From Desulfurococcales archaeon (GTDB taxonomy: Archaea; Thermoproteota; Thermoprotei_A; Sulfolobales; Acidilobaceae), in contig WANR01000018.1 of NCBI GenBank assembly GCA_015521705.1, forward strand, positions 1 to 64,000: DNA of 64,000 bases, read 5' to 3'. The position numbers were made by a program, and so were the translations under genes. Each line of letters starts with the position of its first letter. Positions within the stretch are counted from its first letter, which is position 1. Shown here piece after piece: positions 1-64,000 of this stretch. A model generated the notes under the pieces. It searched no databases. It was given only the letters and a program-made list of their open reading frames with translations, and was not told the origin of the DNA.

Positions 1-1
1 C

Positions 2-424
2 ATTAAGGGGAGGGGCGGGGCCCTCCTAGGCGAGAAGATACTAGCATACTCGAGCAAGGTCAACATTTTCATAGTATCCGAGGAGAAGCTTGTAGAGAAG
101 CTTGGAGCTGGCTCTCCCGTTCCACTGGAGGTGGTTCCTTTCTCGCTATCAATGGTTCTAAGAGCTCTTTCTAGGAAGGGGTTCCGGGCCGAGCCTAGAC
201 GGTCTAGCGGCAAGGCCGGTCCTGTGGTTTCAGACTGGGGAGGCCTCGTAGTTGACGTTTACACGGGCCCGATGGGGGATCCTGAGCTAGTCGAGAGGGA
301 GCTATCATCTATTCCCGGCGTTGTAGAGACAGGGCTCTTTATAGGCTATGCTGACTATGTTATTGTTGGTAGGAGGAACTGTACATGGGAGGCACTCAGT
401 TTTGGGAGAACGGTCAGGGCGTAG
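2..424 (+). CDS. rpiA: ribose-5-phosphate isomerase A, 3' part (cut by window start)
   Basis: The frame is open from base 2 and gives about 140 residues of the C-terminal part of RpiA, which interconverts ribose-5-phosphate and ribulose-5-phosphate in the pentose pathway that feeds nucleotide synthesis. The family signature KGRGGALLGEKI is at the extreme left, followed by the IVSEEKLVEKLG segment, the PLEVVPF strand and the near-terminal IPGVVETGLF motif (around base 315-350), which is diagnostic. The start lies outside the window. The 3' end overlaps the next gene by 23 bases, so the two are probably co-transcribed. Confidence 0.93.
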   Translation: MKGRGGALLGEKILAYSSKVNIFIVSEEKLVEKLGAGSPVPLEVVPFSLSMVLRALSRKGFRAEPRRSSGKAGPVVSDWGGLVVDVYTGPMGDPELVERELSSIPGVVETGLFIGYADYVIVGRRNCTWEALSFGRTVRA

Positions 425-737
425 AGAGCCGGGATACCTTTACTACAAGCTAGTGAAACTCTCGGCAAGCCCTGAGATATGGGTTTACGTAGGTGCCTCT
501 AGGGACTACGTGATAGTGGATTCCAGGTACTGTTCTTGCCCAAGCTTTATGATGTCACTGTCGCGGGGCGAGAAGCCTAGCTGTAAGCACATCGAGGGCC
601 TGCCACTAGTAATGGCTACTGGCAAGTATAGGGACTTATCCGTCTCCCTCGATGTAAGGGATGTAGAAGAAATAGTAATGGAGGTTCTAGTGGTGGGATT
701 CTCCAGGAAGCTGAGAGAAATAATGTTCTCCCATTAA
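402..737 (+). CDS. SWIM-type zinc-finger protein
   Basis: Small protein of about 111 residues with the SWIM arrangement CxC...CxH: YCSCPSFMMS followed by SCKHIEGLPL. SWIM fingers are predicted to bind zinc and to contact DNA or protein partners; archaeal stand-alone versions have no settled role. An upstream ATG at 348 exists, but the best start is TTG at 402: a strong GGGAGG (387-392) sits 9 nt before it, inside rpiA. This would place the start 23 bases before the rpiA stop, typical of translational coupling. Function beyond metal binding is not shown by the sequence. Confidence 0.75.
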   Translation: MGERSGRREPGYLYYKLVKLSASPEIWVYVGASRDYVIVDSRYCSCPSFMMSLSRGEKPSCKHIEGLPLVMATGKYRDLSVSLDVRDVEEIVMEVLVVGFSRKLREIMFSH

Positions 738-759
738 CCACCTGCCTCCCTCCAGAATT

Positions 760-2879
760 CTAGTGGTTGCTTCTCAGTAGCCTTTTGAGGGCTCTATCCA
801 CTATTCTCATGGCTTCTTCCATGCTTTCACCAATGATCGATGCTACCTCGTTTAACGGCTTCCCCTGAACCACCCTAGCGATGACTGCTACCAGCTCAGT
901 ATCTTCCAGCGGTATAGGCCTCTCGCCAGCGATAACTCTTATGGTTTCGATCAGTACGACATCCATTACTTGCTCCAGGTCGAGCTCTCCACGCAGATAC
1001 TTTTCCAGGGCCATCCTCTGGCTTGGAAGCAGCTCTGCCCTAAAGCTTGCCCGGCTCGTGGATCTTAGTAGAGAAGCCATCTTCTCTGCAGCCAGATCCC
1101 TGTAGACGCTTGGGGCTGCCAGGAGTAGTCTGAGGGTTAGAGTTTTTGACGCCTCTCCAACAACCCTTTCACCCTTGCGTGACAGGGGCTTGGCCATTGC
1201 AATGTTCTTTTCCCCCGTAACCCTATTATAGCGGGGACTCACATAGTAGGGGATGTAGCCGTTACGGAGCCAGAATCCTATGACGTCGTGGCGCGAGAAG
1301 ATTGTCGTTACGACGTCGGCTCCCCGGGATCTTGCCCACTCTTCAATGGCTGCTAGGAGCTTCGAGCCGAGGCCCCGGCCTTGGAGCTCTGGGTGGACCG
1401 CTATCCTCGAGACTCTGAATGATGACAAGTTCTCCCAGTAGGGCCCTGCCATCAATTTTAGCTTCTCCAAGCCTATCCTTGCCGCCTCTTCAACTTTCCC
1501 GGACTCCTCTACCACGTCCGCTACTGCTACTATTACCCCTTCGTGGCGTAGAATGTGGGTCGAGTGGTGCGGGCTATCGAGTATAACTAAAAGCTCGTCA
1601 GGCGAGTTCCTATAGTGGGCCTGTGCGAGAACCCCGAAGACGCTTTCCAGTACTTCTCTGTCAACAAGCATGGCAGGGTCCAGGATCTCGTGTCTCACCT
1701 TTTCAGTACTAACAGGGCCTGGAAGCCTCTGGGGCTCTGCCTTAAGCATGAATGTCTCGTAAACCCATTCTTCCAATGGGTCTCCTTGAAAATACCTGAC
1801 TGGCTCGTTGAGCCTGCACTCTCCTATAGGCTTGGGCAGTAGTCTGGGCAGTATTCTCTCGAAAGCCCTGCCGCTTCCCTCGTATCCATGTATGGTAGTT
1901 GATACAATGATTTTTCCTCCCCTCCAAGAGAGCCTCCTAACCCGGGCAATCCCTACAGAGGCTGCCTCGTCCACCACTGTAAGTGGCCCCGGCTCGGCGG
2001 TCTCCGGAGTCTCGTAGCTTACCTGGAACCATGGTCCTGTTATTCTCACAACCTCTCCATCACCGTCTCTGGCAACCCTGCATTTATCGATAAGCCTTAG
2101 GGTTTCAAGCCCCTTCAGGACCCCTTCATGAGGCTTGAAACAGAGTAGGGTGTAGGCCCGACAATGACAGCCCTCCCAATAGACCCCCAATATATAGCCA
2201 GCGAGACCGCTAGCCCCACAGTAAAACTCTTACCCCTCCCTCTGTCACCCTTAACCATGAAACTCCTAGCCCTCCCCCTAATGAAGCGTGCAAGTCCTTC
2301 AAGAGCCTTTGCCTGGTCTATCGTCCTGGCAAGTGGCACTAGGGCTCGTGGAACACCTTCCAATTCTCCAGGCCATGTACGGCTTTCAGGCTCCCCTGGC
2401 CTGCCAACGTTAAAATTCTCCGAGACTATGGACCCCGACACAGCGTCTACCCATAGATGCGTCCTAGCCCTACGTATAGAGCTTAACAGGTACTTGGCGT
2501 ACAGCCCTCTTCCATGTAGAGGCGAGGGAGACCATTGCTCCATAGGAGGAGCTACAATAGCCAGGAAACCCCCCTTAGTAACAGTCTCGGCAAGACCAGC
2601 CACGATATTAGGCCTTATCAGCCCCCCGAGGCTTATGATAGCGGCTTTAAACTCGCCGCCGAGAACCCTCTCGAAACCCGCCGGACTAATCTCCCTTGCA
2701 CAGTACCCTAACCCTCTATACTTGGCTTCCGTAGCCAGGACACAGTTGCCACCTGAAAGATTTGAGAGGATACCAATAGCCTCGCTTCTCTTCTCAGTAT
2801 TAATCACTACTAAGCCTCTCCAACCAGTGGACTCAAGCCTGCCAGTAAACTCTTCCACAAACCTAGACCAGTCGCTCAT
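760..2879 (-). CDS. tmcA: tRNA(Met) cytidine acetyltransferase TmcA, reading frame interrupted by a one-base shift
   Basis: TmcA makes N4-acetylcytidine in RNA using ATP and acetyl-CoA. The 5' frame (2879-2115, 254 aa) carries the N-terminal TmcA domain and the Walker A motif GDRGRGKS (residue 211 on). The 3' frame (to 760) carries the helicase part with the DEAA box, the GNAT acetyltransferase domain (HPELQGRGLGSKLL) and the C-terminal tail. The two frames meet at a run of four G on the minus strand (2121-2124): frame 1 reads SSLMKGS-stop, the other continues GVLKGLETL, as family members do. A -1 shift or one additional G joins them into about 706 residues, a normal TmcA length. It may be a sequencing error, a mutation or programmed frameshifting. 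TTG/ATG start at 2879. Confidence 0.88.
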
Positions 2880-3331
2880 AAAGTTTCCCTAGAGCAACTA
2901 TGGTCCAGGCCCACATAATGAATCCTCTGGCACCAATTATAATAGTCATAGCGGTCTTCGGAGATACATTCCTGCCTCTATTCCACGTGTAATGGGTCAA
3001 CTGGAACAAGGGCTCCAAGCACTGTTAATTGGTGCGGGCTGGCACATGGATCCTTTACTAGAGCATGGCCCCATTATAGTCGGGGCTCCTCCTCGCTGCC
3101 AGCCCTTATCTAGGAGCCGCTAACAGGAGAGACCCAGGGCCGCGGGAAATCTGTAAAATTGACTGTTCGTGTTCTAGCTCTACATGTTTTGGAATTGGGT
3201 GCCAAGCCTATCTCTTAATCCACGGGACTGCGTGTAGAGCAGCTTTGATAGATGTCTGGGCTGCTCTGAAGGATCATTCGTGTAGCTGGTTAAGCATTAA
3301 TTTATGAGAACGGCTTCAGGCGGCGTCGCTG
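2880..3331. other. 450-base intergenic region
   Basis: No convincing gene lies here. Only short frames occur, for example a 30-codon ATG frame at 2900-2992 with a hydrophobic stretch, which lacks a ribosome binding site. The one feature that stands out is a pair of mutually exclusive stems at 3036-3118, listed separately. Confidence 0.5.
3036..3118 (+). other. candidate structured RNA element with alternative stems
   Basis: GGGCTGGCA (3036-3044) is a perfect 9-bp complement of TGCCAGCCC (3097-3105), enclosing a second stem GCCCC/GGGGC. The sequence GGCTCCT (3084-3090), which overlaps that inner stem, is also a perfect complement of AGGAGCC (3112-3118), so the outer hairpin and the 3' hairpin cannot form together. 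This could be a small RNA, an unusual leader, or chance. It does not fit a tRNA: there is no T-loop motif. No target gene follows on the plus strand. Confidence 0.3.
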
Positions 3332-3505
3332 CTAGCCTATTATGTGGGCAGCTACCACCATGAATGCGAAGAGGCCTGCTAGAAACACTAGGGCTGTGGG
3401 TGTCATCTTTATCTTTCCTTCGTACTCGTCGTAGAATGAGATGAGGCCTGCTGCAGTCATTGGCCCCGACTGTCTCCTTCTCCTAGAGGACAAGCTTCCC
3501 ACCAT
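3332..3505 (-). CDS. secG: Sec61-beta subunit of the protein translocase
   Basis: 57-residue protein with the archaeal Sec61-beta signature: a basic SSRRRR tail, GPMTAAGLISFYDEYEGKIKM, then one C-terminal membrane helix (about residues 37-56). It is the small stabilising subunit of the SecYE/Sec61 channel, with its N-terminus in the cytoplasm. The frame is open further upstream, but that part bears no family similarity; ATG at 3505 gives the standard family length. It is transcribed away from the MazG-like gene, with which it shares a short AT-rich intergenic region. Confidence 0.92.
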   Translation of the reverse strand: MVGSLSSRRRRQSGPMTAAGLISFYDEYEGKIKMTPTALVFLAGLFAFMVVAAHIIG

Positions 3506-3525
3506 AGTACCTTTGTGGATGCCAG

Positions 3526-3545
3526 GGCAAATATATGTTAGCCTG
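3526..3545. promoter_or_regulatory. shared TATA-like element between secG and the MazG-like gene
   Basis: AAATATATG around 3530-3538 is the only AT-rich core between the divergent genes. On the minus strand it reads CATATATTT about 25-30 bases before the secG ATG. On the plus strand it lies about 45 bases before the TTG of the MazG-like gene. It can serve as TATA box in either direction. Confidence 0.4.
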
Positions 3546-3579
3546 GTAGTGGGCCCGCTATTCAATGGTGTAGCAGGTC

Positions 3580-3852
3580 TTGGGGAGCGTTTCATGTGTC
3601 CAGGAGGCTATGAGACTGGCGTTCTATGAAAGGAACCATAACAGAGGCATTTACGCCACGTTTGCATGGCTGGTAGAGGAGGTGGGAGAGCTAGCTGAGG
3701 CTCTACTAAAGGGTGATAGGAGGATGATAGAAGAGGAGATAGCCGATGTTATAGCATGGGCCCTGAGCATTGCTAACCTGGCTGGTGTGGACGCCTATCG
3801 CGCTCTTAAGAAGAAGTATGGTAGGGAGCTCGAGAGGGCTGGATGCGGCTAA
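3580..3852 (+). CDS. MazG-like nucleotide pyrophosphohydrolase
   Basis: 90-residue all-alpha protein with the MazG metal-binding pattern: WLVEEVGELAEAL (EExxE) at about residues 31-43 and EEEIADVIAW (ExxD) at about 53-62. Such enzymes hydrolyse (d)NTPs to monophosphates and are thought to clean nucleotide pools. The helix before the motif (VQEAMRLAFYERN) belongs to the family fold. That favours the TTG at 3580, the only start after the in-frame stop at 3571, over ATG 3610, which would clip this helix. The 3' end overlaps the converging thiDN gene by 4 bases. Confidence 0.82.
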   Translation: MGSVSCVQEAMRLAFYERNHNRGIYATFAWLVEEVGELAEALLKGDRRMIEEEIADVIAWALSIANLAGVDAYRALKKKYGRELERAGCG

Positions 3853-5237
3853 CCCAAGGCAACTATCCGCTTTGACGCTTCTCCAGCTATCTCTACTATT
3901 CTCCTAGCCACCGCCACCGGGTCGGGGCCGAGCAGTATCACGAGGGGCTCCTTCCCGTGGCCCCCATAATCTATTACGGCTTCAGGGATCTCTCCTCCAA
4001 GGTTCCTGATAGCCTCTCTGATACCCCAGGGGGTCGTGGCTCCCTCTCTTTCCCTAACCTCTCTGGGCTCTTTTGACCTATCGAAGAAGCTGGTCTTGAT
4101 GCCTAGCGATCTCAGAGCCCTCTCCACCTCTCTATTGTATGCTATGTTGGCCGCAGCCCTCACGTGGGGGTCGTACTCCATGACGGTTAGTATAGCCCTT
4201 GCCAGATGCCTGGAGGCCCCGAACTCGGGGCTTGCCGAGATTACTAGCTTGCCGCGGAAGACTCCTATCCTGCCAGGAACAGCCGCCACGTCTAGGGGGG
4301 TCCGCGCATAGGGGTAGGGGAGCGCCATGGCTATATTCATCTGGACCTCGGGAACTAGCCTAGCCACAGTCTCCTCGCTTGACTTTAAGACCTCGATGGC
4401 CTGGGAAACTCTTGTGAGCACCCTGTACCTCTCGGCTGGTATTTCAGTCCATGAAACGGGGTTAACGGGTCCTACGCCCCCTCCTATCTCCAGCCCATAC
4501 TCTATAGCCATGGTTATGAAGTCCTTAGCCACCTTAACAGCCTCCTCTAGGCTTCTGCCCTTGGCCAGCCCGGCAGCTATGGCGGCGGAGAAGGCGCAGC
4601 CTGTACCGTGGGTCGTATTCCTCCTTATCCTGGGAGACTTGAGCTCCAGGCTCCTGCCCTTATAGTACATGACGTCTACCGAGTAGTCGCTATCCAGGTG
4701 CCCCCCCTTGACTATGGCCGCCTCGGCTCCGAGATCCTCCACTATTATCCTAGCAGCCTCTCTTGCGTCTTTCAGGCTGGTTATCCTGGTCCCGGCCAGC
4801 CTCTCCGCCTCGGGCTTGTTAGGAGTCACAACCTTTGCGAGAGGGATGAGCCTTGAGATCAGGTGCTCCACAGCATCCTCCCTTAGAAGCGGGGCCCCGG
4901 ACTTTGCCACCATCACGGGGTCCACTACGAGAGGGATAGATATTTCCTCGACAACCCTGGCCACGGCCGCTATAATTTCCTTGTTGCTGAGCATGCCGGT
5001 CTTCGCGGCATCCACGCCAATATCCTCAGCGACTGCCCTGACCTGCTCGGCCACGATAGCTGGAGGAACATCGTGGACTGCCCTGACCTCTCTCGTGTTC
5101 TGTGCAGTAATGCTAGTTATAGCCGATGTGCCGTGGACCCCCATGACGGCGAACGTCTTCAAATCCGCCTGTATACCGGCTCCTCCCCCGCTATCGCTCC
5201 CAGCTATGGTCATGGCTACTGGGATCTTCCTTTTCAT
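3849..5237 (-). CDS. thiDN: bifunctional HMP/HMP-P kinase and thiamine-phosphate synthase (ThiD-ThiN)
   Basis: 462 residues. The N-terminal part (about 1-262) is ThiD, which phosphorylates hydroxymethylpyrimidine: TIAGSDSGGGAGIQADLKTF at the start, VDPVMVAKSGAPLL, VTPNKPEAERLAG, and the THGTGCAFSAAIAAGLA anion hole. The C-terminal part (about 275-462) is the archaeal ThiN domain, which joins HMP-PP and thiazole phosphate, replacing ThiE: SPEFGASRHLARAIL, FDRSKEP, ATTPWGIREAI, DYGGHGKEP. Its ATG overlaps the TGA of the upstream AIR-synthase-like gene (ATGA), so the pair forms a tightly coupled operon. Confidence 0.95.
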   Translation of the reverse strand: MKRKIPVAMTIAGSDSGGGAGIQADLKTFAVMGVHGTSAITSITAQNTREVRAVHDVPPAIVAEQVRAVAEDIGVDAAKTGMLSNKEIIAAVARVVEEISIPLVVDPVMVAKSGAPLLREDAVEHLISRLIPLAKVVTPNKPEAERLAGTRITSLKDAREAARIIVEDLGAEAAIVKGGHLDSDYSVDVMYYKGRSLELKSPRIRRNTTHGTGCAFSAAIAAGLAKGRSLEEAVKVAKDFITMAIEYGLEIGGGVGPVNPVSWTEIPAERYRVLTRVSQAIEVLKSSEETVARLVPEVQMNIAMALPYPYARTPLDVAAVPGRIGVFRGKLVISASPEFGASRHLARAILTVMEYDPHVRAAANIAYNREVERALRSLGIKTSFFDRSKEPREVREREGATTPWGIREAIRNLGGEIPEAVIDYGGHGKEPLVILLGPDPVAVARRIVEIAGEASKRIVALG

Positions 5238-6316
5238 CCCCTCACCCTCCTAACCTCTTCCAGGGTCTTGAAGAATACCGGCCAGAAGGGGTCTTGCCTG
5301 GGCTGCTCGATGGTCTCCTCGCTGCCGTTGCTCCGTACTATGGTGACTCCGCTTCCCTGTAAGACCTCTCCGATCGCCGAGGCCCTTATCCCCTTCTTCT
5401 CAAGCAGTTCCACGGCCTTGCCAGCATAGTCCCTCCTGACAGTAGCTATTAAGGTGCCTTCGCTTATGGCCGCGTAGGGGTCTACCTCTATGCCCGTGAA
5501 CCTAGAGAACGCTTCTACAACCTTTCCCACATCTTCCAGCATGAAGAGCTTGTCCTCGTAAACCCTGATAGCCGCCCCGCTGGCCTCTGCTAGGTCGTTT
5601 AGGGCACCCCAAACTCCATACTCCGTGGCATCGTGCATCGCAGTCACCCCCTTCCTAGGCCCTAGCTCTGCCAAGGTTAGAGCGTCCTCTACGACGCTCT
5701 GCAGCCAGAATATTGACTGAGCCCTCTCCACGAACCCCCTACCATAGTACTTCTCAATAACCTCGGGGAACATTGTTGACAGGATCCCTGCAGTCTCCAC
5801 AGCCGGGCCCTTAGTCATCAGCACAACGTCTCCGGGCTCAGCCATCTCGGGAGTCACGTATCCCTCCCTCTCGGCGACCCCAACCATGGCGGCGCCCCCT
5901 ATCATTGGGTAGTCGACCCCGCCATACTTGCCTGTATGACCAGCCGCTATAGCTACTCCCAGCTTCTCCGCCTCTCTGTGGAAGAGCCTCCAAAACGTGG
6001 AAAACTCCTCGTCGCTCATCTTTAGGGGCAAGTTCAAGTCTATAAAGAGGTACCTCGGAGGAACCCCCGAAACGGCCACATCGCTAGCAAGTATGTGCAG
6101 CGAGAACCAGGCGCTCCTCTCCCACCCATACTCTGGCACGACGAACACGGGGTCGACCTCGACTATCAGAACCCTGTCACCTACCTCTATCACGCTGAAA
6201 TCCACGCCAAACTTTGGCCCCACTATTACGCTGGGATCCCTCCTACCCAGATGGGGGAGTATGACCTCCTCGAAGACCCTCCTATCAACCTTTCCAATCT
6301 TTGGCAGAGGCTCCAC
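5234..6316 (-). CDS. AIR synthase-related protein (PurM/HypE/ThiL superfamily)
   Basis: 360-residue ATP-grasping PurM-like protein: PKFGVDFSVIEVGDRVLIVEVDPVF near the N-terminus, LHILASDVAVSGVPPRYLF, AAGHTGKYGGVDYPMIGG, GDVVLMTKGPAVETAGILS and AMHDATEYGVWGALNDLAEAS match the metal and nucleotide binding segments of the superfamily. It belongs to an uncharacterised archaeal subgroup, not clearly PurM, ThiL or HypE. Tight coupling to thiDN suggests a part in thiamine synthesis or salvage, which is inference. Start GTG at 6316 preceded by GGTGAGG; a TATA box is at 6354-6363. Confidence 0.8.
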   Translation of the reverse strand: MEPLPKIGKVDRRVFEEVILPHLGRRDPSVIVGPKFGVDFSVIEVGDRVLIVEVDPVFVVPEYGWERSAWFSLHILASDVAVSGVPPRYLFIDLNLPLKMSDEEFSTFWRLFHREAEKLGVAIAAGHTGKYGGVDYPMIGGAAMVGVAEREGYVTPEMAEPGDVVLMTKGPAVETAGILSTMFPEVIEKYYGRGFVERAQSIFWLQSVVEDALTLAELGPRKGVTAMHDATEYGVWGALNDLAEASGAAIRVYEDKLFMLEDVGKVVEAFSRFTGIEVDPYAAISEGTLIATVRRDYAGKAVELLEKKGIRASAIGEVLQGSGVTIVRSNGSEETIEQPRQDPFWPVFFKTLEEVRRVRG

Positions 6317-6353
6317 GCATCCCTCACCATTATTACCACTAAGAATAGTAATT

Positions 6354-6363
6354 ATTTATAAAT
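6354..6363 (-). promoter_or_regulatory. TATA box of the AIR-synthase-like gene / thiDN operon
   Basis: The perfect palindrome ATTTATAAAT is centred about 42 bases before the GTG start. Transcription should begin near 6332, leaving a short leader that contains the GGTGAGG ribosome binding site. Confidence 0.6.
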
Positions 6364-6401
6364 CTAGGTACTAGCTCGATCGCATCAAAAGGTTTCCCAC
6401 G

Positions 6402-6977
6402 CTAGGAATTCCTACGGGCCAGGCTAAGCCATGGATAGTAGCATATAGCATCCCAGATCCTACTAGCCGCCTCAACATCCCTATAAGAAACCCTCTCCAG
6501 CCCTCTTAGACCCTTAACGGCTACTATGTCGTCCTCGTAGGAGCATGTAGCGTAGTAGATAGCCTCAGCTAATACGCTCCCAAATCTTCTAGCCAGAGAC
6601 TCCCAGTCTAGGATCTCATAGCCTAGACCCTTGAACAGCCTGGCTGATCTCTCGTTGCCACTGCTAAGTGTTGCTATGTAGGAGCCTAAGCTCAGTATAT
6701 TCTCGGCTGTAGCCACTAGCGATTTCCCAATACCCCTCCCCTGCCAGCCCCTCTTAACAGCTACATAGTAAATGACGCCTAGCCTCAAACTATCCAGCCT
6801 GGCCTCGTAGAAAATGGCAGCGCCCAGCCTTGAACCGTTAGATACTGCCACCAATCCTCGGGCGCCGTTAAGAACAGCCGCTTTAGCATAGTACCAATGA
6901 TACCAGCCCATGACTTTTCTCACGATTTTAAGAGCAGCCTCTGAATCCTCCACAATACTAACAGCACTAGCAGGCAT
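6402..6977 (-). CDS. GNAT family N-acetyltransferase
   Basis: 191 residues. The acetyl-CoA pyrophosphate loop is RGWQGRGIGKSLV (about residues 76-88), preceded by the VIYYVAV strand and followed by NERSARLFKGLGYEI, the standard motif B. The C-terminal 60 residues (after about 130) are extra to the minimal fold and may shape the substrate site. The substrate cannot be predicted. The gene is a single unit with a TTTTTAAGC element about 40 bases upstream (7015-7024) and no obvious operon partner. Confidence 0.82.
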   Translation of the reverse strand: MPASAVSIVEDSEAALKIVRKVMGWYHWYYAKAAVLNGARGLVAVSNGSRLGAAIFYEARLDSLRLGVIYYVAVKRGWQGRGIGKSLVATAENILSLGSYIATLSSGNERSARLFKGLGYEILDWESLARRFGSVLAEAIYYATCSYEDDIVAVKGLRGLERVSYRDVEAASRIWDAICYYPWLSLARRNS

Positions 6978-7237
6978 ATATTATCCATCCAAGATTAGGC
7001 TGTGGAGGGGGCGGGCTTAAAAACTAGTATCAACCACTAGAGCAGGAGATCGCGCATTGTCCATATTATTGGCTGGTACCAGGGCTAGTTTAAAGTGGTA
7101 TGGAACTCCCTTACCTACGGTTTTTCTGCAAAACTTTCGGCTAGGTGACTAGGGTAATACCTTTGCCTACTGTAATATAGCCTTTTCCCCTAATCTACCT
7201 GTACTAATAGCTATAATCCTGTGGTAAGCAGCGGAGG

Positions 7238-8464
7238 ATGCAAGACTTGTTGCTGGCTCACCTGGCAGATGTTCATTTAGGGGCTAGGCCCTACGGGCTC
7301 GACGTCAGGGAGAGCGATATACTCGACTCTTTCTCCCTGATAGTTGACGAGATCCTTAGGGAAAGGGTTAACGTGGTTTTAGTGGCCGGGGACCTCTTCG
7401 ACAGGCCCAGGCCCCCTAACAGGATCCTAGCCTTCGCCATATCGCAGATCAAAAGGCTCACGGAGAAAGGTGTAAGAGTCATTGCCGCCCACGGCGAGCA
7501 CGACTTGCCCGGCAAGAGAGACGAGACCCCCCTAACACTGTTACAGGACGCTATAGAGGGATTCTACGCGCCCCTACCCAGAACTCCTGGGAGCCCGGTC
7601 CACCTAGCCATGGAGCAAGTATTGAGGGTTAACGGGCTAACAGTGGCAGTCTACCCTGGAGCCAAGCTGACACCTGACAAGTCTAGAGAGCTGGCCAGAA
7701 CCCTGTTACCAGCTTTTAGCAAAGTTCTTGAGAGGGAGGAAGGCCCGAAGGTGCTTCTGGCCCACATGGGCCTAGAAGAGGTTGACCCGTGGAGCCCCGC
7801 GGCCAGCTCGTCCATGCTGCCAAAAGCTGACTATGTGGCCCTGGGTCACATACACTCGAGGATCCTAGAGGAGAAGCACAACCCGCCATACGCTTACCCA
7901 GGATCCCTGGAGCCCCTGAACGTGGCTGAAATGAGAGGGCCGCCGAAGAGGGGAGGATTCCTGGTAGATTTGAGTGGCGGCGAGGCTTCCATACAAGATC
8001 TCTTAGTCGATGTGAGGCCCTTCCACGTGGCAGAAATCCAGGTGTCCGGGGGCTCCCCAGATGTTAGAGCGGCCGTGGAGAAGATACTAGGAGGTCTAGC
8101 CTCCAGGAAGGGGCCGCGCGGGAAGCCCTTTGTTTACTTGAAGATGAAGTATGACGGGGAAGCTCCTGCAGCCGAGCTTCATAGGATAGTCGCAAGCGTC
8201 TCCAATAAGCTTGGCGTGATAGCTGTTCTGGGAGACCTGGAGAGGATCAGGGCTAGTAGGGGGAAGTTAAGGCCCTTGGTAAGGGGCTCCCACTTCGCTG
8301 ACCCCATGCAAATCCTTGTGGAAGAGTTCAAGCTTGGCAGGGATGCCGCCTCCATGATACTGGAGCTTAAGGAGGCCATTGCCTCGGAGGACTATGAGCA
8401 TGCCAAGGGGATAATCTTGAGGCTGTCAGAGCGCTGGGAGGTGATCTCTAGGTGGGCCAGGTGA
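7238..8464 (+). CDS. mre11: DNA double-strand break repair nuclease Mre11
   Basis: Calcineurin-like phosphoesterase, about 408 aa, that together with Rad50 processes DNA ends. Metal motifs are in order: LADVHLG, VAGDLFDRPRP, AAHGEHDLPG, LLAHMGL and ALGHIHS. The third motif is GEHD instead of the textbook GNHD. The C-terminal part holds the capping domain and the Rad50-binding helices. Either ATG at 7238 or TTG at 7247 may be the start; GGAGG (7233-7237) touches the ATG but is ideally spaced from the TTG, while CTATAATCC (7211-7219) would make the ATG nearly leaderless. First gene of the repair operon; its end overlaps rad50 by 13 bases. Confidence 0.95.
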   Translation: MQDLLLAHLADVHLGARPYGLDVRESDILDSFSLIVDEILRERVNVVLVAGDLFDRPRPPNRILAFAISQIKRLTEKGVRVIAAHGEHDLPGKRDETPLTLLQDAIEGFYAPLPRTPGSPVHLAMEQVLRVNGLTVAVYPGAKLTPDKSRELARTLLPAFSKVLEREEGPKVLLAHMGLEEVDPWSPAASSSMLPKADYVALGHIHSRILEEKHNPPYAYPGSLEPLNVAEMRGPPKRGGFLVDLSGGEASIQDLLVDVRPFHVAEIQVSGGSPDVRAAVEKILGGLASRKGPRGKPFVYLKMKYDGEAPAAELHRIVASVSNKLGVIAVLGDLERIRASRGKLRPLVRGSHFADPMQILVEEFKLGRDAASMILELKEAIASEDYEHAKGIILRLSERWEVISRWAR

Positions 8465-11247
8465 TCCTGGACAAGCTCAGGCTCACTAACTTCAAGAGCC
8501 ACGAGAAAACAGAGATCTCTCTAGGCGAGGGCATCATAGCTATTATAGGGGACAATGGAGCTGGTAAATCGAGTATTATAGAAGCCGTTTACACTGTCCT
8601 GGCAGGTAGGCCCCCTACTGGTAGGTATTCAGACCTGGTAACGCAGGGCAGGACTATGGGCGCGGTCTCGCTAGAGACCGTTCTCCCCGGAGGGCCAAGG
8701 TACTCGATGGAGGTTAGGATAGATGCTAGAGGTAGAAAGGGCTCGGGCACCTACATGCTGAGAGAGCTTAGAAACGGTTCTAGCAGGATACTGGCTACCA
8801 GGCAAGAGGCGTACGTAGAGTCGGTAGCGCGCATTCTGGGCCTCAGGAATGTTCCAGAGCCAGAAGTTCTCGTGGAGAGAGCGGCCGTGATTAGGCAGGG
8901 TGGATTGAGGGAAATAGCTAGCCTAATGGAGCGGGGTGGCAAGAGGCTGAGAGAGGAGCTGGAGGCAGCCCTCGGGATCCCAGACTATGCAGTAGCCACG
9001 GAAGCCCTCTCGAGCAAGAACGATAAACTAATTATTGAAACTGGCACAAGGCTAGGCCCCGTATGGTTCACAGCAGTAGTTCAGAAGAGGGTCGACGCTG
9101 CCAGGAATAAGGTTCTAGAAGAGCTAAAGTCTACGAAAAAGGGGCTCGAGGAGAAGCTGGGAGAACTCGAGAATTGGAGGAAGAGAGAAGCTGAGGCTAG
9201 GAGGGCTATAGAGTCTCTCAGGAAAGAGCTGGAGGAGGTAGAGTCTGGGCTGAGATCCATAGGCAGTGCTACACAGTTGAGAAGGCGCCTGGACGAGAAG
9301 AGGGAAGAGCTTGACCACGTTATAAAGAGTCTCCGAGAAAAGGAGGCCGAGTTAAGGGAAGCCGAAGAGAAAGCGTCTAAACTGTCCATGCTAGAGTCCC
9401 TGGACAGGCTGAGAGGGGACATAGAAAGGCTTAAGTCTATGAAGAGCGAGCTGGAAATACTCAAGGGCAAAATAAGGGAGCTTAGGGAAGTCAAGGAACA
9501 CGTGGAGGCCGTCAAGCTCCTGGAACCTTCTCTTAGGGAGCGTGACCGTGCTAGGGAGCTATTGGAGAAGGCTGAGGAGAGGCTGAGACTCGCGGAGCGG
9601 GAGCTTGGCAAGATCGAGGAGAGTCTCAAGAGCGCCGAGGAAAGAGCTAGGGAGGCTAAGAGTAGGATAGAGAGGTTGCTAGAGAAGGCCTCGTCTATAG
9701 TGGGTGCCAGGATAAGCAACCTAGAGGAGGCCCAAAGGGTTCTGGAAGAGCTGCACGCTGAAACGCTTAGCCTGGAAGATGAGAAGTCTAGGTTGGAGGC
9801 GAGACTCGGAGCGCTCAGGGGGCTAGTAGAGTCAATAGACCACAGGTTGAAGATCTTGGAAGCGCCGGGCAGAGAGCCAAAGTGCCCTCTATGCGGTGCC
9901 CAGCTGACAGCAGAGAAGATGGAGGAGATAAGGAGGCACTTGGAAGATGAGAAGAAGAGGTTGGAGAGAGAGTTCGAGGAGGCGGAGTCCAGGCTTGAGC
10001 ATGTAGTCAGGATGCTTGAGGAGCGGAGGAGGATAGCGAGGTCCTTGGAGGAGCTAGTGGCTAGGATAAGGGATTACGAGAGGGAGAGGGTAGATGCCGA
10101 GGCTAAGATGTCGGAGTACTTGGAAAAGCTGAGAAGTGCCAGGGCTTCAAGAGACGAGGCTAGGAGGGCCTTAGACGAGGTTAGGGGGGTCTACGAGAAG
10201 GTCTCAAGGGATGTTGCCAGGTTTGAGGCGTCACGTGGCTGGCTCGTGATAAGGGGGTATTGGCCGCTGGATAGGGCTGAGAAAGAGGTGGCCAGCCTGG
10301 GATCCCTAGAGGGTAAGGCCGAGGAACTAGGGAGGCTAGCCGCGGAGCTGGAGAGGAAGATAGTCAAGAAGAGCGGTTTTGAAAGCTTGGAAGAGGCTGA
10401 AAGAGCCTCTAGGGAGGCCTCGCAGAAGCTGGTTGAAGCTAGAGTAGCCGCTGAAAAGATTGGGGCGCTTAGGAGCGAGGTGGACGGTCTTAGGGATAGA
10501 CTGGAAAAACTCAGGAGGGACGTTGAGGAACTTGAGAGTAGCCTGGAGGAGGCAGAGGCGTTAGAAGCCAAGGCCGTGGAGATGAAAAATAGGCTTGAGG
10601 AAGAGAGGGAAAAGCTGAACCGTGCAAGTAGCAATGCTGCAAGGATCCAGGGAGAGATAGACGGGACAAGGAGCCAGATCTCGAGGCTCAAGAAAGAGCT
10701 TGACGGGATCGAGAGGGCTAGGAGGATCGTGGCTGCTGGTATTGCCGCTAACAGGATACTGGGGAGGCTGAAGGAGCTACTATATGAGAGGAGGCTCAGG
10801 CTGCTAGAGGACGAGATGAGCAGGATCCTCTCAATGTTTAACCTCGACTACGTGGGTGTTAGGTTCGACCGTTCAGGCGATGGGGTGAGCATTTCAGTAT
10901 ACAACAGGACCGGCGCTGCGTTTAGTGTGTCACAGCTGAGCGGAGGCGAGAAGACGGTTCTAGCCCTAGCCTACGTTCTTGCCCTTAGCAGGGTAATAGG
11001 GTGGACCAGGATAGGGTTCCTCATACTAGACGAGCCGACGGCAGAGCTTGATGAGGAGAGGAGGGCCATGCTACTCAAGGTTATTAGGGATATGGCGAGG
11101 AGTGGCGGTCTCGGAGTGAGACAACTCATAATCGTCAGTCATCACGACGAAGTCGTGGATCTAGCAGACACGGTTTGCCGGGTTTACAAAACTCCTAAAG
11201 GGAGCAAGGTCGAGTGCAGCGAGGCTGGTATGGCTGGGATGACATAA
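8452..11247 (+). CDS. rad50: DNA repair ATPase Rad50
   Basis: 931-residue SMC-like ATPase, partner of Mre11. Walker A is GDNGAGKS (residues 33-40). Long heptad-rich coiled coils flank the zinc hook CPLCGAQL (near residue 478), whose cysteines dimerise two molecules. The C-terminal lobe has the signature LSGGEKT (near 829) and Walker B LILDEPTAELDEE (near 857), then the His-switch region SHHDE. The GTG at 8452 is preceded by GGGAGGTGATC (8436-8446), an almost complete anti-16S match with 6-nt spacing, so this start is preferred over GTG 8461. Translation is coupled to mre11. Confidence 0.97.
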   Translation: MGQVILDKLRLTNFKSHEKTEISLGEGIIAIIGDNGAGKSSIIEAVYTVLAGRPPTGRYSDLVTQGRTMGAVSLETVLPGGPRYSMEVRIDARGRKGSGTYMLRELRNGSSRILATRQEAYVESVARILGLRNVPEPEVLVERAAVIRQGGLREIASLMERGGKRLREELEAALGIPDYAVATEALSSKNDKLIIETGTRLGPVWFTAVVQKRVDAARNKVLEELKSTKKGLEEKLGELENWRKREAEARRAIESLRKELEEVESGLRSIGSATQLRRRLDEKREELDHVIKSLREKEAELREAEEKASKLSMLESLDRLRGDIERLKSMKSELEILKGKIRELREVKEHVEAVKLLEPSLRERDRARELLEKAEERLRLAERELGKIEESLKSAEERAREAKSRIERLLEKASSIVGARISNLEEAQRVLEELHAETLSLEDEKSRLEARLGALRGLVESIDHRLKILEAPGREPKCPLCGAQLTAEKMEEIRRHLEDEKKRLEREFEEAESRLEHVVRMLEERRRIARSLEELVARIRDYERERVDAEAKMSEYLEKLRSARASRDEARRALDEVRGVYEKVSRDVARFEASRGWLVIRGYWPLDRAEKEVASLGSLEGKAEELGRLAAELERKIVKKSGFESLEEAERASREASQKLVEARVAAEKIGALRSEVDGLRDRLEKLRRDVEELESSLEEAEALEAKAVEMKNRLEEEREKLNRASSNAARIQGEIDGTRSQISRLKKELDGIERARRIVAAGIAANRILGRLKELLYERRLRLLEDEMSRILSMFNLDYVGVRFDRSGDGVSISVYNRTGAAFSVSQLSGGEKTVLALAYVLALSRVIGWTRIGFLILDEPTAELDEERRAMLLKVIRDMARSGGLGVRQLIIVSHHDEVVDLADTVCRVYKTPKGSKVECSEAGMAGMT

Positions 11248-11255
11248 AATATGCA

Positions 11256-11264
11256 TTTTTAAAT
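11256..11264 (+). promoter_or_regulatory. internal TATA box before nurA
   Basis: TTTTTAAAT lies in the 46-base gap after rad50, about 30 bases before the nurA GTG. It suggests that nurA-herA can be transcribed apart from mre11-rad50. Confidence 0.45.
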
Positions 11265-11293
11265 GGGGGTGTTTATGCAGGGAGGGCTCACGT

Positions 11294-12538
11294 GTGAAAG
11301 CGGGGCTGGCAGGGTTGAGGGGTAAACTCTTTCTCAGAGCTATAGGAGCGAGGGATCTCATAGCATCTATACTGGCAGGAGGGCGCGGAGAAGCTGGGCC
11401 CTGCAAGAGTGATGTCAAATGGGGCAGGATTAGGGGTGGGGAGGCTTGGCCTAGCCATGCAGCCATAGATGGGGGTCAGAAGGTTTTCGAGATGGAGGGT
11501 TACAGTGTTTATGCTGTTAGGTCGTATGGGATCCTGAGCGGGGAAGAGGTGAGGGAGCATGAGGAGGCTTCCGTGGGCCTCATAATCCCGCCTCAGGGCG
11601 ACTCGGACAGGGTATCCATGTATAGGGAGATACTGGAGGCGTATACAGGGTCAACGCTTGTACCCGAGTCGGGCGCTGTTTTGATGGATGGCGCTGCATG
11701 GTTCGTTATATGGTGGTGGCCCAAGGATTTGGGCCCTGGGAGCTATCTTGGCAAGCTCGAGGAGGCTGTCAGCGCGTTGAGGAGAGCCTCCGGGAGGGGG
11801 GTCATAGATTTGCCGAGCGACGAGCCTCTGGCGACTCTGGCAGGCGAAGAGGATCCCCCCGAGGGTTGGCATAGGCCCTACGTGCCCAGGATCCTGGCAG
11901 AGATGTATAGGGCCGGGGAGCTTGGCGAGGCTCCATGGGTTACGGCGCTAGAGCTCACGGAGAAGCTCCTTGTCTACAAAAGACTCATGGAGACGGCATG
12001 GTTCCAGGGATCCGACGTGGTCTTCATAGCGAAGACTAGCAAGTCTACCAGGCTTTGCGGGGGCCCCTTAAGTGACACCCACATACTTAGGATCCTCCAC
12101 CCCCGGGATCCCGGGTACACGGTTGAGGGCTTCGTGTCTGTTGGAGCTGCCGAGATAGCTGGCGTGCCCCAGGAGTCTGCTATCCGGGCCTACCCGGAAG
12201 ATCTGGGCCTCAGAGAGTTCTACGTTGAAAGGCTTGGGGTTGCAGACTTCTACGTTAGGCTCAGCCCCTTCAAGAGCATACTGCACGTCAGCCTAGCCTT
12301 CGACTCTTATAGGAGGACCCCGATGCCCGGAGAGATCCCCCCTCTCGTGTCATCGAGGCTCTCAGAGCTCCCCTTGGCGGAGGGCTACCCGGCCACGCTC
12401 TCCCTAGCCCATGAACGGGCTAGGATCTCCAGCGAGGACGCGGAGGTTGTGGCAAGGATCCTTAGGCTAGGGGCAGAACCTGGGGCCCGCAGGGTTCTCT
12501 ACTTGGAGGGGGCCCGCAGGTCTCTGTATAGGGGGTGA
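11294..12538 (+). CDS. nurA: NurA 5'-3' nuclease
   Basis: 414 residues. NurA is a toroidal nuclease that works with the HerA translocase to resect DNA ends. The RNase H-like core shows the metal-binding aspartate in AAIDGGQKV (near residue 60), the second acidic strand SGAVLMDGAAWF, the KTSKSTRL strand and the C-terminal GYPATLSLAHERA histidine segment. The first motif reads IDGG where many homologues have DGS. The start GTG at 11294 follows GGAGGG with 7-nt spacing. Assignment also rests on position between rad50 and herA, the usual archaeal order or a variant of it. Confidence 0.88.
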   Translation: MKAGLAGLRGKLFLRAIGARDLIASILAGGRGEAGPCKSDVKWGRIRGGEAWPSHAAIDGGQKVFEMEGYSVYAVRSYGILSGEEVREHEEASVGLIIPPQGDSDRVSMYREILEAYTGSTLVPESGAVLMDGAAWFVIWWWPKDLGPGSYLGKLEEAVSALRRASGRGVIDLPSDEPLATLAGEEDPPEGWHRPYVPRILAEMYRAGELGEAPWVTALELTEKLLVYKRLMETAWFQGSDVVFIAKTSKSTRLCGGPLSDTHILRILHPRDPGYTVEGFVSVGAAEIAGVPQESAIRAYPEDLGLREFYVERLGVADFYVRLSPFKSILHVSLAFDSYRRTPMPGEIPPLVSSRLSELPLAEGYPATLSLAHERARISSEDAEVVARILRLGAEPGARRVLYLEGARRSLYRG

Positions 12539-12545
12539 TCCGGCG

Positions 12546-14114
12546 TTGGAGTCGTGCGGGGAGCATAGGATAGGGTGGGTTGTTGGCGAGAGCAGTCCAA
12601 GAGAGAGCCTTGTAATATTCGAGAAGGGGTTTAGGGCCAGGCTAGGCCTCTACGTCTCATCCAGGGCCGGCGACATGTGCGTCCTCGGCATGCTAGAGAG
12701 GCTCTCTGCTGGCAGCCATCTCCTCCCGCAAGGCCTCACAGAGGCCGAGGTTGTCGAGTCGGTTAGCACCTATGACCATAGCTTGCTGGAGAGGGAGAGG
12801 TACTTGAGAGGCTCGGTGCGCTGGATAGTGGCTATAGGTGAAGGCCACTCGGTACCTCAGGAGCCGGTGATGCCTGGCTCGCCAGTATACGAGGCGCCTG
12901 CCAGCTTGCTAAAAGAAGTCTTCTCTCCCGAGAGCGAGGGCTACTTAGAGGTGGGCAGGCTCATAGGGGCTGGGGTGCCTGTGGGGATCAACGTTGACAA
13001 GCTCGCCAGGCACCTGGCAATACTAGCAGTCACTGGCGGCGGTAAGAGTAATACGGCATGCGTCATAGCTAGGGGGATAGTTGAGAATTACGGGGGGACA
13101 GTGGCAATATTCGACATGCACGGCGAATACGGCGACTTAGGGCTACCAGGCGATAAGGCAGTTGTGCACAGCACACCCTTCATTAACCCGTATAGTATAA
13201 GTCTGAGAGAGCTAGTCAGGCTCGCCAGGATCCCGGAGAATGCCCATAACCAGTTGAGACTGCTGAGATGGGTATGGAACGAGGCCAGGAGGCGGGTAGC
13301 TAAGGGAGAGATCAGGCCGGGAGAGGTAATAGACTTCGCGAAGAGGGTCATAGAAGAGTATGCAGGGCTTGACAAGAAGCTAGTAAACTCTTGGGCTCAG
13401 AGAAACGAGTTCGAGACAAGGCCTCCCGCTAAGAGGGGAGACGAGGCCGAGGGCCTCCTAAACAGGCTAGACGATGTTATAGAATCCTATGGGGACGTGC
13501 TCAGGAAGGATGCCCCCATAGACCTGGACTCTATAATACAGCCTGGCAGGCTCACGGTTTTCGACCTAAGCGGGCTAGACGAGGAGGGAGCCGACGCTGT
13601 AGTGAGCCATTACCTAAGGAGGATCCTGACGGAGAGGAGGGACTACGTGAGAGGAGGTGGTGGGTACTCCTCGCCGATCATTGTCTTCATAGAGGAGGCC
13701 CACGTCCTAGTGCCTAAAGATGAGTCGACACTGACCAAGTACTGGGCTTCAAGAATAGCCAAGGAGGGTAGGAAGTTTGGAGTCGGGATGGCACTGATAA
13801 GCCAGAGGCCGAGGAAACTGGACCCGGACGCTCTAAGCCAGACCAATAACAAGATAATCCTTAGAATGGTCGAGCCCAGAGACATAGAGTATGTCAGGGC
13901 GGCCAGCGAGGAGATAGGAGAGGATCTAGCATCTCTACTGCCCAGCCTAGACACCGGGGAAGCCCTACTCATAGGCTCTTTCACCAAGCTCCCGGCAGTA
14001 GTCAAGATCCACAAGTGCCCCTACAAGAAAAGTGGTGGAGATATACCTGTGTCGAGGGAGTGGATAGAGGCATCTTCGAGGGAAAGAGGGATCGTAGAAG
14101 AGGCTTTCGGCTAG
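12546..14114 (+). CDS. herA: HerA hexameric DNA translocase
   Basis: 522-residue FtsK/HerA superfamily ATPase. An N-terminal HAS-barrel (about 1-110) is followed by the P-loop AVTGGGKSNTACVIAR (near 160), the FDMHGEYGD motif, Walker B IVFIEEAHVLVP (near 380), the arginine-rich SRIAKEGRKFGVGMALISQRP segment with sensor residues, and the C-terminal ILRMVEPRD. HerA pumps DNA through NurA for end resection. The TTG at 12546 follows GGTGATC with 5-nt spacing, 7 bases after nurA, so it is coupled with it. Last gene of the repair operon. Confidence 0.95.
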   Translation: MESCGEHRIGWVVGESSPRESLVIFEKGFRARLGLYVSSRAGDMCVLGMLERLSAGSHLLPQGLTEAEVVESVSTYDHSLLERERYLRGSVRWIVAIGEGHSVPQEPVMPGSPVYEAPASLLKEVFSPESEGYLEVGRLIGAGVPVGINVDKLARHLAILAVTGGGKSNTACVIARGIVENYGGTVAIFDMHGEYGDLGLPGDKAVVHSTPFINPYSISLRELVRLARIPENAHNQLRLLRWVWNEARRRVAKGEIRPGEVIDFAKRVIEEYAGLDKKLVNSWAQRNEFETRPPAKRGDEAEGLLNRLDDVIESYGDVLRKDAPIDLDSIIQPGRLTVFDLSGLDEEGADAVVSHYLRRILTERRDYVRGGGGYSSPIIVFIEEAHVLVPKDESTLTKYWASRIAKEGRKFGVGMALISQRPRKLDPDALSQTNNKIILRMVEPRDIEYVRAASEEIGEDLASLLPSLDTGEALLIGSFTKLPAVVKIHKCPYKKSGGDIPVSREWIEASSRERGIVEEAFG

Positions 14115-14204
14115 TTGCATCTAGCCGCCTGGCGTGGCTCGTTTCGGAGGCACGTAACTGCTTGGCTATCCTAGATTCTTGGCGTAGCCGGTGTTCTGTT
14201 CTAT

Positions 14205-14723
14205 CTATTCTATTTTAACGTCGACCCCTTTACCCTCTTCTTCTATCTTCTTTAGCTTGACTTCTAGGACACCGTTCCTGTAGGAGGCTTTGGCGCTTTT
14301 TGGGTCCACCTTTGCTGGAAGGTCTACCTCCTTATAGTACTTCCTGCCATTCTCTGCCTTGATTACCAGCTTGTTCTCTTGGGCTTTAACCTTTATCTTA
14401 TCCTTATCTACGCCAGGGAGCTCGGCTACCACCCACACCTCGTCTCCGTGCTCTATCACGTCTACTAGGGGCTCTATCTCCTCCGTGATCAGCGGTCTCC
14501 CCCTCCTGCCACGCTTAATGTTGCCGAACTCTTCTATCCTGGGGACGCCGTCCGGGCCGATTGTTACCCTAACTCCATAGTAGTATGGTCCGCGGATTTC
14601 ACCTCGACCTTCCTTCATTAAGCGTTCGAACTCTTCCTCGAGTAGTCTAAAGCTTTCCTCAAAGTCTCTCATAATCTCGTCGAATACGTCGAATATGCTT
14701 CGCCTCCTCCTCCACCACGACAT
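14205..14723 (-). CDS. hsp20: small heat-shock protein Hsp20
   Basis: 172-residue alpha-crystallin-type chaperone. The N-terminal arm is short and basic with an acidic amphipathic helix (FDEIMRDFEESFRLLEEEFE). The alpha-crystallin domain runs from about residue 84 to 160, with PLVDVIEHGDEVWVVAELPGV, KLVIKAEN, KYYKEVDLP and the A-x-x-x-x-G-V-L motif KASYRNGVLEVKLKK. The C-terminal tail ends GVDVKIE, close to the IXI-type anchor. ATG at 14723; a TATA element is 38-47 bases upstream, within reach of heat-shock control. It converges on herA. Confidence 0.93.
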   Translation of the reverse strand: MSWWRRRRSIFDVFDEIMRDFEESFRLLEEEFERLMKEGRGEIRGPYYYGVRVTIGPDGVPRIEEFGNIKRGRRGRPLITEEIEPLVDVIEHGDEVWVVAELPGVDKDKIKVKAQENKLVIKAENGRKYYKEVDLPAKVDPKSAKASYRNGVLEVKLKKIEEEGKGVDVKIE

Positions 14724-14760
14724 GACGTGGCACCCGGGAGAATTTGTAGGCCCTTGGAGG

Positions 14761-14770
14761 GTATATTTGT
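14761..14770 (-). promoter_or_regulatory. TATA box of hsp20
   Basis: On the minus strand it reads ACAAATATAC, about 40 bases before the ATG, giving a predicted start of transcription near 14738. Confidence 0.45.
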
Positions 14771-14860
14771 ATGCGTGCCTGGCACTCAGTGATTAGCACG
14801 TGAAAATATGGCATACAGAATAAATAGATGATCGTTCATTAATTATTGAAGGTGCGTGTG

Positions 14861-16234
14861 TTGACACGCGAGCTGAAGTACGACGTAGTCATTGTGGGTC
14901 TAGGCCCTGCAGGATCCTCCCTCGCCTATATGCTAAGGAAGACAGGGCTCAGGATAGCCGGGCTAGACTGGGTAGACTGGGACCACCTGTGGGGCAAGCC
15001 CTGTGGAGACGCCATAGGTGCTCACCACTTTGAAGAGACGGGCCTCCCACACCCACAGCCTCCAGCTCTCATGCAGAAGGTCTCAGGCATAGACATCTAT
15101 AGCCCAAGCGAAGAGATAAGGCTGCGCGTCTACGGCGAAGGCTACATGATCAGTAGGAACCTCTATGGCAGATCCCTAGTGAAGGAAGCTATGGATTCCG
15201 GCGTGGACATATACTTGAAAACCAGGGTCGGCCAGGTCATCATGGAAAATGGTAAGCTGAGAGGAGTCGCTGCCACCACTAGAGACGGGGAAAAACTCAG
15301 GTTCTATGCAGACATAATAGTAGATGCCACGGGAAGCGGTGGAAGCATCCGCAGAAAGCTGCCGCCCAGCTGGCCTGTCAACGAGCCATTAAAGAAGACA
15401 GACGCGGCAGTAGCTTATAGGAGAATAGTAGAGCTTGGCTATGACATAGAAGAGCCAGAGTTCATAAGGATCTACCTTAACCAGAGAATAGCGCCGGGAG
15501 GCTACTGGTGGTTCTTCCCCAAGGGTAAGAGATCAGCCAACATAGGCCTAGGAGTGCAGGGAGGCAGGGGCCATCCCCACCCGGCCCAGATATATAGGGA
15601 CGTTTTGATGAAACGCCCAGAGGTCGGAAGCGAGGTTAAAGTCATAGCAGACTCGGGAGCCCTCGTCCCGACAAGGAGGCCCGCTAATACTCTCGTATGG
15701 GACAACTTCATAGGGATAGGCGATAACGGCTACACAGTCAACCCCATACATGGCGGCGGCATGGGTTACGCCATGACAGCTGCTAGACACGCCTATGAAA
15801 CCATTATGGAAGCCTTCGAAAAAGGAGACTATACTAGGAGAGGCCTCTGGGGGCTCAACCTAAGGTATATGAAAGGGCTAGGTGCTAAGCAAGCAGGGCT
15901 CGACATATTCAGGATATTTCTCCAACAGCTGGACGACGAGGAAATTGAATGGGGCATTAGAACAGGAATAATGAGGGCCAGCGAGGCGTACGAGACAAGC
16001 GTTAAGGGCGAGTTAAAGGCCAACTTAGGCATAGTGGAAAAGGCAAGGATACTTGCAAAACTCCTTGGCAGGCCATCCATGCTTCTAAAGCTCAAAATGG
16101 TTGCCGACTACATGAAGCAGGTAAAAACCCTCTATAAGGCTTATCCTGAGAACCCCGAGGCCCTACCCAAATGGGTAGACTCGGTCGAGCAGCTTTACAA
16201 GGAATACAAGGAAAAACTGGGAGTCACGTGGTAG
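14861..16234 (+). CDS. geranylgeranyl reductase family flavoprotein (FAD-dependent)
   Basis: About 457 residues. It has a Rossmann FAD site (VVIVGLGPAGSSLAYMLR), the family motif GKPCGDAIGAHHF near residue 50, the RIYLNQRIAPGGYWWFFPKG segment typical of geranylgeranyl reductases, and GIGDNGYTVNPIHGGGMGYAM at the second flavin motif. Members saturate the isoprenoid chains of archaeal lipids or of other prenyl compounds. The frame is open from TTG 14846, but TTG 14861 lies 6 nt after AAGGTG and is the better start. Two other proteins of this superfamily occur in the window (35833 and 46588). Confidence 0.85.
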   Translation: MTRELKYDVVIVGLGPAGSSLAYMLRKTGLRIAGLDWVDWDHLWGKPCGDAIGAHHFEETGLPHPQPPALMQKVSGIDIYSPSEEIRLRVYGEGYMISRNLYGRSLVKEAMDSGVDIYLKTRVGQVIMENGKLRGVAATTRDGEKLRFYADIIVDATGSGGSIRRKLPPSWPVNEPLKKTDAAVAYRRIVELGYDIEEPEFIRIYLNQRIAPGGYWWFFPKGKRSANIGLGVQGGRGHPHPAQIYRDVLMKRPEVGSEVKVIADSGALVPTRRPANTLVWDNFIGIGDNGYTVNPIHGGGMGYAMTAARHAYETIMEAFEKGDYTRRGLWGLNLRYMKGLGAKQAGLDIFRIFLQQLDDEEIEWGIRTGIMRASEAYETSVKGELKANLGIVEKARILAKLLGRPSMLLKLKMVADYMKQVKTLYKAYPENPEALPKWVDSVEQLYKEYKEKLGVTW

Positions 16235-16308
16235 CGCGCCGCCCAGCCTCTTAAGCCCTGCCAATATTTTAATCCCAAAGACCCCCCATCGATCCATAGG
16301 TTAGTTGT

Positions 16309-16896
16309 TTAACTGTTTTGTGGCAGACCGGCGAGCCTTTTAACGTAGACGTAGGCGTCTTCCCCGTCCCTATAGTATTTTCTAATGATTCTAGACTTCT
16401 TGAAACCAAATTTCTCATAGAGCCTTATAGCTGGGGTGTTTGACACCCTAACCTCTAGATAGACCGATTCCACCCTGTAGTGGTCTCTTAGAACCCTTAT
16501 CGTCTCGGACAAGAGGCTAGCACCGACTCCTTTCCCACGGTATCCTGGAGCTACTGCTATGGATACAAGGTGGCCCACGGGCCGCGCTTCTTGAAGTATG
16601 CTCTTCAACAGCTCTGCTATTTTCTGCCCCACGCTCTTTTCTTCCCCTATCTCTGTGGTTAAACCTAGGAGGACAGGATCCCTGGATTCTTCGACCCTGC
16701 TCATGGCGTAGCCTATTATCTGGCCTCCAGCATCTGCTACCAGGAAGGCTTCGCCCCAGTTCTCAAGCATCTGAACGTAAAACCCGTACCAGTAATTCTC
16801 GGGGAGGCTTTCAAGGTTTATCCTAATCACTGACGGTATATCCTCCACGGTAGCCTTCCTAACACTATACCACTTCTCCGAAACGCCTTCCAGCAA
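16309..16896 (-). CDS. rimI: N-terminal protein acetyltransferase, RimI/Ard1 type
   Basis: 195-residue GNAT. It has the archaeal Ard1 features INLESLPENYWYGFYVQMLENWGEAFLVA at the N-terminus, the acetyl-CoA loop VAPGYRGKGVGASLL (about 119-133), the diagnostic YLEVRVSNTPAIRLYEKFGF, and YYRDGEDAYVYVK at the end. By analogy with the Sulfolobus enzyme it acetylates protein N-termini co-translationally. It is divergent from coaBC. Start: GTG/ATG region at 16896, about 12 residues before the conserved YSVRKATVEDI; a slightly shorter start is possible. Confidence 0.9.
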   Translation of the reverse strand: MLEGVSEKWYSVRKATVEDIPSVIRINLESLPENYWYGFYVQMLENWGEAFLVADAGGQIIGYAMSRVEESRDPVLLGLTTEIGEEKSVGQKIAELLKSILQEARPVGHLVSIAVAPGYRGKGVGASLLSETIRVLRDHYRVESVYLEVRVSNTPAIRLYEKFGFKKSRIIRKYYRDGEDAYVYVKRLAGLPQNS

Positions 16897-17027
16897 CCGA
16901 TTGCCCCGCGTCCTACTATTATGGGTTCTGGCAGGTTTATTGCTTAAGCCGGGCGGTAGGCTGTTTTGTTTAAAGCTATCGTTATTATTTGCTGTACATC
17001 AATATCTTGCTTGGTGGTGCTTTACTA

Positions 17028-18248
17028 ATGCCTGGAGCGCATCCGTCGCTAGACATCTTAGGCGAGGTAAATAATTACGCCGGCGGCCGCTGCGTAGCGC
17101 TAGGCGTTACTGGCAGCGTCGCTGTATACAAGGCTATAGATACTGCACGTTGGATGATGAGAAGGGGTGCTAGAGTAAGGGTTGTCATGACTAGGGAGGC
17201 CGCCAGGCTAGTCTCGCCTAGGCTCTTCCACTGGGCCACGGGTGTGGAACCTATTACTGAGGCCACAGGCGATGTAGAGCATATTTCGCTGGCCCGGGAG
17301 TGCGATTCTATGGCAATAGCTCCTGCCACGCTTTCCACAATGTCCAAAATAGCCGGGGGGGTAGTAGACAATGTTGTTGCCCTTACAGCCATATCATTCA
17401 TGGGCTACTCAAAACCAGTTATAGTAGTGCCTGCTATGCATGGCAACATGCATGAAACACCGCAGTACAGGAGAATCGAGGAGGAGTTAAGGGCTCAGGG
17501 GGTTAGGGTGGTGCCGCCATTAGTAGAGGAAGGGATCGCCAAGTACCCGGATCCAGGCATTGTGGGTAGAGTAGTACTAGCGGCTACGGTTAACAGGTAT
17601 TCTATGAGAGGCCGTAAAAGCCTGGTAACAGCAGGATCCACTAGGGAGTGGATCGATAGAGTCAGGTTCGTTTCTAACCCTAGCACGGGCCTGATGGGTC
17701 TAGAGCTGGGTATAGAGGCTTGGGCCAGGGGCTCCACAGTTGACATGGTTCACGGCCATGTGGAAGTAGTTATGCCCCATTTCATGGGGAAGTATAGGGC
17801 CGAGACAACCAGGGATATGGCTAATATAGTGGGTGAACTTACGGAGACTCGATACGACTTTATAGCCATGGCCGCTGCTCCGGTAGACTTCTCTCCCGTG
17901 CAGACCATCAACGGGAAGATCAGTAGCGGGAAATCCCTGGCGCTCACGCTTGAACCTACACCTAAAGTTATCGACATGGTAAGAACCAGGCCAAGGGTTC
18001 TAGTAGCTTTTGCTGCAGAAGTGGTGGACAGCCTTTCCGAGCTTGAGGCTAAAGCCTGGGAGAAACTGGAAAAGTACGATTCCGACATGGTAGTAGCCAA
18101 CATCGTGGGTAGACCAGGGTCTGGTTTTGCCAGCGAGGGGAGTAGAGTCGTTATAGTAGATCGCGACCAGGGACTTGTTGCTAAAGGCTATATCCATAAA
18201 GAAATCCTGGCAAAAATAATAGTTGATGAGGCCCTGAAAAGAATGTAG
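17028..18248 (+). CDS. coaBC: phosphopantothenoylcysteine decarboxylase / phosphopantothenate-cysteine ligase
   Basis: Bifunctional CoA enzyme of about 406 residues. The flavoprotein CoaC half shows LGVTGSVAVYKAIDTARWMMRRGA, the presumed catalytic His in GDVEHISLARECD, the IAPATLSTMSKIAGGVVDNV segment and PAMHGNMHE. The CoaB half begins at SLVTAGSTREWIDRVRFVSNPSTG and ends with the MVVANIVGRPGSGFASE nucleotide region. ATG 17028 is preferred over the upstream frame start because GGTGGTG ends 8 nt before it. It begins a cofactor cluster with nadE and the two archaeal pantothenate genes. Confidence 0.93.
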   Translation: MPGAHPSLDILGEVNNYAGGRCVALGVTGSVAVYKAIDTARWMMRRGARVRVVMTREAARLVSPRLFHWATGVEPITEATGDVEHISLARECDSMAIAPATLSTMSKIAGGVVDNVVALTAISFMGYSKPVIVVPAMHGNMHETPQYRRIEEELRAQGVRVVPPLVEEGIAKYPDPGIVGRVVLAATVNRYSMRGRKSLVTAGSTREWIDRVRFVSNPSTGLMGLELGIEAWARGSTVDMVHGHVEVVMPHFMGKYRAETTRDMANIVGELTETRYDFIAMAAAPVDFSPVQTINGKISSGKSLALTLEPTPKVIDMVRTRPRVLVAFAAEVVDSLSELEAKAWEKLEKYDSDMVVANIVGRPGSGFASEGSRVVIVDRDQGLVAKGYIHKEILAKIIVDEALKRM

Positions 18249-18341
18249 CCCCCCTTCTTTCGTTATCCTTACAGTCCTAAGAGGCAACTTAATAAATCCT
18301 GCCTAAGCTAAGCTATACCTTGTGCATAGAGGCGTCAAGCC

Positions 18342-19187
18342 TTGGCCAGGAGGCTCGACGAGGTTCTAGCCTCTATTACCAGCATAGACTATGGGCGCGT
18401 TGAAGGCTACCTCGTGTCGTTCATCCAGGACAGCATAAAGGAGGCTAGTGTTGATGGGGCTGTTATAGGGCTCAGCGGAGGTGTGGACTCTTCCACAACC
18501 TATGCTCTCTTAGTTAGGGCCATAGGTTCTAGCAGAGTCAAGGCCTTGGTGATGCCGGATACAAGTGTCACGCCCAAAGAAGATGTCGAAGACGCTGTTA
18601 GCCTAGCTAAAGCGCTTGGAAGCAGGTACGACGTTATAGACATTAAGCCGCTTGTTGACGCATACAAGAAGGCTTTACCAGTCTACGAAGACGAGCAGGG
18701 CCCAGACAGGATCCCCTTGGGCAACTTAAGGGCCCGAATAAGGATGAACCTTCTATACTACTATGCAAATAAAGAGAACAGGATAGTGGTTGGTACCGGC
18801 GATAGGAGCGAGATCCTGATAGGATACTTTACAAAATACGGCGATGGAGCATGCGACATAATGCCCCTAGCCGTGCTCTACAAGTCCCAGGTGAGAAGGT
18901 TAGCGCTACACCTTGGGATCCCCCAGAAAATAGCCTTCAAACCTAGCAGCCCTAGGCTGTGGAGAGGCCACGAGGCCGAGAAAGAGCTAGGCCTGAGCTA
19001 CGACCTGATAGACGCTGTTTTGCACTTATTATTCGACAAGGGTATGAGCCCCGAGAGAGTCAGCGAATACCTAGAAGTGCCTAGGAGTATTGTTGACCGA
19101 GTCCTCGGGTTACACAGGAGAAGCGAGCACAAGAGGTCGCTTCCAGGGGCTCCCACGCTCGAACCGATACTGGGCATGATGGGGTGA
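18342..19187 (+). CDS. nadE: NAD+ synthase
   Basis: 281-residue NH3-dependent type NAD synthetase. The PP-loop SGGVDSS is at residues 45-51, the GTGDRSEILIGYFTKYGDGACDIMP segment around 150-175, then the LYKSQVRRLALHLGIP helix and the C-terminal lid. There is no glutaminase domain, so ammonia is the direct nitrogen donor or a partner is needed. Start TTG at 18342. Its TGA overlaps a GTG (GTGA at 19184-19187) that is the probable initiation codon of pantoate kinase. Confidence 0.95.
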   Translation: MARRLDEVLASITSIDYGRVEGYLVSFIQDSIKEASVDGAVIGLSGGVDSSTTYALLVRAIGSSRVKALVMPDTSVTPKEDVEDAVSLAKALGSRYDVIDIKPLVDAYKKALPVYEDEQGPDRIPLGNLRARIRMNLLYYYANKENRIVVGTGDRSEILIGYFTKYGDGACDIMPLAVLYKSQVRRLALHLGIPQKIAFKPSSPRLWRGHEAEKELGLSYDLIDAVLHLLFDKGMSPERVSEYLEVPRSIVDRVLGLHRRSEHKRSLPGAPTLEPILGMMG

Positions 19188-20048
19188 CAAGCTTTTTACT
19201 GTGCATCCGCACCCCACCATATAACTGCCTTCTTTGCATCCTTCGTTGGAGAAGACCCCAAGAGCTCGGGATCCATAGGAGCTGGAATAGCTGTAGAACC
19301 CCGTACCAGGGTATGCTATCCTGGCAGTAAATCCTTAGACCATGTGGGGCCTGCCAGAAGAGTCGTGTCGCTGATAGGTATTGAAGCAAGGCCAGGCTTC
19401 GAGTATAGGGCTCCTCTACCGTTAGGTGCAGGGTATGCTACCAGCGGTTCCATAGCTGTATCTGTTTCTCTAGCGCTAGGCGCTGCTAGAGGCTTGTCGG
19501 TCAATGAGTCCCTAGAATTGGCCCATGTGGCTGAAATAGAAGAGCTTACGGGCCTAGGCGACGTACTGGCAATTTCCTGTGGTGTGGGCCTTGTAGTGCG
19601 TTTGAAGCCGGGCGCTCCTGGAAGGGGCGTTGCCGAGTGTTACCCCCTACCGCCGGGCCTCTCCATATTGTCGCTAGAGTTCGGCGCGATGGATACTAGA
19701 TCCCTGATCCAGTCTATGGAGAAGTACAAGAACATAGCTATGGATTCTATAAAGCGCATCGCCGAAGACCCTAGCTTCGAGGTTTTCCTGGAGGAGGCTA
19801 GAAGGTTTACTGTGAAGTCCTCTATCTTGGGGCACCTAGGCAATATTGACGTCTCTATGATCGAGAAGACACCCGGCTTACTGGGTTACTATGCGAAGAA
19901 AAGGGTTTTAGTGGTCATAGTAGAGGAGAGCCTGACCCGCGAGGCCTCAATCCACCTCTATAAGGTAACCGGAATAAGGCCTAGACTACTACAACCCTCG
20001 CGCGGAGGGCCAGAGGTGTGGAGCCAGGATGGTGGTAAGGATTCCTAG
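19184..20048 (+). CDS. pok: pantoate kinase (archaeal CoA pathway), 5' end frameshifted
   Basis: GHMP kinase that phosphorylates pantoate in the archaeal CoA route. The family N-terminus CASAPHHITAFF is encoded at 19200-19235 in the same frame as the nadE stop (19185), with no start codon between them; the first canonical one is at 19344, deep in the domain. The GTG at 19184 (GTGA overlap with nadE) is in another frame and would read into it exactly if one T of the TTTTT run 19193-19197 were skipped, giving MTSFYCASAPHHIT and about 287 residues. ATP motif APLPLGAGYATSGSIA is near residue 85. It overlaps the synthetase gene by 20 bases. The frame problem may be an error, a mutation or +1 frameshifting. 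Confidence 0.85.
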
Positions 20049-20799
20049 GTCTCACCCGCGCTATGAGTCGCTTGTCACTAGAGAGAAGCTGGTAGAGGCG
20101 TATAATGATGGTATAGTGGTAGTGGAGGGACTTATAGCCCATGGCAGGGGGGAAGCTTTTGACTACTTACTAGGCGAGAAAAGCCATGGGTTCGCTTTAG
20201 CAGCTGAGAGAGCTGCAGTGGCTTCTATGCTATTAGCTGAGAGGCCTGTAATCTCCGTTAACGGTAACTATGCAGCTCTGGCAGCCCGTGAAATAGCCGA
20301 GCTGGCTTCCTTGACTGGGGCGCTGGTGGAAGTTAACTTGTTCTACAGGACTGAGGAGAGGGTTAGGAAGATATATGAACTGTTACGCGTCAGGGGGGTT
20401 CCCGGCCTGTTGTCCCCGGAATGCGAAAAGAGGATAGTCGAGGGGCTAGAGAGCCCGAGAGGCGTAGTATGTAGTGAGGGTATAGGCTCGGCGGACTTCG
20501 TGCTGGTAGCCATAGAGGATGGTGATAGGACTCAAGCCCTGGTAAAGGAGGGCAAGAAGGTTGCAGCCATAGATCTGAACCCGTTCAGTAGGACTGCCCA
20601 GACAGCCTCTATAACAATAGTTGACGAGGCTATCAGGGCAACCAGGAATATGGCCAGATTTGCCAGAGAATTGAGAGGCTACAGTAGGAAGGAGCTGGAA
20701 GACATTGTTGAGGGCTATGACAATAGGGAAACTCTAAAACTGGCTTTCAGGGCTCTCCTTTCTAGGCTTGAAGAGGCCTCTGAGAGAGGAGTCCTCTAG
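20029..20799 (+). CDS. 4-phosphopantoate--beta-alanine ligase (phosphopantothenate synthetase)
   Basis: 256 residues, archaeal enzyme that joins 4-phosphopantoate and beta-alanine with ATP, the step after pantoate kinase. Hallmarks: SHPRYESLVTREKLVEAY at the N-terminus, VEGLIAHGRGEAFDYLLGE near residue 30-48, PVISVNGNYAALAAREIAELA, then the AIDLNPFSRTAQTASITIVDE segment. It begins inside the pantoate kinase gene, so the two steps are made together. The last 66 bases overlap the opposite-strand gene 20734-21432. Confidence 0.93.
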   Translation: MVVRIPRSHPRYESLVTREKLVEAYNDGIVVVEGLIAHGRGEAFDYLLGEKSHGFALAAERAAVASMLLAERPVISVNGNYAALAAREIAELASLTGALVEVNLFYRTEERVRKIYELLRVRGVPGLLSPECEKRIVEGLESPRGVVCSEGIGSADFVLVAIEDGDRTQALVKEGKKVAAIDLNPFSRTAQTASITIVDEAIRATRNMARFARELRGYSRKELEDIVEGYDNRETLKLAFRALLSRLEEASERGVL

Positions 20800-21432
20800 C
20801 CCGCTGGTTCTCTCTATCATCATTGCTACGAGTTTTTCAGCCGTGCTGATTATTTCCTCAGCTATACTCAACTCTCTGGACAATGCGTCCCTGTATTCTA
20901 TCGCTTTTTCGGCGAACTCTACCAGTAGTGGTACTTCCTCGAAGGCTATTCTTCTCAGGAGCTTTTTCTCTTGGCTACTTAGCCTGCCCTGCCTAAGCAT
21001 CCTCTTTAATTGGCCCAGGATCCTTAGCGGTTCTAGGCTGTAGAATTGTAGCCTGAGGGCCTTAACCCTGAGATCAGCGTCAGGTGACTCGTCTACCCCT
21101 TCGTACTCTCTCACGGCTTCTTCTAACGCGTCCCTGTCTAGTATCACCCACCAGTGCTGGCTGGATGACTTATAGCTGGTCTCGATAACGCCGTACTCCC
21201 TTTCAAGCCTAGCCAGTAGTAGGGAGGGATTATAGTCTAGCCCCCATGATGCGAGCCTTTTCTTGACCCCTTTAAAGCTGAAGTCTCCTAGCTTGAAGCT
21301 AGCCCAGTTTGACGAGGCCTCCTCTATAATAGCCTTCAGCACTGCGTAGCCTCTTTCCCCGTATCGTGCAATGAACTCTGAGAGCCTATGCCTACCCATT
21401 AGGGACACCAGAATCGCACTCAGGCGCCTCAT
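20734..21432 (-). CDS. conserved-looking hypothetical protein, helical
   Basis: 232 residues, not recognised. The N-terminal half (LSEFIARYGERGYAVLKAIIEE ... FKGVKKRLASWGLDYNPSLLLARLEREYGVIETSYKS) resembles a winged-helix pattern with a wing-like SSSQHWWVILD. The C-terminal half is a pair of long amphipathic helices. A DNA-binding or assembly role is only a guess. The last 22 codons are antisense to the phosphopantothenate synthetase end, so both genes must be constrained there. A start (ATG, 21432) follows a TATA-like TTTATTTTATG-containing region at 21462-21474 read from the complement. Confidence 0.6.
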   Translation of the reverse strand: MRRLSAILVSLMGRHRLSEFIARYGERGYAVLKAIIEEASSNWASFKLGDFSFKGVKKRLASWGLDYNPSLLLARLEREYGVIETSYKSSSQHWWVILDRDALEEAVREYEGVDESPDADLRVKALRLQFYSLEPLRILGQLKRMLRQGRLSSQEKKLLRRIAFEEVPLLVEFAEKAIEYRDALSRELSIAEEIISTAEKLVAMMIERTSGLEDSSLRGLFKPRKESPESQF

Positions 21433-21518
21433 TTAGTGTAGTGTACTAAAGGGTTTTTGTAGAGTTTATTTTATGATTGGGGGCCCAAAGGTTCTAGTGG
21501 ACAAGAGTGGTGTAATAC

Positions 21519-22259
21519 TTGAAGATCGTTGAGGTAGAGGGTCTGGTAAAGTCGTTAAAGGGGAAGCCTGTACTGAGAGGCGTTAGCATGAGCGTTGATA
21601 AGGGCTCTATCTACGTGCTGGCAGGGCCCAACGGTGCAGGTAAAACTACTACTATCAGGATAATTCTGGGCCTCATAAAGAGGGACGGGGGCCGTGTCAA
21701 AGTCCTAGGCGTGGATCCCGAGGGCGATGGCTGGGATAAAGCGAGGAGGAGGATAGGCTATCTGCCGGAGGACGCAGGCGTCTATGACAGGCTCACAGGG
21801 TTTGAGAACCTCTGGTTCAACGCTCTACTATTTGCTGGCGGCGACGAGATTCTTGCCCGCGAGTACATGGATAGGGGTATAGATATTAGCGGGTTGTCCA
21901 GGGAGCAGCTCTCTAAGAGGGCGGGCTCCTATAGTAAGGGCATGAAGAGGCGCCTACTGCTGGCATCCGCGCTAATGCACTCACCCGAGCTCGTCGTCAT
22001 GGATGAGCCTACAAGCGGTTTAGACGTCATAGCTGCCTATAGGATCAAGTCGCTGATAAGAGAGATGGCGGCTAGGGGGACGTCTTTCCTAATAACTACG
22101 CACGACATGCTGGAAGCGGAGCAGCTAGCAGATAAAGTAGCTTTTATAATGAATGGAGCTACAGTGGCTGAAGCCCCGCCCCGCGAGCTAATGGAGAAGT
22201 ATGGCAGCGAATCACTGGAGGAGGCTTTCGTCAAGGCGGTGGGCGGCGTTGAGGCTTGA
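21519..22259 (+). CDS. ABC transporter ATP-binding protein (ABC-2 type exporter)
   Basis: 246-residue ATPase. Walker A GPNGAGKTT (residues 36-44), Q-loop region GYLPEDAGVYDRLTGFENL, a degenerate signature YSKGMKRRLLLA in place of LSGGQ as is common in NatA/drug exporters, Walker B LVVMDEPTSGLD, and H-loop TTHDM. The TTG start at 21519 is preceded by GGTG. It overlaps the permease gene by 11 bases, so the two form one exporter. Substrate unknown; Na+, drug or lipid export are possible. Confidence 0.92.
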   Translation: MKIVEVEGLVKSLKGKPVLRGVSMSVDKGSIYVLAGPNGAGKTTTIRIILGLIKRDGGRVKVLGVDPEGDGWDKARRRIGYLPEDAGVYDRLTGFENLWFNALLFAGGDEILAREYMDRGIDISGLSREQLSKRAGSYSKGMKRRLLLASALMHSPELVVMDEPTSGLDVIAAYRIKSLIREMAARGTSFLITTHDMLEAEQLADKVAFIMNGATVAEAPPRELMEKYGSESLEEAFVKAVGGVEA

Positions 22260-23466
22260 CAAGAGGTCCAGGATAGTTTTCTGGAAGGAGGTCAGGGACC
22301 TCAGCAGGGACTATAGGACGATAGTCTCGGTAGTGTTGCTACCTCTACTGGGCCTGCCAGGGCTCGCCATTCTAACCGGGGCTCTTCTATCAGCCCAGTA
22401 CGTCGAGGTGGCCATTATTGTTAACGATACAGAAGCCTGGAGCTTTGCGGGCTCTCTGGCAGGCGATATAGCCTTAGTATTGTCGCGGGCGGGGCTTCAG
22501 TCAAATGTAGAAACCTATGGGTCATGGCCCGAGGCCAGCGTTGACGTGGTAGTCTTTATACCTGAGGGCTTCTACAGGAACATTACCAGGATCGATGGCA
22601 CTGGAACTATAATAGTCAGCTCTCTCATAGGATCCCAGGCCAGCGAGATAGCCGTCAACAATATCATAGCCTTGCTCAATGGGAAATCCAGGGCCCTCGT
22701 TGTCGAGCGAGTTAACGCTCTCTCAGAAAGGGCTGGGCTAGACATCAACGCCGACAACCTGTTAAACCCGATAAGGGTGCAGAAGGGGTTCCACAGGGCC
22801 ACGGGAGCCCCGGCTACGGGAGAGGAGGCTAGTGTAGCCTTCTCTGCACGCATACTAGAGTTCAGCCTATTCTTCGTGGTCAACCCGGCTGTTGTCTTCA
22901 TGTCGGACTCCATAGTGGGTGAGAGGGAGAGGAAGACTATTGAAAGGCTCCTTGTCAGCCCTCTTTCAAGGCGCCAGCTATTGACTGGAAAAATGCTGGC
23001 CTCTACAGTGCTAGGCCTAATGGCGGCCGCGGCCGACGGTATGGGAATACTACTATTCTTCCTCCTAGCTGGCATAAGCTTTGCCTTATCGACAACTATC
23101 ATAGGCGTGTGGCTAGCCTCAGTGATCCTCTTAGTACTCTCCACTTCAGCCATAGTGTCCATAATAGCGTCCCGCAGCGAGTCGATAAGGGCCGCCCAGA
23201 ACATGTCATTCCTGGTCATACTAGGGGCCATGGCCATTTACTTCTCCTCGCTAATGGTAGACCTCACAAAGCTCCCTGAAAGCATCTCCCTCTTCCTACA
23301 AATGATACCATTCACTCACGCAGCGCTAGCAATACACTACTATGCCCTGGGAGACATAGTATCCGTTGCCAAACATTTCCTCATAATGACGATTTACTGG
23401 CTAGCACTGCTACTGATAGCGGCTAAAACCTTCAACACTGAAAAACTAATAATAACCAAAAGCTGA
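22249..23466 (+). CDS. ABC-2 type transporter permease
   Basis: About 405 residues, partner of the preceding ATPase. One N-terminal membrane helix (TIVSVVLLPLLGLPGLAILTG), a large extracytoplasmic domain (about residues 50-215) and five further helices near 220-395 give the NatB/ABC-2 layout; VGERERKTIERLLVSPLSRRQLLTGK is the conserved cytosolic coupling segment. The frame is open from 22201, but TTG 22249 follows GGTGGG and begins at the RLDKRSRIVFWKEVRD segment typical for the family N-terminus. Downstream lies the tRNA-Gly gene. Confidence 0.9.
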   Translation: MRLDKRSRIVFWKEVRDLSRDYRTIVSVVLLPLLGLPGLAILTGALLSAQYVEVAIIVNDTEAWSFAGSLAGDIALVLSRAGLQSNVETYGSWPEASVDVVVFIPEGFYRNITRIDGTGTIIVSSLIGSQASEIAVNNIIALLNGKSRALVVERVNALSERAGLDINADNLLNPIRVQKGFHRATGAPATGEEASVAFSARILEFSLFFVVNPAVVFMSDSIVGERERKTIERLLVSPLSRRQLLTGKMLASTVLGLMAAAADGMGILLFFLLAGISFALSTTIIGVWLASVILLVLSTSAIVSIIASRSESIRAAQNMSFLVILGAMAIYFSSLMVDLTKLPESISLFLQMIPFTHAALAIHYYALGDIVSVAKHFLIMTIYWLALLLIAAKTFNTEKLIITKS

Positions 23467-23552
23467 GAAAGCAGCCCTAAACCCGCTCCAACGCAATAGT
23501 AAGCCCGGCACAATGGAAGAACTTTAGCTTCAACCAGCCACCAGAGTATAAG

Positions 23553-23561
23553 TATTAAAAA
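23553..23561 (+). promoter_or_regulatory. TATA box (box A) of tRNA-Gly
   Basis: TATTAAAAA lies 40-48 bases before the first base of the tRNA. Transcription should begin around 23583 with a short 5' leader. Confidence 0.5.
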
Positions 23562-23600
23562 CCCAGCACTCTTACAATTAATGACTGGACATAGAGAAGC

Positions 23601-23679
23601 GCGGCGGTCGTCTAGCCTGGACTAGGACGCCGGCCTGCCAAGCCGGAGGTCCCGGGTTCAAATCCCGGCCGCCGCACCA
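23601..23679 (+). tRNA. tRNA-Gly (anticodon GCC), CCA encoded
   Basis: Full cloverleaf: acceptor GCGGCGG (23601-23607) pairs with CCGCCGC (23669-23675), then discriminator A and a genomically encoded CCA. The D arm has GCCTGGACTA with the invariant GG. The anticodon stem CCGGC/GCCGG closes the loop CTGCCAA with anticodon GCC. The T arm is CCGGG-TTCAAAT-CCCGG. No intron is present. It reads GGC/GGU glycine codons. Part of the D arm is complementary to a candidate sRNA guide at 32536-32547. Confidence 0.97.
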
Positions 23680-23754
23680 TTCCTTAAACCCCCTACCTCG
23701 AGAATGTTTAATAGAGATTAACCTATTGCAATGACCCATGAAAAACTTGTTGCT

Positions 23755-24240
23755 CTACTCTTTTCGCGTTTTCCCGGTTTTCACGATTCTTAGGGCCCCG
23801 GTTTCTATGGGTTCTATTAGCCCTGCAACGAAAAGGGCTGCCGCCTCGCCGGCCTTTAGCTTAGCTATGTCGCCTGCGACTAGCCAAGCGTTTGACCTGG
23901 GGAGTTTCAGGGTTGTGGACGCTTTTGCCAGAACGTCTTCCCCTGCCAGCACGTATAGACCCGCCAGATACTTCGCGTAGAACTCTACCAGTTTATCTAT
24001 GAGGCTTAGGATCTCAGAGTCTAGGCCTGTGTAGTCGGTCCCCACTAGATCGTTGATCCTAGCCTTAGCTACGAGTATCGATGCTCTTAGCGTTCTCTCA
24101 ATATACTCGCGGCAGAACTCTCTGCTCCTACAATAGGTGCTCGCCATGTAGCGTGCCAGTCTGAGGTGCTCGAGGCTCAGAGGCTCGTGTATGCCAGTCG
24201 CTGTTCTATACAGGCCTCCAGCCGGTATCCGCTCTGACAA
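23755..24240 (-). CDS. gins15: GINS15 replication factor (Sld5/Psf1 homologue)
   Basis: 161 residues. The N-terminal two thirds are helical (LRLARYMASTYCRSREFCREYIERTLRASILVAKARIND...), as in the A domain of archaeal GINS15. The C-terminal part (LKLPRSNAWLVAGDIAKLKAGEAAALFVAGLIEPI) matches the small B domain with its GD-x-x-x-L pattern. GINS joins MCM and GAN/Cdc45 in the replicative helicase. The sequence is divergent; the call leans on its place after priS and pcn, the same order known in Sulfolobus. The TTG start lies 35 bases inside priS. Confidence 0.72.
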   Translation of the reverse strand: MSERIPAGGLYRTATGIHEPLSLEHLRLARYMASTYCRSREFCREYIERTLRASILVAKARINDLVGTDYTGLDSEILSLIDKLVEFYAKYLAGLYVLAGEDVLAKASTTLKLPRSNAWLVAGDIAKLKAGEAAALFVAGLIEPIETGALRIVKTGKTRKE

Positions 24241-25324
24241 CTATATCGCCCTCTACCAGTTCTACTATACCCCTTAGTGCCAGGTATATAGCTATCCAGG
24301 CTGGAACCTGGTAGTCGCCGCCTTCCCTCACGTCGACCTGGTAGCCGAACAGTCTAACGCCATTAACTGTATCGAGAGCCCTTACTCTGACTTCTCCTCC
24401 GAATGGGGAGATCCTATGGTCTCTGGGCAAGGGGAGGCCTTCACGTAGGGCAGCGACGAGAAAACCTGTCTTACCGTTTAGCGTCCCAGGAGGCCTTGCG
24501 AGCCTGCTTATGTCCTGTGTGACCTGTGTATCTATTGGGGGCCTGAACCTCTCTATAGCCTCCAACACTCTCTTCCCCCAGTTCTTGTCGCTGGGATGCT
24601 CTTTCACGAGCCTTGCTATCCACCCCCTCCATCCTGGATCCCCGCTAGTAGGAGGTGCTATCCTTGCCCCGCGAGGCATCTTATCTTTCCTAGGAAAGAT
24701 CTCTTCCAGGTCTAGAGCCTCAGCCAGCACATAGGATGCAAGAAGCCTTCTTTCCTCCCTCCCCAGGCCTAGACACCAGTCACAGCTGGCTTTCACGTGG
24801 AAGCCCCTGTTTCCAGTATAGTATGCCTGTATGTCCCCTCGTTCAATGCCCAGGTCTCTGGTTAGAATATCTACTAGGTTATTGACGTACCTGATACCCT
24901 CCCATATACACTCGTCCCCCATTATCTTGGCAGACATCTTAGGAGTCTCGACTATGTGCCCGGAGCACTCCTCCACGTGGTCTAGGTCTATGTCGAAGAG
25001 TAGCTCGGATCCCTGCCACCCTTTTTCCTCCATACTCTTAGCGTCTGGCAGGTCGTAGAATGCTGTGGAGTAATAGAAGTGCCCCGGAACCTTGGTTCTC
25101 AGGAACCTTCTAACCTCTTCTCCGCTGGATAGAGATATGTGTCGTGTGAAGTTTCCTGTTTTCAAGTCCTGGTAGGCGAACTCCCTTCTCTCTAAGCCCT
25201 GTGGCAGGTATAGGTGGTGGTCCAGGCTATAGTATGCCCTAAAGGCCTCGAAAACGGGGTTACTGGACTCTTCAACCCTAACTATAGCCACTTGGGCTCC
25301 TCTACTCGACCCTCGGCGATACAT
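24206..25324 (-). CDS. priS: DNA primase small (catalytic) subunit PriS
   Basis: 372 residues. Catalytic metal motif LLFDIDLDH (DxD) near residue 98, with preceding PGHFYYSTAFYDLPDA; zinc-binding region containing the CDWCLGL cluster; the YYTGNRGFHVKAS motif and the third acidic/Arg region SRLARPPGTLNGKTGF. It makes RNA/DNA primers with PriL, which is not in the window. Its start overlaps the pcn stop by 23 bases and its stop overlaps gins15, so the three replication genes are translationally coupled. Confidence 0.95.
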   Translation of the reverse strand: MYRRGSSRGAQVAIVRVEESSNPVFEAFRAYYSLDHHLYLPQGLERREFAYQDLKTGNFTRHISLSSGEEVRRFLRTKVPGHFYYSTAFYDLPDAKSMEEKGWQGSELLFDIDLDHVEECSGHIVETPKMSAKIMGDECIWEGIRYVNNLVDILTRDLGIERGDIQAYYTGNRGFHVKASCDWCLGLGREERRLLASYVLAEALDLEEIFPRKDKMPRGARIAPPTSGDPGWRGWIARLVKEHPSDKNWGKRVLEAIERFRPPIDTQVTQDISRLARPPGTLNGKTGFLVAALREGLPLPRDHRISPFGGEVRVRALDTVNGVRLFGYQVDVREGGDYQVPAWIAIYLALRGIVELVEGDIVVRADTGWRPV

Positions 25325-26057
25325 AAAATGTCAGCCTTCCCCCAGCCTGGTACTCTAAGTCAACGCGTGCAGGAGCGTCTGCCGAGTAGCTGAAACCTAC
25401 AACGTCGGCTGCCTGGGCTGCTTGTAGCATTATGTCGAAATACTCGAGGCTATACGATGAGGAGTCTGGAGACTCTATTGCGACGTCTAGGAGGCTCTGG
25501 GACTCCAGTGAAAGATCGACCTCAGCCTCACCTATGTCGCCCTTGCCACTCATTATAACGCGGTCCTCGCCTTCGAAGGCTCTAACCGTGACGGATTCTC
25601 CTACAGTGCTCAGATCCTTCACGGCTTCTCTGAAGATGTTGCTTAGCATCTTAAATTTCACCGTGAACTCTATCTTAGGCTCTGGGAGCTTCTCTAGCGA
25701 CAGCTCTATCTGTGGGAACCTGAACTTCCTCTCTCCCCTACCTGTGAAAACTACTTCTATCATTGATCCATCGAACCTTATACCTAGAGCGTCCCTTTTA
25801 GTGGCCCTCTTCAAGATCTTAGATAGGACGTCAAAGGAGACCCCTAGAGCTACCTCACCCTGAACCTCGTATGTCGTGAATGAAGAATTGGGATAGTAGA
25901 GGTCAACCATTACAACGTGGCTAGTGTCTAGGGCCCTCAGCTTGAGCCCCTCCTCCGTGAACAGGAACACTGCCTCGTCTATGACCTTCTCTATGGAGGC
26001 AATCATGTGCTTCCATACTCTGGCATCCTCGAACTCCACCCTGAGCGGGTACGACAT
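25302..26057 (-). CDS. pcn: DNA polymerase sliding clamp (PCNA)
   Basis: 251 residues with the two-domain clamp fold: SYPLRVEFEDARVWKHMIASIEKVIDEAVFLF at the start, LKLRALDTSHVVMVDLYYP, the interdomain loop region KLPEPKIEFTVKFK and the C-terminal GFSYSADAPARVDLEYQAGGRLTFYVSPR. The clamp tethers polymerases, ligase, FEN1 and other PIP-box proteins. The frame extends 19 codons further upstream without similarity; ATG 26057 is the conserved start. Crenarchaea often have several PCNA paralogues, and which one this is cannot be told here. Confidence 0.95.
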   Translation of the reverse strand: MSYPLRVEFEDARVWKHMIASIEKVIDEAVFLFTEEGLKLRALDTSHVVMVDLYYPNSSFTTYEVQGEVALGVSFDVLSKILKRATKRDALGIRFDGSMIEVVFTGRGERKFRFPQIELSLEKLPEPKIEFTVKFKMLSNIFREAVKDLSTVGESVTVRAFEGEDRVIMSGKGDIGEAEVDLSLESQSLLDVAIESPDSSSYSLEYFDIMLQAAQAADVVGFSYSADAPARVDLEYQAGGRLTFYVSPRVE

Positions 26058-26174
26058 CTTAAACACCGATCCAAACTTTATGAAACTAGAAGAAGATAAA
26101 AACAGGCCACCCAAGAGCTGTCTTGGGGTCGTCCAGACCTAGAATTCGGTGTGCTCGCGATTAGGCACGTATGG

Positions 26175-26907
26175 TTAGCCTATATGTTTTTCCTTCAAGT
26201 CTTCCTTGGTTTTCTGCTGTTTGGCACCATAATGGGTTATTATGTGATACGATATAGGGCCTACGACTATGTAGGCTATTAGCCCCCATTTCACTGATAG
26301 GGCTGCATATTTGACTAACGTGTTATCGTAGGGTAACAGTGCTAAAAGGGCTACGGTGAGAAGCCTGGGCAGTAGCATGGGGCTCGGAGCCTCTCTTCTT
26401 GAGGTTCTGAAGTACTTCACGGGAAGAGCGCTCATTAGGGCTGCTATTACTAGGATTCCCGGGTTGACGGGTGTAGAAGAAACTATGGATGTCAGGAGTA
26501 GTCCCGCATGGACAAAGAGAGGCAGCCCGTGGAAATATTCTAGGCTCCAAACGATCCTGTAGACAAGCCTGTAGAGCGACACTGGGATAATTATAGCGCT
26601 ATAGGCAGCTATCAGGACTATATCTAGCAGGCTGGGTTGATCCTCGAGCCCGGCAAGCCACGAGGCGTATATAATAAGGGGGGCCACTACCTGGCTAAGC
26701 CTGTCGATCGCTCTGTCCAGCATTAAGCCCTCCCGGCTAGATCCACCGCTTCTCCTAGCAATGACACCGTCAAGTATGTCGAAAGCGTAAGCTGCAAAGA
26801 GGAATCTCACGGCCAAGCCTACATGGCCATAAACGGCTATTACTATAGAGGCCGAGGCAAAAGAAGCCCCCACAAGGCTTACAGCATCGGCAGGCCTTAA
26901 AGCTCAT
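26175..26907 (-). CDS. CDP-alcohol phosphatidyltransferase, N-terminus possibly frameshifted
   Basis: Membrane enzyme that puts a polar head group on CDP-archaeol or a similar lipid. The full catalytic motif DxxDGxxARx8GxxxDxxxD is present in DILDGVIARRSGGSSREG...LDRAID, with about six membrane helices. The plain frame starts at GTG 26873, but the family segment before it (LRPADAVSLVG) is encoded just upstream in frame with no start codon after the in-frame TGA. An ATG at 26907 in another frame would reach it if one base of TTT (26899-26901, minus strand) were skipped, giving MSLRPADAVSLVG. The polar substrate (inositol phosphate, serine, glycerol) is undetermined. Confidence 0.85.
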
Positions 26908-27027
26908 CACCCATGAGCAGACGGGCCCTCCCAGCTCAGAGCCCCGGGAAGCCATGAATTAGTAAGAGTCAAGGGTTTCAATCCGCAGCGCTAGATGTTT
27001 ACCCACGAGACTGTTCTCCTCTGGCTG

Positions 27028-28449
27028 CTAATCCTTCACCCACTCGGTCTCCTCGCCTTTATCCATGAGCTTGATACCCATCTCGCCCAGCACTCTACGT
27101 ATATGGTCAGCCAGGTCGTACATCTTTTTCTTACGTAGCTCTTTTCTGACCTCAACTATTAGGTCTATTAGCTGGTTCTCGAGCCCTATTGGCCCTCTCG
27201 CCGCGGCCTCCTCCATAAAATAGTAGACGCTATTCATGTCTTCTATAGAGCTTAAATACAGTGCCAGCAGGGCGTTGCTCTCACTATGTTCTACCTCTTT
27301 GTAGTAGACCCCGGTAAGCTCCCATAGCCACCTCATAGCTGCGCCAAAATTGAAGTCGTTGCTTAGCTCCCTATCCCATTCCCGCCTAATATCTAGTATT
27401 CTCTTTAGGGTAGCTATATCCTTGGTGTCCAGGTAGTAGGAGGGCTCGAGCTTCTCCACCCTCCTTAGAGACACCTGGTACGAGTGGACTAGCCTTTCAT
27501 GGAGTCTCTGGGCTTGTTCCAGCCCTGTCTCGGTATAGTCGAGAGGGCTCCTGTAATACGCGCTTAGCAGCCATAGTCTAAGGACGTGCGGGCCCCATTT
27601 TCCTAGAGCCTCTTTTAGTGGTATAATGTTTCCAAGGCTTTTGGACATCTTTTCTCCAGAGACTAGGAGCATTCCTGTATGTAGCCAGTACTTGACCCAG
27701 GGCCTTTTCCCTAGAAATGTCTCACTCTGTGCTCTCTCGTTTTCGTGGTGGGGAAATATCAGGTCAGAGCCTCCTCCGTGGATGTCCAGGCTCTCGCCGG
27801 TGTATCTCGTACTCATCACGCTGCACTCTATGTGCCATCCAGGCCTGCCGGGGCCCCAGGGGCTGTTCCAGTAGGGCTCGCCAGGCTTCCTAGACTTCCA
27901 TAGTGCGAAGTCGTAGGGGCTCTTCTTTTCTGAGATGAATTCTTCTTCTTGGCCCCATAGCTCCTTGCTTATCCTCCCACTAAGGGCTCCATAATCGTCG
28001 TACGTGTCTACGCTGAAATACACACTTCCGCTGGGCGCTACGTAGGCATGCCCCTTGTCAATGAGCCCTTGTATGAACTCTATTATCTCGTTGATATGGT
28101 GGGTAACGCGTGGATGCAGGTCCACGTGTATGCCTAACTTTTCGATTTGTTCCATGTAGTCCCTAGTATATTCCTCGACTATGTCATGCCAGTCTCTGGA
28201 CTCTGCCTTGGCCCTGTCTATTATCTTGTCGTCTATGTCCGTTATGTTTTGTATGTGGAAGACGTCGAAGCCTTTCAGGGACAAATACCTCTTTATCGCA
28301 TCGAAAACCACGTAAGTCCTGGCGTGGCCTATGTGCGTGTAATCGTACACGGTAGGCCCACAGACATACATAGAAACCTGGGGCGGGTTCTCAGGCCTGA
28401 AAGTTTCTAGTCGCCTCCCTAGAGTGTTTTTGACCTTAATCTCGGGCAC
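27028..28449 (-). CDS. cysS: cysteinyl-tRNA synthetase
   Basis: 473-residue class I synthetase. The HIGH motif is THIGHARTYVVFDAIKRYL (near residue 37). The zinc ligands of the active site are in SMYVCGPTVYD, the WHIECSVMS segment and GGGSDLIFPHHENE. The KMSKS loop is EKMSKSLGN (near 263). The helical anticodon-binding domain follows, with a short C-terminal part. It charges tRNA-Cys, so this organism does not rely only on the SepRS/SepCysS route. Start GTG at 28449. Confidence 0.97.
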   Translation of the reverse strand: MPEIKVKNTLGRRLETFRPENPPQVSMYVCGPTVYDYTHIGHARTYVVFDAIKRYLSLKGFDVFHIQNITDIDDKIIDRAKAESRDWHDIVEEYTRDYMEQIEKLGIHVDLHPRVTHHINEIIEFIQGLIDKGHAYVAPSGSVYFSVDTYDDYGALSGRISKELWGQEEEFISEKKSPYDFALWKSRKPGEPYWNSPWGPGRPGWHIECSVMSTRYTGESLDIHGGGSDLIFPHHENERAQSETFLGKRPWVKYWLHTGMLLVSGEKMSKSLGNIIPLKEALGKWGPHVLRLWLLSAYYRSPLDYTETGLEQAQRLHERLVHSYQVSLRRVEKLEPSYYLDTKDIATLKRILDIRREWDRELSNDFNFGAAMRWLWELTGVYYKEVEHSESNALLALYLSSIEDMNSVYYFMEEAAARGPIGLENQLIDLIVEVRKELRKKKMYDLADHIRRVLGEMGIKLMDKGEETEWVKD

Positions 28450-28507
28450 AATAGGTTTTTCCCTCCGTCATGCGCTTTAAATATCGTTGCAGGCGGGTTA
28501 AATCTAT

Positions 28508-28750
28508 TTAGGCCTTTGAAGAGTTTAGCCCTCCACAGTTCTCTTCGAGCACTTCGCTGAGAAGGAACATAAGTCCTCTAGAAAGATGGGCGGCACGCTC
28601 TACGTAAGACCTGCCAGCTACGATTGCTGGAATCCGATCCACGGCTTCTACTAGTTCGTTGAACAGCTTTTCGGCCGTCCTCGAAGCGAAGAATAGCTTG
28701 TCGCACATGCTTAGGCGTATTCTCTCCAAGTGTAGCCGCACCTTGTACAT
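28508..28750 (-). CDS. small helical protein of unknown function downstream of TFS
   Basis: Up to 80 residues, mostly amphipathic helix (FFASRTAEKLFNELVEAVDRIP ... AAHLSRGLMFLLSEVLEE). I do not recognise it. The ATG at 28750 overlaps the end of tfs by 40 bases; an internal ATG at 28708, two bases after the tfs stop, would give 66 residues starting MCDKLFFASRTAEKL and may be the true start. Its position after a transcription factor suggests an operon, nothing more. Confidence 0.5.
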   Translation of the reverse strand: MYKVRLHLERIRLSMCDKLFFASRTAEKLFNELVEAVDRIPAIVAGRSYVERAAHLSRGLMFLLSEVLEENCGGLNSSKA

Positions 28751-29079
28751 CTATAGAACCTAGTGGGCGGTTCGTCTGCAGATCGCGTCTGCATCATCCA
28801 GTTAAGTAATTCGTCGTGGCCGCACTTGGGGCACCTAGTGTGCCCCTTTACTATGGACGCTGTAGGCGGCGGCTGGTTCGCCGAAATCACTATGGTCTTC
28901 TCTCTGGGCGAGTGCTCTATCTTCTTGACGACCCTATAAGCCTCGCGTACAGGGCTATCAACGGGTTCGCTGTAGCCGCACCTTGTGCAGTAGAGCTCGC
29001 TTCTTCCAGCTTGAACCCTAGGATACATGACACCGCCACACTTTGGACAGAACCTGAGCCTCCCACCCATGACTATCAT
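28711..29079 (-). CDS. tfs: transcription factor S (TFIIS/RPB9-like cleavage factor)
   Basis: 122 residues, two zinc ribbons: CPKCGG...CTRCGYSE at the N-terminus (RPB9-like) and CPKCGHDE...CTRCGYTW at the C-terminus (TFIIS-like). The C-terminal ribbon holds the acidic hairpin TRSADEPPTRFYRC whose Asp-Glu pair stimulates cleavage of nascent RNA in backtracked RNA polymerase. Two nearby ATGs (29079 and 29070) are possible starts; the conserved part begins at RLRFCPKCGG. Confidence 0.95.
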   Translation of the reverse strand: MIVMGGRLRFCPKCGGVMYPRVQAGRSELYCTRCGYSEPVDSPVREAYRVVKKIEHSPREKTIVISANQPPPTASIVKGHTRCPKCGHDELLNWMMQTRSADEPPTRFYRCTRCGYTWREYA

Positions 29080-29226
29080 GCCCTGTCAAGATCGCTATTC
29101 AAGGGCTTTATAGTTTTAAACGAAGCAAGGAAGCGTGCTAGGACAGGCGAGACTAGGTTTGCGTAGCCATATTAACTGGGATTTAGCGATTTAACCTTGG
29201 GAAGCAATGTAAGGCTTGTTACGCGG

Positions 29227-29295
29227 GATAAATGATGAGTGGTGACGGCACTGAGCGTATGGTGCAATGAAGTCATGTCACCCTCGCTGACGCCT
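29227..29295 (+). ncRNA. candidate C/D-box guide sRNA
   Basis: Ordered boxes: C ATGATGA (29232-29238), 12-nt spacer, D' CTGA (29251-29254), 12-nt spacer, C' ATGAAGT (29267-29273), 13-nt spacer, D CTGA (29287-29290). The 12-13 nt guide lengths are those of archaeal 2'-O-methylation guides. Against it: the two guide segments contain GGTGAC and GTCACC, and GCAC/GTGC lie between them, so the same sequence can fold into one hairpin. Targets could not be found by eye. It lies in a 570-base gap between tfs and the L44e gene; the rest of that gap (29296-29640) has a TATA-like TTTATACG at 29388-29395 but no supported gene. Confidence 0.42.
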
Positions 29296-29652
29296 GGTGC
29301 ACCCGTGGCGGAGCTTTTCAATTGATTGGTGCTAATAAAACATCTACGAGAGTCTTTGTGTAGCTCAAAACGCCTAGAACATAAACATTTATACGTTTTA
29401 GAGCTTGCCCTTTTCCAGGAGGCACTCCCAGGGCCGCGGGTCTATGTCAGCGATGGCTCTAGCCTTCGCATGTTAGGGGTGTGAGAGTGGCTCCAGGGGA
29501 TGGGATGAAGGCGTGGACGAAGGTGGCTCACGCAATTAGAAGGCATAGTCGATTATTACGTATGGTAAGCCCTAGGTATATACTTGCAGGCTGTGGCTTA
29601 AAGCTTAGCCAATAAAAATGTTTAAACGGGAAGAGAGTAGAGGGTGGTGGTG

Positions 29653-29940
29653 GTGCGTTTCCCGAAGAGGATGCGAACCTATTGCCCGCGGTGCAATACC
29701 CACACGGAGCATAGCGTCTCAGTCTATAAGCATGGAAAGAGGCGCTCTATGGCTGAGGGTCAAAGGAGATACGAGAGGAAACAGGAGGGCTACGGTAGCA
29801 AGAGAAGGCCTGAGCAGAAGAGGTTCGCTAAAACCACCAAGAAGGTAGTGCTTAAGATAGCTTGCCAGTCGTGCGGGTACAAGAGACACATACTAGGCAT
29901 TAGGTTGAAGAAAATTGAGCTAATAGAGGTAGTGAGGTGA
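29653..29940 (+). CDS. rpl44e: 50S ribosomal protein L44e
   Basis: About 95 residues, zinc-ribbon ribosomal protein near the E site: [21 protein letters not shown] at the start, the basic middle with [17 protein letters not shown], and [12 protein letters not shown] for the second cysteine pair. Four consecutive GTG codons occur at 29644-29653; the last one gives the family N-terminus and lies well spaced behind GAGGGTGG. It is the first gene of the conserved L44e-S27e-aIF2alpha-Nop10 operon. Confidence 0.95.
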
Positions 29941-30164
29941 GGACTCCCGTGAGTTTCCAGGAGATGGGTCCTAGGAGGAAAATACTGGTACCCCAGCCCA
30001 GGAGCAGGTTCCTGCTAGTAGTCTGTCCCAACTGCGGCCACAGGCAGTCGGTTTTTAGCCACGCCACTTTCCCAGTAGTATGCCTCTCGTGCGGCCATAA
30101 GCTAGTGGATACTACTGGTGGGAAGGCTAGGATTACTGGGAAGATAGAGACTGTTCTAGACTAG
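29937..30164 (+). CDS. rps27e: 30S ribosomal protein S27e
   Basis: 75 residues with a zinc finger [16 protein letters not shown]...[10 protein letters not shown] and the C-terminal [14 protein letters not shown] that is typical of S27e. It binds the small ribosomal subunit. The GTG start overlaps the L44e stop by 4 bases (GTGA), so the proteins are made together. Confidence 0.95.
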
Positions 30165-30188
30165 TCCCAGTGTTAACAAGAGTTAGAG

Positions 30189-31001
30189 GTGGTGTCAGTG
30201 CTTAAGCCTAGGAAAGAATTGCCAGATATTGGGGAGCTAGTAGTGGGTACAGTCAAGGAAGTCCACGATTTTGGCGCTTACCTAGTTATAGATGATTATG
30301 AGGGGATCAGGGCTTTCCTCCCCTGGAGCGAGGTAGCCAGCCGAATGGTTAGGGATATAAGGCAGGTATTGAAGCCAGGCCAAAAGCATGTCTTGAAAGT
30401 GATAAGGGTTTACAAAGCTAGGAAGCAGGTCGATGTGAGCCTGAAAAGAGTAATGGATGGAGAAAGAAGGAGGAAGATGGCATGGTTCAAGAGAACGCTA
30501 AAGGCTGCAACACTTATTGAAATGGTCGGCGAGAAGCTCGGCAAGACAAGAGACGAGGTTTATAGAGAGGTTATCTGGAAGCTAGAGGACGCCTATGGAG
30601 AACCCATGGTAGGCCTTGAGCAAGCCCTGATACATGGTAGAAAAGCTCTGGAAGAAGCGGGTATTCCGGACGAATGGATAGAGCCCTTGATCGAGGTGGC
30701 TAGATCCCACGTAAAATTGAAGCAAGTAAAGATTTCTGGCATCCTCGTGCTCAGATCCACGAAGCCCGACGGCATTCACAGGATCAGGAAGGTTTTAAAG
30801 GCGCTTAAGGAGGCCATCGACTCCACAGATTCAAAGATAAACTCTAGAGTGTACTCAACCGGGGCCCCGAGGTACAGGGTAGATTTGTACTCTCACGACT
30901 ATAAGGTTCTAGAAAGCGCCCTGCAGAGGGCCTTAGAGAGAGCTTCAAGCGTGGCAAAAGAGGTTGGCGTAGAACTCTCCTTTGAGAGGCTAAAAGAATG
31001 A
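30189..31001 (+). CDS. translation initiation factor aIF2 alpha subunit
   Basis: 270 residues. N-terminal S1 OB fold (IGELVVGTVKEVHDFGAYLVIDDYEGIRAFLPWSEVA), central helical domain (WFKRTLKAATLIEMVGEKLGKTRDEVYREVIWKLEDAYG) and the C-terminal alpha/beta domain that binds the gamma subunit (GAPRYRVDLYSHDYKVLESAL). It delivers initiator tRNA to the 30S subunit with aIF2 gamma, whose gene is at 54248. Start GTG at 30189 after AGAGGTGG. Confidence 0.96.
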   Translation: MVSVLKPRKELPDIGELVVGTVKEVHDFGAYLVIDDYEGIRAFLPWSEVASRMVRDIRQVLKPGQKHVLKVIRVYKARKQVDVSLKRVMDGERRRKMAWFKRTLKAATLIEMVGEKLGKTRDEVYREVIWKLEDAYGEPMVGLEQALIHGRKALEEAGIPDEWIEPLIEVARSHVKLKQVKISGILVLRSTKPDGIHRIRKVLKALKEAIDSTDSKINSRVYSTGAPRYRVDLYSHDYKVLESALQRALERASSVAKEVGVELSFERLKE

Positions 31002-31058
31002 TAAACCACTAATATTTTAGTTCATAATTTTAGGCGATCCTTGGGGGCGTGCTAGCAC

Positions 31059-31235
31059 TTGAAGTGGCTTTTAAGAAAGTGTATCAATTGCGGCATGTAC
31101 ACGTTACATAGAGATAGATGTCCTTATTGCGGTGGCTATTTGAGGGTCCCTCATCCTCCCAGGTTCTCGCCGGAGGATAAGTACTTGAGGTACAGGTATA
31201 TGATGAAAAAGCTTTCAAAAACCCTTGAAAGCTAA
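31059..31235 (+). CDS. nop10: H/ACA ribonucleoprotein protein Nop10
   Basis: 58 residues from TTG at 31059. N-terminal zinc ribbon KCINCGMYTLHRDRCPYCGG, then the conserved PHPPRFSPEDKYLRYRYMMKKL linker-helix that lies against Cbf5. Nop10 is an essential part of the H/ACA pseudouridylation complex. It closes the L44e-S27e-aIF2alpha operon, a standard archaeal order. Its end overlaps the opposite-strand gene by 4 bases. A candidate H/ACA RNA is found at 56762-56942. Confidence 0.95.
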   Translation: MKWLLRKCINCGMYTLHRDRCPYCGGYLRVPHPPRFSPEDKYLRYRYMMKKLSKTLES

Positions 31236-32446
31236 AGGGTAGTATCCATGCCAAGGTAGTATAGGGCTTTGGCCACGACCTCTTTATTAACTCTTTTCAA
31301 AAGAACCATGTTGGCTGTTCTAAGGTTTTCTAGGATCCCTCTTGGGTCTCCTTTGTACGATGCCGTAATGCTCTGTGGCCCATTTGGTTCGTGGTCTTTT
31401 AAAACCTCGAGCTCCAATACATGGGCTCTATCCATAGCTTTAGCGACTGCTATTGCCACGTAGCTACCTTCCCCGGGATGCCCCTTAATCCTTATGATGC
31501 CTTCCTCATTTTCTATCTGGGATCTAGCTGAAGCGGCTGTTGGCAACGTTAGTGCCTTGAGAACCATCTTATCCTTGTCTATGTCAATAAGCCTCACGGG
31601 TATGCTTGGGCTCCCTGTTAGCGTGTAGGAGATCATTTGTGGTAGCAAGGTTTCCTGAAAACTTGTGCAAGCACTCGGGACTCCTTCGTCTTGTAGAAGG
31701 TTCAATGCCATTAGTGCTCCTATGCCAGCTTTTGAAGATAGATCCTCACAGTCTACCAAAACGGCGTTGGCACCCTCAGAGTCGAGAACCGACTTTACGG
31801 CTAGATAAAGACCGAGTTCTCTCGAGAGAACCTCTTCACTGATCCCTGACAAGTCGAAGTATGCTGCTAGATAGGTATCTACGTACAGGCTTCCATACTC
31901 GCTTCCTTCTCTGAAAAGTTCCAAGGCTTCTCTCCCAGGCACCAAGTATAAATCTAGGCCTGCCCTCCTAGCCCAGTCCTCTATCATGATGGGCGGGGGT
32001 TCGACGCCAAATAGAAGGATCTTCATGTCGAGAGCCGAGGAGGAGGCTCTGAGAGCTTTTACCTCTAATGATAGCCTCTCAGCCACACTCTCTTTTCCGG
32101 GATCTGGGAAGTGGATTAGTTCCACTTTTTTGCCAGCCCTCAGTGCTTTATCCTTAACCTCGACTGCCTCCCCTAACCCCTCTAGGCCCGCTATTGATAC
32201 TAGGAGAGCACCTCTGGTATGGGGCCTAAGCAGTAGCTCTACCGCCTTCTCGTAGCCTCCCCTAGCCACTACAATTATTGAGTAAGGTTCCTCGCTTCCC
32301 GCCTCGTCTTTGCCTAGGTAGAGGGTTTTCACGCCTAAAGACCTCAGAGTCTCTGTGAGAGGCTTGATGCGTGGCTCTGCATCTATCTCCTTTCCCCCAG
32401 CTATGAAGCACTTCAGCGCAGCTATTCTCATGCACCTATTGGACAA
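31232..32446 (-). CDS. predicted sugar isomerase-like protein (L-fucose/L-arabinose isomerase-like fold)
   Basis: 404 residues. The N-terminal half is Rossmann-like. The C-terminal half, from VDTYLAAYFDLSGISEEVLSR through NAVLVDCEDLSSKAG, ALMALNLLQDEGVPSACTSF, QETLLPQMISYTLTGSPSIPV and LIDIDKDKMVLKALTLPTAA, follows the pattern of the FucI/AraA-type C-terminal domain (metal-site Asp/Glu, DEGvpaac, ltGrP). The catalytic acid set is not clearly complete, so activity is uncertain. It lies alone, convergent to nop10. Substrate unknown. Confidence 0.5.
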   Translation of the reverse strand: MSNRCMRIAALKCFIAGGKEIDAEPRIKPLTETLRSLGVKTLYLGKDEAGSEEPYSIIVVARGGYEKAVELLLRPHTRGALLVSIAGLEGLGEAVEVKDKALRAGKKVELIHFPDPGKESVAERLSLEVKALRASSSALDMKILLFGVEPPPIMIEDWARRAGLDLYLVPGREALELFREGSEYGSLYVDTYLAAYFDLSGISEEVLSRELGLYLAVKSVLDSEGANAVLVDCEDLSSKAGIGALMALNLLQDEGVPSACTSFQETLLPQMISYTLTGSPSIPVRLIDIDKDKMVLKALTLPTAASARSQIENEEGIIRIKGHPGEGSYVAIAVAKAMDRAHVLELEVLKDHEPNGPQSITASYKGDPRGILENLRTANMVLLKRVNKEVVAKALYYLGMDTTL

Positions 32447-32483
32447 GAAATAATAGTGGAGGACACTTATTAGCTTGGAGATG

Positions 32484-32556
32484 GAGTATCCGGTGAAGAG
32501 AAGAACCCGGCCTGGCTGAGTCTATGCAATGAAGAATCCTAGTCCACCTGATTACT
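32484..32556 (+). ncRNA. candidate C/D-box-like sRNA with guide complementary to tRNA-Gly
   Basis: Boxes: C-like GTGAAGA (32493-32499), D' CTGA (32516-32519), C' ATGAAGA (32529-32535), exactly 12 nt guide, D CTGA (32548-32551). Short complementary flanks AGTA/TACT could close a terminal stem. The D guide ATCCTAGTCCAC is complementary over 10 nt to TGGACTAGGA in the D arm of tRNA-Gly (23601-23679). Both C boxes deviate from RTGATGA by T to A, and the C-D' spacer is 16 nt, so this is a weaker candidate. It lies between divergent genes, upstream of elf1. Confidence 0.3.
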
Positions 32557-32629
32557 ATTTTAACTTAGAAGGATTCGCTAAATGAAGTAGAGACTGGCTC
32601 TGGGCGAACTTAGTAGAAGGTGTTAAGGA

Positions 32630-32950
32630 ATGGGAAGGAGGCGCAGAAAAAAGGTAAAGAAAGTGCGTAGAGTTGCCAAAACAACGAGATACTTCCAGTG
32701 CCCGCGCTGCGGGTCTTTCACCCTGACAGTCGACCTCAAAAAGTCTGAAAACAGGGGTATGAGAATGGCTTTAGTTAGGTGTGGTACATGCGGGTTATAC
32801 TGTACATTTGAGGTACCTGAAGTCCTAGAAAGGATAGACGTCTATAACAAGATCTCCGACGCCGCCTATGATGGAAGCCTAGGTGAAATATGCGGGGAGG
32901 TTGAGGCTGTTGGGGAGGGTCCTGAGCCTGCTGTTCAAGAGGAGGGTTAG
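32630..32950 (+). CDS. transcription elongation factor Elf1 homologue
   Basis: 106 residues. Highly basic N-terminus (GRRRRKKVKKVRR), zinc ribbon FQCPRCGSFTLTVDLKK...ALVRCGTCGLYCTFEVP, then the helix LERIDVYNKISDAAYDG. This is the Elf1 pattern, a chromatin/RNA polymerase-associated elongation factor in eukaryotes with archaeal homologues. The acidic C-terminal tail overlaps the start of the GGGP synthase gene, so the pair is co-transcribed. Confidence 0.9.
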   Translation: MGRRRRKKVKKVRRVAKTTRYFQCPRCGSFTLTVDLKKSENRGMRMALVRCGTCGLYCTFEVPEVLERIDVYNKISDAAYDGSLGEICGEVEAVGEGPEPAVQEEG

Positions 32951-33659
32951 TTCTAGGCTACACTTCACTCTAATAGACCCTCATAAGACAGGGCCCGAGG
33001 ATGCGGCGAAAGTTGCAAGTATAGCGGAGGACTCAGGTAGCGACGCAATACTGGTTGGCGGCTCTATAGGAGTCTATGAGCCAAGGCTGTCAAACGTGGT
33101 GGCAGCCATCAAGGCTTCCTCTGGGCTCCCCGTGATACTGTTTCCGGGAAGCATTGCGGGCCTCACACCCAAGGCTGACGCCGTACTCTTCATGTACTTG
33201 ATGAACAGCGACGAGACCTACTACATAACTGGTGCCCAGGCCCAGGCGTCACTTGTAGTTTTAGAAATGGGGCTCGAACCCATACCTACAGCATACATTA
33301 TAGTGGGGTATGGGGGGGACGCTGGCTATATAGGTAAGGCAAGGGTGATACCCTACGAGAAGAAAGAGATAGTCGCGGCGTACGCGTTAGCCGGGGCTAT
33401 GATGGGAGCCAGGCTTGTATACCTAGAAGCTGGTAGCGGAGCCCCGCGCCCAGTCCCCGAAGAAGCTGTAGGGCTGGCTAAGAGCTTGCTAGCCAAAGCT
33501 AGGCTGGAAACCCTTCTGGTTGTGGGCGGGGGAGTTAGAACACCCGATGTAGCTGAGAAGCTGGCTCGCGCAGGGGCGGACGTGCTTGTTACTGGCAATA
33601 TAACAGAGGAGGATCCGGGAAGGCTGGCTTCCATTGTAGACTCGTTTAAGTCGGTGTGA
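32910..33659 (+). CDS. geranylgeranylglyceryl phosphate synthase
   Basis: About 249 residues, TIM-barrel prenyltransferase that makes the first ether bond of archaeal membrane lipids from sn-glycerol-1-phosphate and GGPP. Motifs: LHFTLIDPHKTGPEDAAKVA, AILVGGSIGVYE, VILFPGSIAGLTPKADAVLFMYLMNS, EPIPTAYIIVGYG, RLVYLEAGSGAPRPVPEEAV and LLVVGGGVRTPDVAEKLARAGADVLVTGNI. The frame is open from GTG 32883; TTG 32910, 9 nt after GGGGAGG, gives the usual short N-terminus. It starts inside the elf1 gene. Confidence 0.95.
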   Translation: MGRVLSLLFKRRVSSRLHFTLIDPHKTGPEDAAKVASIAEDSGSDAILVGGSIGVYEPRLSNVVAAIKASSGLPVILFPGSIAGLTPKADAVLFMYLMNSDETYYITGAQAQASLVVLEMGLEPIPTAYIIVGYGGDAGYIGKARVIPYEKKEIVAAYALAGAMMGARLVYLEAGSGAPRPVPEEAVGLAKSLLAKARLETLLVVGGGVRTPDVAEKLARAGADVLVTGNITEEDPGRLASIVDSFKSV

Positions 33660-33838
33660 GCAGATGATCGGTGACTCCATTACCGAGCCAGCGTAGGCGA
33701 TGAGGATCTCCACCCCTTAGTGAGTGCGGGCATGCTAAATCTTTTCCTATCCTTGTCATATTAAAAGACTGTTCGGCTCAAAATTATTTGGAAGCTCCAG
33801 GTAACCAGATTAGATGGCGTTCTTGGGAGGGGGCCTGT

Positions 33839-34309
33839 TTGCAGGACAATGATAATGATATGAGTGGACAGACTAGAATAGAGCTACTTAGGAGAGCCCA
33901 CGAGGCTAGGAAAACCCTCGGATCTATGGCAGAGGAAGACTATATAGAGGTCATCTACGAGCTGGAACGGGTTAGAGGCTATGCGAGGCCGGTAGACATA
34001 GCATCGATTCTAGGGGTTAAGGCGGCGTCCGTGACCAGCATGATTAAGAGGCTTGAAAAGAAGAACTACATAGTTTACGAGAGATACAGGAGTGTGAGGC
34101 TTACGGAGAAAGGGCGCGAATTAGCCCAGAAGATAGCGAGAAACCACAGCTTTCTCCTAGAATTCCTTGAATCCCTGGGAGTTAGCCGGGAAAAGGCTAA
34201 TATAGAGGCTGAGCTTTTAGAGCACTTTCTCAGCGAAGAAACAATATCAAGGCTCAGGCAATTCTATATGGAGTGCGCCAATAGGAGGGCCCGGTCTTCA
34301 GAGAGCTAG
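33839..34309 (+). CDS. DtxR/MntR family metal-dependent transcriptional regulator
   Basis: About 156 residues. Winged helix (EEDYIEVIYELERVRGYARPVDIASILGVKAASVTSMIKRLEKKNYIVYERYRSVRLTEKG is the domain, residues about 35-95) followed by the dimerisation and metal-binding helices with HSFLLEFLESLGVSREKANIEAELLEHFLSEE. It should repress metal uptake genes with Fe or Mn. No SH3-like third domain is present. TTG 33839 is preferred: GGGAGGGGG (33825-33833) is 5 nt before it. No metal transporter lies next to it, so its targets are elsewhere. Confidence 0.88.
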   Translation: MQDNDNDMSGQTRIELLRRAHEARKTLGSMAEEDYIEVIYELERVRGYARPVDIASILGVKAASVTSMIKRLEKKNYIVYERYRSVRLTEKGRELAQKIARNHSFLLEFLESLGVSREKANIEAELLEHFLSEETISRLRQFYMECANRRARSSES

Positions 34310-34326
34310 TTACACTAGCTGGCGGG

Positions 34327-35109
34327 TTACTTCTGAACGTTAAGATACTCGTCTATCTTCTTCCCTCTATAAAGCTTTCTCGACTTTACAGACTCGTAGA
34401 TGCGCCTGAGATCTATTCTCCTGTACTCTATACCAGTTTTGGCCATCAAAGCTATAGCCCCCTGCGTTGCCTCGGGAGCTACAAGGATCCCCCTGACCCT
34501 CACATTACGCGCCTTAAAATGCTCAAGGTATCTTTCAAGCTGCTTTACGGCTTCAATGCCCGCTTTTACCCTCTTAATCTCGACCACTACTAGGTTACCC
34601 CTGGAATCCTCTGCATATAGGTCAATAAAGCCCGGGTCTACAGGCTTCTCCACCCTAACTATTCTCAAACCGTCTTCTATGACTTCCGGGTTAGAAGCTA
34701 GGTAATCCCTTATCTCTGCCTCGTTAACATAGAACCAGAACTCGCTCTCGACTGGTTCCCTCATTACTGCTATGAAGTATACTTGATCACACGAGAGTAA
34801 AAGTACCTCTCTAGGCTCTCTTCTTACGACCCTTAGGACTAGAGAGTCATTGTTCTTCGAGACACTTACTAAGGACCCGCTGGGCTGCCAGTTCAATGGC
34901 TTAAAGCCGCGTGGCCCGTGTACTATAAAGCTGCCATCTGCCTTGATCATTGCTATGACGTCTCCTTTAGTGAAGGAGCTGGCACTCCTGCCTTCATAAC
35001 TAGCCTGGCAACTGGCCCCGAAGGAGACCCATGACTTAAGCGAGGTGGCGCTTGAGAGTATCAGGGCAGCTTTCTCGAGCGATGGCCTATCAAATAGCTC
35101 GACATTCAA
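34327..35109 (-). CDS. nucS: mismatch-specific endonuclease NucS/EndoMS
   Basis: 260 residues. The N-terminal beta domain (to about 110) binds DNA; the C-terminal RecB-like nuclease has the metal motif GFIDLYAEDSRGNLVVVEIKR (D...ExK) near residue 165-185 and the QLERYLEHF segment. The enzyme cuts mismatched DNA on both strands and works with PCNA in archaea. A C-terminal IDEYL segment may serve as PCNA contact, which is inference. ATG 35109, TATA box 35169-35177. It lies tail to tail with the DtxR gene. Confidence 0.93.
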   Translation of the reverse strand: MNVELFDRPSLEKAALILSSATSLKSWVSFGASCQASYEGRSASSFTKGDVIAMIKADGSFIVHGPRGFKPLNWQPSGSLVSVSKNNDSLVLRVVRREPREVLLLSCDQVYFIAVMREPVESEFWFYVNEAEIRDYLASNPEVIEDGLRIVRVEKPVDPGFIDLYAEDSRGNLVVVEIKRVKAGIEAVKQLERYLEHFKARNVRVRGILVAPEATQGAIALMAKTGIEYRRIDLRRIYESVKSRKLYRGKKIDEYLNVQK

Positions 35110-35168
35110 CCAGCAGCACCAGTGGAATACCCGTTACGCTTAAGTAGGGCCCCAGGCCTGCAAAAATC

Positions 35169-35177
35169 TTTATATAT
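35169..35177 (-). promoter_or_regulatory. TATA box of nucS
   Basis: TATATAAAG on the minus strand, about 64 bases before the ATG, predicts a start of transcription near 35145 and a leader of about 35 nt. The element is nearly symmetric, so it could also serve an unseen plus-strand transcript from about 35200. Confidence 0.45.
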
Positions 35178-35351
35178 CACGGATCCATGGCTATTGCCCG
35201 CTTTTAATAAGCCGGCCTACCTAGCTTGCCCTTCTAGTGCAACACCCATGAAGGCTGAGTTGGGTGAATGGTAATTAGGGCAATAATTCATGGACAGGAA
35301 AGAGTGTCAGGCTATTAGTAGTAATGGTGATATGCATGTTTAAGTGCCTGG

Positions 35352-35765
35352 TCAAAGGCCTGTTTTCCAGTTGACTCTTTTCACGTATTTGTCGAGTCCT
35401 ATGGAGTAAACCGCAGTCTCCACTATTTTTGCGTATCTTAGGTCGCCAAAGGATCTTCTCAGCTTCCCCTTCCTATATACTGCTTTAAAAACAGGCACCC
35501 CTTTCCAGTCGTATACAATTATGTAGCCTTGGACGTTATTCCATAGACCCCTGACCAGCCTTATCTGGACAGCGTATTCCCCCTCGCTGAGTTCTTCTTC
35601 TACGTACCTCGCCTCTCCAATCTTGTACATGGTCGGGGCTTTCCCAGGGGATTTCGAAGGTTTCCGCGTGGTTCCATCACGGTTAACTATTAGGGCTATC
35701 TTGCGCTCTATGTGTAAGCCCCTCTTGCTCCTGGAGGATTCCTCGATAAGCCTTATCTTTGCCAT
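35352..35765 (-). CDS. hypothetical protein
   Basis: 137 residues, not recognised. Basic N-terminus (RLIEESSRSKRGLHIERKIALIVNRDGTTRKPSKSPGK) and a beta-rich C-terminal domain (EGEYAVQIRLVRGLWNNVQGYIIVYDWKGVPVFKAVYRKGKLRRSF...). The strong codon usage match and ATG start with its own gap on both sides suggest a real gene. The long run of basic residues would fit nucleic-acid binding, without further support. Confidence 0.6.
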   Translation of the reverse strand: MAKIRLIEESSRSKRGLHIERKIALIVNRDGTTRKPSKSPGKAPTMYKIGEARYVEEELSEGEYAVQIRLVRGLWNNVQGYIIVYDWKGVPVFKAVYRKGKLRRSFGDLRYAKIVETAVYSIGLDKYVKRVNWKTGL

Positions 35766-35832
35766 TGCATGACGCCTCTCTTCTGAACCCTGTTTTATTA
35801 GCTTCGATCAGCGTTATTAACCAGGAGCTGGC

Positions 35833-36915
35833 GTGGTCTCGATGATTGCGGGAAAGCCTAATGTTTTAGTTGCAGGGGCGGGGGTTGCTGGTTCACTGCT
35901 TGCACGCGAGCTGGCCCGTGAGGGGTTCAGCGTTGCCCTTATAGATGTGGCTACTAGTTACAGGAAGGCTTGCGGCGACGCAGTCGCTCTAAGGGAAGGG
36001 TTGTTGGGGCTTCTTGAAAGGCTAGGGGTCGTTGTAACGCTTGTCAATAGTTTTGAGATAAGGATACATGGCGACGTCGTTTATGAGGAAAGCTTCAGCA
36101 AGCCTAAATGGGCTATAGTAGATAAGCCCGGGCTGGTAGCCAGTCTTAGGGAAGAAGCGGAGGCCGAGGAGGCCTTGTTTCTCCGCGGCATGTGGAAAAG
36201 TCAGAGAGGGACTGTGACGGTCGACGCCCGCGGGCCCTACGCTAATAAACCCGAGAGTAGGGTGTTTGTTTACCGCGTCATATCTAAAGCTAGATGGGAT
36301 CCCGGGAAAGCGCTTCTAGATTTCGACTTAAAGTCGAGAGGTTTCTACTGGATATTCCCGGCAGATGACGACGGCAAGACAGTTAATATCGGCGCGGGCT
36401 TCGAGACCGTTGACGCGGCAACCTACTTGAGGGAGATGGTAAAAAATTACTCATACAAGCTATTAGGAACCTTCGAGCCTTTAGACGAGAGAGGCGCGCC
36501 AGTAACGGTTAAGGGGCCTATAGTGACCCGCGAGGGCGACATACTTAAAGTTGGGGAGGCAGCTGGGCTTGTTGTATCGACGGCTGGAGAGGGTAACAGG
36601 CCTGCTATTCTTTCTGCTATGAGCCTCGCGAAGGCAATAAATTCCTCGTATCCTAACTTGAGAGAGATCGAGGAGAGATACAGGTCTGGCATCTCTCGTG
36701 TCATTAGCGAGGTCTTGGTGTCTAGAAAACTTTTAGAGGTGATAGAAAAGGCGGGGCCTGCGAGGGGGAAGACGCTAATGAAAAGCCTGCCAGAGAGCTT
36801 CTGGAGACTTTACCTGGGCTCAGCAGTCACCACGCGCCACGTCGTGTTAACCATGCTTAGGAGGCCTATTACTGGCTTGAGGTTGATCAGATCTCTCTTA
36901 TCTTCTCTAGCCTAG
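35833..36915 (+). CDS. FAD-dependent oxidoreductase of the geranylgeranyl reductase superfamily
   Basis: 360 residues. N-terminal FAD motif VLVAGAGVAGSLLARELAREGF (near 10-31), the KACGDAVALREG motif related to the CGD segment of geranylgeranyl reductases, SRGFYWIFPADDDGKTVNIGAG in the middle, and KVGEAAGLVVSTAGEGNRPAILSAMSLAKAI for the ribityl-binding motif. It is shorter than the gene at 14861 and diverged from it. Likely a prenyl or quinone reductase; substrate unknown. Its last 29 bases overlap the opposite-strand gene. Confidence 0.8.
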   Translation: MVSMIAGKPNVLVAGAGVAGSLLARELAREGFSVALIDVATSYRKACGDAVALREGLLGLLERLGVVVTLVNSFEIRIHGDVVYEESFSKPKWAIVDKPGLVASLREEAEAEEALFLRGMWKSQRGTVTVDARGPYANKPESRVFVYRVISKARWDPGKALLDFDLKSRGFYWIFPADDDGKTVNIGAGFETVDAATYLREMVKNYSYKLLGTFEPLDERGAPVTVKGPIVTREGDILKVGEAAGLVVSTAGEGNRPAILSAMSLAKAINSSYPNLREIEERYRSGISRVISEVLVSRKLLEVIEKAGPARGKTLMKSLPESFWRLYLGSAVTTRHVVLTMLRRPITGLRLIRSLLSSLA

Positions 36916-37489
36916 CCATGAAGGCTTCTATGGTCTTAGCTTTTCCTTCCCTGCATATAGTGTAGACTATGTTGTCATCCTTAACAGTCAGCTCTACCTT
37001 AACGTATGGCTCCTCTACTATGGCCACGCCCTCTTTTAGTGACACCTGGTACCCACTGTATTTCAGGGCCCTCACGACATAGTCCAAGCTTAATCGTCTA
37101 GGAGTTTGGGACTCCTTATCCTTAATGAGGCTAACCAGTTCCAGGGCCTTTTTAGCCACAGGCTCGCAGGACGAAGAGTACTTGTCTGCCAGCTCCTTTA
37201 GCACCTGTTCTAAGAGCCATGTCAGGTTGGTGTTCTTAACCATGTCTACGAGGTCCCACCATTCCTCGCTCTTGAAATAGTCTAGTAGCCTCATAGGATC
37301 GCCACTTATTAGGGAGAACTTGTACTTATCCTCAGCTCTCCCTATGCTAGTCCTAACATCGTCTGCCAGGCCCCTAGGTATCTTGTTTATGTTAAGGGCC
37401 AAGACTCTGTTAACTATGTGCCTTAGAAAGTCTCGGTCTGGCTTGCACTCTTTAGCTTCAATAGCCTGCAACCGAGCCACCCTTATCAA
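36887..37489 (-). CDS. hypothetical protein
   Basis: 200 residues, not recognised. Helical N-terminal two thirds (CKPDRDFLRHIVNRVLALNINKIPRGLADDVRTSIGRAEDKYKF...), then RRLSLDYVVRALKYSGYQVSLKEGVAIVEEPYVKVELTVKDD, an alpha/beta segment. A C-terminal helix follows. It overlaps the flavoprotein gene tail to tail by 29 bases. Composition and length support a true gene; no function can be assigned. Confidence 0.6.
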   Translation of the reverse strand: MIRVARLQAIEAKECKPDRDFLRHIVNRVLALNINKIPRGLADDVRTSIGRAEDKYKFSLISGDPMRLLDYFKSEEWWDLVDMVKNTNLTWLLEQVLKELADKYSSSCEPVAKKALELVSLIKDKESQTPRRLSLDYVVRALKYSGYQVSLKEGVAIVEEPYVKVELTVKDDNIVYTICREGKAKTIEAFMARLEKIREI

Positions 37490-37581
37490 TTCGGCGCGTC
37501 TCAGATCTTAAAACAGTTCCCCAGCTCTAGTATGTGATTTAAGGGCGTACAACAGGTAGTTCGTGTGGGTTGGTGTAGGCG

Positions 37582-39072
37582 TTGAAGAGGATAGCGCCTT
37601 ACCTAGCCCTAGCACTTGTTACCGCCGGTCTACCTTTAACTGCGGGCGGACTATACGGGATCTTCCTGTACTATGCCAGAGGCGACTATAGGGAATACGT
37701 GGTCGGCTACGAGATGGCTCTCGCAGGGGGCCTGCTAGTAGCCCTAGGATACCTAGCGTCGCGGGTGCGCGCTGGACCCATAAGAGCTGGCGAGGGAGTG
37801 CTGGCTACTACTCTAGTGTGGCTCATAGTCCCTATAATAACGGGAATACCACTTGCTATGACGCTAGAGATACCGCTAATCGACGCTATATTCGAGAGTG
37901 CCAGTGGATGGACGACAACAGGGCTCTCCATATTCACCGGGGAACCGAGCAGCTGGGGCTCTGTTTATGTTCCTAGCGTAGACGAGCTTCCGGGATCCAT
38001 AAAGCTTTGGCGTGGCCTGATACAGTGGTTGGGCGGGCTTGGCATTATAGTCTTTACAATTGCGTTCTTGGCAAGGCCAGGCATTTCGGCGGCGCTTCTC
38101 TACCTTGCAGAGGGCAGGTTCGAGAGGTTAGAGGCGAGCCTGAAGAGGAGCGCTACCAAGATGGGCATAATATATGCCACATTAACTATTATATGCATAG
38201 CTCTCTTCAAAATGACCGGGATCGGCTGGGAGGACTCTGTGATCCACGGCCTAACAGGAATAGCTACTGGAGGCTTTTCCACGAAATCGGAGAGCATGGC
38301 TTCCTACATTTATAACGACTATGTTTTAGCAGTAGCTCTTTTTGCAGCCTTTCTGGGGGCATCTAATTTCGCAGACCACTACAATATATTGACGCTGAGG
38401 CCGGGGAGGCTTAGGGAAAGCGTTGAGCTTAAAGCTCAACTGTTCCTATTGGCAGTATTTGTCGCGGCAGCGTATGCCATATATTATAGGGACTCGCTGC
38501 TAAGAGAGGCGTACACGCTTAAACAGTCCGTGTTCGACACTATTTCAGCTCTCTTGAACGTGGGCTTTCAAACAGGGGATCTAGGGGAAGCCCCTGGAGC
38601 TTTCAAGTTCCTGATATTGCTAGCTACCATAATAGGTGGAAGCGCTTTTTCAACGGCTGGAGGGATAAAAATTCTTAGAGTCGTGATAGCGGCGAAGATC
38701 ATCAAGATCCAAGCCCTAGAGTCTATAAAACCCCCAGGCTATGCTCCCAACAAGAGGCTTGGAAAATACATAGTGGACGAGCACCTAGAGAAAGCCACCA
38801 TAAGCGTTGTATCCTCCTTCTTCATCCTTTATGGTTTCCTAGTAGTGGCTCTCTTGATAATGTATCCCGGCAAGTACCCTCTAGATAATTTGCTCCTTGA
38901 AACTGCTTCTGCAGTATTTAATATGGGTGAGAGTACAGGCATAACTGGTGCGGGGGCTCCTATCGGCTTGAAAGTCCTCTTCATAGGGGCAATGCTTTTA
39001 GGACGCGTCGAGATTCTCCCTTTTATAATAGCGCTATTCTATCTGGCTGATAGGGCTAAGAGGATAATGTAG
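37582..39072 (+). CDS. trkH: TrkH/KtrB-type potassium uptake protein
   Basis: 496-residue membrane protein with four membrane-pore-membrane repeats. The first P loop carries FESASGWTTTGLSIF, later loops have IHGLTGIATGGFSTKSES, ALLNVGFQTGDLG and ASAVFNMGESTGITGAG, each with the selectivity-filter glycine. RGLIQWLGGLGIIVFTIAFL is a family hallmark. It imports K+ in partnership with a cytosolic TrkA, which is not adjacent. TTG start 37582 after GGTGTAGG. It ends 30 bases from the ArsR-type regulator that converges on it. Confidence 0.95.
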   Translation: MKRIAPYLALALVTAGLPLTAGGLYGIFLYYARGDYREYVVGYEMALAGGLLVALGYLASRVRAGPIRAGEGVLATTLVWLIVPIITGIPLAMTLEIPLIDAIFESASGWTTTGLSIFTGEPSSWGSVYVPSVDELPGSIKLWRGLIQWLGGLGIIVFTIAFLARPGISAALLYLAEGRFERLEASLKRSATKMGIIYATLTIICIALFKMTGIGWEDSVIHGLTGIATGGFSTKSESMASYIYNDYVLAVALFAAFLGASNFADHYNILTLRPGRLRESVELKAQLFLLAVFVAAAYAIYYRDSLLREAYTLKQSVFDTISALLNVGFQTGDLGEAPGAFKFLILLATIIGGSAFSTAGGIKILRVVIAAKIIKIQALESIKPPGYAPNKRLGKYIVDEHLEKATISVVSSFFILYGFLVVALLIMYPGKYPLDNLLLETASAVFNMGESTGITGAGAPIGLKVLFIGAMLLGRVEILPFIIALFYLADRAKRIM

Positions 39073-39102
39073 GTTTTCCATCTTTAGGTTTAAGGGGAAA
39101 AA

Positions 39103-39435
39103 CTACTCTTCAGGGCTTATCATAAAAACTATCTTGTTCACGTTTAGTTCTACTACCTTCTTTATACCTCTTTGTCCAGGCATGTATCTAGCCTTAACTA
39201 TATCTACGTTTTCAAGCTTTCTTATCTGGCTGCTAATGTTGGCTTTGCTCTGGCCTATTTTCTCGGCTATCACGTCTAAGTCTATAGGGCCTTTCAGTAG
39301 GTACTCTAGTATGCGAGTCCTAGTTTCGCTAGCAAGCGCTCCAGCTACTTTAGCTATGTATTTGGAACCTATAACGTATAGTACTCCCTCCTTCTCGTAG
39401 ATTCCCTCCTTTTTTGTTATCTCCTTTTCCCCCAT
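39103..39435 (-). CDS. ArsR-type winged-helix transcriptional regulator
   Basis: About 110 residues. Winged helix AGALASETRTRILEYLLKGPIDLDVIAEKIGQSKANISSQIRKLENVDIVKARYMPGQRGIKKVVELN with the recognition helix SKANISSQIRKLE. No metal-site cysteines of the ArsR/SmtB type are seen. The ATG at 39435, 9 nt after GGTAGGTG, is preferred over the upstream ATG 39453. Just upstream lies a direct repeat (39453-39487) that overlaps its probable promoter, so it may repress itself. Confidence 0.85.
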   Translation of the reverse strand: MGEKEITKKEGIYEKEGVLYVIGSKYIAKVAGALASETRTRILEYLLKGPIDLDVIAEKIGQSKANISSQIRKLENVDIVKARYMPGQRGIKKVVELNVNKIVFMISPEE

Positions 39436-39452
39436 AATACATACACCTACCA

Positions 39453-39487
39453 TTTATAATGTGTCCTACAATAATTTATAATGTTCC
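39453..39487 (-). promoter_or_regulatory. direct repeat overlapping the TATA region of the ArsR-type gene (possible autoregulatory operator)
   Basis: TTTATAATGTGTCC (39453-39466) and TTTATAATGTTCC (39475-39487) are the same element repeated 22 bp apart, two helical turns. On the minus strand each copy holds an ATTATAAA TATA-like core. A dimeric regulator could bind both from one face of the DNA. Confidence 0.5.
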
Positions 39488-39510
39488 ATTCGAGTTTAAA
39501 TTTTTTAGGC

Positions 39511-39525
39511 TAACCTTTAAGGTTA
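39511..39525. repeat. palindrome TAACCT-TTA-AGGTTA
   Basis: Perfect 6-bp arms with a 3-bp spacer in the AT-rich region between the ArsR-type gene and rio2. This is a candidate protein-binding site, one of several in this region. Confidence 0.4.
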
Positions 39526-39629
39526 AAACACGTCTAGGAGGCCATGTTAGGGCTCCAATAAGTTTAGCAAACATTCATACACAGTCTTGAATGCTTAGAA
39601 ACTTTACAAGACTTCCCAAGATTAGTCTC

Positions 39630-39653
39630 ATTGAGTCCTTTAAATCCCTCAAT
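39630..39653. repeat. inverted repeat ATTGAG-N12-CTCAAT
   Basis: Perfect 6-bp arms with a 12-bp spacer centred on TTTAAA, 72-95 bases upstream of the rio2 start. The arms flank a TATA-like core, suggesting an operator around a promoter. Confidence 0.4.
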
Positions 39654-39683
39654 AGAACTACTATAATAGTTCTACTGTAGAAC
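39653..39683. promoter_or_regulatory. three-half-site operator upstream of rio2
   Basis: TAGAACT (39653-39659) and AGTTCTA (39668-39674) form a perfect inverted repeat around ACTATAAT. The second half-site is used again in GTTCTAC-T-GTAGAAC (39669-39683). This gives three alternating copies of a TAGAAC half-site, with a TATA-like core inside the first pair. Confidence 0.5.
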
Positions 39684-39724
39684 ATTATTTTATTACTAAG
39701 ATAGATAATTGGGGGTTAGGGGGT

Positions 39725-40627
39725 TTGACGGCGCTACTAGCCGAGATCCTAGATAGAGTAGAGAAAAACGATGTAATCGTGCTGTACTCCATAGAGAGGA
39801 ATCTTACGCGCTATAAATACGTGCCCCTGGAAGTCATTGAGAGGGTGTCTCGCCTGCCACCCTCTTCTATCCAGAAGAGCATAAAGAGGCTCACAGAGCT
39901 CAAGCTAGTTAGGAGAAGGCTTGGCAACTTCAGCGGCTACACGCTAACCTATAGAGGCCTGGATGTTCTGGCCCTTAACAGTCTCCTACGGAGGGGCTAT
40001 ATCACGAGGTTGGGCGACAAGATAGGTGTTGGCAAGGAGAGCGATATATACATTGCAGAGTCTCCCAGAGGCCTTGTTGTAGTGAAGTTGCATAGAGAGG
40101 GTAGAACCTCCTTTTCTAAGGTTAGAAGGGTTAGAAGTTATGCCCAGGAAATAGAGGGCGAGGACTGGATACGTGTCGTGAAAACTATAGGGGAGAGAGA
40201 GTTTAAGGCACTGGTAGAGCTAAGATCCAACAAGGCTCTAGTTCCCGAGCCTGTGACATATAACAGGCATGCCGTGGTGCAGGAGTACATTAGAGGAGTT
40301 GACCTGTACAAAGTGGAAGACCTGGACGAGGAGACTGCTAGAGCGACTCTGGCAGATGTTATAGAAACTCTTAGGATAGCGTATACTAAGGTAGGAATAG
40401 TGCATGGCGATCTTAGCCAGTACAACGTGTTAATATCGGAGGATGGCAGGGGCTATGTAATAGACTGGCCACAGTATGTCTATAAGGGGGAAGAGTCTAG
40501 CGGTGAACTCCTGTTTAGGGACGTGAAATATATTACTTCCTACTATGAAAGGAAATTCGGAGTAAGCGTAGATGCTGGGAGGGTTCTAAAGTACGTTAAG
40601 GGGGAAATTAATGAAAAACCCCTCTAG
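39725..40627 (+). CDS. rio2: RIO2-type serine protein kinase
   Basis: 300 residues. N-terminal winged helix (about 1-85; SSIQKSIKRLTELKLVRRR) typical of Rio2, then the RIO kinase core: P-loop IGVGKESDIYIAESPRG, ATP lysine in VVVKLHREGRTSF, hinge EYIRGVDLY, catalytic HGDLSQYNVLI and metal-binding VIDWPQYV. Rio2 acts in late maturation of the 40S/30S subunit. TTG start 39725. Its end overlaps the DUF460 gene by 17 bases. Confidence 0.95.
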   Translation: MTALLAEILDRVEKNDVIVLYSIERNLTRYKYVPLEVIERVSRLPPSSIQKSIKRLTELKLVRRRLGNFSGYTLTYRGLDVLALNSLLRRGYITRLGDKIGVGKESDIYIAESPRGLVVVKLHREGRTSFSKVRRVRSYAQEIEGEDWIRVVKTIGEREFKALVELRSNKALVPEPVTYNRHAVVQEYIRGVDLYKVEDLDEETARATLADVIETLRIAYTKVGIVHGDLSQYNVLISEDGRGYVIDWPQYVYKGEESSGELLFRDVKYITSYYERKFGVSVDAGRVLKYVKGEINEKPL

Positions 40628-42647
40628 CAGGGTTTACATGGGTGTAGATCTACAGGAGGGGAGCCCGGGATCCTCTAGTAGGCAAGCTAGATACTATATC
40701 GTCATCATAGACGAGGAAGGCAGGCTCATAGGAAAATACCCTAACAGTACCCTATCCAGGCTAGTGAGATTAGCTGTGGAGTATAGGCCCGTTTCCATAG
40801 GGCTCGACAATATCTACGAGTTAGGCGCCAGCGAGAGAGATATAGTAAGGCTCCTCTCGTTTCTGCCAGACGAGACGCAGGTAGTCCAGGTTAACGTTCT
40901 CGACGATGTTGTGACTCTCAAGGAAGCAGCCAGAAAGGCGGGCATCGGGATAGACTCGGGGAAGCTGTCACCTGGTAAGACAGCTTACCTAGCAGCGCTA
41001 CTGGCTTCTAAGGGTGTGGGTCTACCCGTGAAGAGCATGGAGGAGAAGACCATCATAGTGGTCTCCAAGAGTAAGAGCAGCTCGAAGGGGGGATGGAGCC
41101 AGCAGAGGTTTCAGAGGGCCCTGAGGGCCATAATACACTACACTGCGATGGATATAAAAGAGGCCCTGGATAGGGCTGGGCTCGAATATGATTATAGGTA
41201 CAGGAAGAGCGTTGGGGGCTTCGAGTCGGCGATTTTCATCGTGTATGCTCGGAGGGACCGTGTTAGGTCAATAATAAGGGAGGGCGAGAGCTACGGGTGC
41301 AGAATAAGGATTAAGCCCGTGTATAGAGTGAGGCTGGATCTGCCTCAAAAATCCTCCAAAAAACCTAGCAGGAGCGTCATAGTAGGGGTGGATCCAGGCT
41401 CTACAACAGGCTTGGCTATCTTAGACACTATGGGTAATCTTCTCTACCTCGAGAGTATGAAAAGCGTGGATCCAGGAGAGATCCTGGAAGTTGTGAGGAA
41501 ATATGGGAAACCACTAATAGTTGCTGTGGACGTTAAAGACCCTCCAGAGAGTATTAGGAGAATAGCTGCTAAAACAGGAGCAGAAATATACACTCCATCG
41601 AGCGATATGGAGGTTCAGGAAAAACGAGAGATAGCCTATAGTTTCCTTGAAAGCAAAGGTATAAGCCTCGACCTGGACTCCCACAAAAGAGACGCACTGG
41701 CAGCCGCATACAAGGCTTATACCATGCTTAGGGCAAAGCTGAGCCAGATAGAGGCTCATGTCAGAAAGCTGGGGCTGCCTCTTAACACCGAGAAGATCAA
41801 GGCTGAAGTGTTGAGGGGCAAGACTATAGCTGAGTCGATAGAAAAGGAGATAGAAAGGGTCTTGTTCAAAAAGGGAAGTGGCAGGGAGGGGCCTGCGGCA
41901 GAGTACTATGCAGCGGCCCCTACTACAGAGCCTCGGGGCGGTGTCCTTAAGAGGCCCGAGCCCGAAGAGCAGTTAATGGGGACCATTGAAAGCTTGGAAG
42001 CCGAAAAAAGGCTTTTGGAAAATAGGATTAAGGAGTTAGAGAGGAGACTTGAAGAGGCCGAGATTAAAGTGAGAGAGCACTTCAGACAAGTCAAGGCGGA
42101 AGCTGTTAAAGATGAGATGGTGGTTAGACTTAGGCAGAGGATAAGCCTCCTTGAGGGAGAAATAAAAAATCTTAAGGAGTCCCTTGAGGCTAGAGAGGCC
42201 ATGGTTAAGAGCCTCGTAGGCATAATAGCTTGTATTGGTAGAGGGGAATGCGTGCCAGTCAGGTCGGTCAAGGTACTCACAAGCTCTTCTTTCAAAAGGA
42301 CTGAAAGACTCCTCGGCCCTCTTAGAAAAGGAGAGATAGTCCACGTGGAAGATGTTAACGTGTTCGAGAAGGCTGTTCTAGAAGAGCTCCATGATAGAGG
42401 TGTTCGTGCCATACTTATTGAGGGGGAAACCTCCCCTTTTCAGGGCCCTGCAGAATCTAGGATGATTCCAGTTGTATCTTGTAGTGGCTTGGTGGTTGAT
42501 AGAGTAGGAGATATAGTTGTAGTGAGGGCCGAGGTTTTGGGCAAGATAGAGGACGCGAGGAGAGAGCTAGAAAGGAGAAAAGCGTTAAGCCTGAACCTTG
42601 AAAAGCTTATAAATAGTTACAGGGAGTCTAGAAAGAGTGCTAGATAG
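40611..42647 (+). CDS. DUF460 protein, predicted RNase H-like nuclease
   Basis: 678 residues. The N-terminal domain (VYMGVDLQEGSPGSSSRQARYYIVIIDEEGRLIGKY...) and a central domain beginning VIVGVDPGSTTGLAILD (near 259) both look like RNase H/RuvC-fold repeats; DLDSHKRDALAAAYKAY carries a late acidic motif as in RuvC-like enzymes. A coiled coil follows (about 455-545), then a C-terminal domain. This archaeal family has no settled function; a nuclease role in rRNA or DNA metabolism is inferred from the fold. Coupling with rio2 hints at ribosome maturation. Confidence 0.85.
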   Translation: MKNPSSRVYMGVDLQEGSPGSSSRQARYYIVIIDEEGRLIGKYPNSTLSRLVRLAVEYRPVSIGLDNIYELGASERDIVRLLSFLPDETQVVQVNVLDDVVTLKEAARKAGIGIDSGKLSPGKTAYLAALLASKGVGLPVKSMEEKTIIVVSKSKSSSKGGWSQQRFQRALRAIIHYTAMDIKEALDRAGLEYDYRYRKSVGGFESAIFIVYARRDRVRSIIREGESYGCRIRIKPVYRVRLDLPQKSSKKPSRSVIVGVDPGSTTGLAILDTMGNLLYLESMKSVDPGEILEVVRKYGKPLIVAVDVKDPPESIRRIAAKTGAEIYTPSSDMEVQEKREIAYSFLESKGISLDLDSHKRDALAAAYKAYTMLRAKLSQIEAHVRKLGLPLNTEKIKAEVLRGKTIAESIEKEIERVLFKKGSGREGPAAEYYAAAPTTEPRGGVLKRPEPEEQLMGTIESLEAEKRLLENRIKELERRLEEAEIKVREHFRQVKAEAVKDEMVVRLRQRISLLEGEIKNLKESLEAREAMVKSLVGIIACIGRGECVPVRSVKVLTSSSFKRTERLLGPLRKGEIVHVEDVNVFEKAVLEELHDRGVRAILIEGETSPFQGPAESRMIPVVSCSGLVVDRVGDIVVVRAEVLGKIEDARRELERRKALSLNLEKLINSYRESRKSAR

Positions 42648-42660
42648 TGGTGATGTATTC

Positions 42661-42690
42661 TAATTATTATCATTTTTATTATCTTTAAAA
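42661..42690 (+). terminator. T-rich terminator after the DUF460 gene
   Basis: Several T tracts (TTATTATCATTTTTATTATCTTT pattern across 42664-42686) begin 14 bases after the stop codon. Archaeal RNA polymerase terminates at such T runs without a stem. Confidence 0.55.
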
Positions 42691-42977
42691 TATTTGGAGT
42701 AAAGCTTTAGCTTTGCTTATTATCGGGTATGGCTAGTACTGCGCCTGATGCCTATAGTTGCATTAACTTATCTTAGGCACCTTACTTCGCCCCCCATTAA
42801 GGCACAGTAGCCATCAAGGGGTGGAGGGCCTTATGCTTAAGTTCCTCGCGGACAGCTCTTGTAGTAGCGGTCTATACGGCCTCTCTGAGAAATTCTAGCG
42901 GCTTGGGGAAGGCCTGGGCTGCTCATAGTTGCCTAAGTAGTCAAAGATGTAGATAAGAAGCAGCCACTAGAGCGCCC

Positions 42978-42984
42978 TTTATAA
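42978..42984 (+). promoter_or_regulatory. TATA box of pyrG
   Basis: TTTATAA in CCCTTTATAAC predicts transcription from about 43008, just before the start codons at 43015/43024. Confidence 0.6.
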
Positions 42985-43002
42985 CTTCTAGCATGTTTGT
43001 AG

Positions 43003-44631
<1,629 letters not shown>

Positions 44632-44725
44632 AACAATTCTAGTCCTTCGTCTAAACCTTTAATTCGCCAATGGTTCCCGGTATATCTTGGGCAAATAAGG
44701 GTTACAAGGCTAAGGAGGTTTAGGA

Positions 44726-45148
44726 TTGAAAGATGAGAAGACCATGGAGACGTGCGGCCGATCCTTTGAAGCTGAGGTATTTAGTGGTAGGGGTGAGGGC
44801 AGTTTTTATGTCAGTATTTATGCTAGGAAGTTTAGAGAGAAGCTAGGCTTCACGCCCTATCCAGGCACTCTGAATACTAGATTGCTAGATGGCGAATCTA
44901 CACGGTTATTCAATAGATGTCTCGGTGGGGCTAGGAGCTACTATGTAGAGCCGCCGGCAATACCGGGGGCAAGGCTAGGCGCGGTGCTAGCCTATAAAGC
45001 GCGCATAAACGGTCTGCAGGCTTGGATAGTGCGCCCCTTAATAACGTTTTACAAGGATGACGTCGTAGAATTTCTCTCGGAAATCTACTTGAGAAAAGCA
45101 CTAAACCTCAAAGACGGTGACAGGGTTCAAATAAAATTAGAGCTATAA
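44726..45148 (+). CDS. ribK: archaeal CTP-dependent riboflavin kinase
   Basis: 140 residues, DUF120 family. Motifs: GRGEGSFYVSIYARKFREKLGFTPYPGTLNTRLLD (substrate and nucleotide binding, residues about 21-55), VRPLITFYKDDVVEFLSEIYLRKALNLKDGDRVQIKL (C-terminal). Unlike bacterial RibF it uses CTP to make FMN. TTG start 44726 behind AAGGAGG. Standing next to CTP synthase, it links FMN supply with CTP level, useful for the many flavoproteins of this region. Confidence 0.93.
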   Translation: MKDEKTMETCGRSFEAEVFSGRGEGSFYVSIYARKFREKLGFTPYPGTLNTRLLDGESTRLFNRCLGGARSYYVEPPAIPGARLGAVLAYKARINGLQAWIVRPLITFYKDDVVEFLSEIYLRKALNLKDGDRVQIKLEL

Positions 45149-45278
45149 AACCCAATTAGCCGATCCCCCTAGTTAATGTAGAGTAATGTGACAGATACCT
45201 TCGATGCTTTGCGTAGGCTTTAGCTGTTTCTCGAGCGTTTCGTATTTAAAACCCTGCCAGTGACAGCATTGGTACGGG

Positions 45279-46508
45279 TTGCGTCGGGTGAGCGCCGGGC
45301 TATTGCTTAGAGGACTCTACATACTAGTGCTCTTATTAGTACCAGCAATCTATATGCCATTAAGTGGGGCTTTCAGTACTGTCTGGGCTCAGGGTGCCCA
45401 GATAGAGTCTAGCTTCGAGAATGGCACGCTAGTTGTGGCTACGGAGTTCTATTCTGTCAGGTTTAATGGTTCTGTAAGGGGTGTCATGGAAGATATAACG
45501 GTGAACTCGCTTGATGGAAGGATTGATGTCTTCGATCAGGGTTTGCCTTCGATCTTCGACGTAACTATATGGGTTTCAAAGGGCGCCGGCGAACCCCTAG
45601 AGGTCGACTTATCCGCCGTCGAGTGGAACATAACTGTTCTTGAAAACACTTCTAGCCTCCTCGTTGCAGCCTTTAATCCGTCACTCGAAGGGTACAATGC
45701 TTCCATAGATGTTAGGGTTATAGTGTCTTTTAGGGCCTCAGTCCCCTACTTCACGTATCTCCTAGCTATAAGGAATAGTGGTGAGGAAGATATTAGTCTC
45801 TCGAGCCCTAGGGGCGGTATCGCTGTCAGGGCAGGTTTCAACCATGCAGGTTATAACGTTACGTTCGCTGCCTACACTATTGCTGGCGGGTATAGGCCTG
45901 TAGTGTTCACCAATGAGACGAGGCTAACATGGGTCTTTGGCCAAACAGGTTCGACGATTATAGCTCTCGCGTCACGCGAAGAACCAGAATTCGCGGTTAT
46001 AGCGAGGCCCCTGTCTCCTGTGCCTGAAAGGGCAGTTGCAAGAACAGAAGCCAATAGCTCCCTAGTTACGGTCATCTATCCCAATATCACGCTTAAACCC
46101 CTTGAGACAACGCTATTATCAATAGACGTGGGATACGTGCCTGCAGACCCTATACCCCTTGCGTTGGCCGGCATAGCTGACGCTCTAGAAAGGCTTGGCC
46201 CAGAAGCTTCCTCACTGATAAATGACTTGCTCGAGCTGCCCAGCCAGCTAGAGGTCATGAATAGAACGATCCAGGATCTCGAGGAAAGGGTTGAATCTCT
46301 CCAGGATAGAGTGGAGAACCTTACAGAGACCCTGGAGAACTATCAGGGCATAGAAGACTTCTATAAGTCAGATATTAAGAGACTCCAGGACCAGGTAAAA
46401 AGGCTAAGAGACGAGTTGAGGGGTAGTAATGAGAGAATGATAGCTGGCATTGCTGCCGGCATTATTCTGGGCTTTATAGGGGGTTTGATTGCTAGGAGAA
46501 GGTATTGA
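45279..46508 (+). CDS. membrane-anchored extracytoplasmic protein with coiled coil
   Basis: 409 residues. Signal peptide or N-terminal anchor (LYILVLLLVPAIYMPLSGAFSTVWAQG, residues about 11-39), a beta-rich domain to about 320 with many N-x-S/T sequons (NGT, NGS, NIT, NTS, NAS, NVT, NET, NSS, NRT, NLT), a coiled coil (LEERVESLQDRVENLTETLENY..., about 330-385), and a C-terminal membrane helix IAGIAAGIILGFIGGLIARRRY. The beta domain recalls the extracytoplasmic part of YidC-like proteins, but no firm match can be claimed. A surface or envelope role is likely. TATA-like GTATTTAAAA is at 45241-45250. Confidence 0.65.
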   Translation: MRRVSAGLLLRGLYILVLLLVPAIYMPLSGAFSTVWAQGAQIESSFENGTLVVATEFYSVRFNGSVRGVMEDITVNSLDGRIDVFDQGLPSIFDVTIWVSKGAGEPLEVDLSAVEWNITVLENTSSLLVAAFNPSLEGYNASIDVRVIVSFRASVPYFTYLLAIRNSGEEDISLSSPRGGIAVRAGFNHAGYNVTFAAYTIAGGYRPVVFTNETRLTWVFGQTGSTIIALASREEPEFAVIARPLSPVPERAVARTEANSSLVTVIYPNITLKPLETTLLSIDVGYVPADPIPLALAGIADALERLGPEASSLINDLLELPSQLEVMNRTIQDLEERVESLQDRVENLTETLENYQGIEDFYKSDIKRLQDQVKRLRDELRGSNERMIAGIAAGIILGFIGGLIARRRY

Positions 46509-46587
46509 GGCTCAAGCGTGCCTCTGGGCCTAATAGAATTTTAACTAGAATATATAAACGAATCAAGCCGGGAACGCCTACACTTGG

Positions 46588-47913
46588 GTGATATGTGTGG
46601 GAGATGTTGGAAGGAAGGTGCCAGAAAGGTTCGATGTAATAGTAGTAGGAGCAGGCCCGGCCGGGTGTGCGGCATCCTACATGCTAGCCAAGTCTGGATT
46701 TAAAGTATTACTCCTGGAGAGAGGCCGGGGGCCTGGATCCAAGGAGCTTTATGGGGGAAGGATCTATGCTCAACCCCTTAGGGATGTGTGGCCTGATCTC
46801 GACAAAAAAGCCCCCATACATAGATGGGTGACCAAGGAGAGGTTCAGCTTTACTTGGGGTAGCCGCGTAGTAACGCTGGAGTACAGGGTAGGTCGGAGCG
46901 TTAGCTTCACAACCTATCTTCCCGAAATGGCTAAGTGGATGGCAGATAGGGCTACAGAGGCAGGTGCTCTTCTCGTAGACGAGGTTGTAGTAGATGACAT
47001 AGTGGTTAGAGATGGGCGCGTGGTTGGCGTTAGGAGCGGGACTGACTTCTTACGCGCAGACGTGGTCATAGACGCTGAGGGGGTTAACAGGATCCTCCTA
47101 GAGAAGCTTGGGCTTGCAGAGAGGCTGGATCCTGGCAAAGTTGCCATAGGAGCTAAGGAGGTTCTAAGGGTTGGTGAAGGAGCTATCAATGACAGGCTAG
47201 GCTTATCTAAAAAGGAGGGTTTAGCATGGCTTGTGGCTGGCGACGTAACGGAGGGCGTTCCTGGCGGGGGCTTCATTTACACCATGAAAGACACGATTAG
47301 TGTGGGCATAGTGCTCCATGTGGGCAGGGCAGTTGAAGCCGCGGAGAAGGGGTTTCTCAGAACCAGTATTCATGGGATGGTGGAGAAACTAAGGCTGCAT
47401 AACTATTTCAAGCAGATCTGGGGCGATGCCGACGTAGTAGAGTATGGGGGCCACCTAACAATAGAGGGCGGTCTGGGCCTAGTACCCAAGAAACTATACA
47501 TGGACGGCTTCCTGGTTGTAGGGGACGCCGCGGGACTCCTATTAAACACTGGTTACACTATAAGGGGGGTCGACTTTGCAGTAACTAGTGGTAAGCTAGC
47601 GGCCGAAACTGTGGTAGAAGCATTCAACGTGGGAGGCCCCACAGAGGAGAACTTGAGCGTCTACGAGTCTAAGCTAAAATCGAGTTTCGTGTGGAGGGAG
47701 CTAGTGAAGCATAGAGGCATATCCGAGATCATGAGCGACCCCTACTACTTCACGGTTCTACCAGCACTATTAACGTCGCTACTAAAGAAATTATTCGAGG
47801 CAGACTATGAGGAGCCTACAATCATGGATGCAGTCTTCGAAGCGGCTTCTGAGGAGGATATTAGCATCGCGAAGCTACTACTAAAATTGGCATCGGTGGT
47901 GGGGAGGGTTTGA
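46588..47913 (+). CDS. fixC: electron-transfer flavoprotein:quinone oxidoreductase-like EtfC/FixC
   Basis: 441 residues. FAD motif FDVIVVGAGPAGCAASYMLAKSGFKVLLLERG, GSKELYGGRIYAQPLRDVWP as in FixC, and the C-terminal GFLVVGDAAGLLLNTGYTIRGVDFAVTSGKLAAE. It passes electrons to a quinone together with the ferredoxin FixX. GTG 46588 or GTG 46597 may be the start; a TATA box AATATATAAACG (46548-46559) precedes. First gene of the fixCXAB (etfCXAB) operon. Confidence 0.92.
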   Translation: MICVGDVGRKVPERFDVIVVGAGPAGCAASYMLAKSGFKVLLLERGRGPGSKELYGGRIYAQPLRDVWPDLDKKAPIHRWVTKERFSFTWGSRVVTLEYRVGRSVSFTTYLPEMAKWMADRATEAGALLVDEVVVDDIVVRDGRVVGVRSGTDFLRADVVIDAEGVNRILLEKLGLAERLDPGKVAIGAKEVLRVGEGAINDRLGLSKKEGLAWLVAGDVTEGVPGGGFIYTMKDTISVGIVLHVGRAVEAAEKGFLRTSIHGMVEKLRLHNYFKQIWGDADVVEYGGHLTIEGGLGLVPKKLYMDGFLVVGDAAGLLLNTGYTIRGVDFAVTSGKLAAETVVEAFNVGGPTEENLSVYESKLKSSFVWRELVKHRGISEIMSDPYYFTVLPALLTSLLKKLFEADYEEPTIMDAVFEAASEEDISIAKLLLKLASVVGRV

Positions 47914-48200
47914 GCACTCTCGAGAAACCCTTCAAAATAGAAGATCTGCTTCAGAGAAACATCTGGGATGTGGACGAGGAGCCGCATATCGAGATACCTC
48001 TCGATGACCAGGAGGGCCTCAAGAAGAAGGCGCTGGCATTGCTCTGCCCCGCCGGGTGTTATACTCTGATAGGTGACAGGCTCATTTTTAGCTATGAAGG
48101 ATGCGTTGAGTGCGGCCTGTGCAGGATAATTACTCCCTCAGACAAGATCAGGTGGACATACCCGCGTAGCGGTAAGGGCGTTACCTATAGGTATACGTGA
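47910..48200 (+). CDS. fixX: ferredoxin-like protein EtfX/FixX
   Basis: 96 residues. Iron-sulfur ligands: LLCPAGCYTLIGDRLIFSYEGCVECGLCRII, typical of FixX, which carries one [4Fe-4S] cluster between FixAB and FixC. It overlaps fixC by 4 bases. The IEDLLQRNIWDVDEEPHIE leader is the family N-terminus. Confidence 0.93.
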   Translation: MSTLEKPFKIEDLLQRNIWDVDEEPHIEIPLDDQEGLKKKALALLCPAGCYTLIGDRLIFSYEGCVECGLCRIITPSDKIRWTYPRSGKGVTYRYT

Positions 48201-48212
48201 AGGTGAAGGGGG

Positions 48213-49067
48213 TTGGCCGGGTATAGGGTGGTTGTAGGTATTAAGTGGGTTCCGAATACTCAGGCTGTGAGATTCGATCCAAAGACAGGGACTCTTATCA
48301 GGCAGGGCGTGCCGGCCATTATTAATCCTCAGGATCTACACGCCATAGAGATGGCTTTGCGGCTTAGAGACGCTTATGGGGGAGAGGTTATTGTTATCAC
48401 GATGGCTCCTCCGCCAGCCGTTCAGGGGCTAGAGCATGCGATAGGAATGGGGGCTGACAGAGCTATACTAGTCACGGACAGATCGTTCGCTGGAGCTGAC
48501 ACTCTGGCTACGAGCTATGTCCTTGCAAGGGCCATTAACAAGGTGGAAAGGGAGATTGGCAGGGTAGACCTGGCCGTTTTTGGGCAAGAGACTATAGATT
48601 CCAGCACGGCCCATATAGGCGCCCAGGTGGCTAGCTGGCTGGGCTGGCCCTACATATACTACGTGAAGCAAGCTTCCCTATCTAATGGCAGTCTAAGGGT
48701 TGTCAGGCAGCTGGAAGACGTTATAGAAGAGTATGAGGCAAAACTGCCAGCGGTTATAAGCGTACTCGCCAAGGCTCTAAGGCCCAGGCACGTGAGTTTG
48801 CTAAATAAGCTCCGCGCGAGGACTGAAAGACCCATAATAACTTGGACCAATAAAGACCTAGGCTTAGACACTCGGTGTGTAGGGCTCAAAGGATCTCCAA
48901 CCATAGTAGCCAAGGTAACGTACCTCCCAGAGGTTCCCCGGCTTAAGAAGGTGCATAAGGCAGAGAACCCGCGGGAGGCTGCTAGGTGGCTCCTAAAGAA
49001 CCTGCTAAGCGATGAAAAAACTAGAGACCTTATAGCCAGGGCTCTTTGGGGTGAGGGCAGTGCCTAG
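48213..49067 (+). CDS. fixA: electron transfer flavoprotein beta subunit EtfB/FixA
   Basis: 284 residues: VVVGIKWVPNTQAVRFDPKTGTL, INPQDLHAIEMALRLRDAYGGEVIVITMAP, AIGMGADRAILVTDRSFAGADTLATSYVLARAI and DLAVFGQETIDSSTAHIGAQVASWLGWP. This is the ETF beta fold binding AMP or a second FAD; bifurcating members carry FAD here. Start TTG at 48213 after AAGGTGAAGGGGG. It overlaps fixB by 17 bases. Confidence 0.93.
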   Translation: MAGYRVVVGIKWVPNTQAVRFDPKTGTLIRQGVPAIINPQDLHAIEMALRLRDAYGGEVIVITMAPPPAVQGLEHAIGMGADRAILVTDRSFAGADTLATSYVLARAINKVEREIGRVDLAVFGQETIDSSTAHIGAQVASWLGWPYIYYVKQASLSNGSLRVVRQLEDVIEEYEAKLPAVISVLAKALRPRHVSLLNKLRARTERPIITWTNKDLGLDTRCVGLKGSPTIVAKVTYLPEVPRLKKVHKAENPREAARWLLKNLLSDEKTRDLIARALWGEGSA

Positions 49068-50139
49068 GGTTAAGTGTGAGGATCTCTGTCCCGAGTGGCC
49101 TTGTGAACAGCCAGAGGAGTTTAAGAACGTGTGGGTGTACGGAGAAATAGAGCCAGGTAGGGGGATAAGAGAGCCCAGCCTTCAAATGCTCACCCCAGCC
49201 AGGAAAATAGCGGAAAAGCTTGAGGGCAAAGTAGTTGGGCTACTTATAGGGCACCAGGTGACGGCTTACGCTGACGACTTTATAAAGTATGGGGCTGACG
49301 AGGTCTTAGTGGTTGATGATGAAAGACTCAAAGAGTACTACCCAGACGTCTATGGGCATGTCATAGTCCAGTTATCACTAAAGTACAAGCCTGAAGTTAT
49401 ACTGCTAGCGGCAACCATGAGGGGCAGAGAGCTAGGCCCCTACGTGGCTAACACACTAAGAGCTGGAATAACCGCTGACTGTACAGACTTTGATGTTGAC
49501 GAGAAGACGAGAGACGTTCTCCTGATAAGGCCGCCCTTCGCGGCAATAATGCTTGCATACATAAGGACGCCGTTCAGAAGACCCCAAATAGGCACTGCGA
49601 GGCCTAATGTTTTCCCATTACCTCCACGCGACGAGTCGAGGAGGGGCGAGGTTATACTAGAGAAGGTGGATATACCCAAGCCGAGGACGCGACTCTTAAA
49701 GAGGATAAGAATTGAAAAGAGAGAAGTGCCCATAGAGAAGGCAGAGGTTATAGTGTCAGGCGGTAAAGGCCTGGGAAGCCCTGAAGGATTCAAGCTACTC
49801 CAGAGGCTGGCAGACATGCTGGGCGGGGTTATAGCTGGCTCGAGAAAGGCTGTCGACGCAGGATGGATACCGCCTGAAAGGCAGGTGGGCCAGACAGGTA
49901 GATCGGTTAAACCGATCCTCTACATAGCTGTAGGTATAAGCGGCGCCGCGCAGCACATGATAGGCGTGAGAGAGGCTGGAAGGATAGTAGCTATAAACAC
50001 GGATCCCGACGCCCCCATAGTTAGGCAAGCCGACTATTCGATAATAGGGGACTATAGGGAAATAGTGCCGGCCATAATAGAGGAGCTAGAGGAGCTCAAG
50101 AGAAAGGGGCCAAAGGCTATAGAGGAGCTTCTCAAATGA
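49051..50139 (+). CDS. fixB: electron transfer flavoprotein alpha subunit EtfA/FixB
   Basis: 362 residues. N-terminal ETF domain (NVWVYGEIEPGRG... GADEVLVVDDERLKEYY), and the C-terminal FAD domain with GGKGLGSPEGFKLLQRLADMLGG, GQTGRSVKPILYIAVGISGAAQHMIGV and INTDPDAPIVRQADYSIIGDYREIVPAI. The extreme N-terminus has three cysteines (KCEDLCPEWPCE), an additional feature that could bind metal or be structural. Etf ABCX of this type from Pyrobaculum is known to bifurcate electrons from NADH to ferredoxin and menaquinone; that function is inferred here. Confidence 0.93.
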   Translation: MRAVPRVKCEDLCPEWPCEQPEEFKNVWVYGEIEPGRGIREPSLQMLTPARKIAEKLEGKVVGLLIGHQVTAYADDFIKYGADEVLVVDDERLKEYYPDVYGHVIVQLSLKYKPEVILLAATMRGRELGPYVANTLRAGITADCTDFDVDEKTRDVLLIRPPFAAIMLAYIRTPFRRPQIGTARPNVFPLPPRDESRRGEVILEKVDIPKPRTRLLKRIRIEKREVPIEKAEVIVSGGKGLGSPEGFKLLQRLADMLGGVIAGSRKAVDAGWIPPERQVGQTGRSVKPILYIAVGISGAAQHMIGVREAGRIVAINTDPDAPIVRQADYSIIGDYREIVPAIIEELEELKRKGPKAIEELLK

Positions 50140-50193
50140 GCACAGGCAAACTTGGGAAGAAGACTACGAGCCCCAGCACGTCCCAGTTCTTAG

Positions 50194-50955
50194 TTACAAG
50201 GCTAACAGTAGCCCTAGGATCCCTGAAACGAACACGCCGTCAAACACTCCAGCACCGCCTATACTGACCAGGGGGGAGTTTATCTTCCTATAGTCCCTAG
50301 CGAGCCTCAGCACGTCAGCCCCGATAAGACTTCCCAAGGATCCCCCTACGTAAGCTGCTAGTCCAGATAAAGGGCCAGGCCCTACTAGGGCTAGTACCGT
50401 GAGGGATGAAGTTATTGGGGGGATCAATGCTGGTACTACGATACCCACTCCCGGTATAGTGCGTGAAAAGGCGTATGTCACGAGTGATGTGGTGAGCACG
50501 GAGTAGAGCGCAGGTGTCACACCTTGAAAGCTGTTCGCTGTATAGAGCGCGTATAGGAATATGGCTGATACGGTCAATGGTATAACTCCTCCTCCAAGGT
50601 TTATGCATAGAGTCATTACCCGGCGCGATACGAGCACTACAGGCACGGGGACTGGTATGCCGTAGACCATCCTGAACTCTACTCCCATCACAACCTCTCC
50701 GGTACTTGTAGTTACTATTCTCTTCAACACTAGATTAAACAGGCTCAATACGGGGCTCAGAAGTATAAGTAGAGAAGCTATTATACCGAGTAGTAGACCC
50801 TGGCCAGGATCTATAGCCAGGGAGAGGGATGCTGGTATAATGGAGACTACTATTGAGAGTATGACGGCTATGAGCAGATAACCAACTAGCATGAAGGGGT
50901 GGGTCGGCGGGTAAACCAGTATCCTGCCGCGCTCACGCCACATCATGTTTATCAA
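50194..50955 (-). CDS. DUF1614 family integral membrane protein
   Basis: 253 residues with about seven hydrophobic helices. The family hallmark near the C-terminus, GGAGVFDGVFVSGILGLLLAL, and the central VMGVEFRMVYGIPVPVP and INLGGGVIPLTVSAIFLYAL match DUF1614. Function unknown. It converges on fixB with a gap of about 54 bases and is divergent from ndk. Confidence 0.82.
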   Translation of the reverse strand: MINMMWRERGRILVYPPTHPFMLVGYLLIAVILSIVVSIIPASLSLAIDPGQGLLLGIIASLLILLSPVLSLFNLVLKRIVTTSTGEVVMGVEFRMVYGIPVPVPVVLVSRRVMTLCINLGGGVIPLTVSAIFLYALYTANSFQGVTPALYSVLTTSLVTYAFSRTIPGVGIVVPALIPPITSSLTVLALVGPGPLSGLAAYVGGSLGSLIGADVLRLARDYRKINSPLVSIGGAGVFDGVFVSGILGLLLAL

Positions 50956-51058
50956 CGCTTCAAACCAAGTGGCACGCTTTCCCGGTTTCTCCCTGTAGAG
51001 TCAAGGTTAAAATCCTATAGGTACGAATTATTCGCCGAGTAGAAGGAGGCGATGGATA

Positions 51059-51478
51059 ATGGCTGTAGAGAGAACCCTGATCGTCATAAAACCAGATGGG
51101 GTCAAAAGAGGCCTTGTTGGCGAAGTGATCTCCAGGTTCGAGAGGAAAGGCTTCAGAATAGTTGCTTTGAAGATGCTCAGAATGGATAAGAGGACTGCAG
51201 AGGAGTTTTACAGTGTCCATAGGGGTAAGCACTTCTTCAGTGACCTGGTAGAATTTGTGACTAGCGGGCCTGTGGTAGCAATGGTCATTGAGGGGGATTC
51301 GGCCATAGAAGTTGCCAGGCTCATGATAGGGGCTACCGACGGGAGAAAAGCAGCCCCAGGAACTATAAGGGGTGATTACTCCCTTAGTGTCCAGGAAAAC
51401 GTGGTCCACGCTAGCGACTCCAAGGAGAGCTATGAAAGAGAGGCTAGAATACTATTCGGCGAGGAGGACCTGGCCTAG
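51059..51478 (+). CDS. ndk: nucleoside diphosphate kinase
   Basis: 139 residues: [87 protein letters not shown] with the phosphorylated His, and [14 protein letters not shown] at the end. It equilibrates NTP and NDP pools. ATG 51059 follows AAGGAGGCG. Its end overlaps infB by 4 bases. Confidence 0.97.
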
Positions 51479-53304
51479 GGTTGGGCTTTTACGTGCTTCT
51501 TTAAAAGTGCAAGAACTGGTAGATAGCCTCTATCACCTGCTTTCCTCTTTATCTCAGCTATTTCTTTCAATACTTCGAGCTCGTCTTTTGAGACGAGATC
51601 ACGGAATTCTCTCATAATTCTCTGTGCATGGCTTGCCGGCACGCTCGTGTAGACTACATCTCCTTCATCCACGTGTCTTCCCACAAGGATCCTGCCCTGG
51701 ATCGAGACGGCCACTGCAGCGCCTAGCCTAGCTTCCTGGAGGCTTCTGTCCCTGTCCCTTATGGCCATTATGCGGCCTAGCTCTCTACCATTGGAGTCCA
51801 TCACTGGGTACCCAGGCTTTATTATGCCTCCCAGTACTTCGACGCCGACTATCGCTGGCTCGCTCCTCCTAAAAATGTATCCTGGGAGGATCCTGAATTT
51901 TCCAGGCCTGACCAGCTCGTTTAGGGCACGGAGCCTCTCTGCCTCCCTCTCTTTCTCGACCCACTCCTCGTATGCTTCTATGAGCCTGTATATCACGTTT
52001 TCCTCAAATATAGGCACGCCAGACGATTTCGCCTGGAGCCTTGCTTCTGGTAGAACCTTGACGTTAAAGGCTAATATGACGCCTAGATACTTGTCATGGT
52101 GCCTTGTCACCTCTGCGTCCATCACGTCGTTCCTGGTCACGTTACCTATATCGGCTACTCTCACAGGGAACCCCCGTCTCCTCAGCGCACTGACTATAGC
52201 TTCTAGAGTCCCTAGAGTGTCCGCTTTCACTATGAGCCCTATGTTCTCTGTTCTAAACCTGATCTCGCTTATCTCCCTCTCCACGTTCTCTGAGGCTTTC
52301 GCGGCCTCCTCTTCGCTGGTGACTACGTAGAGGGGAGAACCAGGTATTGCCTCGTCAAGCCTGGGCGCAACTATTCTCACTCCAGCAGCCGCGTAGACCT
52401 CTTCGATGTTGGCGAAGCGGGCGTCCCTGGATCTTATGTCCTGGAGGGGTCTGGGCATTAAGAGGGCTCTCACGGTTGTCTTTATGGGTCCTTCCCTTCC
52501 ACCGGCAACTATCATGTCTCCGACCCTGATGACCCCTTCGTATATTATGGAGTCTGCAACGACTCCTAGTCCCTGGATCTCCTTGAGTTCTAGGATGACC
52601 CCCTTTCCTGGGCCCTCTGCATAGCGTAGCCTCTCCTTTAGATACTGCTGGGTTAGTCCTGCCAGGATCGCTAGAAGCTCTGGTATACCCTCGCCAGTTT
52701 TAGCTGATACAGGAACTATAGCTATGGCCTTCCTGAAATCCTTTATCCGGGTGAATAGTTCGGCAGGCAAGCCTTGCTCGTACAGCTTGCCTACTATCTC
52801 GTAAACCTTCGCCTCTAGTATCTCTCTGACTGGGGGGTCTTGCCTTTTAATGGAGAATATGAAGGGCTCGACGCCTCCCGGCTTCCACCCAGGTATCCTG
52901 TCTATCTTATTGGCGGCCACCACGAATGGGACGCGCCTAGCCTTTAGGAGCTCCACTGCCTCATAGGTCTGAGGCTTGAAACCCTCCATTATGTCAATCA
53001 CTACTATAGCGAAGTCAGCCACGCTGCCGCCACGCCTTCTAAGATTGGAAAAGAGCTCGTGGCCCGGTGTATCAATAAAGAGGAGCCCCGGGATCTCGAG
53101 TTTTACTGGGATCACTTTCCTTAAAGGCTCGGCGATCTTCTCTATAACAGTAGAGGGAACCAGGCTGGCCCCTATATGCTGCGTTATACCTCCTGCTTCC
53201 TTCTCTGCCACGGCGGTTTGCCTTATCTTGTCTAAAAGGGTTGTTTTCCCGTGATCCACGTGTCCAAGCACTGTGACTATGGGTTGCCTCAGCCTCTTGG
53301 CCAT
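51475..53304 (-). CDS. infB: translation initiation factor aIF5B
   Basis: 609-residue GTPase: G1 [15 protein letters not shown] (near 14), G2 region [12 protein letters not shown]3 DTPGHE, G4 NKID, then the beta-barrel domain II, domain III ([36 protein letters not shown]) and the C-terminal domain IV with a helix. It drives subunit joining. No intein or insertion is seen. It is divergent from the S6e gene. Confidence 0.97.
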
Positions 53305-53467
53305 GCTTCACCCGCCCCATCTCTGCTCCAGCAATATACTATAGGCTCAGAGTTTAATTTCCGTACCATGTTAATCGGTCTAACCACTAGAAGCTCTAGC
53401 TCGGTAAACGTTAATAGGATCCAGGGCAGAATGGGCAAGAGGTTGGAGGCAGAGGTGGGGAAGCCTA

Positions 53468-54169
53468 GTGAGCGAGGAGAGGCCCCCTTTAAGGATAGTA
53501 ATATCGGACCCCAGAGCTGGAGGCAAGGTTATAAGAGTTAGGGTCAAGGGAGTAGAGGATATAGAGTACACGGATGAAATGAGGAAGACGCGGGAACAGG
53601 AAAGGAGAGTCTTACCCATAGCCAGGATCAGTAAAACCCTAGCCGAGAAGCTCAGCCTTGGCCCAGCCAGTGTCATTACTCTTCGTTTTAGGACTAGCGA
53701 GGGGAAGACTGTTAAGATACCTTTCAAGGCAGTAGTGGCGGATAACATCGAAGAGGGCGAGGTGCAAGTGAACCTTGAATTGCTCGGAGAAGCCGTGGGC
53801 GAAATAGAAGCGGAGGCCGAGGCTTTTAGAGCCAAATCTTGGCAGGTAGCTGTTAGCGACGATGTAGCTATTAGGCTTGCAGGCCTGGAAATAGGCGATG
53901 AATTCGACGGGTCAATGGTAGGTCTTGAGGGGGTCAGGCTTAAGGTACGCGGGGGGTCTGACGCTACAGGGTTCCCGATGCATCCTGGTGTTCCTGGATC
54001 TGGTAAGTACAGGGCGCTATTGTCAGGGCCGCCAGGTTTTAGGCCTAGAGAAAAGGGTGAGAGAAGGAGGAAAACTGTCAGGGGTAGAATGATCCCTGAT
54101 CCACGGGGCGAGAGAAGAAAGACAGCGCTAGCTCAGCTAAACGTTGTCATCTCGTACCCCGAGTCATAA
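53468..54169 (+). CDS. rps6e: 30S ribosomal protein S6e (long crenarchaeal form)
   Basis: 233 residues. The first strand LRIVISDPRAGGKVIRVRV is followed by about 90 residues not found in the short archaeal S6e, then RLAGLEIGDEFDGSMVGLEGVRLKVRGGSDATGFPMHPGVPGSGKYRALLSGPPGFRPREKGERRRKTVRG with the core S6e signature. Crenarchaea are known to carry such an extended S6e. GTG 53468 follows GAGGTGGGG. It is the first of a translation block with aIF2 gamma. Confidence 0.93.
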   Translation: MSEERPPLRIVISDPRAGGKVIRVRVKGVEDIEYTDEMRKTREQERRVLPIARISKTLAEKLSLGPASVITLRFRTSEGKTVKIPFKAVVADNIEEGEVQVNLELLGEAVGEIEAEAEAFRAKSWQVAVSDDVAIRLAGLEIGDEFDGSMVGLEGVRLKVRGGSDATGFPMHPGVPGSGKYRALLSGPPGFRPREKGERRRKTVRGRMIPDPRGERRKTALAQLNVVISYPES

Positions 54170-54247
54170 GCCCTAGAATTCTTTATGAGTATTAATGTTA
54201 TTTAACGCGACCCTGCACACTAAAGACTATTGGCGGTGGAGTGATTA

Positions 54248-55492
54248 ATGACTGCAGGCGAGAGGAGGCAGCCAGAAGCTAATATAGGAGTAGTGGGCCA
54301 TGTAGACCACGGGAAAACGACTCTTGTACAAGCTCTTACTGGAATATGGACCATGAAGCATAGTGAGGAGATAAAGCGCGGCATGACGATAAAACTGGGA
54401 TACGCCGATGGCGACGTGTGGGAGTGCCATGGCTGTGAGGGTATAAGCAGGTACTCTCCTGAGCCTGTGTGTGAGTGCGACCCGCAGGCTACGCCCAGGC
54501 TCAGGAGGAGCCTTTCATACGTTGATGCCCCGGGCCACGAAATACTAATGGCCACAATGCTCAGCGGAGCCGCCTTGATGGACGGGGCGATCCTGGTAAT
54601 AGCTGCCAACGAACCCTGCCCCCAGCCTCAGACTCGCGAGCACCTGGTCGCCTTAGAAATAGTGGGCATAAAGAACATTATAATAGTGCAGAACAAGGTT
54701 GACGTGGTATCGCCTGAGAGGGCTAGGGAAAGCTTTAGAGAGATTAAGAAATTCGTTGAGGGCACAATAGCCGAGGAAGCCCCTATAATACCTGTAAGTG
54801 CCCTTAAGAGGGCTAATATTGATGCGGTTCTAGCTGCTATAGAAGAATACATACCTACTCCGGAAAAAGACACCTCGAGTGATCCCTTAATGTTCGTCGC
54901 GAGGAGTTTCGACGTTAACAAGCCTGGAACTCCCCCAGAGAGGCTAGTAGGGGGAGTTATAGGGGGGTCTCTAATACAGGGCTCGCTGAGGGTCGGCGAT
55001 GAAATAGAGATTTCGCCTGGGATCCAAGTTAAGGGGCCGGGGGGTGCTATAAGATATGAGCCGTTGCAAACCACAGTTGAAAGCCTTAGATTCGGCAATC
55101 TAGAGGTTGACGAGGCTAAACCTGGAGGTTTAGTAGCTATAGGCACTTCCCTGGATCCTAGCCTCACGAAGTCAGATAATTTAGTGGGTAACGTTGTAGG
55201 GAGGCCTGGCAAGCTGCCCCCGTATACTAGTTCTATAACTGTGGAGTATAGCCTCCTTGAGAGGGTTGTAGGGCTTAGGGAGGGAGTCAAAGTAGAGCCG
55301 CTGCGTAGAGGCGAGCTATTAATGCTAACTATAGGGACGGCTACCACACTGGGCATTACAACCAGTATTAAGGGCGATCTGGTAGATCTCACGCTTAGGA
55401 GGCCTGTGGTCGTATGGGAGGGGGCTAGAATAGCTTTTAGCAGGCGTATACACGGTAGGTGGCGCCTAATAGGATGGGGTAAAATTGCGTAG
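54248..55492 (+). CDS. translation initiation factor aIF2 gamma subunit
   Basis: 414-residue GTPase that carries initiator Met-tRNA. G1 [12 protein letters not shown] (near 17), switch 1 MTIKLGY, zinc-binding CHGCEG...CECDPQ, G3 [22 protein letters not shown]4 NKVD; domains II and III follow with IQVKGPGG and [15 protein letters not shown]. It has the usual archaeal order S6e-aIF2gamma-PIN-Rpo7. ATG 54248 behind GGTGGAGTG. Confidence 0.97.
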
Positions 55493-55495
55493 CAT

Positions 55496-56014
55496 TTGCT
55501 GCCTGTTTCCAGCTATTTCCCCGGGATGCGCGAGGATAAGATAGGGTGCAACCTATTGGCTTACCGCTACCCTACCAGATCCCGTGAGGAGCGTAGAGAG
55601 GCTTTCAAGGTGGTAATAGATACCAACTTCATAGTACAGCTGGGTGAAGGAAGTATAACCCTAGGCATGCTGGAAGACGCTCTGGTCTCTAGGTATGAAC
55701 TAATAGTACCTGCGAGCGTGTTAGACGAGGCTAGGAGGCTTTTTGGAATGACGGGCAAGACTATTTCCAGAAAGGTAGTCAAAGGGCTGGAGATAATTGA
55801 GAGGAAAGGGTTTAGTATAGCAGAACATTCTAGAAGCCTATCAGCCGATAAGGCAGTCATAGAAGTTGCCTATAGGCTTAAAAAAGATGGAAAGAGGGTG
55901 GTGGTGGCTACTAGCGATAGGGAAGTTAGGAGGGTTTTAAGAAAAATCGGTGTCCCCACAGTTTATCTTAGGGAGAGCAAAGGTCTCCTAGAAGTAGACT
56001 GGCTACCCCCCTAG
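55496..56014 (+). CDS. PIN-domain protein (FCF1/VapC9-like)
   Basis: The PIN core starts at FKVVIDTNFIVQLGEG (first acidic residue in VIDTN), continues with VPASVLDEARRLFGMTGKTI (second acidic) and ends KRVVVATSDREVRRVLRKIGVPTVYLRES (third acidic). The family is a likely metal-dependent RNase, related to FCF1/UTP24 in rRNA processing. The frame opens at TTG 55496 but the domain begins at GTG 55610, so the first 38 residues are doubtful; GAGAGG lies about 10 nt before 55610. Position between aIF2gamma and rpo7 is conserved in crenarchaea. Confidence 0.82.
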   Translation: MLPVSSYFPGMREDKIGCNLLAYRYPTRSREERREAFKVVIDTNFIVQLGEGSITLGMLEDALVSRYELIVPASVLDEARRLFGMTGKTISRKVVKGLEIIERKGFSIAEHSRSLSADKAVIEVAYRLKKDGKRVVVATSDREVRRVLRKIGVPTVYLRESKGLLEVDWLPP

Positions 56015-56046
56015 TCTCGATAAGCCATGTGGCATAATCCTTAAAA

Positions 56047-56073
56047 ACCTGCATAATTCCAATTCATGCAGGT
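56047..56073. promoter_or_regulatory. inverted repeat ACCTGCAT-N11-ATGCAGGT upstream of rpo7
   Basis: Perfect 8-bp arms (56047-56054 and 56066-56073), directly after TTAAAAA (56041-56047), a TATA-like core. Its place between TATA box and expected start of transcription suits a repressor or an RNA hairpin in the leader. Confidence 0.45.
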
Positions 56074-56124
56074 CTAACAGGGTTGTTTAAGACGCCGGCA
56101 TCTATGCAGAGGAGGTGCATTTAG

Positions 56125-56691
56125 TTGTACCTGTTGTACCATATCGAAGAGTGGGTGGGAGTAGATCCTTCACAGGTCTATGAGGGGAAGATTAATGAGG
56201 CTGTGAAAAGAGCTTTAAGGGAGACCCTAGAAGGCCAGGTTGACGAGGAACTTGGCATAATAGTAGCTGTTATAGACGCTGAAGCTATAGGGGAGGGACT
56301 CATATTGCCAGCTTCAGGGGATCCCAATATTTATCTCAGAGTAAGATACACGATACTAGTCTACCAGCCAGTGCTCCTGGAGGTCGTGAAAGGGGTTGTT
56401 AGAGAAGCGAGGGAGCACGGAATCTTCGTAGGCCTAGGGCCCATAGACGGGTTTGTGTTTAAGAACCAGATAATGGATGAACCCGTAGAATATATTCCTG
56501 ACAGGAAAGGGTTCAGAGGGCTAGACTCGGGGAGAATAGTGGAACTAGATGACATAGTTAGGGCTAGGATCGTCCAAATAAGTAAGTTACCGAGGAGAAC
56601 CGTAGGTCTAAGGATAGGTATGACAATGAGGCAGCCATATCTCGGCAAAGAGGAGTGGATAATTGAGCAGGTAAAGAGCCAAGCCACCTAG
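56125..56691 (+). CDS. rpo7: RNA polymerase subunit Rpo7 (RpoE')
   Basis: 188 residues, stalk subunit pairing with Rpo4. N-terminal tip domain (EGKINEAVKRALRETLEGQVDEELGIIVAVIDAEAIGEG) and C-terminal S1 OB-fold (VVREAREHGIFVGLGPIDGFVFKNQIMDEP ... RGLDSGRIVELDDIVRARIVQISKLP...VGLRIGMTMRQPYLGKEEW). TTG 56125 follows GGAGGTG with 8 nt spacing. The usual partner Spt4 (Rpo E'') does not follow; the region turns into non-coding RNA genes. Confidence 0.96.
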   Translation: MYLLYHIEEWVGVDPSQVYEGKINEAVKRALRETLEGQVDEELGIIVAVIDAEAIGEGLILPASGDPNIYLRVRYTILVYQPVLLEVVKGVVREAREHGIFVGLGPIDGFVFKNQIMDEPVEYIPDRKGFRGLDSGRIVELDDIVRARIVQISKLPRRTVGLRIGMTMRQPYLGKEEWIIEQVKSQAT

Positions 56692-56732
56692 TGTTTTAAA
56701 CAATATTAAAACAGTCACCCTGTATACACTAC

Positions 56733-56740
56733 TTTATACT
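56733..56740 (+). promoter_or_regulatory. TATA box of the candidate H/ACA RNA
   Basis: TTTATACT lies 27-34 bases before 56767, where the first hairpin stem begins. It is the only AT-rich core in this GC-rich stretch. Confidence 0.5.
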
Positions 56741-56761
56741 CCTTGAGCCATTCCCCGCCCC

Positions 56762-56942
56762 TAGGTGTTGTTGGTCTCTCCTGAGAGGGGTTGCGCCTTT
56801 GACTAGTGCTTCCCTGCTGCTACCAGCAGTTCCACGCGGGGGCCCAACAGCACAACCCCCACACCCAAGCCTCCCCAGGAAGTTCTCGGGGGCAGGGGCT
56901 AGTCACTGCAAGCCATTACCACCAGGAGTGGGAGAACACAGT
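56762..56942 (+). ncRNA. candidate H/ACA guide RNA with two hairpins
   Basis: Hairpin 1: GTTGTTGG (56767-56774) pairs with CCAACAGC (56844-56851), 8 bp with one T-G pair, and ACA (56852-56854) follows directly. Hairpin 2: GTTCTC (56882-56887) pairs with GAGAAC (56932-56937), ACA (56938-56940) follows directly. In H/ACA RNAs the ACA box sits right after each basal stem. A further stem CTGCTG-CTAC-CAGCAG (56814-56829) lies inside hairpin 1. The region is GC-rich against its neighbours and has a TATA box 27 bases upstream. Target uridines were not identified; kink-turns were not clearly located. Confidence 0.5.
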
Positions 56943-57068
56943 AAAAACCCGCTAAAACTATCGTTCCAGAGACTGTCGACTACTATAATAGGTTTTTGGA
57001 GCAAAACGTTAATAGTCGGTGAAACAGTGCTGATAGGAACCTGCACGCAGTATCATGGTAAAGAGAGC

Positions 57069-57392
57069 GGTGCGGACCCCCTGACAAGCGCTGGTAGCCT
57101 AGCTGGCCCACAGGCAGGCTCCCCCTGTGCCCCTGCGAACGCGGAGCGTCCGGGGATAGGTTGCTCCCTTCCGGGCCTGGCCAGGTTTCCCCGGCTAAGC
57201 GGGTTGGCTCCCGCTCTCCAGCGGGGCCACCCACTCCGCCCGCCCCGCAGGGCAGGGCTCATGGCCTGGCACCCCCTGTGGGCCAGCTAGGCCCCATAAA
57301 CGCCTGCCAGGGGTTACTGGCCCCTGCGTGACGCCTTCAGGCGCCCCTATACGGGGCGGGGGGACGGCGAGACCCCCGGCCCTCCCCGCACC
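57069..57392 (-). ncRNA. signal recognition particle RNA (archaeal 7S RNA)
   Basis: On the minus strand the universal helix 8 motif CCAGGCCCGGAAGGGAGCAA occurs at 57161-57180 with its GGAA tetraloop (57169-57172). The ends close helix 1: GGTGCGG (57386-57392) pairs with CCGCACC (57069-57075). The length of about 324 nt, extreme GC content and GC-rich domain pairs agree with archaeal SRP RNA. It binds SRP19 and SRP54 and targets secretory proteins to the translocase, whose Sec61-beta gene is at 3332. An ATAATACTT TATA element is at -26 to -34. Confidence 0.95.
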
Positions 57393-57396
57393 ATTG

Positions 57397-57426
57397 ATAA
57401 TACTTAAGCCCTTCTGAAAGTATTAT
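57397..57426. promoter_or_regulatory. symmetric divergent promoter: ATAATACTT-N12-AAGTATTAT
   Basis: A perfect 9-bp inverted repeat. On the minus strand the arm 57418-57426 reads ATAATACTT 26-34 bases before the SRP RNA 5' end. On the plus strand the arm 57397-57405 reads ATAATACTT about 40 bases before the DUF131 gene start. The same TATA element is used in both directions. Confidence 0.6.
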
Positions 57427-57442
57427 CTGTAATGGGGATAGT

Positions 57443-57712
57443 GTGATGGTGGACGGGTCACAACTAACAATAGTAGGAATAGCTCTTATCGTTGTAGGAG
57501 TTCTCCTGGTCTTTATAGGAGTCTTATCCTCCGCACTTGGTGCAGCTAAGAGTAAGGGGGCTGTAGAGGCTGGAGGGGCTGTGATAATAGGCCCCTTCCC
57601 TCTTATCTTTGGTACTAGTTCAAGAGCGGCCCTAGCCGCTTCCATAATAGCTTTAATAATACTGGTGATCTCGCTGGTATTCATTTTATTATCGAGGAAA
57701 TTAGCTGCGTGA
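57443..57712 (+). CDS. DUF131 family small membrane protein (TIGR00304-like)
   Basis: 89 residues with two hydrophobic helices (LTIVGIALIVVGVLLVFIGVLSSAL and AALAASIIALIILVISLVFILLS) around the loop GAVEAGGAVIIGPFPLIFGTSS, whose GxxxIGPfPxIFGt motif marks DUF131/TIGR00304 proteins. Function unknown. GTG 57443 or ATG 57446 as start. It is divergent from the SRP RNA gene and shares its promoter region. Confidence 0.82.
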   Translation: MMVDGSQLTIVGIALIVVGVLLVFIGVLSSALGAAKSKGAVEAGGAVIIGPFPLIFGTSSRAALAASIIALIILVISLVFILLSRKLAA

Positions 57713-57831
57713 ATAAATACATACTCTCCACAAATCCAGGCGCCAGAGTTTCAGAATGCCTACCCTATCTACACTCTATCTAGCAATAGCTATGAATGAT
57801 CCCTTAAATAGTTGTAAATTATTAGTTGCTA

Positions 57832-58023
57832 TTATTTGTTGGAATCTGTATCTCTTAAAAGGTCTGCAAACTCTTCTACAGCCTTTTCATATCTCGACTT
57901 TATTATAGCCTTGTACTTCTCTTTTAGCCTATAAAGCTCAGCTTCTCTTTCCTTTAACTTGTTTTCCCCAGCTTTTCTCAGCCTTTCTATGAGAGTCTCC
58001 TGTAGCGTCTCCATGGCATCCAT
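57832..58023 (-). CDS. small coiled-coil protein
   Basis: 63 residues, almost entirely one charged heptad helix: LQETLIERLRKAGENKLKEREAELYRLKEKYKAIIKSRYEKAVEEFADLLRD. It resembles the N-terminal stalk of A-type ATPase subunit E, but no other subunit lies nearby. It follows the giant surface protein by 72 bases in the same direction and may be in its operon. Function not assigned. Confidence 0.55.
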   Translation of the reverse strand: MDAMETLQETLIERLRKAGENKLKEREAELYRLKEKYKAIIKSRYEKAVEEFADLLRDTDSNK

Positions 58024-58095
58024 GGCCGCCTACCCTAGTCCTTTACAGGCGTTGGCTTTTTAATTAAAAGTTTGTGTTTTGCCTATTAAAAGATC

Positions 58096-61000
58096 CTAGA
58101 AGTATTCTTCCTCAAGGATTTTTTCAGCTATTCTGCCTCTAACGCTGTATAAGATTGCCCCTATAATGACTAGGCCTGCGGCTCCCACTATTAGTGGGAG
58201 GTACCTCTTTATGATGGTCATTAGCGTGGGATCCAATGCTATAGTAGTGACGCCTGATTCGGGGAGCGTTATAGCTATCGATGTCTCTTCGAACCCCTGT
58301 TTTTTAACGGTCACTGTATAGGTTCCGTACTTAGCCTTATACTTGAAAACTCCCTGCGAGTCGGTATATCCAGCAGCTATGGGGAAACCTCTAGGGCCTA
58401 TTATCTGGACCAGGGCGTTTGCCGCTGGCTCTCCTCTATCATCGACGACTATAACTGACGCGTCGAATATTCTAGGCTCGAGATTGAGGGTTACGTTCAA
58501 TGGACCTTTGACAGAGAACACGGCCTTTCTAGGGATCTTATAGATCTCGCTTCCCTCGACGAGAGTTAGGGAGGCTTCATAGGTTCCGGGAGGCAGTAGT
58601 ATTTCTGTCTCGCCTTCTACCAGTACAGAGCGAGGGAAGCCTAGCTCAGCCGATCCTGGCTCTCTTCGAGCAAATTCTATCCTATATAACCCCTTAGCCT
58701 TTTCCTTTGTATCAGATTCTAGCAGTATAATGGACACGTTGTACTCTTTGAAAGGCAGTGTTATAGTTGTCTGGTTGAATCCTTTCTCTGTGACTTCCAG
58801 GACTGTGAAAGCCTGTGCATAGACGCTATCCGCAGGCGGGGTTACTTCAACATAGTAAACGCCCAATCTGAGCCTGTCAGCCTCTACTATTCCCTCTTTT
58901 GAGGTAAACTCTAGGGTAAGGGGTAGCTCTCTGTGGGCCAGTTTAACCTTTATCCCGCTCAGGGAGACAATGCTTCCATCAATATCAACGAAGTTAATGG
59001 CTGCGCCCACCATTACCGGAGGTTGTAGTATCGATATAGTCGTGGATCCTGTCAGGTTGAATCGTGTAACCGCCTCCTCGTACCCGTTGGCACTAGTTAT
59101 TACTGTATAGATCCCTGGGGGGAGCTCTAGCCTGGCTCTTCCGTCAATAGCGGTCTCCCTGGCCGTCAGCAAGCCTAGAGGACCATTATACGAGATTAGT
59201 ACAAGTGCCTGGTCTATTGGGGTCTTAAACTCTGAGTCCAGGATCTCTAGTTCCAGAACTTTGGGATCAACGGTTACTTCAACCATGTAAAGCGTCTCGC
59301 CTGGTGATACTCTCAGAAGCGTTGCCTGCGACGTTATGTTTAGGCTCTCCTCTATATAGGTTATCGTGTAAGTGCCTGGCCTAAGGCTCGCGGAGGCGCG
59401 TCCTTCAACTATTTCAACCCTGATAACGGGCTCCTTTAGTGGCAGGTCTAGGTATCTGAGCACGAGCTCGCCCCACAACACGCTACCAGTAGAACCTGAA
59501 ACCAGTGCATTAACCTGGATTGACACGTTAAGCCTTATGGGTTCAAGCTCCACTTCTATATCAAGCGGGCCAAACACCGTGGTGTTGATCCTTGCCTCTC
59601 TGTAACCCTCCCTAGAAGCCAGCACTACGTAGCTACCAGTTGGTAGTAGTATCTGGCTACCCGGGGTGTATTCCAGCACTATCCCAGTCTTGGCCCCGTT
59701 AAACCTCACTATAGACAGCGTAGCCTTATCGAGCACCTGGCTTCCCGCCTCCAGCTCTTTGTCTAGAACCATGAAGGTTACAGGGTTGGTTAGGGGTCTA
59801 GCTGCCAGGAGAATTGTAGCTGAGGGCCCTGTTACCCCAGCCACTACCTCGCTTGGTTCAAAGCCCGGGAAGTCTACCCTAACCGTGTACGTGCCGGACC
59901 TTATCGACCCTATGGATGCCACACCGTTCTCGTCGGTGAACGAAACTATTGCAGGAGCCCCCGCGGCTATGAGTACGGGGTCTGAGGGTTCCAGGACTAT
60001 TTTAGCCCTTCGTAGAGGAGTCTCGGGGAGAGCTATTTGCTCTCCTTCATAGTTTATGAACGCCTCTCTGATACTAGCTATTACATTGACGAATGTTCTC
60101 TGGGGTTCGAGCCCTGCAACAATCCTTGTTTCCGTGCTAGGAGGCATGTCGGCTTCCAGGGTCAAGGGCTTGTACCTTTCGGGGATAACTATTGTTAACC
60201 TATAAACGCCGGCTGGTAGTAGCATCGTCTTAGTAGAGGAGTTTCCTAGGCTGGTCGAGAGCGTTTTCTGGGTTCCAGGATATACCCTCTCGACGAATAC
60301 CGTGGCCCCTGGTATAGGGTTTCTAGTCTCCGCGTCTAGGACTAGGAAAGACGCGTTAATATAGAAGGGTTCTAGCCTGATGTCTATGCTTCTAGTGACC
60401 TCGGTAACGCTAGCGACGAGCAGTTTGGGTTTCAGGTAGCCGTGTTCTATCGTGATATTATAGGATCCAAGCCTCATTACTGTGGTCGCTTCCCCGTTAC
60501 TGCCAGTTATGAGGACGATCTCCTCCAAAGGTATCTCAGGCTCTATTATTACAGCCCTAATGATGGCTCCTTCAACGGGGCCTGAAGCTATGCCTGTTAC
60601 CGGATCGTTTATCTCGACCTTGAACGTGACACTCACTTTCACAGGGTCTATGGTTTCGCTGATCGTTTCCTGGCCGGAGTCTATGCTAGCGTATATTGTC
60701 TCGGGATAGTAGCGTGGGGCCGTGACGTCTATTCTATAGTCGCCGAAGGGCAGTAGTATGCCATTAATAGCCTCCTCCAGGGTCTTTGTAGTTGATGATG
60801 ACCAGGGGCCCCCTAGATACGTGAGTGAAAGGACGGCCCCAGACGGTAGGAGCCCTTTGATCTCCGAATCTTCTATGATAAATGAGACATTAGAGTATCT
60901 GGGCCTGAAGGCTAGCAGGTAGTCGCCGTCACGGTCAACTATGAAGGGTTTTGAAGCGTTCCCTGTGACCCAGTGGTCTAGGTATAACGCGTAGATACCG

Positions 61001-63861
61001 TACCTGAGGAGCAGAGTTACCTCGCCGTTCTCATCCAATGTTAGAGTGGTGTTCCAGCCTATGGGCGGGTCTGCTAGTGCGAGTTTCACGATGGCGTTTG
61101 AGAGGGGGCCGTTTGCGAGGCCGGCTATTGGATCGTTTAGGTTGACTTTCAGGATTACTGCATACCTCTTGGGTGGCGCCTCAATAGTTATATCGACTTG
61201 CCTGTCTATGAACACGGTCAGCGAGGAATCCTCGTAGTTCTCGGAGGAGACACGCAGCAGGAAGAGGCCCCAGGGTAGCTTGAGCGTTATAAGGCCTTCA
61301 GGGAGGGTGACATTGACGCTTCTCCCATTATCAAGGAGCGTTATGGTTAGTATAGAGCCTTTAACGTAGTAGACTATCCCCGCGGCGGCAGCCTCCGAGT
61401 CTACGACGCTTATGGTTGTAGTATATACTACGGGTTGGAGTTCAACCTCAACCCTGGCTGAGTCAAAGTAGTCTATGGATGCTTCTCCTTTCTTGAAGTG
61501 TAGAAGCCTAACACTCACATCGTATGCTACACCGTCCCAAGCTACAAACCTGGCGGTCCCATTATCGCCTGTAATAGATGATATGGGGAGAGGGCGGGCA
61601 CTATAAGGTAACGCCTGCGACTGGCCAGCCGGCGTCAGAGACACGTTAGCCCCCGGCCGGGGCCCTGCTAGTAGCATGTTGGCGTATTTACCTGACTCTA
61701 CATCGCTCTCTAAGGGCGTGAAGGCATATACCTCCAGTTCTCTAAGCATAATGGAGGCTGTGTACGTTGTTGAGGGGAAGGAGACTGTGACACTAGGGTA
61801 TTCCGCGGAGCCTAGACCAGGCAATTCTACCAGCAGCCTGTGAGCCCCCTCTGGGACAAAGAGAACTTCCTGGCCTATGATAGCCTGTGCCCTAGCGTCT
61901 CCCTCGGGGCCTATTATTAGCGCCTTAGAGCCCTCAGGCGTTTCTATCTTATACGTGTCCCCTTCCAGGCTCTTAACTATAGGCTCAACATTGACTTCTA
62001 GTGGAACGTATGTTCTTAAGTTATGGTAGAAGACTATCATGAAGCCTTCGCCGGAGAAGTATATAGCCTTAGACGAATCTGCAAAGGCTATTTCCAGGCT
62101 GGCTAGGTTGAGCTGTATAGATGGGAAGTCCTTTATGCCCCGCCAGAGGGGCCTCCACGAGTCCAAGTCGACTAGTTGTATGGAACCGTCGGCAGCTGTA
62201 GCTAATAGCAGGCTACCTCCAGGTAGTAAGCTCAGGGAAGAAACGTCGGCCGTCGACACTTGTAGGGATCGTGAAGCTATATACCTCGCCGTTCCAGATC
62301 CTCTGTCATAGACCCACGTAAGCTCTACAAGCCTGCCATTAGAGGTTCCAACATATACTCTTGAAGCGTCAGGGGCTACTGCCACGCTTGTCGGGTTTGA
62401 CTCCAGTATAATAGCCTCTAAAACACCGTACTCCGTCTTCTCTGGAAAGTCGAGGATGTTGAATGAAGAGTCTAGCAGGTAGACTAAGAGGGCTCTCCCC
62501 ACGCCTATTACTAACATGTAGGTAGCATCTCTAGGCCAGCCAGTAGGCGTAGACGACGGTTTCAAGAGCAGGGCCAATGGGGGGTCGTCTATGCCTGCTA
62601 CTCCTATATCTGGCTCTACAGGGAAGGGTACTTGCACAAGCACCACGCTAGAGCCTAGGTCTAGGCTCTCGGGCACGCCTGAGGTGTCCACCAGGAATAG
62701 CGTGTCCAGAGATGCCCTATTTATGGTTCTTGGGTCTATCCCTGTTATAGAATAGCATTCTTCTAGGTTGCCTGCTAATGGTTGGAGAACCAGTAGAGCC
62801 TCGGACTCGCTGCCAGGGCTTAGTGATAGCGTCTTATTGGCGTAGTAACACGCTTCGTCGACTATGTTGCCTGTGAACCTGTCTATGACCTTGACCTCGA
62901 AAAATGCGTGCACTACGTAGCTTGAGGCGTGTATCCCTGCTAAGAAGAAACTACTAGTATTAGCTTCCTCTACAGTATCTAGGAAATAAGCTGCATTGGC
63001 CCTAGGGAGCACCAGGGCATAGACCAGAGTTTTCACAGTCCTGTAAATGTCGTCTTCCTCTGTGCCAGGCACGGCTGGCTGTAAGAAGCCGCTCCTGTTA
63101 TAGTAGAATGAAAGTGTTAGGTTGGCGAAAATACCCTCAGGGTACTCGGTGGGATTAACTAGTAGCTTCGAAGAATTCACTATGTATGATGACCATCCAG
63201 CCAGCTCAACCACAGGCCTAAACCAAGAGATGCGTGCACCACTTATACCGCTCAGCGCTTCGTCGCCGACGTTGGGTCCTATCACTGCCCAATACTTCTG
63301 GGGAACCCTGAACAGGTACAGGTTGCCCTCAGAGTCGAGAGCTGCTGCTACCAGGCTATTACCGCTCTGGCCGAGGGCTACGTCTGTAACCTCTAGGCCG
63401 CTCGAGGTGAAATACTCTATGATATTCGTGGATGCGCGGGGATCCACTATAATTACCTCGCCGCTAGTGGATCCTACGACGATCTTCTGGGGCGAGGGAA
63501 ATGAGTCACCGCTCATTACTATGCCATCGCCTATGAGGGATCGTGTCCAAAGGGCTTGCATAGATGCCAGATCCAGGGCAACAACGTATCCGGGCCCTGA
63601 AAGGAGAGCTGCGCCCAGGTCTTCTATATAGGTGACTGAGGAGACTTGGAGGTTCTCAAAGCCCACCTTATAGGCTCCATAAATGTTAGTAGGCTCCACC
63701 ACTATGGGGGGGAACGCTTCTTCCTGGGCAACAGCCTGCAGGGCTGATGCTGTTGTTAGGGCTACAAAAAGTATAACTGGAAACAGGTATCTCGGATAGA
63801 GAAGCAAATATGCTAGTCCTGCCAGGAGACCGCTCCTGAAATCTGTGGAACCACTAGCCAC
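58096..63861 (-). CDS. giant membrane-anchored surface protein with beta-propeller and carboxypeptidase-regulatory-like repeats
   Basis: 1921 residues. Signal or anchor helix YPRYLFPVILFVALTTASALQAVAQEE (about 22-49); a propeller-like first part (to about 640) with repeats such as VVALDLASMQALW, IVDPRAS, VYVGTSNGRLVEL and IQLVDLDSWRPLW; then from about 800 to 1870 some ten domains of about 90 residues of the kind VVDDRGEPAANALVQIIGP...GYTDSQGVFKYKAKYGTYTVTVKKQGFEE, that is carboxypeptidase regulatory-like/Ig-like folds; a C-terminal helix LPLIVGAAGLVIIGAILYSV and a short cytosolic tail. Many N-x-S/T sequons. A pair of domains near 904 and 1080 is clearly duplicated (NDPIAGLANGPLSNA / NDPVTGIASGPVEGA). 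Start GTG 63861. Confidence 0.8.
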   Translation of the reverse strand: MASGSTDFRSGLLAGLAYLLLYPRYLFPVILFVALTTASALQAVAQEEAFPPIVVEPTNIYGAYKVGFENLQVSSVTYIEDLGAALLSGPGYVVALDLASMQALWTRSLIGDGIVMSGDSFPSPQKIVVGSTSGEVIIVDPRASTNIIEYFTSSGLEVTDVALGQSGNSLVAAALDSEGNLYLFRVPQKYWAVIGPNVGDEALSGISGARISWFRPVVELAGWSSYIVNSSKLLVNPTEYPEGIFANLTLSFYYNRSGFLQPAVPGTEEDDIYRTVKTLVYALVLPRANAAYFLDTVEEANTSSFFLAGIHASSYVVHAFFEVKVIDRFTGNIVDEACYYANKTLSLSPGSESEALLVLQPLAGNLEECYSITGIDPRTINRASLDTLFLVDTSGVPESLDLGSSVVLVQVPFPVEPDIGVAGIDDPPLALLLKPSSTPTGWPRDATYMLVIGVGRALLVYLLDSSFNILDFPEKTEYGVLEAIILESNPTSVAVAPDASRVYVGTSNGRLVELTWVYDRGSGTARYIASRSLQVSTADVSSLSLLPGGSLLLATAADGSIQLVDLDSWRPLWRGIKDFPSIQLNLASLEIAFADSSKAIYFSGEGFMIVFYHNLRTYVPLEVNVEPIVKSLEGDTYKIETPEGSKALIIGPEGDARAQAIIGQEVLFVPEGAHRLLVELPGLGSAEYPSVTVSFPSTTYTASIMLRELEVYAFTPLESDVESGKYANMLLAGPRPGANVSLTPAGQSQALPYSARPLPISSITGDNGTARFVAWDGVAYDVSVRLLHFKKGEASIDYFDSARVEVELQPVVYTTTISVVDSEAAAAGIVYYVKGSILTITLLDNGRSVNVTLPEGLITLKLPWGLFLLRVSSENYEDSSLTVFIDRQVDITIEAPPKRYAVILKVNLNDPIAGLANGPLSNAIVKLALADPPIGWNTTLTLDENGEVTLLLRYGIYALYLDHWVTGNASKPFIVDRDGDYLLAFRPRYSNVSFIIEDSEIKGLLPSGAVLSLTYLGGPWSSSTTKTLEEAINGILLPFGDYRIDVTAPRYYPETIYASIDSGQETISETIDPVKVSVTFKVEINDPVTGIASGPVEGAIIRAVIIEPEIPLEEIVLITGSNGEATTVMRLGSYNITIEHGYLKPKLLVASVTEVTRSIDIRLEPFYINASFLVLDAETRNPIPGATVFVERVYPGTQKTLSTSLGNSSTKTMLLPAGVYRLTIVIPERYKPLTLEADMPPSTETRIVAGLEPQRTFVNVIASIREAFINYEGEQIALPETPLRRAKIVLEPSDPVLIAAGAPAIVSFTDENGVASIGSIRSGTYTVRVDFPGFEPSEVVAGVTGPSATILLAARPLTNPVTFMVLDKELEAGSQVLDKATLSIVRFNGAKTGIVLEYTPGSQILLPTGSYVVLASREGYREARINTTVFGPLDIEVELEPIRLNVSIQVNALVSGSTGSVLWGELVLRYLDLPLKEPVIRVEIVEGRASASLRPGTYTITYIEESLNITSQATLLRVSPGETLYMVEVTVDPKVLELEILDSEFKTPIDQALVLISYNGPLGLLTARETAIDGRARLELPPGIYTVITSANGYEEAVTRFNLTGSTTISILQPPVMVGAAINFVDIDGSIVSLSGIKVKLAHRELPLTLEFTSKEGIVEADRLRLGVYYVEVTPPADSVYAQAFTVLEVTEKGFNQTTITLPFKEYNVSIILLESDTKEKAKGLYRIEFARREPGSAELGFPRSVLVEGETEILLPPGTYEASLTLVEGSEIYKIPRKAVFSVKGPLNVTLNLEPRIFDASVIVVDDRGEPAANALVQIIGPRGFPIAAGYTDSQGVFKYKAKYGTYTVTVKKQGFEETSIAITLPESGVTTIALDPTLMTIIKRYLPLIVGAAGLVIIGAILYSVRGRIAEKILEEEYF

Positions 63862-64000
63862 ATCCCAACCCCGTCTTTCCTCATAGCAGCTTTTAGAGGT
63901 CTTCTTCAGGCATAATATTATCGTTCCTTGGGCATTAATGTAGTATTTGGTCTAGCCTCTTTATTAGTACTTTTAAACAGCGGCATCTATACATGCGGCG

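Follow-up and report, generated by a model that had tools for sequence, protein, structure and literature searches.

A TmcA-like gene divided between two reading frames

The window analyzed here is a 64-kb stretch of DNA taken from contig C18 of a draft archaeal genome (55 contigs, 82% complete), whose relatives include Acidilobaceae/Desulfurococcales MAGs. Near its start, on the minus strand, a gene of the TmcA/NAT10 family is divided between two overlapping reading frames. The features of this locus are as follows:

2115..2879, minus strand: N-terminal frame, 254 aa, of a TmcA-like paralog; it covers TmcA_N and enters the helicase domain for ~44 columns, far enough to take in the P-loop GDRGRGKS (Pfam PF08351, PF05127)
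760..2229, minus strand: C-terminal frame (-1), which completes the helicase domain (DEAA) and goes on through the GNAT domain to the C-terminal tail (Pfam PF05127, PF13718, PF00583)
2121..2124, minus strand: G4 run joining both frames into 706 aa (gap-free ortholog alignment, codon-usage switch)
2102..2141, minus strand: perfect inverted repeat of 10 bp, GTTTCAAGCC/GGCTTGAAAC, whose 20-nt loop holds the G4 run and the stop (repeat scan; fold z = -2.11)

The N-terminal frame ends in SSLMKGS-TGA, with its stop at 2117-2115, and the C-terminal frame is open from just after a stop at 2232 down to the stop at 762-760. Re-reading one base at the G4 run (2124-2121) yields a protein of 706 aa with one terminal stop, in agreement with the original prediction, which had placed the split at this run and arrived at the same joined length. 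A score for codon usage, with the remainder of the genome as its training set, favours frame 0 in the 120-nt bin centred near 2219 and frame -1 in the one near 2099. The alignment with orthologs is free of gaps across the join, which confines the shift to within a few bases of 2124-2118. The frame offset of one base in the deposited sequence is real, and it is ordinary in kind.

The G4 run is likely to be the site of, or a neighbour to, the loss of one base. The original prediction had one G re-read at this run; the one-base shift stands, but the loss of a G is uncertain. The residue that follows the glycine is Leu in 19 of 20 orthologs and Ile in the other, whereas re-reading a G in the window gene gives Val. 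Because the orthologs carry a CTN Leu codon here, the lost base is perhaps not a G: the alignment suggests that it may have been either a G or a C after the run. The run itself may be incidental to the break. On its coding strand the gene holds G runs of four or more in 18 places, five of them between 2236 and 2113, so that one in the overlap is unremarkable. Throughout the ~700 codons of the gene there is no second stop or indel.

The inverted repeat that encloses the run is one of five in the window with perfect 10-bp arms and a loop of at most 30; orthologs showed no fold of that shape at the corresponding position. It cannot serve as the usual downstream barrier to a ribosome, since its 5' arm lies upstream of the putative slip site and would sit inside the ribosome. 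It is a possible hot spot for mutation or for sequencing artefacts.

Identity of the gene and its paralogs

The TmcA_N, NAT10/TmcA helicase and GNAT domains all score above the Pfam cut-off, in the identical order to that of the TmcA/NAT10/Kre33 RNA cytidine acetyltransferases, and the motifs GDRGRGKS, DEAA and QGRGLG are all present in the joined protein. The best PDB match is 2zpa, E. coli YpfI/TmcA. The original prediction named the gene tmcA, which needs correction. Unlike the enzymes of that family, the window gene belongs to a shorter paralog group and is interrupted in this genome. A tree sets the ~700-aa group apart from the ~840-aa group, and the canonical copy is intact in the same genome (G000:C8:3492-5543; 839 aa). 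By sequence comparison, the window gene is a shorter (~700 aa), patchily distributed TmcA/NAT10-like paralog, and not the canonical ~840-aa archaeal TmcA/Nat10. In our tally of family genomes at least 90% complete, the short paralog is found in 10 of 25 and absent from 15, while the ~840-aa copy is near universal; the short paralog is therefore dispensable.

Part of the family carries two TmcA/NAT10-like paralogs per genome, as at G000:C8:3492-5543 and window 760-2879. A different arrangement occurs in G051, a one-contig genome of the same order, which encodes TmcA-like halves as intact ORFs ~195 kb apart and split at the domain border (TmcA_N and helicase, 399 aa, at L188:1708-2904; GNAT, 326 aa, at L187:821-1798). 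Full-length frames of 725 and 912 aa are also present in that genome.

Orthologs at the break site

Twenty orthologs of the short group have letters at the site. Every one is continuous without a gap, and none shares the break or a conserved shift signal. L185/L156, at 60% identity, and L186/L157, at 56%, are the nearest; both are intact, with AGG-GGG-CTG in the first and AGG-GGG-CTC in the second. The codon at the site is variable (GGC, GGG, GGT, GGA, ATG and GCT among others), some orthologs have no Gly there, and several have no G4 run at all (TCC-GGC-CTG in L160, AAG-GGC-CTA in L161). The original prediction had called for a comparison with relatives, and had named a relative with a continuous frame and no slippery sequence as evidence against itself; relatives of this description exist.

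The original prediction also held that the two halves show no other decay. This is correct for stops and indels, but four otherwise invariant residues of the C-terminal half are changed in the window gene, versus zero to two in each of the eight nearest orthologs, although one of the four, V254, hinges on the reading chosen for the join. These changes hint weakly at relaxed constraint. The end branch of the window gene in the tree is 0.55, versus 0.29 and 0.37 in the two nearest orthologs.

A scan for frameshifts across the genome

Every ORF of 80 aa or longer from 1.6 Mb of a complete relative (G012) was compared with 620 kb of the draft genome, of which 387 kb was covered. Once antisense shadow ORFs and a tRNA-like region had been discarded, the 387 kb aligned contained one clean sense-strand frameshift in a conserved gene, that of the TmcA-like gene. 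This indicates that the assembly is not rich in indels and that indel errors are infrequent, though a single residual error may still be present. The antisense shadow ORFs that we rejected lie at window 48923-49193 and in L120, L142 and L150, and the candidate at L116 3885 was set aside as a tRNA-like region, recognized by eye from its translation. A candidate at L116:7790-8115 (G000:C2), homologous to a 121-aa ORF of G012, is shifted in frame and also interrupted by an in-frame stop; it was rejected as a clean frameshift and is likely a decayed small ORF.

Slippery site and recoding signals

The original prediction laid emphasis on a slip-prone site, and this emphasis finds no support. The sequence is G-AAG-GGG, with no X-XXY-YYZ heptamer, and in a tandem slip a P-site tRNA-Lys would have to pair with GAA. 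A single-tRNA slip on GGG is the only slip possible at the site. The context that it needs is ubiquitous: of the 239 long ORFs of the genome (105,049 codons), 214 have nnG-GGG in frame, with 727 occurrences in all, and AAG-GGG is found 104 times in the same set. The joined gene alone holds 11 nnG-GGG, among them AAG-GGG-CTT only 12 nt downstream of the site. Folds of the downstream sequence are ordinary when compared with shuffles (z = -0.61 for 2119-2030 and z = +0.52 for 2115-2060), so that no stimulatory stem-loop is apparent there. Inspection of 2140-2125 revealed no purine-rich stretch resembling a Shine-Dalgarno element upstream, and the codon after the slip site, TCC, is not rare (12.3 per 1000 codons).

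Interpretation of the break

The original prediction listed sequencing error, fresh mutation and programmed frameshifting, and these are the right explanations to weigh. We consider it very probable that the break is a non-programmed loss of one base, through either mutation or an error in the consensus. Orthologs that continue across the break and an offset of one base, the marks of an indel pseudogene, are both found here. In these respects the gene is like the "fs-gene" singletons of GeneTack and prokaryotic indel pseudogenes (Antonov et al. 2013, PMC3711429), in which a single species has a one-base offset, and continuous homologs and a Pfam domain bridge the break without a conserved recoding motif. 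We see no notable difference from them. In that study such singletons are classed as products of sequencing error or of indel mutation (PMC3711429).

Between these two sources we slightly prefer a recent one-base deletion in a dispensable TmcA/NAT10-like paralog, to which we give an even chance. A recent deletion at 2124-2118 on the minus strand would interrupt the second TmcA/NAT10-like gene of this genome. Ribosomes would halt at the TGA at 2117, within the helicase domain, and the truncated product would have neither the DEAA motif nor any of the acetyltransferase. The gene would then be a pseudogene of recent origin, or else an allele broken in the population that was sampled. Presumably the deletion would then be present in the living genome and would abolish function. 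The continuity of the orthologs that span the site, together with the uniqueness of this frameshift in the aligned 387 kb, appears to support a recent mutation, as do the dispensability of the paralog, its longer end branch and the four changes at invariant residues. The surrounding hairpin is plausible as a hot spot for deletion. Against a recent mutation stand the want of a second lesion, so that any decay must be very young, and the position of the lesion: the draft consists of 55 contigs, and the lesion lies 2.1 kb inside the end of one.

The same two observations favour the alternative that the base was lost only in the draft consensus or its assembly, and that the living gene is continuous and encodes a normal TmcA-like protein of ~706 aa. 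We hold this to be a strong contender, a little short of even. The gene carries a coding signal on both sides of the break, the genome is incomplete and fragmented, with the lesion close to the contig start, and a perfect 10-bp hairpin lies at the site. Moreover, singleton frameshifts bridged by BLASTp are mostly sequencing errors according to Antonov et al. (PMC3711429). However, one clean frameshift in 387 kb aligned speaks for a low general rate of indel errors, and the run is only four bases long.

Programmed -1 frameshifting would have the P-site tRNA-Gly slip from GGG to GGG and so produce the 706-aa enzyme. Such a slip retains full pairing, and the coding signal is kept in both halves. 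If programmed, this would be a rare archaeal recoding case. The only reported cellular -1 programmed frameshift in archaea is that of fucA1 in Saccharolobus solfataricus (PMC8211752), which has an A-AAA-AAT site, a flanking stem-loop and tandem rare codons, and whose site sequence is kept among Sulfolobales (PMC8211752). The two genes are alike in layout: in each, two frames overlap at an offset of -1, and joining them gives a protein that matches full-length homologs. The relatives of fucA1 are also mostly full length (PMC8211752), so intact relatives alone do not decide against recoding. Unlike fucA1, the TmcA-like gene offers only the G4 run, without downstream structure, rare codon or conservation of the site sequence. 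The heptamer is absent, the slip context is commonplace, no ortholog shares the break or a signal, and the slip product would have Val where orthologs have Leu or Ile. We regard programmed frameshifting as very improbable. The narrower proposal, that a lineage-specific -1 P-site slippage at the G4 run in the hairpin loop yields low levels of full-length TmcA-like enzyme, a second cellular archaeal case after fucA1, earns equally little credence.

It is just as doubtful that the gene is expressed in two pieces, with the N-terminal piece ending at the TGA at 2117 and a second start giving a separate C-terminal polypeptide that acts alone or in cooperation. In the C-terminal frame, GGAGAGGTT, similar to an archaeal Shine-Dalgarno sequence, stands before a GTG at 2049, and the same-order relative described above has its helicase and GNAT halves as separate genes. 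However, those genes are split at the domain border, while the break here falls midway through the helicase domain, past the P-loop but ahead of DEAA. The only starts of the C-terminal frame near the stop are TTG 2190 and GTG 2049, and initiation at the latter would lose ~24 residues of the helicase domain.

We rejected three further candidates: a tandem duplication of 11 nt, TGAAGGGGTCC/TGAAGGGGCTT, likewise -1 modulo 3, whose removal would leave the protein four residues shorter than all orthologs in a place where the alignment is gap-free; a BHB-type intron, as nothing is inserted between the conserved residues and the fold, a plain hairpin, lacks two bulges; and transcriptional slippage, for which a G4 run falls far below the runs of A>7 or T>8 cited for it (PMC3711429).

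As it stands, the locus calls for a curation note: an often-absent second TmcA-like paralog is broken by one base in a draft, with the canonical enzyme intact. At 3332-3595 of the window, on the minus strand, a small ORF ends in one transmembrane stretch and contains SSRRRRQSGPMTAAGLISFYDEYEGKIKMTP; by eye, it resembles archaeal Sec61 beta.
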